Notes under the pieces: model-generated
What the model was told of the DNA's origin: nothing
The model's input: only the letters and a program-made list of their open reading frames with translations
Databases searched by the model: none
Assembly: GCA_013297885.1 (NCBI GenBank)
Contig: JAAFIR010000043.1
Coordinates: 1-32,839, forward strand
Length of the DNA stretch: 32,839 nucleotides
DNA from: Leptospirales bacterium
GTDB taxonomy: Bacteria; Spirochaetota; Leptospiria; Leptospirales; Leptospiraceae
Reading direction: 5' to 3'
Translations under genes and position numbers: made by a program
Shown: in pieces, positions 1-32,839 of the stretch
Numbering within the stretch: the stretch's first letter is position 1
Layout: each line of letters opens with the position of its first letter

Positions 1-70
1 GAACCTTGTTCGCTAGTTAGGATTTAAACCTTGAAAGGGATTTAGGCTTCTTCTACAGATTGTTCAGATC

Positions 71-105
71 ACTTTTTTACTGATAATATAAAACAGTAAA
101 AAAGT
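71..105. terminator. Hairpin with 12-bp perfect stem
   Basis: ACTTTTTTACTG (71-82) is followed after 11 bases by its exact reverse complement CAGTAAAAAAGT (94-105), with a T-rich tail at 111-115. It could be a terminator for a gene left of the window. Part of the right arm (CAGTAAAAAAGTCA) recurs at about 3470 without its partner arm, so it may instead be a repeat remnant. Confidence 0.4.
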
Positions 106-121
106 CACCTTTTTATCTAAT

Positions 122-380
122 GGAAAAGGGATTGAAACGGTATCAAAAAATTTCTGGCCACTGAGCCGGAGTTGAAGTTCAAAATTTTTTTGAAAAGAGG
201 AGACAGTTAACTGCTTCGCAGTTAGCCAGTTTGCTTTTCGCTTCAAGCGGCAACTGGCAACCTCGGCAAGATTTTTCCTTCGGAATTAAATTATTGAATG
301 AGGAATTAAAATCTTTTATTCAAAATTTTTTTCAATTCAACATTCTGCATTTATCAGCAAGGCTGTGGGGAAAATTCGCC
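122..380. repeat. Intergenic modular palindromic repeat, copy H
   Basis: This copy fills much of the gene-free stretch before the gene at 580. Its left end (AAAAGGGATTG at about 124) and the following CGGTATCAAAAAATT match the copies at 21726-21947 and 10611-10733 read on the minus strand. The right end is AAAATTCGCC (371-380). Inside are TAACTGC-TTC-GCAGTTA (208-224) and the pair GCCAGTT (225-231) / AACTGGC (252-258). No supported protein is encoded here. The family resembles a MITE or REP-type intergenic element, but no transposase is present, so the mode of spread is unknown. Confidence 0.65.
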
Positions 381-579
381 ATAAAAAATTCTTTTCCTAA
401 AATAAATTTTAAATATTTAAACCAATCAATTGGCTGAAATATACCTAAACCAAATTGAATTACCTATTTTCCTAAATTTAAATGTATTATTTTAATTTAG
501 AACTCTCTATTTCCAACTTTAAATTTAATTGATAATAAAATCTTATTGAACAAAAAAAAATATTTTATATTCTAGAAAC

Positions 580-1221
580 ATGATTCAGTTTTTTTTAATC
601 TTCTTCTTAATCCTAAATTTATTTTCAGAAGAAGTTACAAACAAAGAAAAAGAAACTAAACAAGAAAAAAATATCTATCTTGGTTTGAGTTTTGGTTATG
701 GGGATAATAATAAAAATCCAACATTAAGAGAAAGAGATAGAAGTTTACATCTTTATTATAAATTTACAACTACTAGCTTTAACTTTTCTTATCAAAGCAC
801 AAATCTTTCTTTAGAAAAATCAAATTCAAATTCAAACCTAATTGCACTTGCTTATTTTGTAGCTCCATCAAATTCACCAGAAAATATTACTGGTAAAAAT
901 AATTTAGGTTATTTATATTATACTATTGAATCTAATCGCAAATTCATAGAAAACATAAATTCATTTGAATTTGGATTTAATAGACATTTTGATTTTAAAT
1001 CTATTAGTTTATTAATTGGACTAAATTATCAATTTGGACTTTGTAACGATAATACTTGTGGTTTTCATGCAATAATTCCAAAACTGGGAATAATTTATAA
1101 TTTTGAAAATGCATATTTAATTTTAGAAAACCGTTATCCATTTCGGTATTTAGATTCTTCTTCTGGGGTTTATAGTATTAATTCTATTCAAACAAATTGG
1201 GGTGCAGGATTTCGATTTTAG
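580..1221 (+). CDS. Outer-membrane beta-barrel-like protein, exported
   Basis: The 213-residue protein opens with a short hydrophobic signal-like segment (FFLIFFLILNLF, about residues 4-15). A charged Lys/Glu-rich linker follows, then alternating polar/aromatic stretches (LSFGYGD, LHLYYKF, FNFSYQS, FEFGFNRHF, LLIGLNYQFG) typical of transmembrane beta strands. It ends in GAGFRF with a terminal aromatic residue, as many outer-membrane barrel proteins do. No lipobox is visible. I infer a small eight- or ten-stranded outer-membrane protein, but no specific family is recognised. Two Cys at CNDNTC could pair outside the cell. The ribosome site is weak, so the start is chosen because the signal segment begins immediately. 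The gene stands alone, with a palindrome overlapping its stop codon. Confidence 0.7.
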   Translation: MIQFFLIFFLILNLFSEEVTNKEKETKQEKNIYLGLSFGYGDNNKNPTLRERDRSLHLYYKFTTTSFNFSYQSTNLSLEKSNSNSNLIALAYFVAPSNSPENITGKNNLGYLYYTIESNRKFIENINSFEFGFNRHFDFKSISLLIGLNYQFGLCNDNTCGFHAIIPKLGIIYNFENAYLILENRYPFRYLDSSSGVYSINSIQTNWGAGFRF

Positions 1222-1237
1222 ACAGAACTGTCTAAAA
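1216..1237. terminator. Perfect 10-bp palindrome over the stop codon
   Basis: TTTTAGACAG (1216-1225) and CTGTCTAAAA (1228-1237) are exact reverse complements around AA, and the TAG stop (1219-1221) lies in the left arm. It may act as a factor-independent terminator for the barrel gene. A dyad operator for the following dehydrogenase is the alternative, since TATAAT occurs at 1277-1282. Confidence 0.4.
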
Positions 1238-1337
1238 GAATTTTGTTTGATAAATTCTATTTATAAAAAAGTATTGTATAATAAACCTTAAATGGAATAT
1301 CATTTAAATGGTAAATAAAATATAGGAAAGTAAGATT

Positions 1338-2498
1338 ATGTATCAATCTTTAAGTGAAGATCAAATTCAAATCAGAGATTTAATCAGAGAATTTACTAAA
1401 AAAGAAATTGCACCAGTTGCTATTGAATATGACCAAAAAAATGAACACCCAACTGAACTCATAAATAAAATGAGAAGAGAACTTGGTATCAATGGTCTTA
1501 CAATTCCTGTAGAATATGGTGGAATGGGTTATGGCTCTGTTGAACAATGCTTAGTAACAGAAGAAATGAGTAGAGGTTGTTTAGCAATCGCACTTTGTTT
1601 TGGTTATACTGGTCTTGGTCAATTACCAATTTTAAAAGGTGGAACTGATGCTCAAAAGAAAAAATGGTTAGAGCCAGTTGTTGCTGGTGAACACGGAATT
1701 TCTTTTTGTCTTTCTGAGCCAGGTGCTGGTTCAGATGTTCCGGGTATGTCAACTAAAGCAGTAAAAAAAGGTGACAAATATATTATCAATGGTGCTAAAC
1801 AATGGATCACAGGTGCTGGTGATGCAAATGCATTTACAGTTTTTGCTTACACAGACAAAAACCGAGGAACAAGAGGAGTATCTTGCTTTTACGTTCCGAG
1901 AGACACTCCGGGTTTAACTGTTGCTAAAAAAGAAGATAAACTTGGAATTCGTGCTTCATCAACGCACCAAGTAATTTTTGAAGACTGTGAAGTTTCATCT
2001 GAGTTTTTAATCGGAAAAGAAAATTTAGGATTCATCTACGCATTACACACATTAAATGCTTCAAGACCATTTGTTGCTGCTATGGGTGTGGGTGTAGCTC
2101 AATGTGCATTAGATCATGCTGCAAGATATTCTAGAGAAAGAGAACAATTTGGCCAAAAAATTGGAACTTTCCAAGCAGTTCAACATATGTTAGCAGATAT
2201 GTCTATCATTGTTGAAACTGGTCGTGAAATCACTATGAAAGCTGCTCGTCTATCTGACAATGGTGACCCAAACTTAGCTAAATATTCTGCAATTGCTAAA
2301 GCATACACATCTGAGGGTGCAATGAAATGTGCTTTAGATGCAGTTCAAATTTTTGGTGGATATGGTTATACAAAAGAATATCCAGTTGAGAAGTTAATGA
2401 GAGATGCAAAAATTCTTTGTATCTTTGAAGGAACTACTCAAATCCAAAAAAATGAAATTGCTGCTTATGTAGTTAAAGAAGCTGCTTCCCAAAAATAA
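1338..2498 (+). CDS. Acyl-CoA dehydrogenase
   Basis: This 386-residue flavoprotein of the acyl-CoA dehydrogenase family introduces the alpha-beta double bond in fatty or branched acyl-CoA and passes electrons to electron-transfer flavoprotein. Family signatures are clear: ISFCLSEPGAGSD (about residues 117-129) in the FAD/substrate region, REREQFGQKIGTFQAVQ in the C-terminal helical domain, and QIFGGYGYTKEYP near the end. The catalytic base is probably Glu364 in IFEGTTQIQ, the position used by medium- and short-chain enzymes. Length is normal. A good ribosome site (AGGAAAG, about 1323-1329) precedes the ATG. The codons are richer in GGT/GCT than in neighbouring genes, which fits strong expression. 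No electron-transfer flavoprotein or thiolase gene is nearby, so the chain-length preference cannot be told. Confidence 0.95.
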   Translation: MYQSLSEDQIQIRDLIREFTKKEIAPVAIEYDQKNEHPTELINKMRRELGINGLTIPVEYGGMGYGSVEQCLVTEEMSRGCLAIALCFGYTGLGQLPILKGGTDAQKKKWLEPVVAGEHGISFCLSEPGAGSDVPGMSTKAVKKGDKYIINGAKQWITGAGDANAFTVFAYTDKNRGTRGVSCFYVPRDTPGLTVAKKEDKLGIRASSTHQVIFEDCEVSSEFLIGKENLGFIYALHTLNASRPFVAAMGVGVAQCALDHAARYSREREQFGQKIGTFQAVQHMLADMSIIVETGREITMKAARLSDNGDPNLAKYSAIAKAYTSEGAMKCALDAVQIFGGYGYTKEYPVEKLMRDAKILCIFEGTTQIQKNEIAAYVVKEAASQK

Positions 2499-2508
2499 AT
2501 TTTTCATA

Positions 2509-2530
2509 TCGTGGGATTTACCTCCCACGA
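2509..2530 (+). terminator. Terminator of the acyl-CoA dehydrogenase gene
   Basis: TCGTGGGA (2509-2516) pairs exactly with TCCCACGA (2523-2530) across a six-base loop, starting 11 bases after the stop codon. The stem is GC-richer than its surroundings. The tail is only moderately T-rich. Confidence 0.65.
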
Positions 2531-2610
2531 TTATTAAATTCAAATCCCTCTAAAACTTTTTCACAACTTTTAAAACCTTTTTTATTTGTTCTATTTTGCA
2601 TTTAAATAAG

Positions 2611-2757
2611 GGGCGAATAGGCATACTCTATACTTCTGTTTTTCGATACTATTACTTCACGAAAGTATGACAGGCATCTTTTTACCGTCAAGCTCTCAGC
2701 TTCTTCAGAAACCTCAGACTAAAGTCCGAAGCTATTCAGAAACGCTTCGATATCGCA
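2611..2757. repeat. Intergenic modular palindromic repeat, copy A
   Basis: Read on the minus strand, this copy matches the one at 19122-19274 along nearly its whole length, about 145 bases, including a region shared only by these two (TCGTGAAGTAATAGTATCG). The + strand starts with GGGCGAAT and ends CGCTTCGATATCGCAAT. The core hairpin (about 2704-2741) has an inner stem CTTCGGACT/AGTCTGAGG on the minus strand with two G-T pairs. It lies downstream of the dehydrogenase terminator. Confidence 0.75.
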
Positions 2758-3908
2758 ATTATTAAAAGCAACAAACCTTACCTACCTAATTTTGTTTCTA
2801 TTAACCAAATTTTATAAAATGATTTGACTTTTTGAACCATAGAGTTCGCTAGTGTTGAAGAATTTTTTGCAATAAGTTCGTTTTTAAGAAAACTTTTACA
2901 CAGCAAAATCAATTTAATATTTATGAAAATAAAATTTATTTTTCAAAAAAAACAAGTTGCTGAACTCAGAGAAATGGATGAAGTTGTTGAGACTTCATGT
3001 AAACTATTAGTCCCAGAATTGTATTGAGAAGAATTAAACTGAAAAATTAAAAAACATGGAAGCTAAAAAATTTATTTTGCTCATTTACTAGTAAAATATG
3101 AAATTTATTTGAAGAGCGGAATTGTTCCCTATTCAAGTCGGTTAAAAACTGAATACCATCAAAAGGGACAAAATTTAATTCTGAGAGATTTTGAACCGTG
3201 GAAAAGAGACTGGTTGGTAATGAAGTTGTATAGGGCTGCATTTAATTTTTCGATTAATAAACTTTTTGTGCTATTACTTCGGCTCGACCTTATGGACTTT
3301 GCTGAAGTTGTCGAATCTGCCTTAAACCTAGACTTCCCTGTTGAAACGGGTAAGGTGTGGGTTTTCCAATACAGGGGATGTTTTCAAAACAGAAAAATTC
3401 ACCAATATGAAAGAGTTTTTCAATTTGGTTAGATTTTTCTATAAAAAAACTAACAAATAAATTTTTCAGCAGTAAAAAAGTCATCATTTAATCTAGTAGT
3501 CAATGACGTAATTGGATCCAAACAGTTTTCTCGATTAGGTGTTTATTTACTATTAAACTTAAGCTACTTAAATAAATATTTTTTATGTCCTATAGTTTAA
3601 CGAGGCTGTTAACTTATTGAATAATTTTATTATTAAAGACAATTCAATCATGGTTGTAAAAAAAACTTTCTTGAACTATAATTTGGAATAAATCCTATAC
3701 CGATTGACAATAATAATTACATATTTTAAACAACAAAATTCAATCGGGACATACAACTAGCCAAAAGTTATGGGTAATTACTTTTGTAAGCTGGTATATA
3801 TTATTAAACTTAATAATCTTTTTAACATAGTAAAACTTTTTTTTTTATTAAAAAATTTTACCTTGCAAAGAGTTTAAGTTTTTGGTATTTAACTACAAAA
3901 GGGTTTAT
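2758..3908. other. Gene-poor stretch of about 1.15 kb
   Basis: No supported gene is found on either strand. Open frames such as 3109-3432 (+) and 3290-3487 (-) have no ribosome site, no recognisable fold and overlap each other. A 34-codon frame at 2923-3027 (+) reads VAELREMDEVVETSCKLL and could be a gene remnant. Short matches to the first 120 bases of the window occur at about 2836 (GAACC...GTTCGCTAGT) and about 3470 (CAGTAAAAAAGTCA). The last 100 bases before 3909 are very AT-rich and probably hold the transporter promoter. The stretch may be decayed coding or mobile sequence, but nothing identifies its origin. Confidence 0.5.
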
Positions 3909-5243
3909 ATGGAAGAAAGAAAAAGAGCAAGTTTTAAAGAATTATTTGGTTGGTGTATGTTTGATTTTGCAAACTCCTCTTACACAACTGTTATCATTAC
4001 AGTAATTTTTGGAGACCTCTTTAGCCAACTAATTGTCCCTGCAGGAGACGATCCTACTAACCCTGCTCGAATGGGAAATATTTTATGGGCAGTTGCTCTA
4101 AGTATTTCCTATCTATTGGTTTCAATAACTGGACCTTTTTTTGGTGCTATCATGGATTTTTCAGCAAGCAAAAAAAAGTTTTTATTTGCAAGTTATATAG
4201 TTTGTATTATCTCCACTGCTAGTTTATATTTTGCTTCTGCTCCTGGTGAAATTTGGATTGCATTTATTATGATTATCATTTCTAATTTTGCATTTGCATC
4301 AGGTGAAAATTTCACTTCATCTTTTTTACCTTTTCTTGGACCAGAAAAAGATTTGGGAAAAATTTCTGCTTATGCTTGGGGAATTGGTTATTTTGGAGGA
4401 TTAGTTTCGGTAGCAATTGTGGCAAGCCTTGGTTCTATCAAACCAGAAAATTTTCAAAGTTTGAGATTAGTTGGTCCCTACACTGCAATTTTTTTTCTAA
4501 TTGCTGGAATCCCAACATTTTTATTTTTAAAAGAATATTCTGAAGGGACAACACTCCCCTCAGGTAAAACATATTTAAGCATCTCAATAGAAAGAATTTC
4601 CCAAAGTTTAAAAGATATTAAATATTTTAAAGATTTGATTATTTATTTAACAGCTTTATTTTTTGCTATGGCTGCAATTGCAGTTATAATAGGATTTGCA
4701 TTTATTTATGGTGCACAAGAAATTAAAATTAACGATACACATAAACAAGCTATGTTTGTAATTTTGCAATTTACAGCTGCCATTGGTGCAGTTTTATTTG
4801 GTGTAATTCAAGATCGCTGGGGTGCATTAAAAACTTTCAATTTAACAATTTTAATTTGGATAGTTTCAGTATTTTCCATTTTTGGAGTTGAATATATTGC
4901 TTTTGGACTCAATGCTATTGGCATAAATATTTCTGTTCAATGGACTTTTGTAACTATAACTTCTATTGCTGGAATGGGACTAGGTGCTACCCAAAGTTCG
5001 AGTAGAGCTATTGTTGCTATTTTTTCACCTCAATCTAAAATTGGTGAGTTCTTTGGTTTATGGGGAATTTCAGGAAAAATTGCAGCTGCAAGTGGATTTT
5101 TAACTATAGCAGTTTTTCAAAGTTTTTTAAGTTTTAGAAATTCTTTTGTGGTGCTTGCATTATTTTTCTTAATAGCACTAATTATCAATTTGAAAGTTGA
5201 CGAAAGAAGAGGTATAGAAGCTGCAAAGAACTATAAAGGCTAA
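3909..5243 (+). CDS. Major facilitator transporter, UMF1-like
   Basis: The 444-residue integral membrane protein has about twelve hydrophobic segments. Its N-terminus FKELFGWCMFDFANSSYTTV is the hallmark of the UMF1 group of the major facilitator superfamily, related to fungal vacuolar effluxer Atg22. A central hydrophilic stretch (about residues 215-245, GTTLPSGKTYLSISIERISQ) separates the two six-helix halves, and FGVIQDRWGALKTF fits the cytoplasmic loop 8-9 signature region of the superfamily. The substrate is unknown; amino acid or small-metabolite efflux is only a guess from Atg22. The ATG at 3909 is chosen because AAAAGGG (about 3897-3903) lies at a suitable distance. An upstream in-frame TTG at 3882 lacks such a site. 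Two small genes follow closely and probably share the transcript. Confidence 0.88.
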   Translation: MEERKRASFKELFGWCMFDFANSSYTTVIITVIFGDLFSQLIVPAGDDPTNPARMGNILWAVALSISYLLVSITGPFFGAIMDFSASKKKFLFASYIVCIISTASLYFASAPGEIWIAFIMIIISNFAFASGENFTSSFLPFLGPEKDLGKISAYAWGIGYFGGLVSVAIVASLGSIKPENFQSLRLVGPYTAIFFLIAGIPTFLFLKEYSEGTTLPSGKTYLSISIERISQSLKDIKYFKDLIIYLTALFFAMAAIAVIIGFAFIYGAQEIKINDTHKQAMFVILQFTAAIGAVLFGVIQDRWGALKTFNLTILIWIVSVFSIFGVEYIAFGLNAIGINISVQWTFVTITSIAGMGLGATQSSSRAIVAIFSPQSKIGEFFGLWGISGKIAAASGFLTIAVFQSFLSFRNSFVVLALFFLIALIINLKVDERRGIEAAKNYKG

Positions 5244-5251
5244 TTTAAGTG

Positions 5252-5458
5252 ATGACTGAAGATGAAGTAGAACTTTACCAAAATCAAAAAAATTTGGCTC
5301 TCTCTACAATTGATGATTTAACTGATTTAAAAATCCAATTAATTGAATCTGGATCCCATGTTCCAAAATTTATCAATAATTCAATTGGTTATTTAAAGAA
5401 AAAATATTTAATCCAAGACCATACTATTGGACAATATTTAAGGAATCATGCAAGATAA
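5252..5458 (+). CDS. Small conserved-looking hypothetical protein
   Basis: The 68-residue protein (MTEDEVELYQNQKNLALST...) is charged and predicted mostly helical, with no signal peptide or membrane segment. The family is not recognised. It begins eight bases after the transporter stop and its TAA overlaps the ATG of the next gene (sequence TAATG), so the three genes are probably translated as a unit. A GTG directly before the ATG would add one residue. Confidence 0.65.
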   Translation: MTEDEVELYQNQKNLALSTIDDLTDLKIQLIESGSHVPKFINNSIGYLKKKYLIQDHTIGQYLRNHAR

Positions 5459-5790
5459 TGATCGCTCAATCCCAGTCTGATCCAATCACGATTTTAGTTG
5501 ATATATTATTTTTATCAGCTATTTGTAGTTTTGCTTCTTGGTATTATATTGTTAAATTAAAAAAAGAATTATTTGGTGGATTTTTTATTTCAGTAATTCT
5601 ATCAGCAGTTGCTTCTATAATCATAGTTGCCCTTTTTCAGAATTTTTTTAGAAGTTTTATTATGTGGTTCATGTCACCTAAACTTGGTAACTTCCAATTA
5701 TCAAACTTAAACTTGATTTTAGTAGCAGTCTCTAGTTTTTCTGTGTTGTATTTGATTTCCATTTTACAAAACAAAAGATCAAAAAAATAG
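5458..5790 (+). CDS. Small integral membrane protein
   Basis: The 110-residue protein has three clear hydrophobic segments: ILVDILFLSAICSFASWYYI (about 11-30), GFFISVILSAVASIIIVAL (about 42-60) and NLILVAVSSFSVLYLISIL (about 84-102). It ends with a basic tail (NKRSKK). The family is not recognised. Its ATG overlaps the TAA of the preceding gene by one base, so translational coupling is likely. It may accompany the upstream transporter or the adjacent flagellar gene, but nothing shows which. Confidence 0.7.
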   Translation: MIAQSQSDPITILVDILFLSAICSFASWYYIVKLKKELFGGFFISVILSAVASIIIVALFQNFFRSFIMWFMSPKLGNFQLSNLNLILVAVSSFSVLYLISILQNKRSKK

Positions 5791-5836
5791 TTTAATTTTT
5801 TTTGAAATACCTCGATAATAATACCAAAGAGGTCTT

Positions 5837-6706
5837 ATGTTAAGAGGAATTTATACTGGTGCAAATGGGATGAACATCCAACAAGTTAGAATGGATGTGA
5901 TTGCTAACAATCTTGCAAATGTGGATAAAACTGCTTTTAAAAAAGACACTACTTTATTCAAAACTTTTCCAGAACTTTTAATTCATAGATTTCGTGAAGA
6001 TGGTATAGGGACTGTTCCAATGGGTTCCTTTGATACAACTCCACTTGTGGGCAAATTGGGGTTAGGTGGTGAAGTAAATGAAGTGTACACTAGATTTGAA
6101 CAAGGTGCGGTAAAAAAAACAGACAACCCATTTGACTTAATGATCCAAGACAAACCTGGTTCAGATAGACCAGCTTTTTTTTCCGTGATGACAAATCGTG
6201 GCGAAAGACTTTCTCGTTCAGGTGCTTTTATTGTTGATACAAATGGATTTTTAGTTAACCCACAAGGTTTTCCGTTAATGGGTGAAAAAGGTCCAATTCA
6301 AGTTGTTAAAGGAAATTTTTTAGTAAAAGAAAATGGTGAAGTGATTATTGACGGTGAAATTGGTAATTCTCCAAGAGAAAGTTTAACTTCTGCAGAACAT
6401 AATCGTTTTAAAAATCCTGTTCTTTTGGATAAACTTAAAATTAGAACTGTTGAAAATCCACGTCACTTAGATAAAGATGGTGATTCTTTTTATGTGGAAA
6501 CACCAGAATCTGGTGAGCCAAAACCATTTGTAAATGAAATTGAAAGTCCTCAAATTCTTCAAGGCTATCTTGAGGCATCCAATGTGCAAGTTGTAACTGA
6601 GATGGTAGAAATGATCGAAGTGAACCGTGCTTATGAAGCAAATCAAAAATCAATCCAAACCCAAGATCAACTTCTCGGAAAATTAATTAACGAAGTAATG
6701 AGATAA
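5837..6706 (+). CDS. flgF: Flagellar basal-body rod protein FlgF (FlhO type)
   Basis: The 289-residue protein is a member of the flagellar rod/hook family that builds the proximal rod, in spirochaetes the periplasmic flagellum. The N-terminal signature ([12 protein letters not shown], then [18 protein letters not shown], about 20-37) is the Flg_bb_rod motif. The central FlgF/FlgG domain follows, and the C-terminal motif ([20 protein letters not shown], about 246-265, then YEANQKSI) forms the coiled-coil partner of the N-terminus. The ribosome site AAAGAGG precedes the ATG. Many spirochaetes have a flgG-like gene directly downstream. Here the next gene is on the other strand, so flgG must lie elsewhere. 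FlgG itself is possible, but the start sequence fits FlgF/FlhO better. Confidence 0.87.
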
Positions 6707-6710
6707 AAAT

Positions 6711-6811
6711 AGGGCGAATTTTTGCTAATGCAAAAACCGTGCTTTTCGCTACTTCTGAATCCTCTGACTAAAGTCAGAGGCTATTCAGAAACGCTTCAAT
6801 CACTTTCGCTT
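6711..6811. repeat. Intergenic modular palindromic repeat, copy C
   Basis: This copy lies between the convergent flgF and chemotaxis receptor genes, starting five bases after the flgF stop. It begins AGGGCGAATTTTTGC and ends CACTTTCGCTT. The core is TTCTGAAT (6753-6760), inner stem CCTCTGACT/AGTCAGAGG (6761-6780), and ATTCAGAA (6783-6790). A second hairpin (TTTTTGC-TAAT-GCAAAAA, about 6719-6736) sits at its left. It could serve as a two-way terminator for both genes. Confidence 0.8.
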
Positions 6812-6874
6812 GAATAGAGAAATCTTTTTATCTTAGTTAAAATGATTTGGTAAATAAAGTTTTTATTTTTAATA

Positions 6875-8935
6875 TCAATTTTCCATTCTAAACTTACTCA
6901 CTGAAGTTTTTAAATTTTCTGAATAAGATTTGATAACTGATGAAACAGCTGCAAGCTCTTCAGCATTTGAAGCACTTAATTGAGCTTGGTCTGAATTAAT
7001 ATAAAAAGTATCTCTGATAGTTTCAACTGATGATTTAAATTGAATTGTTAAATCTTTTATTTGATTTGAGATTCTAACAAAATCATCTAAATGATCAACG
7101 AAGTCATTTGTTTCGATTAGTTGTTTTTGAATTTGTGTATCAGTTTCTTTAAAAGTTGTTTTTGATTCTAAAATAAAAGTATTTATCTCAGAAAAATTTT
7201 CCGAAACATTTTTTGAAGAATTTAAACCCATAGATATTGCTTGTTCAGATTGTTTCATCAAGGAGCTAATTTTTTTTACATTCTCTTCAGTTGAATTTGC
7301 AAGACTTGAAATGTTTTTTGCTACTACTGCAAAACCTAATCCAAACTCACCAGACCTAGCTGCTTCAATGGATGCATTTAATGATAACAAATTCACTTGA
7401 TCAGAAATTTCATTAATAACGTTTAAACTAGAATTTAATTCTTTTGCTCTTTGTTTAATTTCATTCATGGCATTGTCCAAAATAGTAATTTCTTCTTTAC
7501 CTTTAATCACATTTTGTTCTGCTTTTAACATTTTTTTTGAAACTAAATTACTTTTTAAAGAAATAATTAACATGGAATCATTTAAAATTTGTTTATTAGT
7601 ATCTAATTTTTTCAAATCTCTTTTGCTATCATCAGTTAGAATTAAAATTTGATTAAATATACCATTCATATTTTCTATTGCAGATTCTGCTTCATTAATC
7701 GCTGAAGCTAATTCTGAAGCAATTCCTGCTGAATGGTTTGCTGTTGAAAATACTTGTGAAGAACTAGAACTTAGAGATTCTGAAATTGAAGCGATATTAT
7801 TAATCATTTCTCTTAAACCTGAAACCATTTTTTCGATTGAATGATTTAATATTCCAAATTCATCTTTTCTTGGTTTAGAAGCTTCAAGAACTAATATTCC
7901 ATTTGTAACTCGTTCATTTTTTGCAATAAAGTCTTGTATATTTTTAATTATATCGTTAATGATCTTTATGGTAAGAATGCTTAAAACTACAATTGTTAAA
8001 CAAATTAAAATAAAATCAAAAATTAATTGATTTCTAGATTGATTCATTTGATTTTCTGAAAGATTTTGAATAATTTTTGAAACTTCAGTTTCGATTTTTT
8101 TTAATTGATTAATTCGTTTAGTTGTAACTTGCCACCAATCATTCGATTCGATAGTTTTGGATTTTGATTCTTTAAATTTTTTTACTAAATTTCTTTTTTC
8201 TTCAAATTCTTTAATCAAATCTTCAGAAAAATTTTTATCAAAATCTTTTTTTACTTCAGTGGAGGAATCTAAATTGATTTCTTTTAATAAAAAATTTTGA
8301 TTCGCAATCAAACTTAACCATTTATCATAAATTAAATCATCCAATTCGTTTTTATTTAATGCAGAATTTATAGTGGCTCTTTCAATTCCGGAAAATTCTT
8401 TAAGCTGTGCTAATTTGTAATAAATTTCAAACATAGACAAAATTTTATAATCTTCGGTTTTTGATTTGATATTATGCATCTGAGAAATTAAAACAGAAAT
8501 CCTATCTGTATAAAATAGAATTTCTTCTGCAACTAAAATATTTTCTTTTTCTAAGACTTGTCTAAAAATGTTTAATTCTTGAAATATTTTTTGATGAATG
8601 GATATAAAATTAGAATTTATATCAGTTTTAAATTCTATAAAAAAAATTTTTAAGTTCTCAATTTTTAAATCAGATTGTTTTCTTTGTTCAATTACTTCTG
8701 AAAAACCTTTTTCTTTTTTGGAAGCTAAAAAACCAGCTGTTAATCCTCTTTCTTTTTGTAATTCATGGATTAGCTCTGAATCTAAAATTAAAATTTTACT
8801 AAACTGGAATGTTTCTTTTCCAATTTCAAATTCTTTATGTGAATTTTTTAATCTAGAATAGGATAAAACTAAAATTAAGATTAATGGGATAATAATTAAT
8901 ATCAAAAATTTATTTCTGACTTTCAAATTTTTCAT
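6875..8935 (-). CDS. Methyl-accepting chemotaxis protein with NIT-like sensor
   Basis: This 686-residue inner-membrane receptor would signal to CheA/CheW. Residues 9-27 form the first membrane helix. A periplasmic region of about 275 residues opens with [14 protein letters not shown] (57-70), the signature of the NIT domain known from nitrate/nitrite sensors. A second helix spans about 304-327, followed by a HAMP-like linker and a long coiled coil. The conserved signalling hairpin is at about 510-540 ([20 protein letters not shown]), close to the family consensus. No CheB/CheR-binding pentapeptide is evident at the C-terminus. Nitrate or nitrite as ligand is only suggested by the domain, and no nitrogen genes are nearby. 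The ribosome site is weak. The gene converges on flgF, a loose thematic link to motility. Confidence 0.88.
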
Positions 8936-9186
8936 TAAGTTATAATTTAATATTTTTCTTTATTCTGAAAAGTATTTTTTTAATATTAAGTGAATAATTT
9001 CTATAATTTTAGTAAAATACTAAGTTAAATAATTCAATGTAAGGTTATACTATAGTAGTAGTGAAACTTTCTAACTAAAAATCAAAGATATCATTAAGAA
9101 TTTGAAAATTTAGTATATAAACTGATGTTACAAAAAATTAATTTCTTTTCCAGTTCTTTATGAATAAAAAAAATTTAAAAATTTCT

Positions 9187-9246
9187 ATTTACTTAAAAAT
9201 CCAAAGAGCTTGCTATTGATATTGTAGCAAATTAATTTAAGTAAAT
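9187..9246. repeat. Nested inverted repeat
   Basis: ATTTACTTAAA (9187-9197) pairs exactly with TTTAAGTAAAT (9236-9246). Inside it, TTGCTA (9210-9215) pairs with TAGCAA (9225-9230). The structure sits in the long spacer between the divergent receptor gene and trpS. It could be a cruciform, a small structured RNA or a terminator. It does not match the modular repeat family. The rest of 8936-9318 is AT-rich and probably contains the receptor promoter. Confidence 0.45.
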
Positions 9247-9318
9247 ACTCAGATTTAGAATCGAGCAGCATAAACAGCATTCTAAGTCTGGTTAATTATC
9301 AAATTTTCTCATTACAAA

Positions 9319-9430
9319 AGCGATAGTGATTAGCGAAGCGAAGCGTTTCTGAATAGCCTCGGGTTTTAACCCGAGGATTCAGAAGTAGCTGAAAGCAAGG
9401 ACTTGTGAGCAAAGCGAACAAGTATCGCCC
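9319..9430. repeat. Intergenic modular palindromic repeat, copy D
   Basis: This copy starts AGCGATAGTGATTAGCG and ends TATCGCCC. The core TTCTGAAT (9347-9354), perfect inner stem CCTCGGGTT/AACCCGAGG (9357-9376) and ATTCAGAA (9377-9384) make the best-formed hairpin of the family. A second arm pair ACTTGT/ACAAGT lies at about 9401-9423. It stands between divergent promoters rather than at a gene end, so termination cannot be the only role of the family. Confidence 0.8.
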
Positions 9431-9521
9431 AAACTAAAATCAATAAGTTAGAATTGACATCTAAACAAATTTGAAACTCACTGAAATTAAAAACAGATTG
9501 GAATCGTTTAAGGGGAATTAA

Positions 9522-10598
9522 ATGGAAGATATTTATATTAGCACTTTTGAAGCAGCTCAGGAAAGAAGTTTAAAGCTGGAATCAAATTTATTAACTCATC
9601 CAGAAAAATTTCGTGTGCTAACTGGAGATCGTCCAACTGGAAAATTGCATATTGGACATTTATTTGGCTCTTTACAAAATCGTGTGCGATTACAAAATTT
9701 AGGTGTTCAAAGTTTTATTGTAATTGCAGATTACCAAGTGTTAACCGACCGAGAAGCTTTTGAATCTATTTCCGAAAATATCAAAGAATTAACAATTGAT
9801 TATTTATCAGTTGGCATTGAACCAAAAAAAAATAAGACAATCATTTTTCCTCATTCTCATATTCCTGAACTAAACCAATTGCTTTTGCCATTTTTAACTC
9901 TTGTGACAAATGCTGAGCTAGATAGAAACCCAACTGTAAAAGAAGAAATTTTAGCATCGGGATTAAAAAAAATTAAAGCAGGAATGTACATTTATCCAGT
10001 TCACCAAGCAGCAGATATTTTATTTTGTAAAGGAAATGTGATTCCTGTTGGAAAAGACCAACTACCTCATTTGGAATTAAGTAGAACAATTGCTCGTAGG
10101 TTTAACGAAAAATTTGCAAAAAATAAATCTGTCTTTCCAGAGCCACAAGCACTACTTAGTAAATCTCCTGTGATACTTGGACTTGATGGTTCACAAAAAA
10201 TGAGTAAGAGTAGAAACAACGCAGTATTTTTAAGTTCAACTGAAGATGAAACTGTTGCTCTAATCAAAAAATCAAAAACAGATTCTGAAAGAGTCATCAC
10301 ATATGATCCAACTAATCGTCCAGAAGTTTCCAATTTACTTTTATTAATTTCTCTTGCCCAAGAAAAATCTCCAGAGCTAATTGCTGAAGAAATTGGAGAT
10401 GGTGGAAGTGGTAAATTAAAATCTATTTTATCTGAAACTCTAAATGAATATTTAAAACCAATTCGTAAAAAAAGAAAAGAACTAGAATCAAATCCAGATT
10501 ATATCAAAGAAGTTTTACACAGTGGAATTTCTGAAGCAAGAGAAATTGCAACTAACACACTCAAAGAAGTTCGTCAAGTAATGAATATGGAAATTTGA
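9522..10598 (+). CDS. trpS: Tryptophan--tRNA ligase
   Basis: The 358-residue class I aminoacyl-tRNA synthetase charges tRNA-Trp with tryptophan using ATP. The first signature is literally HIGH (residues 43-46, in GDRPTGKLHIGHLFGS) and the second is KMSKS (226-230, in QKMSKSRNN). The tRNA/tryptophan-binding segment IIFPHSHIPELNQLL and the TNAELDRNPTVKEEI region fit TrpRS. The protein carries about 25-30 extra N-terminal residues before the usual start of the family (at FRVLTGDRPTG). The ribosome site AAGGGG (about 9510-9515) supports the ATG used. No T-box or leader peptide is apparent upstream. The gene is transcribed alone and converges on the hybrid kinase gene. Confidence 0.95.
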   Translation: MEDIYISTFEAAQERSLKLESNLLTHPEKFRVLTGDRPTGKLHIGHLFGSLQNRVRLQNLGVQSFIVIADYQVLTDREAFESISENIKELTIDYLSVGIEPKKNKTIIFPHSHIPELNQLLLPFLTLVTNAELDRNPTVKEEILASGLKKIKAGMYIYPVHQAADILFCKGNVIPVGKDQLPHLELSRTIARRFNEKFAKNKSVFPEPQALLSKSPVILGLDGSQKMSKSRNNAVFLSSTEDETVALIKKSKTDSERVITYDPTNRPEVSNLLLLISLAQEKSPELIAEEIGDGGSGKLKSILSETLNEYLKPIRKKRKELESNPDYIKEVLHSGISEAREIATNTLKEVRQVMNMEI

Positions 10599-10610
10599 TT
10601 TTTTTGAATG

Positions 10611-10733
10611 AGGGCTTGGCGAATTTTTTCTTTCAGAAAAAACCAAGCTCTCCTCTCTGGTCAAAATTTTGAATTCACAAAATTTTGACCTCGAGTCGAT
10701 CTTTTTTCGCTTAATCATAGTTATGCGAAAAAA
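10611..10733. repeat. Intergenic modular palindromic repeat, copy F
   Basis: This copy fills the space between the convergent trpS and kinase genes. It contains GGTCAAAATTTT (10659-10670) paired with AAAATTTTGACC (10679-10690), GCTTGG/CCAAGC (10614-10619 and 10643-10648), and TTTTTTCGC (10702-10710) paired with GCGAAAAAA (10725-10733). On the minus strand, GATCGACTCGAGGTCAAAA and AGAGAGGAGAGCTTGGTTTT match copies G and H. The last hairpin looks like a terminator for both genes. Confidence 0.7.
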
Positions 10734-10742
10734 TCTACAACT

Positions 10743-13700
10743 TTAATTCTTCAAAATATACAGTTCAATTTTTGCTCTCAGTTTAGGAATATCTACGGGT
10801 TTAGTTAAAAATTCATTCATTCCAGCTTCAAAGGATCTTTCTTCTTCATCTTTAAACGCACCTGCAGTTAAAGCGATGATAGGAATCTTGTTGAATGTTT
10901 TTTCTTCATTTTCAAATTTACGAATCATCCTAGTTGCTTCTAACCCATCCATAACTGGCATTTGTATATCCATAATTATCAAATCAGGTTTGTTCTTAAA
11001 AAAAAGATCAACTGCTTCTTTTCCATTCATAGCAATAATCACTTCCACATTTGGAAAAAATTTTTTTAAAATTGATTGTAGTAATTTTATATTTAAATCA
11101 ACATCGTCAACTATCAAAATCTTAGATGTTTTTTGGCTGGTAAGGTTTTCAAGTTTGAATTCTGAATTATTTGTTCTAATTGAATTTGGATTATCGATTT
11201 GAATTTGATTAAGTTCTTCTTCTAAAATTTCAGTTTCAATATGAAAATAAAAAGTTGTTCCTTTGTTAAATACTGATTCTAATTCAATTTTGCTTCCAAA
11301 TTTTTTTGCTATTAAATCTGATATGATTAAACCAAGACCTGTTCCTCCAAATTTTCTAGTAGTGGAACTATCAGCTTGTGAAAATGCTTTAAATAATTTT
11401 TCTTTTTGATCTTCACTAATTCCAATTCCAGTGTCTCTTATGTAAAAGGAAAATTTACCTTTTGAATCTGGAATATTTTCAAATTTTACTATTAGCTCAA
11501 CCTCACCCTTTTCGGTAAATTTAATCGCATTAGTAAGTAAGTTTATCAAAATTTGTTTTAGTCGAATTGAATCCAACATAACAAATCTTGGAATTTTAGT
11601 ATCAAAGTTTTTTAAAAGTTTAACCTCTTTTTTATCAGTTGAAAATCTGACTATTTCAATAGAATTTTCTAATAATTCAATTAAATCAGTTTTAACAATA
11701 TCCAATTCCATCATACCGGCTTCAATTTTGGAAAAGTCAAGGATGTCATTGATGATAGCAAGCAAAGCTTGACCAGATAAATTTGCATTATCTACAAATT
11801 GTTTTTGAACTTGAGAGAGTTCAGTATTTTTTAATAAATCTGTAAAACCTATTACTGCATTGAGGGGAGTTCTGATTTCATGACTCATATTTGCAAGAAA
11901 TTCTGTTTTTGTTTTACTCCCAGCTTCAGCTTTTTCTTTGGCAATCATTAATTCTGATTGAGCATTTTTTGTTTGAATTGTTGTGGCAATATTAGAAGAT
12001 AAAGTGAATAAAATATTTTTCTCTTCATTTGAAATTTCTCTTTCATTCAAACAATCATCAAATCCAATAAAACCAAAAAAAATTCCTTCAATAAAAATTG
12101 GAACTGCAACTAGAGAATAAATATTTTGAGGAATAAGGATTAAATTTAAAAATGTTTCGCTTGCAGTAGATCTTGAAACAATAAAAATTTTATTTTTAAT
12201 AATCTCTTCATACATCTCATCTAGAGTATCAAATTGAAGATTCTGTAATAAAGGATTATTTATTTCTATGGTTGCAAATTCTGAAACCCATTCTATGACT
12301 TGGCTCACTAAAATGGAGTCATTTTCTAAATTTTGAACTCTTTCAAAATAATATACTCTATCAACTGCAACATTTTTTCCAATTATTTGAAATCCTTTTC
12401 TTAACGCATTTTTCCAATCACTCTCTTCCAATAGATAAGTGTTTGTTAAAGCAACCGCTTCTAAAAAAAGGCTTTTTGTTAAAGCTTTTTGTTCAGCTAT
12501 AACTAAATTTCTTTGAGTTAAAAATAATTCATCATTTTGAATGGTTATTTTTTTTTCGTTTTCTCTAGAATTTTCTAAAAGTTCAGTATGAGCTTTTTGT
12601 TTTTCCAATAAAGCATCTTCTTTGTCTTTTTGAATCATATTTATTCTATCAGCTAATGCTAAAGAGAACATCATGATTTCGATAGATGTACCAAAAACTA
12701 CTGAATCAGTTGTAAAAAAATTTGTTGGTAAAATTCCAAAATTTTGTAAAACAGCGATAATAATACCTAATAAATAGAATGAAAAACCAAAAACTACAAA
12801 CCTAGCAGATTTATTTCCTTTAAAATATTTAAAAATTCCATATTGAAGAATATAAATATAAACAATCAAAGTGATTAATTGAAAAATATCAATAATTAAT
12901 TCATAACTTCCTGTAACAATATTGATGATCATAAAAACAAAACAAATAAAAAGATAAGAGTATGTTATAAAAAAAAATATTTGTTTTTTTCTTATTTCTA
13001 ACAATTTATTCAAAAAAAGAATTATGAACAAACTTGATGCAAATAAAAAGAACATAAAATATTCTGAATAATAACTTATTACATTCCATTTGTAACCATA
13101 ATTACCAGAAATAAAATTATTTACAAATAATCCAAAAAAAAGATACCCACAATAATAAAGATAAACAATGTCTCTGACAGAATAATAAATGAAAAAATTA
13201 TAAAAAAACATAATTATAATAAAACCAGAAAACATACCTAAGAATAGAATATGTGTATATGAACTCTCAAAAATTGATTTTTTTGTCCCAATTTTTAAAG
13301 GTATAATAAAAGTAGATTCTGATTGGATCGAAAAATAATAAGTCTTTTTTTCTGGAAGTCTAGAAAGTTCGAATACAAAAAAATTATTATCAACTTCTCT
13401 ATTTTTAATTGAACGCATCATTCCAGTCTTAGCAGTTAAGATTAATTTTCCATTTGAATCTGGTTTATAAAAATCAATATACCAAGCGGTTGGTTCACCC
13501 ACTTCTATCAATAGTTCTTTTTCAATTCTATTTTCAATTGTGAATTTCACCCAAATCTTTCCATTTGACGAATTAAAATTTGGAACTTCATCTTCAGATT
13601 TTTTAAATTGTTTTTGGAATTCTGGTTTTTGAATATCTTCTATAGTAAGTTTTTTTTCATTATCTTCTAATAAATAAATTTTTTTACCAATACTTTGTAA

Positions 13701-13796
13701 TTCATTATCAGAAGTTATTGTAATTATTTCATTTACATTTTGTGAAAATAAAAAATTAACATTTATTAAAATTATATATAATAGATATTTGATCAT
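10743..13796 (-). CDS. 7TMR-DISM hybrid histidine kinase with receiver
   Basis: The 1017-residue membrane sensor has a signal peptide (residues 1-18, ending LFS-Q). A periplasmic 7TMR-DISMED2-like beta domain follows (about 35-170; GKIWVKFTIENR), then seven hydrophobic helices (about 183-385) and a coiled coil. A GAF domain spans about 445-610, and the dimerisation/phosphoacceptor motif is FLANMSHEIRTPLNAVIGF with His639. The ATPase shows its N box (NLLTNAIKFTEKG), DTGIGI and GGTGLGL boxes. The C-terminal receiver (ILIVDDVDLN...) has phospho-acceptor Asp943 in MDIQMPVMDG and the conserved Lys in FLTKPVD. All catalytic residues are present. The output must be a downstream phosphotransfer protein, since no DNA-binding domain or cognate regulator is adjacent. 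Such kinases in Leptospira relatives sense extracellular carbohydrates or other unknown signals. Confidence 0.93.
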   Translation of the reverse strand: MIKYLLYIILINVNFLFSQNVNEIITITSDNELQSIGKKIYLLEDNEKKLTIEDIQKPEFQKQFKKSEDEVPNFNSSNGKIWVKFTIENRIEKELLIEVGEPTAWYIDFYKPDSNGKLILTAKTGMMRSIKNREVDNNFFVFELSRLPEKKTYYFSIQSESTFIIPLKIGTKKSIFESSYTHILFLGMFSGFIIIMFFYNFFIYYSVRDIVYLYYCGYLFFGLFVNNFISGNYGYKWNVISYYSEYFMFFLFASSLFIILFLNKLLEIRKKQIFFFITYSYLFICFVFMIINIVTGSYELIIDIFQLITLIVYIYILQYGIFKYFKGNKSARFVVFGFSFYLLGIIIAVLQNFGILPTNFFTTDSVVFGTSIEIMMFSLALADRINMIQKDKEDALLEKQKAHTELLENSRENEKKITIQNDELFLTQRNLVIAEQKALTKSLFLEAVALTNTYLLEESDWKNALRKGFQIIGKNVAVDRVYYFERVQNLENDSILVSQVIEWVSEFATIEINNPLLQNLQFDTLDEMYEEIIKNKIFIVSRSTASETFLNLILIPQNIYSLVAVPIFIEGIFFGFIGFDDCLNEREISNEEKNILFTLSSNIATTIQTKNAQSELMIAKEKAEAGSKTKTEFLANMSHEIRTPLNAVIGFTDLLKNTELSQVQKQFVDNANLSGQALLAIINDILDFSKIEAGMMELDIVKTDLIELLENSIEIVRFSTDKKEVKLLKNFDTKIPRFVMLDSIRLKQILINLLTNAIKFTEKGEVELIVKFENIPDSKGKFSFYIRDTGIGISEDQKEKLFKAFSQADSSTTRKFGGTGLGLIISDLIAKKFGSKIELESVFNKGTTFYFHIETEILEEELNQIQIDNPNSIRTNNSEFKLENLTSQKTSKILIVDDVDLNIKLLQSILKKFFPNVEVIIAMNGKEAVDLFFKNKPDLIIMDIQMPVMDGLEATRMIRKFENEEKTFNKIPIIALTAGAFKDEEERSFEAGMNEFLTKPVDIPKLRAKIELYILKN

Positions 13797-14116
13797 GAAA
13801 TTTTTTTTAAAAAGTTTCTTTTTGCAATTAAATAAACTTTATTCAAAGTGGAAAGAAATTTTTAAAGTAGGGTTCGTTTGTAAAATTTAGCAAAAATAAT
13901 TAAAATTTATTCAAAAATATCTTATTTTGAAAAGTAATAATTGGTTTTTGTTGGTTTTAAAGCTTTAAAATAAACCTATTTAAACTAGTAAGCAAATGAA
14001 GCTTAGCTAAATATTGAAAAAACATTTTAAAGAAATACATATCTTATAGTTTAATCAATCATATTCAAATTGAAAAACTATTTTACTTCTAATTAATTCT
14101 AACAATATTGGAATTA
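13797..14116. other. Divergent intergenic region
   Basis: About 320 AT-rich bases separate the start of the kinase gene (-) from that of the efflux pump (+), so promoters for both should lie here. I see no strong -35/-10 pair, no dyad and no member of the repeat family. Confidence 0.5.
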
Positions 14117-17100
14117 ATGAAATCACTTGTAGAATATTTTTTATCCAAAAGTTTAGTTCTAAATTTAATCTCTTTTTTAATCATCATAATTGGTGGTTTT
14201 AAATCCTGCACAATGAACCGTGAAGCATTTCCAAATATCAATTTTGATATTGTTACGATTAATACAATTTTTCCAGGTGCTTCTCCAAACGAAGTTGAAA
14301 AATTGATTACAAAACCAATCGAAGATAATATCAAATCTGTTGATGGTATCAAAGAATTTCGTTCTTCCTCAATAGAAAATCGCTCTGGGATTGTTGTTAC
14401 AATCGATCCAAATGTAAAAAATTCTTCCAAAGTAATAGATGATATTAAATCTGCTGTTGAAAGAACAGAGAACTTACCTGAAGATTCTAAAAAGCCGTTA
14501 GTAGCTGAAGTGACTTCTAGCAGAACACCTGTAATAGAAATTAATCTTGGTGTCAAAGCTGATCCAAACGGCAATCCAGTGTTAAGCGAAAAACAACTTA
14601 GAGAAAAAGCTAAAGCTTTAGAAGATTTATTACTCGATTTACCAGAAGTTGGTAGAGTTGTAAGAAGAGGTTATCGTGACGCAGAAATGCTAGTCGATAT
14701 AGATCCATTTTCATTGTCAAACTTATCTATTAGCACAGGTCAAATCATCCAAGCACTCAAAGGAAAAAATGTAAGTTTTCCTGGAGGAACTTTAGCAGAT
14801 GGAGGAAGAGAAGCAGCAGTAAGAACAGTAGGTGAGTTTAATACTGCAGAAGAAGTTGCAAAAGTTTTTGTTCGTGCAAATGATGCCGGAAGATCAGTTT
14901 CTGTAAATAATGTTGCAAAAGTATCTGAGGGTTTTGAAGACAAACAATACATTGAAAGAGTAAATGGATTATATTCCATTATTTTAGTTGTTCAAAAAAA
15001 AGAAAAAGCAGATGCAATTACTTTAGTAGATAAAGTTTTAAAAGTTGTAGAAGGTTACCAAGATAGAAATAAAGAAACATTAAATGTTTCTTATGTAAAC
15101 GATATTTCAAAATATATTAGAAGAAGACTTTCAGTTCTTGTTTCAAATGGTATTGGCGGATTTATTTTAGTTGTGATTTCTTTGTTCTTCTTTTTAGGTT
15201 GGAGAGTATCTCTGATGGTTGCTCTTGGACTTCCACTCACAATGGCGATGACATTTATTGCACTAGATTTTATGGGTGTCACTCTCAATTTAATTTCTAT
15301 GCTTGGGCTGATTATTGTTGTTGGGATGTTAGTTGACGATGCAATTGTAATTAGTGAAAATATTTATCGTTACTTAGAAGAAGGAATGGATCCATATCGG
15401 GCTTGTGTTGATGGAACAGTAGAAGTGATTGCACCTGTAACAGCAACTATCACAACAACAATTGCAGCATTCGGTCCAATGCTATTTGTTACTGGTATTT
15501 TTGGAAAATTTATTTATACAATACCACTTGTTGTTATTATTTCACTGATGTCTTCTCTCTTAGAAGCATTTTTTATTTTACCTTCGCATATTTATGATGT
15601 GAATAAAAAAGGAATTCATCATGGAGAAATTAAAGAAGAAGGTGGCTGGTTTGTAAACTTCAGAGATAAATTTTATAAACCAATCCTTTCTTGGTGTTTA
15701 AGATGGAAATGGATTACAATTCTAATTTTAATTTTGACTTTTGGATTTGCTATGGTTTTACAAGGGAAGTTTGGAAAGTTTAAATTATTTCCTGGTGGAG
15801 TTGAAATTTTTATTGTAAAAATCTCTGCTGAAACTGGACTCACATTAGAAGAAACAGAAAAATTTGTCAAAGCTGTTGAAAGAGAAGTTTCCCTTCTACA
15901 AAAAGTTAAAGATGTAAAAGCTGAGGGTTTTGGAGATAAAGTTAAATTTTTTCTTCACTCAATTGGAATAAGCCAAGAAAAGTTTTATCGCGGCGAAATT
16001 GAAAACTATGTAAGTCGAGTAGGAATTATACAAAAAGAAGTAAATGATCCATTTGTAAAAAGAGGAAAAAACTTCGGAATGATTCTTGTTTATTTATCTG
16101 CAGATGAAGATAGAAAAAGGTCAACAGATCAAATTATTAATTATTTAAGAAAAAGAACTGAATGGTTGATGAATGAAAAAGCTCTTGAAGTTTACAAACA
16201 AAAACAAGCTGCGAGAAATAACCAAGATATTAAAAAAGGAAAAGAAGAAGAAGTTAAAATTGAAATTCCTGAAGAGTTTAAAGAACTTAAGGGAAAATTA
16301 GTTTCACTAGATTTAGAAGCAATTCAAGGTGGACCTCCAGTTGGTAAACCAGTTGCTATTGAAATCAAAGGTGATGATTTTAATATGCTTAAAAAAATTG
16401 GAAATGAATACAAAGACATCATGGCAAAAGTTAAAGGTGTAATTGATATCTCTGATGATTTTATAGACGGAAAAGATGAAATTCGTTTAACAATTAATGA
16501 AGGTCTTGCGGCTCAAGCCGGAGTTAGTGTACAACAAATTGCTCTTGCAGTTAACACTGCTTACCAAGGCTCTGTTGCAACAACAATCAAACGAGCAGAA
16601 GAAGAAGTAGATGTCAGAGTTCGTTTTCCAGAAAGTTATAGAAATTCGATTAAGTCTTTAGATAAAATTTATGTGAACAATAATTTTGGAAATTTAATTC
16701 CAATTTCTAAAATGACTTCTTATGTAAAATCCCCAGGTGTAACTTCAATTAACCATATAGATGGAAAAAGATTATTAACTGTTACAGCAAATTTAGATGA
16801 AACAGTTACCACTTCTCAAAAAGCAAACTTAGAAATCAAAGCCCTTGCTGATGGATTAAATGAAAAAGGAGTTAAAATTGGAACACCAATTATGGATAAA
16901 TATGATGGTTACCGAACTAGATTTGGTGGTGAAAACAAAGACACAGAAGAATCTATGAAAAGTTTAGGTAGAGCTTTTATGGTTGCAGGTTTAATTATTT
17001 TAATCATTTTAGTTTCACTATTTAAGTCAATTGCACAACCTCTAATTGTAATGGCAGCAATTCCATTTTCTTTAATTGGAGTAATTTTTGCTTTTATTAC

Positions 17101-17491
17101 ACATGGTCAATACTTGAGCTTTTTATCCATGATAGGAATTGTGGGTTTGTCTGGGATTGTTGTAAATGATTCAATTGTACTTGTAGATTTTGCAAATCAG
17201 CTAAAAGCAAAAAATCCTGAATTGAATTCGTTTGATTTACTTTTACAAACTGGTATGATCCGTTTAAGACCGGTTATCCTCACAACAGTAACAACAGTTC
17301 TTGGAGTTTTACCAACTGCATATGGAATTGGTGGATCTGATCCATTTTTAAAACCAATGACTTTAGCAATAGGTTGGGGATTAGCATTTGCAACTGTATT
17401 AACATTAGTTGTCGTTCCAGTTTTATATAAAATCAGTTTAGATTTTAAAATCTGGTTTAAGAAAAAATTTATGCTACCTAAAAACACTTAA
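14117..17491 (+). CDS. RND efflux transporter, AcrB/HAE-like
   Basis: The 1124-residue proton-driven inner-membrane pump exports compounds across the envelope as part of a tripartite complex. It has the duplicated RND plan: helix 1 at about 15-32, a periplasmic loop with FPGASPNEVEKLITKPIED, helices 2-6 from about 340, and a second half with GGPPVGKPVAIEI and helices 8-12. GMLVDDAIVISEN gives Asp407 and Asp408, the same numbering as the AcrB proton-relay pair. A charged Lys/Glu-rich insertion (about 690-720) precedes the second porter domain. No membrane-fusion or outer-membrane partner gene is adjacent, so the pump must borrow these or be encoded apart. The ATG at 14117 is preferred over the TTG at 14108, though neither has a strong ribosome site. 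Substrate unknown. Confidence 0.92.
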   Translation: MKSLVEYFLSKSLVLNLISFLIIIIGGFKSCTMNREAFPNINFDIVTINTIFPGASPNEVEKLITKPIEDNIKSVDGIKEFRSSSIENRSGIVVTIDPNVKNSSKVIDDIKSAVERTENLPEDSKKPLVAEVTSSRTPVIEINLGVKADPNGNPVLSEKQLREKAKALEDLLLDLPEVGRVVRRGYRDAEMLVDIDPFSLSNLSISTGQIIQALKGKNVSFPGGTLADGGREAAVRTVGEFNTAEEVAKVFVRANDAGRSVSVNNVAKVSEGFEDKQYIERVNGLYSIILVVQKKEKADAITLVDKVLKVVEGYQDRNKETLNVSYVNDISKYIRRRLSVLVSNGIGGFILVVISLFFFLGWRVSLMVALGLPLTMAMTFIALDFMGVTLNLISMLGLIIVVGMLVDDAIVISENIYRYLEEGMDPYRACVDGTVEVIAPVTATITTTIAAFGPMLFVTGIFGKFIYTIPLVVIISLMSSLLEAFFILPSHIYDVNKKGIHHGEIKEEGGWFVNFRDKFYKPILSWCLRWKWITILILILTFGFAMVLQGKFGKFKLFPGGVEIFIVKISAETGLTLEETEKFVKAVEREVSLLQKVKDVKAEGFGDKVKFFLHSIGISQEKFYRGEIENYVSRVGIIQKEVNDPFVKRGKNFGMILVYLSADEDRKRSTDQIINYLRKRTEWLMNEKALEVYKQKQAARNNQDIKKGKEEEVKIEIPEEFKELKGKLVSLDLEAIQGGPPVGKPVAIEIKGDDFNMLKKIGNEYKDIMAKVKGVIDISDDFIDGKDEIRLTINEGLAAQAGVSVQQIALAVNTAYQGSVATTIKRAEEEVDVRVRFPESYRNSIKSLDKIYVNNNFGNLIPISKMTSYVKSPGVTSINHIDGKRLLTVTANLDETVTTSQKANLEIKALADGLNEKGVKIGTPIMDKYDGYRTRFGGENKDTEESMKSLGRAFMVAGLIILIILVSLFKSIAQPLIVMAAIPFSLIGVIFAFITHGQYLSFLSMIGIVGLSGIVVNDSIVLVDFANQLKAKNPELNSFDLLLQTGMIRLRPVILTTVTTVLGVLPTAYGIGGSDPFLKPMTLAIGWGLAFATVLTLVVVPVLYKISLDFKIWFKKKFMLPKNT

Positions 17492-17510
17492 TATCATTCA
17501 GAGGGAAAAC

Positions 17511-18206
17511 ATGAGAAAGTCCAGTAGAAGAAAAAAAATTGGTAGTGGTGGTGAAGAGATTGAAGCAATTGATGAAAACAATACTGTAATTAAAGTAGTT
17601 GAAACACCAAGAAAAATTTATCCAACCTCAGTTGTTTCTATCAACTGGGATGCAATCCACACTAAAAGAAAATTGGATAATGATGAGCGTGCAGCATTAG
17701 CAGATTTGTATTATGATGTTCAGAAACCTTCCAAGTCTGTAATTGCAGAAGTAAAAACTTGGATTGAAAAATATTCTGATATTCAAATTTACCAAAATTT
17801 TTTAGAAACTTGTTACCGTTTAGAAGATGAAGTTGAACTTGCAAATGAAGTTTCTCTAGCATTAATTAAAAAATTTCCAGAATCAGTTTTTGCAAAAATT
17901 TCTCAAATTGAAATTTATTTGTCAAAGCTAGAATATGATAAAATTACAGAATTCTTAAATGGTAAGCTAACTATGAAAGAATTATATCCTGAAAAAGGTA
18001 ACTTTCATATCCAAGAAATGATTTCTTATCATTTTGCAATGGGAAAATATTTTTCTTATTCAGGTTTAAAAGAAAATGCTGAAGAATCTTTGAAACAATT
18101 AAAAGCACTTGATGAAGAGCATATTTATAATAAAAAACTTCTTAAAGTATTAGATAAAAATTCAGGTTTAAAATTTTATCAAAAAGTTTTAAAGAAACTA
18201 AAGTAG
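17511..18206 (+). CDS. Helical, TPR-like hypothetical protein
   Basis: The 231-residue soluble protein has a basic start (MRKSSRRKKIGSGGEE) and helix-rich sequence. Repeating units such as YQNFLETCYRLEDEVELANE and FHIQEMISYHFAMGKYFSYS resemble degenerate tetratricopeptide repeats, which mediate protein-protein contacts. No catalytic motif or signal peptide is visible. It starts 19 bases after the pump gene behind a strong ribosome site (GAGGGAAAAC), so it is probably cotranscribed. A role in the pump is not implied by the sequence. Confidence 0.75.
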   Translation: MRKSSRRKKIGSGGEEIEAIDENNTVIKVVETPRKIYPTSVVSINWDAIHTKRKLDNDERAALADLYYDVQKPSKSVIAEVKTWIEKYSDIQIYQNFLETCYRLEDEVELANEVSLALIKKFPESVFAKISQIEIYLSKLEYDKITEFLNGKLTMKELYPEKGNFHIQEMISYHFAMGKYFSYSGLKENAEESLKQLKALDEEHIYNKKLLKVLDKNSGLKFYQKVLKKLK

Positions 18207-18211
18207 GTTTT

Positions 18212-18574
18212 ATGAAAAGTACAATTTTATTTTTAAGTTTTGTTTTGATTTCTTTTTCTCAAAATAAAAATCAGTCAAAACCAATTCTTACTGAAGAAGA
18301 TAAAATTAAATTTTTACTTAATGAGCTAGAAAAACATGAAGGCAAGTTAAAATTTGTTCGTAATGGCGAAGAATTTTCTGCTAAAGAAGCAAAAGCTCAT
18401 ATGCAAAAAAAATTAGATTATGCTGGAAAAGAAATTAAATCTGTAAAAGACTTTATTGATAAAATAGCGACTAAGTCTTACCTCACTGGAAATAAATATT
18501 ATGTAAAATTGCCGGACGGTAAACAGGAAGAATCTGCTGTTTGGCTCCGAGAAATTTTAAAAAAGGTTGAATGA
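18212..18574 (+). CDS. Exported DUF5329-family protein
   Basis: The 120-residue protein has an N-terminal signal peptide (MKSTILFLSFVLISFSQ). The mature part matches my memory of the DUF5329 pattern: FVRNGEEFSAKEAKAHMQKK, then LDYAGKEIKSVKDFIDKIAT, then YYVKLPDGKQEESAVWLREI. The function of the family is unknown; the protein is probably periplasmic. It starts five bases after the previous stop and overlaps the start of the next gene (ATGATGA), so it belongs to the same transcript. Confidence 0.8.
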   Translation: MKSTILFLSFVLISFSQNKNQSKPILTEEDKIKFLLNELEKHEGKLKFVRNGEEFSAKEAKAHMQKKLDYAGKEIKSVKDFIDKIATKSYLTGNKYYVKLPDGKQEESAVWLREILKKVE

Positions 18575-19107
18575 TGAAATTATTTTTTTTAATTTTATTT
18601 TTATTTAATTGTGGATCAGTTGTCTATAAAACTAAAACCCCTGATTTCAAAACTGAAATTGAATCTCTCAAAAGAACTCAGATTTTAATTTCAAATTCCA
18701 AACTTAATTCCAAAGAAAAAGCTATGATTTTGGAAATGGCTAAACAAGAACTTTCTCATAGAACTAAATTTATTCATTATGCAAAAACAAATTCAAAAAT
18801 TGAATCTATTTTATATATTGAACCAGAATATAAAGTTGTTGGTGAGAAAGTAGAAGTAAGTTTAGTTAGTTATTTAATTCAAAAATCTAATTCAACATAT
18901 AGATGGAAAGCTAAACTGAAAAAAAATTTTTCTAATTCAGAAGAAAATTCAATTGTTTCAACTTATAAAGAAAAATATGGAAATGATGTTTCTAAATTAG
19001 TAATACCTTTTTTTGAAATTACAAAAGAAATGATTTCTGAACTTGAAGGTCCAAAAACTCTAACTGAAGACGAAGAACTAGAAAAAATTGAAGAAGATGC
19101 AAATTGA
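18571..19107 (+). CDS. Putative lipoprotein
   Basis: The 178-residue protein begins MMKLFFLILFLFNCGS, a short hydrophobic signal followed by a lipobox-like LFNC, so lipid attachment at Cys14 is expected. The mature protein is charged, with a Glu/Asp-rich tail (LTEDEELEKIEEDAN). The family is not recognised with confidence. Two ATG codons stand in tandem. The first overlaps the upstream TGA, while the second (18574) has better spacing from AAGG. It is the last gene of the pump cluster, and repeat copy B follows. Confidence 0.75.
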   Translation: MMKLFFLILFLFNCGSVVYKTKTPDFKTEIESLKRTQILISNSKLNSKEKAMILEMAKQELSHRTKFIHYAKTNSKIESILYIEPEYKVVGEKVEVSLVSYLIQKSNSTYRWKAKLKKNFSNSEENSIVSTYKEKYGNDVSKLVIPFFEITKEMISELEGPKTLTEDEELEKIEEDAN

Positions 19108-19121
19108 TTTTTTAAATTCTA

Positions 19122-19274
19122 ACGAAAAAGGTTCGAAGCATTTCTGAATAGCTTCAAACTTTAGTCTGAAGTATCAGAAGAAGCTCTGACAGCCTGACGG
19201 CAAAAAGATGCCTGGCATACTCTCGTGAAGTAATAGTATCGAAAAACAGAAGCATAGAGTATGCCGATTTGCCC
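19122..19274. repeat. Intergenic modular palindromic repeat, copy B
   Basis: This copy lies between the convergent lipoprotein gene and recR and ends four bases before the recR stop. It is nearly the same as the minus strand of 2611-2757 over about 145 bases. The core is TTCTGAATAG (19142-19151) with inner stem CTTCAAACT/AGTCTGAAG (one A-C mismatch), then ATCAGAAGAAGC. The long right part (GACGGCAAAAAGATGCCTGG to TTTGCCC) replaces the short right hairpin of copies C and D. Confidence 0.75.
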
Positions 19275-19277
19275 AAA

Positions 19278-19871
19278 TTAAATTGTGAGTCTAGACTTAA
19301 TTGCTTTACCTAGAGTGTATTGATCTGCATATTCAATTGTGCTGCCGATTGTCACACCATGTGCAATGCGAGTGATTTTGAGACCGATGGGTTTTAGCAA
19401 TTGGCTGATATAATTTGCAGTAGCGTCTCCTTCCAGAGTTGGGTTCGTTGCAATTAAAACTTCTTCAATTGGTTCTTTGTTGAGGCGTTCTAGTAGTTCT
19501 TTGATTTTTAATTGGTCAGGACCAATTCCATCAAGTGGAGAAATCACACCGTTTAACACATGGTATCTGCCACGGTATTCGTTTGTGTTTTCAATAAAAA
19601 AAATATCTTCAGGTTGTTCCACGATGCAAACAATTTTTGCATTTCGTTCTGTTGATAAACAAATTTCACAAATTTCTGTTTCAGTTATCGCACCGCAGTT
19701 TTTACAAAATTTTAAATGTTCTTTTACTTCATTAATTGATGAAATAAAATTTTGAAAACTAGACTGATCCATTCTCAAAATATAAAATGCAATTCTGTAT
19801 GCAGATTTTTTCCCAATCCCAGGCAAGCTGGAAAGAGAATGAACTAATTTTTTTAATAAGTTGGAATCTAT
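19278..19871 (-). CDS. recR: Recombination protein RecR, apparently starting at ATA
   Basis: RecR acts with RecO/RecF to load RecA at gaps. From 19871 the protein is 197 residues, the usual size. It has an N-terminal helix-hairpin-helix ([13 protein letters not shown], about 14-26), a four-Cys zinc site (Cys56, Cys59, Cys68, Cys71), and a Toprim domain ([12 protein letters not shown] to EGDATANYI). No in-frame ATG, GTG or TTG exists upstream of the TTG at 19826, and that TTG would remove 15 residues, including [11 protein letters not shown] before the hairpin. An ATA at 19871-19869 has GGAG seven bases upstream, overlaps the ybaB stop by one base, and restores full length. The ATA start is my inference. 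ATT codons further upstream are an alternative. Confidence 0.85.
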
Positions 19872-20221
19872 TAGGAAGCTCCGCCACCAAATAATTTTGA
19901 CAACTCGTTAGGATCAAATCCACCAGTAATAGATTTCATTTCATGAGCTTGAGCTTCTTTTGCTTTGTTGATAGCTTCGTTTGTTGCAGACAAAATTAAA
20001 TCTTCAAGCATTTTCATATCATCTCCATCAAACATAGATTTGTTGATTTTAATATTGGTAATATTTCCTTCACCGCTTGCAGTAACATCCACCATTCCCG
20101 CACCAGCAGAAGCAGTTACACGAATGAGGGCAATTCTTTTTTGGATGGCAGCCATTTGCTCTTTCATACCTTTCATGTTTTTTAAAGTTTCAGCCATTTG
20201 TTCCATTTTTTTTCCAAACAT
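19871..20221 (-). CDS. ybaB: YbaB/EbfC nucleoid-associated protein
   Basis: The 116-residue DNA-binding protein forms dimers that bend or coat DNA. Its typical features are [18 protein letters not shown] at the N-terminal helix, [40 protein letters not shown] and [16 protein letters not shown]. The ATG at 20221 has AAGGAG at ideal distance; an upstream in-frame start would overlap dnaX. It sits between dnaX and recR, the classic dnaX-ybaB-recR order. Confidence 0.95.
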
Positions 20222-20231
20222 ACAATTCTCC

Positions 20232-21554
20232 TTAAATACCTTTAAATTTATCTGGTTCAACTTCAGAACCTAAAAATTTATCTTTTATTCCGCTTACTAA
20301 ATCAATTTTCTCAGGGCTTTTTTTTTCTTCATCATTTTTATTTTTAGTAGTTCCAACTTCTTCAGGAATAGAAAAACTTCCAGACTCAATTGCTTGTTTA
20401 AGTGTATAAATTTTATCTAGAACTCCAGAAACAGTTGGTTTGTTTAATTCTGAAATAAGTTTTCGAAATGATAATTCAAAAAAAACTTTTGTTTCAAATG
20501 AATTTCTTAGTTTTAATAAATTTAATTTTTCATAAATATTGTAAACTTGATCTGATAGTAAAAACAATGATTCTATTGGATAATTTGAAATGGATTTTGA
20601 AATTTTTTCTACATCTTCAACAGGATAATTTAACGATTCTTTATCGTTTAAATTTTCTTTAATGAGAGTTGTGGCATAAGAAAATTCCAAAAATTCCCAA
20701 AGAAATTTATTTAAGTCCACTCCATCTTTATAAGATTTATCTAATATAGAAAATAATTTATCAAATTTGGTTTCAGCTAAAACAGAATGAAGAAGTTCAA
20801 TTTGAACATCTACTCCTTGGTATCCAATCATTGCACGGATTTTTTCACCAAAAATTTTTCCATCAGTAAATGTAACTGCTTGTTCTAAAAAAGACAATGT
20901 ATCTCGAACCGAGCCATCTCCTTTTTTTGCAACCCAGAAAAGTCCTTCCATATCATATTCAATTTTTTCTTTTTTACAAAGCTCTTCTGCGTGACCTTGA
21001 AGATTTAACAAAGGAACTTTTTTAAATACAAAATCTTGACAACGTGACAAAATAGTTTCTGGAATTTTATGATACTCTGTTGTTGCCAAAATAAATACGA
21101 CATGTGGTGGTGGCTCTTCCAAAGTTTTTAAAAGTGCATTAAACGATTGGTCTGTTAGCATATGCACTTCATCTATAATATAAATTTTATTTTTTCCACC
21201 TGATGGAGAAAATTTTACATTCTCTCTGAGGTCTCGAATATTTTCAATCCCACGATTGGACGCTGCATCAATTTCAATTACGTCTGGAGAATTTCCTTTG
21301 ATGATTTCAGTACAAGAAGTACATTCGTTACATGGTTCATTTTCAGTTGGATTGGAACAATTTAATCTTTTTGCAAGAATTCTAGCAATTGTTGTTTTAC
21401 CAACACCACGAGAACCAAAAAAAATATATGCATGACCAACTCGATTATTTTTGAGAGCGTTTTTTAATGCATTAATCGCTAAGTCTTGGTAAATCACCTC
21501 TGAAAATTTTTGAGGTCTATACTTTCTTGCGAATACTAAATGGGATTCTGACAT
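20232..21554 (-). CDS. dnaX: DNA polymerase III subunit tau/gamma
   Basis: The 440-residue clamp-loader ATPase has the Walker A box GSRGVGKT (47-54), a four-Cys zinc site (Cys66, Cys75, Cys78, Cys81), Walker B IYIIDEVHMLT and the SRC motif in ETILSRCQDF. It is short for a full tau protein. The C-terminal region after the collar is a brief Lys/Glu-rich tail, so alpha/DnaB-binding domains look absent or reduced. A run of nine A (T at 20318-20326) lies 28 codons before the end. The ATG at 21554 begins MSESHLVFARKYRPQKF, where the family normally starts. It is only ten bases after the tRNA-Ser 3' end. A longer open frame through the tRNA is spurious. Confidence 0.95.
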   Translation of the reverse strand: MSESHLVFARKYRPQKFSEVIYQDLAINALKNALKNNRVGHAYIFFGSRGVGKTTIARILAKRLNCSNPTENEPCNECTSCTEIIKGNSPDVIEIDAASNRGIENIRDLRENVKFSPSGGKNKIYIIDEVHMLTDQSFNALLKTLEEPPPHVVFILATTEYHKIPETILSRCQDFVFKKVPLLNLQGHAEELCKKEKIEYDMEGLFWVAKKGDGSVRDTLSFLEQAVTFTDGKIFGEKIRAMIGYQGVDVQIELLHSVLAETKFDKLFSILDKSYKDGVDLNKFLWEFLEFSYATTLIKENLNDKESLNYPVEDVEKISKSISNYPIESLFLLSDQVYNIYEKLNLLKLRNSFETKVFFELSFRKLISELNKPTVSGVLDKIYTLKQAIESGSFSIPEEVGTTKNKNDEEKKSPEKIDLVSGIKDKFLGSEVEPDKFKGI

Positions 21555-21563
21555 TTTAATTTT

Positions 21564-21647
<84 letters not shown>

Positions 21648-21725
21648 ATAATTCCAAATTTTTGAATTCTGCTGATAAAGAAAGTAATACTTTATTAAGC
21701 TTAAAAAATTTTTTGAATAAATTTT

Positions 21726-21947
21726 GGGCAAATTTTTCTTTTCTGCTTCGCAGAAAAAATGTGGAATTAAAAATGAAGAATGTTAAATTAAATGAGTTAA
21801 AACTCATTTTTTATTTTTAATTTTTAATTCAACATTTACGAAAAACCGGGCTTTCCTCTCTTGTCAAAAAATTGTCCACCCTGCTTCTTTGAAGCACCAA
21901 GCCAAGCTGTGCAATTTTTTGACACCGAGTCAATCCCTTTTGCTTAG
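21726..21947. repeat. Intergenic modular palindromic repeat, copy G
   Basis: This copy occupies most of the spacer between tRNA-Ser (-) and the gene at 22042 (+). It starts GGGCAAATTTTT and ends CCCTTTTGCTTAG. Hairpins visible are TTCTGC-TTC-GCAGAA (about 21741-21755), AATGAGTT-AA-AACTCATT (about 21791-21808) within a longer AT-rich arm pair, and GTCAAAAAATTG/CAATTTTTTGAC (about 21863-21923). The minus strand GATTGACTCGGTGTCAAAA links it to copies F and H. Confidence 0.7.
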
Positions 21948-22041
21948 TTTTGAAGAATTTGATTTGGCTCAAAACGACTAAATGCTTTTCATATTGATGT
22001 ATTTGGGTTGACTTTTGAAATTATATTTATAACTTTAAACT

Positions 22042-22551
22042 ATGGTTTTAGAAATAGATTATAAAATCCAAAATTTAACAAGTTTAGAATTTTCAAAGTT
22101 TGAAACTGAAAAAAAGAAAGATGAACTACCTCTTTCATTTAGAATATTTATTTTTATATTTTTTTTCTTTTTAAAGTTTGACTATTTTAAAAATATTCTA
22201 AATAACTTTATTTATAAATCTTTTTTAAATGATTTATATTCACTAAATTTTTATGTGTCTAGTTTAAAAAATTATTCTAGAGGAAAATTAATAGCTGACT
22301 ATAATTTTATTTTAGAAGTATTACCTTTTTTTGAAGAAATGGAAATAGATTTAAAAAATAGTGATTCTAATTTATTACAAGAAAAAAATATTCAATTATT
22401 CTCTCAGATTATTTTAAAACTAAATGGTATCGAAGCTCGATTAGATTTAGAATTAGATGATAGTCTAAAAGAACAATACGATCACACTAATAGTTTAATA
22501 CAAAATAAAAATTATTCTGAGTTTATTTTATGGACTCAAAAAAATTTATAG
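22042..22551 (+). CDS. Hypothetical protein upstream of a RelE-like toxin
   Basis: The 169-residue protein is unrecognised. Residues about 31-52 are strongly hydrophobic (LSFRIFIFIFFFFLKF), a likely membrane segment or re-entrant helix. The rest is polar and helical, ending DDSLKEQYDHTNSLIQNKNY and then SEFILWTQKNL. Its 3' end overlaps the start of the RelE-like gene by 22 bases, the position normally held by an antitoxin. It is longer than usual antitoxins and shows no known DNA-binding fold, so the antitoxin role is only a suggestion. A weak TTGACT (22008-22013) lies upstream and no clear ribosome site is present. Confidence 0.6.
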   Translation: MVLEIDYKIQNLTSLEFSKFETEKKKDELPLSFRIFIFIFFFFLKFDYFKNILNNFIYKSFLNDLYSLNFYVSSLKNYSRGKLIADYNFILEVLPFFEEMEIDLKNSDSNLLQEKNIQLFSQIILKLNGIEARLDLELDDSLKEQYDHTNSLIQNKNYSEFILWTQKNL

Positions 22552-22817
22552 TTTCAATTTCTGAAAAAATATATAAACAAACTAAAAAAATTCCCAAAAC
22601 TGAATTAGAAAAAATTTATAAATTTTTTGAAGACCTTAAAATTAGTGGACTAAACAATTCTAACATCATTCCTGTAGAAGGTTTAACTGATTTTTATAGG
22701 AAGCGAATTGGTGATTATAGAGTAATTTTTCACCATCAATTAGATACAAATCAATTTATCATTTTTGCAGTTGGAAGAAGAGGTGACGTTTATAGAGATT
22801 TTAAACAATCTCTTTAA
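22530..22817 (+). CDS. RelE/ParE-like toxin-fold protein
   Basis: The 95-residue basic protein matches the RelE/ParE superfamily. It has an N-terminal helical pair (SEKIYKQTKKIPKTELEKIY) followed by the beta-sheet core FYRKRIGDYRVIFHHQ and FIIFAVGRRGDVYRDF. This order, Arg-Lys-Arg-x-Gly-x-Tyr-Arg-Val then a terminal Gly-Arg-Arg...Tyr, is typical of mRNA-cleaving RelE proteins. Members usually inhibit translation until bound by an antitoxin encoded just upstream. It overlaps the upstream gene and is followed 11 bases later by another gene, so translation is coupled. Whether it is an active toxin cannot be told from sequence. Confidence 0.8.
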   Translation: MDSKKFIVSISEKIYKQTKKIPKTELEKIYKFFEDLKISGLNNSNIIPVEGLTDFYRKRIGDYRVIFHHQLDTNQFIIFAVGRRGDVYRDFKQSL

Positions 22818-22828
22818 AGTATAGACTT

Positions 22829-23530
22829 ATGCCAATAGAGAATGGAAAAATTTATGGGAAGTTTAAAAAAATTTTAATTTCTGAAATGGAATTAAAAACT
22901 GAATCGATCTATTTAAAAGAAAAATTAATGGAACTCGAAAAAAATAAATCAAATAGTTTCCAGTTCGCAAATCAATTTTTTTATACTTATTTAGAATCTA
23001 GACTACAACTCAAAAATAAAAAAATTTCAAAAACTTTATATGGAATTCCAGATTTTATTTTTTCGTCTTTAAAAAATTGGGAAAATAAATCTTGGAATTT
23101 TGAATTAATTTTTTATGTCCCAAGTTCTTTTGAAATGTTGGAAATCCAAAGTGTTGGAAAAAGATTTGTTAGTATTGATTTTGATTCTGCAATAAATGGA
23201 AATTTAGTGGAAAACAAAAGAGATGCATTTGAACATTTTTTACATGATTTAGCACATGGTTATCATTTTTTTAAAGATAAAGATGAATTTGAAAAACAAG
23301 TTCAATTTTTTATAAATCTAAAAAAGAATTTTTCTATTTATGAAAGTTATTTTTGGGATGAAGATTTTAAAACCAAATTCGAGTATTGTTTATCAGATAT
23401 GAATTCCAATTCAACTCACTTAAAAGAATATCTCAAAGCAATTTTAATTGGACATCATAAAAAGAAATTGAATATAGTTGGTAAACTTGAAACAAAATTA
23501 GAACAAGAAATTTTTCAATTAGTGGGTTGA
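22829..23530 (+). CDS. Hypothetical protein with a His-rich HxxHDxxHxxH motif
   Basis: The 233-residue soluble protein is of no recognised family. The striking feature is FEHFLHDLAHGYHFF (about 134-148), with His136, His139, Asp140, His143 and His146 spaced on one helix as in metal- or haem-binding sites. A His pair occurs again at 209-210 (LIGHHKKK). The N-terminal half mixes helices with beta-like stretches (FELIFYVPSS, KRFVSIDFDS). It is the third gene of a tight cluster with the RelE-like gene. Its stop lies five bases from the stop of the convergent lipoprotein gene. A metal-dependent enzyme is possible, but no catalytic class is indicated. Confidence 0.7.
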   Translation: MPIENGKIYGKFKKILISEMELKTESIYLKEKLMELEKNKSNSFQFANQFFYTYLESRLQLKNKKISKTLYGIPDFIFSSLKNWENKSWNFELIFYVPSSFEMLEIQSVGKRFVSIDFDSAINGNLVENKRDAFEHFLHDLAHGYHFFKDKDEFEKQVQFFINLKKNFSIYESYFWDEDFKTKFEYCLSDMNSNSTHLKEYLKAILIGHHKKKLNIVGKLETKLEQEIFQLVG

Positions 23531-23543
23531 ATGAATCATTCAA
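23527..23543. terminator. Palindrome carrying both convergent stop codons
   Basis: TTGAATGA (23527-23534) and TCATTCAA (23536-23543) are exact reverse complements around one A. The TGA of the + gene (23528-23530) and the TGA of the - gene (23538-23536) both lie inside it. It may act as a compact two-way terminator, though the stem is short and AT-rich. Confidence 0.35.
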
Positions 23544-23916
23544 TAACTTCACCAGTAATTATAATTGTTCTTCTTGAAATTAAAGGTCTGTTTGTAATTA
23601 AAAGTATTTGAATTCCTGTTCCAAAAAAACGAATCATGGAATCAACAAAATTCTCCTCAGATTCTAGTTTTAAATTATAAATTGATTTTGCATTAGTTAG
23701 GTTTTTTCTTAACTCTTTTTCCATATCAAAACTTTGAATATTAATTAAATCAAAAACAATATAAGTAATTTTAGTTCTTATTTTAAAAGGTCTTGAATTA
23801 GTTTTTTTTTCTTTAGAAAATGAAACTGGAATTTCATAGTCTTTTAAATCATATTTATAATATGCACATTGAAATAAAAAAATCAAATTAAAAAAAATTA
23901 TACAAATTGATTTCAT
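23536..23916 (-). CDS. Putative lipoprotein, paralogue of the upstream gene
   Basis: The 126-residue protein begins with a hydrophobic signal ending in lipobox-like FLFQC (Cys17). The C-terminal part, SIYNLKLESEENFVDSMIRF and then LLITNRPLISRRTIIITGEV, aligns with the neighbouring lipoprotein when that frame is read past its stop. Both have SIYN..LE followed by RP and a beta-rich end. Function unknown; probably anchored in the outer membrane. Its ATG overlaps by four bases (ATGA) a TGA in the reading frame of the upstream gene, which suggests the two were once directly coupled. Confidence 0.72.
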   Translation of the reverse strand: MKSICIIFFNLIFLFQCAYYKYDLKDYEIPVSFSKEKKTNSRPFKIRTKITYIVFDLINIQSFDMEKELRKNLTNAKSIYNLKLESEENFVDSMIRFFGTGIQILLITNRPLISRRTIIITGEVIE

Positions 23917-24008
23917 AATTTACCCTTTTTGGATTTTAGAATATCATTTTTTTTTAAAGTATTTTTTTTAGTATATAACCAACCTTCAATTCCAACAGTA
24001 TAAGGTCT
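23913..24008 (-). pseudogene. Open in-frame extension after the lipoprotein TAA
   Basis: Reading on from the TAA of the lipoprotein gene, the same frame stays open for 31 codons (RPYTVGIEGWLYTKKNTL...) and stops at TGA 23915-23913. That TGA overlaps the next ATG in the usual operon manner. The sequence resembles the C-terminus of the paralogue (RPLISRRTIIITGEV). It is probably the detached tail of the upstream gene. Confidence 0.55.
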
Positions 24009-24347
24009 TTACAATCCAACAGTAAATAGATCAGCTAAACTATTTAGAAAACTATACTCCTCAGTTATAATTAAACCTCCAATTGCTTTATCTTCCAAAT
24101 TGGAATTGTAAATACTTTCTTCTTTTAAAATTGTTTCCAAATCTAATTCTTCATTTTCTAAACCCCAAAAAAACTGAATCCTAGTTGCACTGACTTCAAA
24201 TCTTTTATCAACTAAATAACCTTCTTCCTCAGTAAAAGCAGACATTCTGATTTCAGATTTAGCATCTTTAATGTAATAACTTGTTTTAGCACAATGGAAT
24301 AAAAAAAAAGAGAGAATTAATAAATTTATTTCCTTAATTTGTTTCAT
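24009..24347 (-). CDS. Putative lipoprotein, probably truncated by an in-frame TAA
   Basis: The 112-residue product has a signal ending in LFHC (Cys19), so it should be lipid-anchored. The mature domain contains ATRIQFFWGLENEELDLETI and IIITEEY-like beta segments (GGLIITEEYSFLNSLADLF). The frame ends at TAA after FTVGL, where relatives of this kind usually continue with a TxRPYTV-type beta strand. That strand is present downstream in the same frame. A point change of a sense codon such as TAT to TAA would explain it. The shortened protein may still be made. No functional assignment is possible. Confidence 0.7.
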   Translation of the reverse strand: MKQIKEINLLILSFFLFHCAKTSYYIKDAKSEIRMSAFTEEEGYLVDKRFEVSATRIQFFWGLENEELDLETILKEESIYNSNLEDKAIGGLIITEEYSFLNSLADLFTVGL

Positions 24348-24532
24348 ATTAAGTATTAAAAAGAATATTTTTTTTTAGTCAAATTATTTTTGGTGAATTT
24401 AAAAAGTTTTAGTTAAATTTTATTGACTAAATATTGTATATATTTACTTTTATTACTCTTTAAGGTGTGAAAGAAATAAGACAGTAAACAAAAAAATTTC
24501 ACCCATACAAAAATTGGGAAAAAAAATAAGGA

Positions 24533-27500
24533 TTATTTCAATTCAACTCCAATCAAAGTAATATCATCTTGGATAGCACTGCCATTCATAAACTTGTTTA
24601 GTTCAGCGAGACTAATATCTATAATCTCATTTAGAGATAGAGATTGATTTGTTTTTAGAATTGAATAAAAATTTTCTTCACCAAACTCAACATTATCAAT
24701 ATTAAACTCTTCAAAAATTCCATCCGTAAAAAGAAATAATTTATCTCCATGATCAAAACTATATTCTATAAAAGTATACTCGGTATTTTTTTTAATACCA
24801 ATCATCTTTCCTGTTTTTTCAAGAAAATGTATTTGTTCAGATTTTAATAATACCGAAGCAGGATGACCTGCTGAAGTATATTTTATTTTTTTTTGCATAA
24901 AATCAATATCTATTATAACACAAGTTAAAAAAGAATTTAATGAATTGTATTTTTGCATATATTCATTATTAAAAATATCCATTAAGTTGGAAGTATCCAT
25001 TTCAAAATTTTTTAAATTATCATAAATACCTTTAATTGCCATTGTCATCATTGCAGCTTGAACTCCATGACCTGTTGCGTCTGCAAGAAAGATTCTATAT
25101 ACAGTATCGTTTAACTTTGTTATGCTGTAATAATCACCTCCAACCTCAGCCATTGGTTGGTAAATTGTAACAATATTTAAAGATTCGATTTTTGATGTAT
25201 CCACTTTTAAAGTATTCTGTTGAATTTTTTTTGCGAGGGTTAAATCTTTTTTTATAATATTAAGAGTGTTATTTAATTCTGCAGTTCTTTCTTTAACTTT
25301 GTCTTCAAGATTTTTATACAATTTTGCATTTTCAATTGAAATAATTGCTTGTGAACTAAGCATTTTTAAAATTTCTAATCGATCTTCTGTAAAAGTATTT
25401 GTAGAAAGATTATTTTCTAAATAAAGTAAAGCAACTAATTCTCCCTGCCTATGAATCGGTTCGCATAATACTGATTTAACGTTGTTATTATTTAGATAAG
25501 GATCTGTTGCATAACGTTTATCATTCGTTGCATCATTAATTACTAACATTTCTCCAGTGCGAATCGAATATTGAACAATTGATTTAGGAATAATTTCACT
25601 TGCATTATTTAAAGTGATTGATTTTAAAATTTGAATTTCAGCGTTTGATATATTTGCTATAACTTGAATTTTCCATTCTTCTTCTTTTAAAATTAAAACT
25701 CCTTTTTCTGCTCCAGCATTTTCTAAAATGATCCAAATTACTTTTTCTAAAAGTGATTCTAGTTGAATTTCTTCTGAAATTGTCTGAGATGATTTGATTA
25801 AAGAAAAAATATCTAATAAACTTGAAGTTGATTTTGATTTTGAACTAGTTGTTGAAGCAGTGACTGAAAGACTAACAGTCCCCGAAAATTTTTGATTTAA
25901 ACTTTCTCTTTTAGTATTAAGGAATAAATATTCTTTTTCAATTCGTTTCACTATAAGCTCTGCACCCCAAGTATTATACAAGTAAATAGATTTTTCAAAG
26001 TGTAATTTTGCATAATCAGTCTTTTTTTGAATCAACCAAAATTTTGCAAATAATTCATTCGCTAATGCCTCATCTTGAATATATCCAAACTTGTTTGCTA
26101 GTTGTATTGATTTATCATACATTTCAATCGCTTGAATAATATTCCCTTTGATTCTAAAAAATTCTGCTTCTATTAAAATTAATTTATGTTCATGGTTCAT
26201 TGGAGCGAATTTTGTCCAAAGTTTTAAATTTTCAAGGTTTGATTGAAGTAAAATCCATACCGATTTTTCTTCTAATGAATTAAGTTCTTCATAATTGTAT
26301 TGTTCAAATTTACGAATTAGAATAAGTGAATCAAAAAAATAAAATCCAGCCTCAGAAATTGTTCCGCTACCTGCATTCAAATAAATTCTTGCTTTTTTAG
26401 AGTCTTCAATGGCATCTTGAATTTTATTCAAATAATAATTACTAGTCATACGATAAAGATAAAAAAAGAATAATCTTACTTTATCTCCTGAGTTTAAACT
26501 TTCTTTAATTACAAGAGATTCATTATTAAATATTTCTATAGATAAATTGCTCGTTCCATTTAATGTAATTGTAGCATCTAAAAAAATAGTGCAATAATTT
26601 GCAGTTGTAATTAATTTTTGCTCAATCAAATTTTTTCTGTATTTTAAAATTACAGATTGTAATTCTAAAATATTATTTCCAATCCAAAAAGAAACCATAC
26701 ATATTGCATAAGAAGAATAACCAACAAATTCCAAAGCTCCAGTTTCATATGCAGTTTTTAAACCCAGTTTAAGAATTTCGATTGATTCTTTGAGATGGTA
26801 TTTTCTATGGTGTAAAAAAATTCCAATTCCAATATAAGTACCAGCTTTCATCAAAGCAGAATCAGGCTCTAAAGCAAGTTTAAAAGCAACTTTTCTAAAT
26901 TCTTCACTTGTATTAATTTCTTTTGTAATATTATTTATAACTATTGAATAGTTTACATAAGCAAAACAAGAAATAGAACAATTTCCAAATTGAATAGAAT
27001 AACTCACCTGTAGGATATTTAATAAAACAAATAAAGGCGATCCTGCATTAAAACAAGCAGGTATCAAACAAGCAGCAATTTTCATTACAGCTAATTTTTC
27101 TTTATCATTCATTTTTTTTAAATAAAATAAGTCTTGAATATTTTTGTCTTTTAGTAAAAAGTTAATGTGATTTATTTCTAATAAAAAATCTTCTAATTTA
27201 GGTTGTTCAGGAAAAATCACACCTAATTTAATTAAAAATTTTTTACCAAATTCTATTGCTTCACTTAATTTATTTTGCGAAGCTAAAGCTTGTATCTTAG
27301 TAAAATTTATATTTACTAAATCTAATATAGGAATTTTTTCTGAATCTATTTTAGAGATATACTCATTCATTTCTGTAAAATCACCTAATAGTGAAGATAA
27401 TTCAATAATCAGTTCATGTAATTCTAAGAACTCGTTATAGTATTCATTCCAGTTATTTTCACCAAATAGTTTTATTGATTCTTTAGCATAAGATAAAGAA

Positions 27501-29776
27501 GCTTGGTAAGCTGAAGAAATTTTTGCTTTACGTGAAGCTTTTAAATTGAATAAAGCTAAATTTTTAATTTCATCAGAACTAGTTAAATACATTTTTCCCA
27601 AATTTAATTGATTTGTAATGATAAAAATATTTTCATCAATTTTATCTTGTGGAATAATTTTTAACAAAACTTTACCAATTTCAAAATGAATTTTATTTCT
27701 TTCATTTTCCGGTATTAATAAATAAGCAGATTGTTGGATTCTATCATGGTTAAACTTAAATTTTTTTGATTTTAACTCTTTAGTATTAAATAAAATTTCT
27801 TCACCAAGATACAATAAATATGAATCTCTAATTGCAGGAAAAATGATTTCTTCAATTTCTGAAATGTTTTTATTCATTAGAGCTGAGATAGTAAGTAAAT
27901 CAAATTGATTTCCAATGGATGCAGCAAACATAAGTAATTCTTGAGATACACTCGGAAATTGCCTGATCTTATTTGCCATTAATTCAATCACATTTTCTGT
28001 AAAACTTCTGTTTAAAATTTTTTGAAAATCCCAGACCCATTTTTTAGTTTGATTTGAATAAATTAAGAGTTTCTCAGAATATAAAGATTTCAAAAATTCA
28101 TTTATAAAAAAAGGATTTCCTTCTGTTTTTGATAAAACTAATTCTGCTAAAACTTCTGTACTAATATCGTTCAACGATAGTGTTTCAGAAAGAATGTTAA
28201 TTATATGATTTAATTTTAATGGCTCTAATAAAATTGTATTTTTTGCAATATTTAACTTCTCTAATTCATCAAATAAATTATTCAGAGGATGAATTAATGT
28301 TATCTCATTGTCCCTATAAGCTGAAATAAATAACATTCCTTGTGAGCTGGTTGTTAATAAAAGTTGTATTAAATTTAAAGAAGCATTATCTGCCCATTGT
28401 AAATCATCTAGAAAAATAACAATTGGACGTTCTCGATTGATAAATACATTTATAAATTTTTGAAAAAGAATTTTAAATCTATTTCTCGCTTCAAACATTG
28501 GAAGTTCAATCATAGGATTTTGTTTTCCAATTATCAATTCGATTTCAGGAATAATATCTATTATCAATTGTCCATTTTCACCCAACGCAAGTGATAATTT
28601 TTCTCGAATTTTTTGTAATTCTTTTTCAGGCTCTGATAATAATTGTTTTACTAGTTCACGAAATAAATCTACAAATGCTTTATAAGGTATTTCTCTATTA
28701 AACTGATCAAATTTACCAGTCAGAAAATAACCATTTTTTGCAGTGATAGGTTTATAAATTTCAGCTACAATAGAAGATTTTCCAATTCCAGAATAACCTT
28801 TTATTAAAAGTAATTCAGATTGTATTTGAATTGATCTTTCAAAAGCTTTTAATAAAAGTTCAATTTCTTTTTCTCTCCCATATAATTTTTGAGGGACTAA
28901 CAATTTTCCAGAAATATCATACATTCCTAATTTTAGAAAAACTTCATTATAAGAAATATTTCCATCTTGAATCATTTCTAAATCATGAATTATTCCTGCT
29001 ATACTCTGGTATCTGTCTTCAGAATTTTTTGAAATTAATTTACTAACTAAATCAGATAAGGTTTCTGGAATTTCTAAATTTATCAAATTTAATTTTTTTG
29101 GTAAAATTGCGATATGTGAATATACAAGTTGAATTGGATCTTGATTTTCAAAAGGAACTTTTCCAATTAGCATTTCATAAAACATAATTCCTAATGAATA
29201 ATAATCAGAACGATAATCAATTGAACGATTCATCCTTCCTGTTTGTTCAGGTGAAATATAGAATAGTGTTCCTTCTAATATATCAATTCTGGAATTTTTA
29301 TTTTGTTCAGTTGTAAGATTTGTTGAAATACCAAAGTCGATTATTTGAACTTCATTTGTATTTTTATTCCACAAAATATTACTTGGAGTTAAATCTTTAT
29401 GAATTATATTTTTATCATGAATCTTAGATAAAATGTTAAGTATTTTTTTAGACAAGTCTAGAAATTCATTTAAATCTAATTTTTTTGTTGATAAAACTTT
29501 GGAAAAGGATTCACCTTTAAAATCTTCAAAAACTAAAATTAAATTGTTATTGAATTTTTCCAAATTTAGGACTTTTACAACTCCTTCAAATTCTAAAGAT
29601 TTGGTAATTTCAAATTCTTTTTTAAAAGATGAAAGCTCTTCTAGATTTGGATATTCAGAATTAAGAATTTTTAAGATTACAGGTAATTTGTCAGAAATTC
29701 GAATGCTTTTATAAACAGTTGTTCTTTTACTTTCATAAATTAATTCTAATTCTTCATAACCAGGAATTTGAAACAT
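24533..29776 (-). CDS. Giant Ser/Thr kinase - AAA - TPR - GAF - SpoIIE phosphatase
   Basis: The 1747-residue cytoplasmic signalling protein carries two opposite activities. The N-terminal Hanks-type kinase (about 1-270) has Lys36 in VILK, the catalytic loop HKDLTPSN (126-133, Asp128) and DFG (147-149). An AAA-type ATPase (about 295-580) has Walker A GYSGIGKSS (327-335) and Walker B IVIFLDDLQWAD. A long TPR-like helical region runs to about 1310, a GAF domain spans about 1335-1490, a coiled coil follows, and the C-terminal PP2C-like SpoIIE phosphatase contains GGDYY, DATGHG (1566-1571), FTDG (1683-1686) and QDD (1736-1738). All key residues are present. This plan is known in Leptospira and some other bacteria. 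Target proteins are unknown, and no anti-sigma-factor antagonist gene is adjacent. Confidence 0.93.
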   Translation of the reverse strand: MFQIPGYEELELIYESKRTTVYKSIRISDKLPVILKILNSEYPNLEELSSFKKEFEITKSLEFEGVVKVLNLEKFNNNLILVFEDFKGESFSKVLSTKKLDLNEFLDLSKKILNILSKIHDKNIIHKDLTPSNILWNKNTNEVQIIDFGISTNLTTEQNKNSRIDILEGTLFYISPEQTGRMNRSIDYRSDYYSLGIMFYEMLIGKVPFENQDPIQLVYSHIAILPKKLNLINLEIPETLSDLVSKLISKNSEDRYQSIAGIIHDLEMIQDGNISYNEVFLKLGMYDISGKLLVPQKLYGREKEIELLLKAFERSIQIQSELLLIKGYSGIGKSSIVAEIYKPITAKNGYFLTGKFDQFNREIPYKAFVDLFRELVKQLLSEPEKELQKIREKLSLALGENGQLIIDIIPEIELIIGKQNPMIELPMFEARNRFKILFQKFINVFINRERPIVIFLDDLQWADNASLNLIQLLLTTSSQGMLFISAYRDNEITLIHPLNNLFDELEKLNIAKNTILLEPLKLNHIINILSETLSLNDISTEVLAELVLSKTEGNPFFINEFLKSLYSEKLLIYSNQTKKWVWDFQKILNRSFTENVIELMANKIRQFPSVSQELLMFAASIGNQFDLLTISALMNKNISEIEEIIFPAIRDSYLLYLGEEILFNTKELKSKKFKFNHDRIQQSAYLLIPENERNKIHFEIGKVLLKIIPQDKIDENIFIITNQLNLGKMYLTSSDEIKNLALFNLKASRKAKISSAYQASLSYAKESIKLFGENNWNEYYNEFLELHELIIELSSLLGDFTEMNEYISKIDSEKIPILDLVNINFTKIQALASQNKLSEAIEFGKKFLIKLGVIFPEQPKLEDFLLEINHINFLLKDKNIQDLFYLKKMNDKEKLAVMKIAACLIPACFNAGSPLFVLLNILQVSYSIQFGNCSISCFAYVNYSIVINNITKEINTSEEFRKVAFKLALEPDSALMKAGTYIGIGIFLHHRKYHLKESIEILKLGLKTAYETGALEFVGYSSYAICMVSFWIGNNILELQSVILKYRKNLIEQKLITTANYCTIFLDATITLNGTSNLSIEIFNNESLVIKESLNSGDKVRLFFFYLYRMTSNYYLNKIQDAIEDSKKARIYLNAGSGTISEAGFYFFDSLILIRKFEQYNYEELNSLEEKSVWILLQSNLENLKLWTKFAPMNHEHKLILIEAEFFRIKGNIIQAIEMYDKSIQLANKFGYIQDEALANELFAKFWLIQKKTDYAKLHFEKSIYLYNTWGAELIVKRIEKEYLFLNTKRESLNQKFSGTVSLSVTASTTSSKSKSTSSLLDIFSLIKSSQTISEEIQLESLLEKVIWIILENAGAEKGVLILKEEEWKIQVIANISNAEIQILKSITLNNASEIIPKSIVQYSIRTGEMLVINDATNDKRYATDPYLNNNNVKSVLCEPIHRQGELVALLYLENNLSTNTFTEDRLEILKMLSSQAIISIENAKLYKNLEDKVKERTAELNNTLNIIKKDLTLAKKIQQNTLKVDTSKIESLNIVTIYQPMAEVGGDYYSITKLNDTVYRIFLADATGHGVQAAMMTMAIKGIYDNLKNFEMDTSNLMDIFNNEYMQKYNSLNSFLTCVIIDIDFMQKKIKYTSAGHPASVLLKSEQIHFLEKTGKMIGIKKNTEYTFIEYSFDHGDKLFLFTDGIFEEFNIDNVEFGEENFYSILKTNQSLSLNEIIDISLAELNKFMNGSAIQDDITLIGVELK

Positions 29777-29890
29777 AAAGCATTAATTATTAAGACTAAA
29801 TAATTTTTCAATTCACAAATTTTTGAAAACAAGGTTTTTTTTAAGTTGAGTTTTTCGATTTTAGAAAAAGTGAATTAGTTCGACAGAAAA

Positions 29891-30289
29891 TCAAAAGTTT
29901 CTTATTTTTTCAACCATTGAGTAAAGACCATTTCTTCGACTAATAGAAAGATGTTTATCTAACCCAATTTGTTTTAAAAATTCTAAATCTGTATTTTGGA
30001 TTTCTTGTTTTTTTTGTCCTGAAAAAACTTTTACTAAAAGAGCAATCATTCCTTTGGTAATTGATGAATCTGAATCTGCTTGAAAGTTTACAGTCTCAAC
30101 TCCTACATCTTTTAACAACCAGACTCTTGACTGACAACCAGGAACTAAATTTTCTTTCACTTTTCCTTCTTCAGGAAATTGATTTAGTTCATCACCAAGT
30201 TCTATTAAGTATTGGTATTTTTCTTGCCAATCTGTGAACTCTTCAAACTCTTGGACAATTTCTTTTTTAATTTCTTCGATAGATTTCAT
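29891..30289 (-). CDS. sufE: Cysteine desulfurase activator SufE
   Basis: The 132-residue sulfur-acceptor protein takes persulfide from SufS for iron-sulfur cluster assembly. The active-site Cys52 lies in [11 protein letters not shown], one position from the Escherichia coli residue (Cys51). Supporting motifs are [19 protein letters not shown] and the C-terminal [16 protein letters not shown]. Length is normal. No suf genes are adjacent; its neighbours are the giant kinase gene (downstream) and repeat copy E (upstream). The ribosome site is weak, but the start gives the family-normal N-terminus. Confidence 0.95.
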
Positions 30290-30328
30290 TTCTATTAGTT
30301 AGACTTTATAAATTTGTTTTTCAACACT

Positions 30329-30501
30329 AGCAAAAGGGATTGCAGCGTTTCTGAATCCTTTGATTTTAATGAAAGGATTCAGAAGTAGCATAAAGCCCGG
30401 TTTTTTTCACCTAACCCATTTTTCTTTGTGTTGAAAAAGATTTACTTTCTTTTCTAACCTATTAAGCAAAGGAAAAAGGGTTAGTTGAAAAAAATTTGCC
30501 C
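30329..30501. repeat. Intergenic modular palindromic repeat, copy E
   Basis: This copy fills the spacer between the DUF2147 gene and sufE. The left end AGCAAAAGGGATTGCAGCG is a hybrid of the ends of G/H and C/D. The core is TTCTGAAT (30349-30356), inner stem CCTTTGATT/AATGAAAGG (one G-G mismatch), ATTCAGAA (30377-30384). The right module is a long imperfect hairpin: CCGGTTTTTTTCACCTAACC (from about 30397) pairs with GGGTTAGTTGAAAAAAATTT (to about 30498). The end is TTTGCCC. Confidence 0.78.
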
Positions 30502-30506
30502 GAATA

Positions 30507-31007
30507 TTATTTCTTTTTGTCCATACAATCCCAAGAAGGATCTGATGGAAGGGCACCTGCAATTTTAGTCCATGTATTTGTTTTACCTAAAAATGAAGAA
30601 ATACAAAGATAACCTTTTAAGTTTAATTTATCACCTTCAAGTAAAATTTTTCCACAATAAGTTTTTCCATCACGAGGATTATAAATTTTACCGTTTTTGT
30701 ATTCGCTGTCACCAACTGAATCAAAACCATTTAAAAATTGCATTCCAAGATTTGGTCTTTTTCTTAAAGACTCGTCCTGATTGTTATGATCTAAATAAGG
30801 GGTTCCAGGAACTCCATCTTTTGAACCTGCTTTGTATGCATTGTCTTTAATGCAATAAGTTCTACCGCAATATTTAGCACCACATTTGAACATCTCGATT
30901 ACAGAATCTTTTTCTGGTGGGAAATATTTTCCAACTACCGCGTCTGGGTTGTCTTGTGAAATAATGCTTAAGCTAAAAGCAATTAGAATGAATAATTTTT
31001 GAATCAT
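30507..31007 (-). CDS. Exported DUF2147-family protein
   Basis: The 166-residue protein has a signal peptide (MIQKLFILIAFSLSIIS). Its mature part fits DUF2147: VVGKYFPPEKDSVIEMFKCG at the front, then PNLGMQFLNGF, IYNPRDGKTYCGKILLEGD, LNLKGYLCISSFLGKTNTW and a final SDPSWDC. Other members lack most of the cysteines. Here six or more are present (CGAKYCGRTYC and others), pointing to disulfides in the periplasm. Function of the family is unknown. A strong ribosome site (AGGAGAG) precedes the ATG. Confidence 0.87.
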   Translation of the reverse strand: MIQKLFILIAFSLSIISQDNPDAVVGKYFPPEKDSVIEMFKCGAKYCGRTYCIKDNAYKAGSKDGVPGTPYLDHNNQDESLRKRPNLGMQFLNGFDSVGDSEYKNGKIYNPRDGKTYCGKILLEGDKLNLKGYLCISSFLGKTNTWTKIAGALPSDPSWDCMDKKK

Positions 31008-31122
31008 TTTTCTCTCCTGATTAAAATGGGATTTGATATTACTTTCAGGTTTTTTTTTGTCATCTTATTTTTTATTTTTTTGTTTTTTCTAAAGTCGATG
31101 ATTTTGGTTAAAGTTTTTCATT

Positions 31123-31432
31123 TTAATCATTTTTATTTTCCAATTGAATTCTATCTTTTTCAAGATGAAATTTAGAAATAATATTTCTTTTTTTTGAATC
31201 TATCCAGTCTTCTCCACCCCGATCATTTGATTTATTAAAAAATTCATCTGCTTTTTCGACTTCACCTTTAGACCAATAATAAATTGCCAAATTCCATAAG
31301 GCTGATGCAGAAGAATTACCAGAAACCAATAAAGCTTTTTCCCAATCTTTTTTGGCTAGTTCCAAATTTGGTGAATCTGTTTGTAACCATTTAATTCCTG
31401 AGCTTAATAAAGATTTCACTTCCTTTTTTTTT
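31123..31432 (-). pseudogene. Detached TPR-like C-terminal part of the lipoprotein gene
   Basis: This frame, from the nine-A run to the stop at 31123, reads EVKSLLSSGIKWLQTDSPNL, ELAKKDWEKALLVSGNSSAS, ALWNLAIYYWSKGEVEKADE and FFNKSNDRGGEDWIDSKKRN. That is a plausible TPR-like pair of helices. It has no ribosome site or start of its own at a sensible position, and it lies in the frame obtained if one A is removed from the run at the end of the upstream lipoprotein. I take it as the C-terminal third of one original protein of about 350 residues. Confidence 0.7.
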
Positions 31433-32173
31433 GGGGTTATCAGAAATACCTGCAGAGTTTTCATAAATAGGAACTTCATAATCTTCCATTTCAGGAGAAA
31501 GATTTTTTCCAATTGATGCAGATGCAACTTCTAAAGCTTTATTAAATCCTTCTTGTTCAGATGGGCAATTACTGTATGTAAGATTGGAAGAAGATTTAGT
31601 AATTTTTGCTGGTTCAGAATTTGTATATTCTTTGGACTGAGCTGTTTCTAAATTTACTAATTTTGCTTTTGCATAAACAACATAAATTAATTCTTTTACA
31701 TATTCATTATAACTAACTGTTTTATATCTTGTGCATTTACCTTGGTCATTTCTCGCTGCACAAGTTTGACTGGAACGAACAACTATAGAGCTTTTACATT
31801 CCCATGATGGTGGTCCGGGAATTTCAATAAATAATAATCCATCAATTGACAATTCTTTGCTAATATCTTTTGTGAGTCCAATTTTTTGTGCAAATGCAAT
31901 TTCATTTAATCGAACACTTCTAGCACTCACATCTACAATTCTAAAATAACGTTTTCTTTGTAGTTCATTTAAAATTGCACCATGAATTGTTTTTTGAATA
32001 TTATCATAATTATCTATTGTAGAATCATTTTTTTTATAAACATGAATTCCAATATCTTTTCCACCTTGCATAAATTCCCAAAACCCAGGTGGGGCTTCTT
32101 TCACAACAGGAATTTTAACTGTTGTAGCACAATAGGAAATCGAAATTACTAAAATAAAAATTATATAATTCAT
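31391..32173 (-). CDS. Lipoprotein, N-terminal part of a frameshifted gene
   Basis: The 260-residue product has signal MNYIIFILVISISYC with a lipobox-like ISYC (Cys15). The mature part contains ILNELQRKRYFRIVDVSARS and IDGLLFIEIPGPPSWECKSS, followed by a Cys-containing loop (CAARNDQGKC) and ELIYVVYAKAKLVNLETAQS. This looks like an outer-membrane-associated lipoprotein that binds or processes an unknown partner. After NPKKK the frame passes a run of nine A (T at 31424-31432) and ends 11 codons later with an unrelated tail (GSEIFIKLRN). With eight A the frame would continue into the TPR-like region ending at 31123. Confidence 0.75.
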   Translation of the reverse strand: MNYIIFILVISISYCATTVKIPVVKEAPPGFWEFMQGGKDIGIHVYKKNDSTIDNYDNIQKTIHGAILNELQRKRYFRIVDVSARSVRLNEIAFAQKIGLTKDISKELSIDGLLFIEIPGPPSWECKSSIVVRSSQTCAARNDQGKCTRYKTVSYNEYVKELIYVVYAKAKLVNLETAQSKEYTNSEPAKITKSSSNLTYSNCPSEQEGFNKALEVASASIGKNLSPEMEDYEVPIYENSAGISDNPKKKGSEIFIKLRN

Positions 32174-32403
32174 ATTTAAAACCTACTTTTAGAAAATTGA
32201 ATAAGCTAGCTTGAATAATAACTTCCATTTTAGTCAATTTAAATTCTATTTTTTTGAAATATAAAAATACTTTTGTTTATAATTTTATTTTATTTCTTCA
32301 AAAAAAATCTGTCATAAGAATTGAATTTTTCGTTTTATTTGTATCAGCTAAAAAAACTATATTTAAATTATTGATCAAGTAAATTATCACTGGAGATAAA
32401 AAT

Positions 32404-32839
32404 ATGGAAAGATCAACACCAAAAAAAGCTTATCCAATAAAAAATGAAATTGACGAGACTGCCGTAAAATCGGGATCAGAAAAAAAATTGGATGAGAGAA
32501 TCAATTTTCTGACCCAAGTTGGTAGTCCTATTAATAAAGAAGCATTAGCATGTCTTTCTGCTGAACAAATAAAAGAGGTATTGGATTTCTTTTACTGGGG
32601 TGGAACTAGCATTAAAGACAATAATTCATCAGGAGAGCCTAGTAAAACTCCCGAAAAAATAAAATGGAATGCTGTGATGGTAAATTATATTAATAAAATG
32701 CCATTACCAACAAAGGAAGATACTGCTAAATTAAATAAGATGTTTGATGAAAAAATAACAGTTTCAAAATATAAAACATTGAATAATAATAAAGACAGAA
32801 ATGACAAAGGACGCATTGATAGATGGAAAGACGCACTTT
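32404..32839 (+). CDS. Unrecognised gene, 3' end beyond the window
   Basis: The frame is open from ATG 32404 to the window edge, 145 codons. GGAG (32392-32395) lies eight bases before the ATG, so the start is well supported. The visible part is hydrophilic, with no signal peptide: MERSTPKKAYPIKNEIDETA, later CLSAEQIKEVLDFFYWGGTS and a Lys/Asn-rich helical stretch. No family is recognised. The codons include more GAC, GAG, CGC and GGA than the neighbours, which hints at a different origin, but the sample is small. Upstream 32174-32403 is AT-rich with no other feature seen. Confidence 0.75.
   Translation, partial: MERSTPKKAYPIKNEIDETAVKSGSEKKLDERINFLTQVGSPINKEALACLSAEQIKEVLDFFYWGGTSIKDNNSSGEPSKTPEKIKWNAVMVNYINKMPLPTKEDTAKLNKMFDEKITVSKYKTLNNNKDRNDKGRIDRWKDAL

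Follow-up and report, generated by a model that had tools for sequence, protein, structure and literature searches.

The window, by which we mean the entire 32,839-nucleotide stretch of Leptospirales DNA that was analysed, carries a dnaX-ybaB-recR cluster on its minus strand (Table 1). The recR frame, present in a single copy in the genome and free of internal stops, encodes a protein that matches the RecR profile TIGR00615 at 260.5 bits against a cutoff of 162.55 over profile positions 5-195 of 196, that contains the helix-hairpin-helix, Cys4 zinc finger, Toprim and C-terminal segments (PF21176, PF02132, PF13662, PF21175) and that has matches to 12 different PDB entries of RecR sequence; recO was found in the same genome. 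At the head of the cluster, the mechanically called dnaX frame runs through a tRNA-Ser(GGA) gene and the true dnaX start lies downstream of that gene, which stands immediately upstream of dnaX and may be co-transcribed with it. A run of nine adenines in the 3' part of dnaX is a possible site of transcriptional slippage, sites of this kind being known in other dnaX genes. Elsewhere in the window, about 1.4 kb (2499-3881) hold no long open reading frame except one of 107 aa at 3109-3432, and no Rfam match was obtained there or in a search of the whole window.

Table 1. Positions of the features discussed, numbered along the window
Feature	Position	Strand	Basis
recR CDS from the proposed ATA start, 197 aa + stop	19278..19871	-	TIGR00615, 260.5 bits; single copy in genome
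TTG, sole ATG/GTG/TTG codon near the N-terminal end of the recR frame	19824..19826	-	sequence
ATA, proposed recR start codon	19869..19871	-	sequence; aligned with GTG/ATG/TTG/CTG of relatives
ybaB/ebfC, 116 aa + stop, ATG at 20221-20219	19871..20221	-	TIGR00103, 83.3 bits
ybaB stop codon, TAA	19871..19873	-	sequence
GGAG, Shine-Dalgarno-like, within ybaB	19879..19882	-	sequence
Two in-frame ATT codons upstream of ATA, unlikely alternative starts (first bases 19895 and 19892)	19890..19895	-	sequence, alignment
In-frame TAA, upstream limit of the recR frame	19908..19910	-	sequence
dnaX frame (mechanical ORF), first gene of the dnaX-ybaB-recR cluster	20232..21731	-	NF011517, TIGR02397
A9 run in the 3' part of dnaX	20318..20326	-	
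tRNA-Ser(GGA)	21564..21648	-	
ORFs meeting at an A9 run	31391..32173 and 31123..31527	-	ORF list
A9 run at which these ORFs meet	31424..31432	-	

The ybaB-recR junction and its counterparts in relatives

On the minus strand, ybaB ends in GGT GGC GGA GCT TCC TAA, and the first base of an ATA codon in the recR frame is at the same time the last base of this stop codon, which yields a one-nucleotide overlap of the form TAATA, with GGAG located 7 nt 5' of the ATA. From there the recR frame runs ATA GAT TCC AAC TTA TTA AAA AAA TTA GTT CAT TCT CTT TCC AGC and then continues TTG CCT GGG ATT GGG; the codons that precede the ATA are CGA GTT GTC AAA ATT ATT TGG TGG CGG AGC TTC CTA, and there is no ATG, GTG or TTG in the frame between its upstream TAA and the TTG. 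The product read from ATA comprises 197 residues (1 + 196), and the TIGR00615 score given above was obtained with the residues that follow the ATA. Much of this arrangement had been described in the initial annotation of the sequence: our reading of the codons back to the in-frame TAA bears out its statement that no standard start precedes the TTG, the spacing of the GGAG, the length of the product and the one-base overlap were confirmed base for base, and initiation at the TTG would, as it had claimed, delete the segment before the helix-hairpin-helix, the loss amounting to the first 15 residues. Structure prediction for the junction RNA revealed no special hairpin (z = -0.47).

The start of recR was compared over 104 loci, namely 77 from other lineages, the relatives from the order Leptospirales and the window itself. 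The start codon, be it ATG, GTG or TTG, lies at position -16 relative to the LPGIG motif in 22 of the 26 order relatives and at -15 in a further three; G005 has CTG at -16 and TTG at -18. All three congeners have GTG exactly at the ATA codon of the window, and elsewhere in the family the same codon is ATG in G006 (as in most of the order), GTG in G007 and TTG in G004, a standard start at this very codon supporting the reading of ATA as the recR start site that had been put forward at the outset. The near-cognate codon itself is not conserved, for every relative compared has a codon other than ATA at this position, and the window's recR is the only one among the 104 loci that lacks a standard start 10-25 codons before LPGIG. 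Because most of the order relatives start at exactly this codon, the ATA occupies the ancestral recR start codon; since ATA accounts for 1.8% of in-frame codons in the genome (all near-cognate non-standard codons together, for 10.7%) and here coincides in the alignment with the codon at which relatives start, it is unlikely to stand there by chance. At the G005 junction (L089), the aligned CTG lies behind GGGGGAG, with the TTG two codons upstream, and is a candidate for a second near-cognate recR start in the family.

Other genes without a standard start

A simple coding model trained on 1.16 Mb, or 25% of the genome (G+C 27.6%), was used to scan 818 genes for those whose coding signal begins well before the first ATG, GTG or TTG. 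Six further intact genes, i.e. trpC, miaA, mnmC, carD, a TPR gene and an ABC ATPase gene, were found to have no usable standard start, and this count is a lower bound because recR itself falls below the sensitivity of the scan. Seven of the 13 scan candidates in G000 (e.g. C4:77582, C33:6331 and C33:2194) look frameshifted or unplaced and were dropped. In trpC (136 codons without a standard start), the frame opens after a stop with an ATA that overlaps the stop of the upstream gene as ATAA, and ATT follows two codons later; in miaA (116 codons) an ATA overlaps the upstream TAG as ATAG; mnmC (63 codons) has ATA/ATC/ATA at its N-terminus; the TPR gene (125 codons) reads GGAGG-GGTC-ATA; the ABC ATPase gene (111 codons) has an ATT just behind the upstream stop; and carD presents CGGAG, 6 nt and ATT.

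In sister species, too, trpC, miaA, mnmC and carD are without a standard start, and near-cognate codons recur in relatives for carD, trpC and miaA. The carD codon is ATT in all four congeners, with AGGAG ahead of it in three sisters; miaA has ATC over TAA (TAATC) in G002, CTG over TGA (CTGA) in G006 and G007, and GTG overlapping TGA in G004; in trpC, no standard start is present in four relatives (G002, G003, G005 and G006), G004 and G007 have TTG (TTGA) where this genome has ATA (ATAA), and nearly all of the class outgroups read have a standard start. This recurrence implies that the missing standard starts in such genes do not stem from errors in a single assembly. In the congeners the TPR gene has ATG, so that it and recR are the species-specific cases. 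When the scan was applied to G002 it returned exactly mnmC, trpC and miaA, a recovery that counts as evidence and not as a rate, the G002 stretches having been picked partly for holding trpC and miaA; applied to G006, it returned miaA and two unplaced frames. A comparison of 81 orthologue pairs identified the TPR gene, trpC and miaA as truly lacking a standard start, and the other flagged rows, in which a usable start lies a few codons into the alignment or the flag stems from alignment ends, were discarded; no rate was drawn from these pairs, which are biased by the choice of G002 contigs holding these genes.

A stop/start overlap is found in three of the seven genes (recR, miaA and trpC), and the TPR and ABC ATPase genes lie within ~12 nt of an upstream stop. 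The stop preceding carD is ~100 nt away, and this gene has a Shine-Dalgarno-like sequence of its own. Since carD and mnmC have no overlap, reinitiation cannot explain all seven cases and a general tolerance of near-cognate codons is needed as well.

Two controls bear on the scan. Run on 300 kb of E. coli K-12 selected so as to cover both infC and pcnB, it reported one gene, infC (AUU start), and its sensitivity is thus limited, pcnB having been missed; run on G008, which has 53% G+C and belongs to a sister family, it gave two weak candidates in 250 genes. With these two genomes as controls, a general effect of low G+C may lie behind the non-standard starts. When all codons in frame were compared with those out of frame, a preceding Shine-Dalgarno sequence was enriched 14-fold for ATG and not at all for ATA or ATT in a test that is blind to fewer than 1% of genes, so near-cognate starts form a minority rather than a second general start. 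Extrapolation from seven genes in 25% of the genome gives, as a rough figure, about 30 per genome.

Alternative readings of the recR start

The main rival reading is a base error at the ATA codon: the ATA would be a sequencing or assembly error, or else a rare strain variant, and the true codon ATG or GTG would serve as an ordinary coupled start. That ATA occurs in this assembly alone, where congeners have GTG and other relatives ATG, favors such an error and counts against initiation at AUA, and a possible homopolymer frameshift is found on the same contig, at the A9 run where a 260-aa lipoprotein-like frame stops and the next frame continues with protein-like sequence; this break is either a homopolymer indel, a site of slippage or a pair of overlapping genes. 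The suspect site would, however, be an indel in an A run and not a substitution, completeness and contamination of the genome are rated at 99.99% and 0.41%, and errors cannot account for the other genes that lack standard starts both here and in sister species. We therefore regard an error or strain variant as unlikely, albeit deserving of more weight than any of the readings that follow.

Translation might instead begin at the TTG, leaving a RecR of only 182 aa, or the gene might be a fresh loss-of-start mutant on its way to being lost. The TTG is the sole standard start on offer and TTG is a common start here, being the one nearest to the onset of coding in 165 of 818 genes; yet no Shine-Dalgarno-like sequence precedes it, no other RecR among the 104 loci starts this late, and the conserved N-terminal segment, which the solved RecR chains include, would be lost. 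The substitution pattern points the same way. Relative to the congeners, the codons after the TTG differ by 69-73 synonymous-only and 47-48 amino-acid-changing differences, and in the stretch between ATA and TTG the amino acid is kept at 8 of codons 5-15, at 3-5 of these by a synonymous codon, a pattern by which this stretch is judged to be protein-coding. From its conservation with synonymous changes it follows that recR translation begins upstream of the TTG, or did so until very recently, and we consider a TTG start or a decaying gene very improbable.

Still less credible is a start at one of the two upstream ATT codons, which would add 7-8 residues: ATT is near-cognate and the likely carD start in the family, but the added residues (IWWRSFLI) come from ybaB sequence in a different reading frame and are unconserved in relatives, no Shine-Dalgarno-like sequence stands at good spacing, and the alignment places the start at the ATA. 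A YbaB-RecR fusion through -1 frameshifting before the ybaB stop can practically be dismissed, for although the recR frame lies at -1 from that of ybaB and has no stop in the 12 codons ahead of the ybaB stop, the end of ybaB (TCA AAA TTA TTT GGT GGC GGA GCT TCC TAA) contains no slippery heptamer of the form X XXY YYZ, a well-placed start with a Shine-Dalgarno sequence is available, and relatives have separate genes with proper starts.

Probable coupled initiation at AUA and start-codon choice in the family

We consider it probable that ribosomes finishing ybaB reinitiate at the AUA of recR and that the family is tolerant of near-cognate start codons; the AUA initiation, the reinitiation route and the low output of RecR are the parts of this reading that we infer from sequence. 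A ribosome terminating at the ybaB UAA would already sit over UAAUA, the GGAG 7 nt upstream would help an initiation complex to re-form on the overlapping AUA, and an ordinary initiator tRNA would decode this codon as fMet, leaving the output of RecR low and tied to the translation of YbaB. The ATA may have arisen by drift at the ancestral start codon (relatives have GTG or ATG there), the family being AT-rich (G+C ~28-36% in the stretches examined) and tolerant of near-cognate starts at several genes. An altered initiator tRNA is unnecessary, given that tRNA-Met(CAT) in L168 carries the GGG/CCC anticodon stem that is the initiator signature. IF3 keeps R99, R112, R129 and R133 and shows the substitutions R116D, R131K, R147K and R168K relative to E. 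coli. For infC, starts of the AUU/AUA type are known from other bacteria; here the first codon of infC (L091:1453-2004) is an ATG immediately behind an in-frame stop, and start-codon autoregulation of IF3 is hence probably absent.

The closest known counterpart is the E. coli ybaB-recR pair, which has the same dnaX-ybaB-recR order and the same one-base overlap (UGAUG there, UAAUA here), and for which termination-reinitiation has been proposed and coupling is presumed (PMC9610160); by this likeness, coupling of recR to ybaB is plausible here too. The two differ in that the E. coli recR start is AUG instead of AUA and has no putative ribosome-binding site near it (PMC9610160), whereas GGAG precedes the start here. 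Termination-reinitiation is a local process that declines within tens of bases (PMC10666635), and a Shine-Dalgarno motif typically precedes overlapping starts (PMC6728339). The ATGA and TGATG junctions described for it (PMC6728339, PMC10666635, PMC12548453) resemble the present ones in their -1 and -4 overlaps and in the placement of the Shine-Dalgarno sequence in the upstream gene; they use NTG starts, unlike the TAATA, ATAG, ATAA, TAATC and CTGA found here, and ATT is only mentioned as a possible cause of -5 overlaps (PMC10666635).

As to the codon, E. coli reporters initiate poorly at AUA, with values that reach 1% of AUG at most (cited in PMC12864459), and changing the rpoS start from ATG to ATA in E. 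coli reduced RpoS only up to ~fivefold (PMC12864459). Chromosomal genes with near-cognate starts comprise infC and pcnB (AUU) in E. coli and infC, ccpN and citZ (AUA) and cvfC1 (AUU) in S. aureus, where the AUA starts are proven and non-canonical sites reach ~10-30% of AUG (PMC13009471). The recR gene fits this class in that no standard start gives the conserved N-terminus and in that an ATA stands at the homologous start position, -16, with GGAG at 7 nt; it shares with these genes an intact chromosomal frame, an AUA or AUU start and a low expected output. It departs from them in that its proposed start overlaps a stop codon and is placed by comparison, the S. aureus starts having been mapped by experiment, and in that infC has ATG in this genome. 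The GTC start of Streptomyces sigR, repressed by IF3 (PMC5472188), is alike in that a chromosomal gene has its output held down by a non-standard start, and differs in its codon. A search for literature on non-canonical starts in Leptospira or spirochaetes found nothing relevant.

Genes of this kind would be shortened or missed by callers that recognise no start other than ATG, GTG and TTG, with trpC, miaA, mnmC and recR mis-started in the present genome. If near-cognate starts gather at overlaps, the junctions UAAUA, AUAG, UAAUC and CUGA would form a natural set that could test whether start-codon reading is less strict in a reinitiating ribosome than in a 30S complex formed de novo, a matter unsettled in the coupling literature that we examined. 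A broader reading, which we advance tentatively and rate somewhat short of an even chance, is that start selection is relaxed in this Leptospirales-like family, with AUA, AUU, AUC and CUG serving as regular and partly conserved starts in perhaps tens of genes per genome, often at or just behind stop codons, by way of reinitiation or an altered IF3. To have seven genes of this kind in 25% of one genome would be a marked departure from the whole E. coli chromosome, on which two AUU genes are known (PMC13009471 and references therein).
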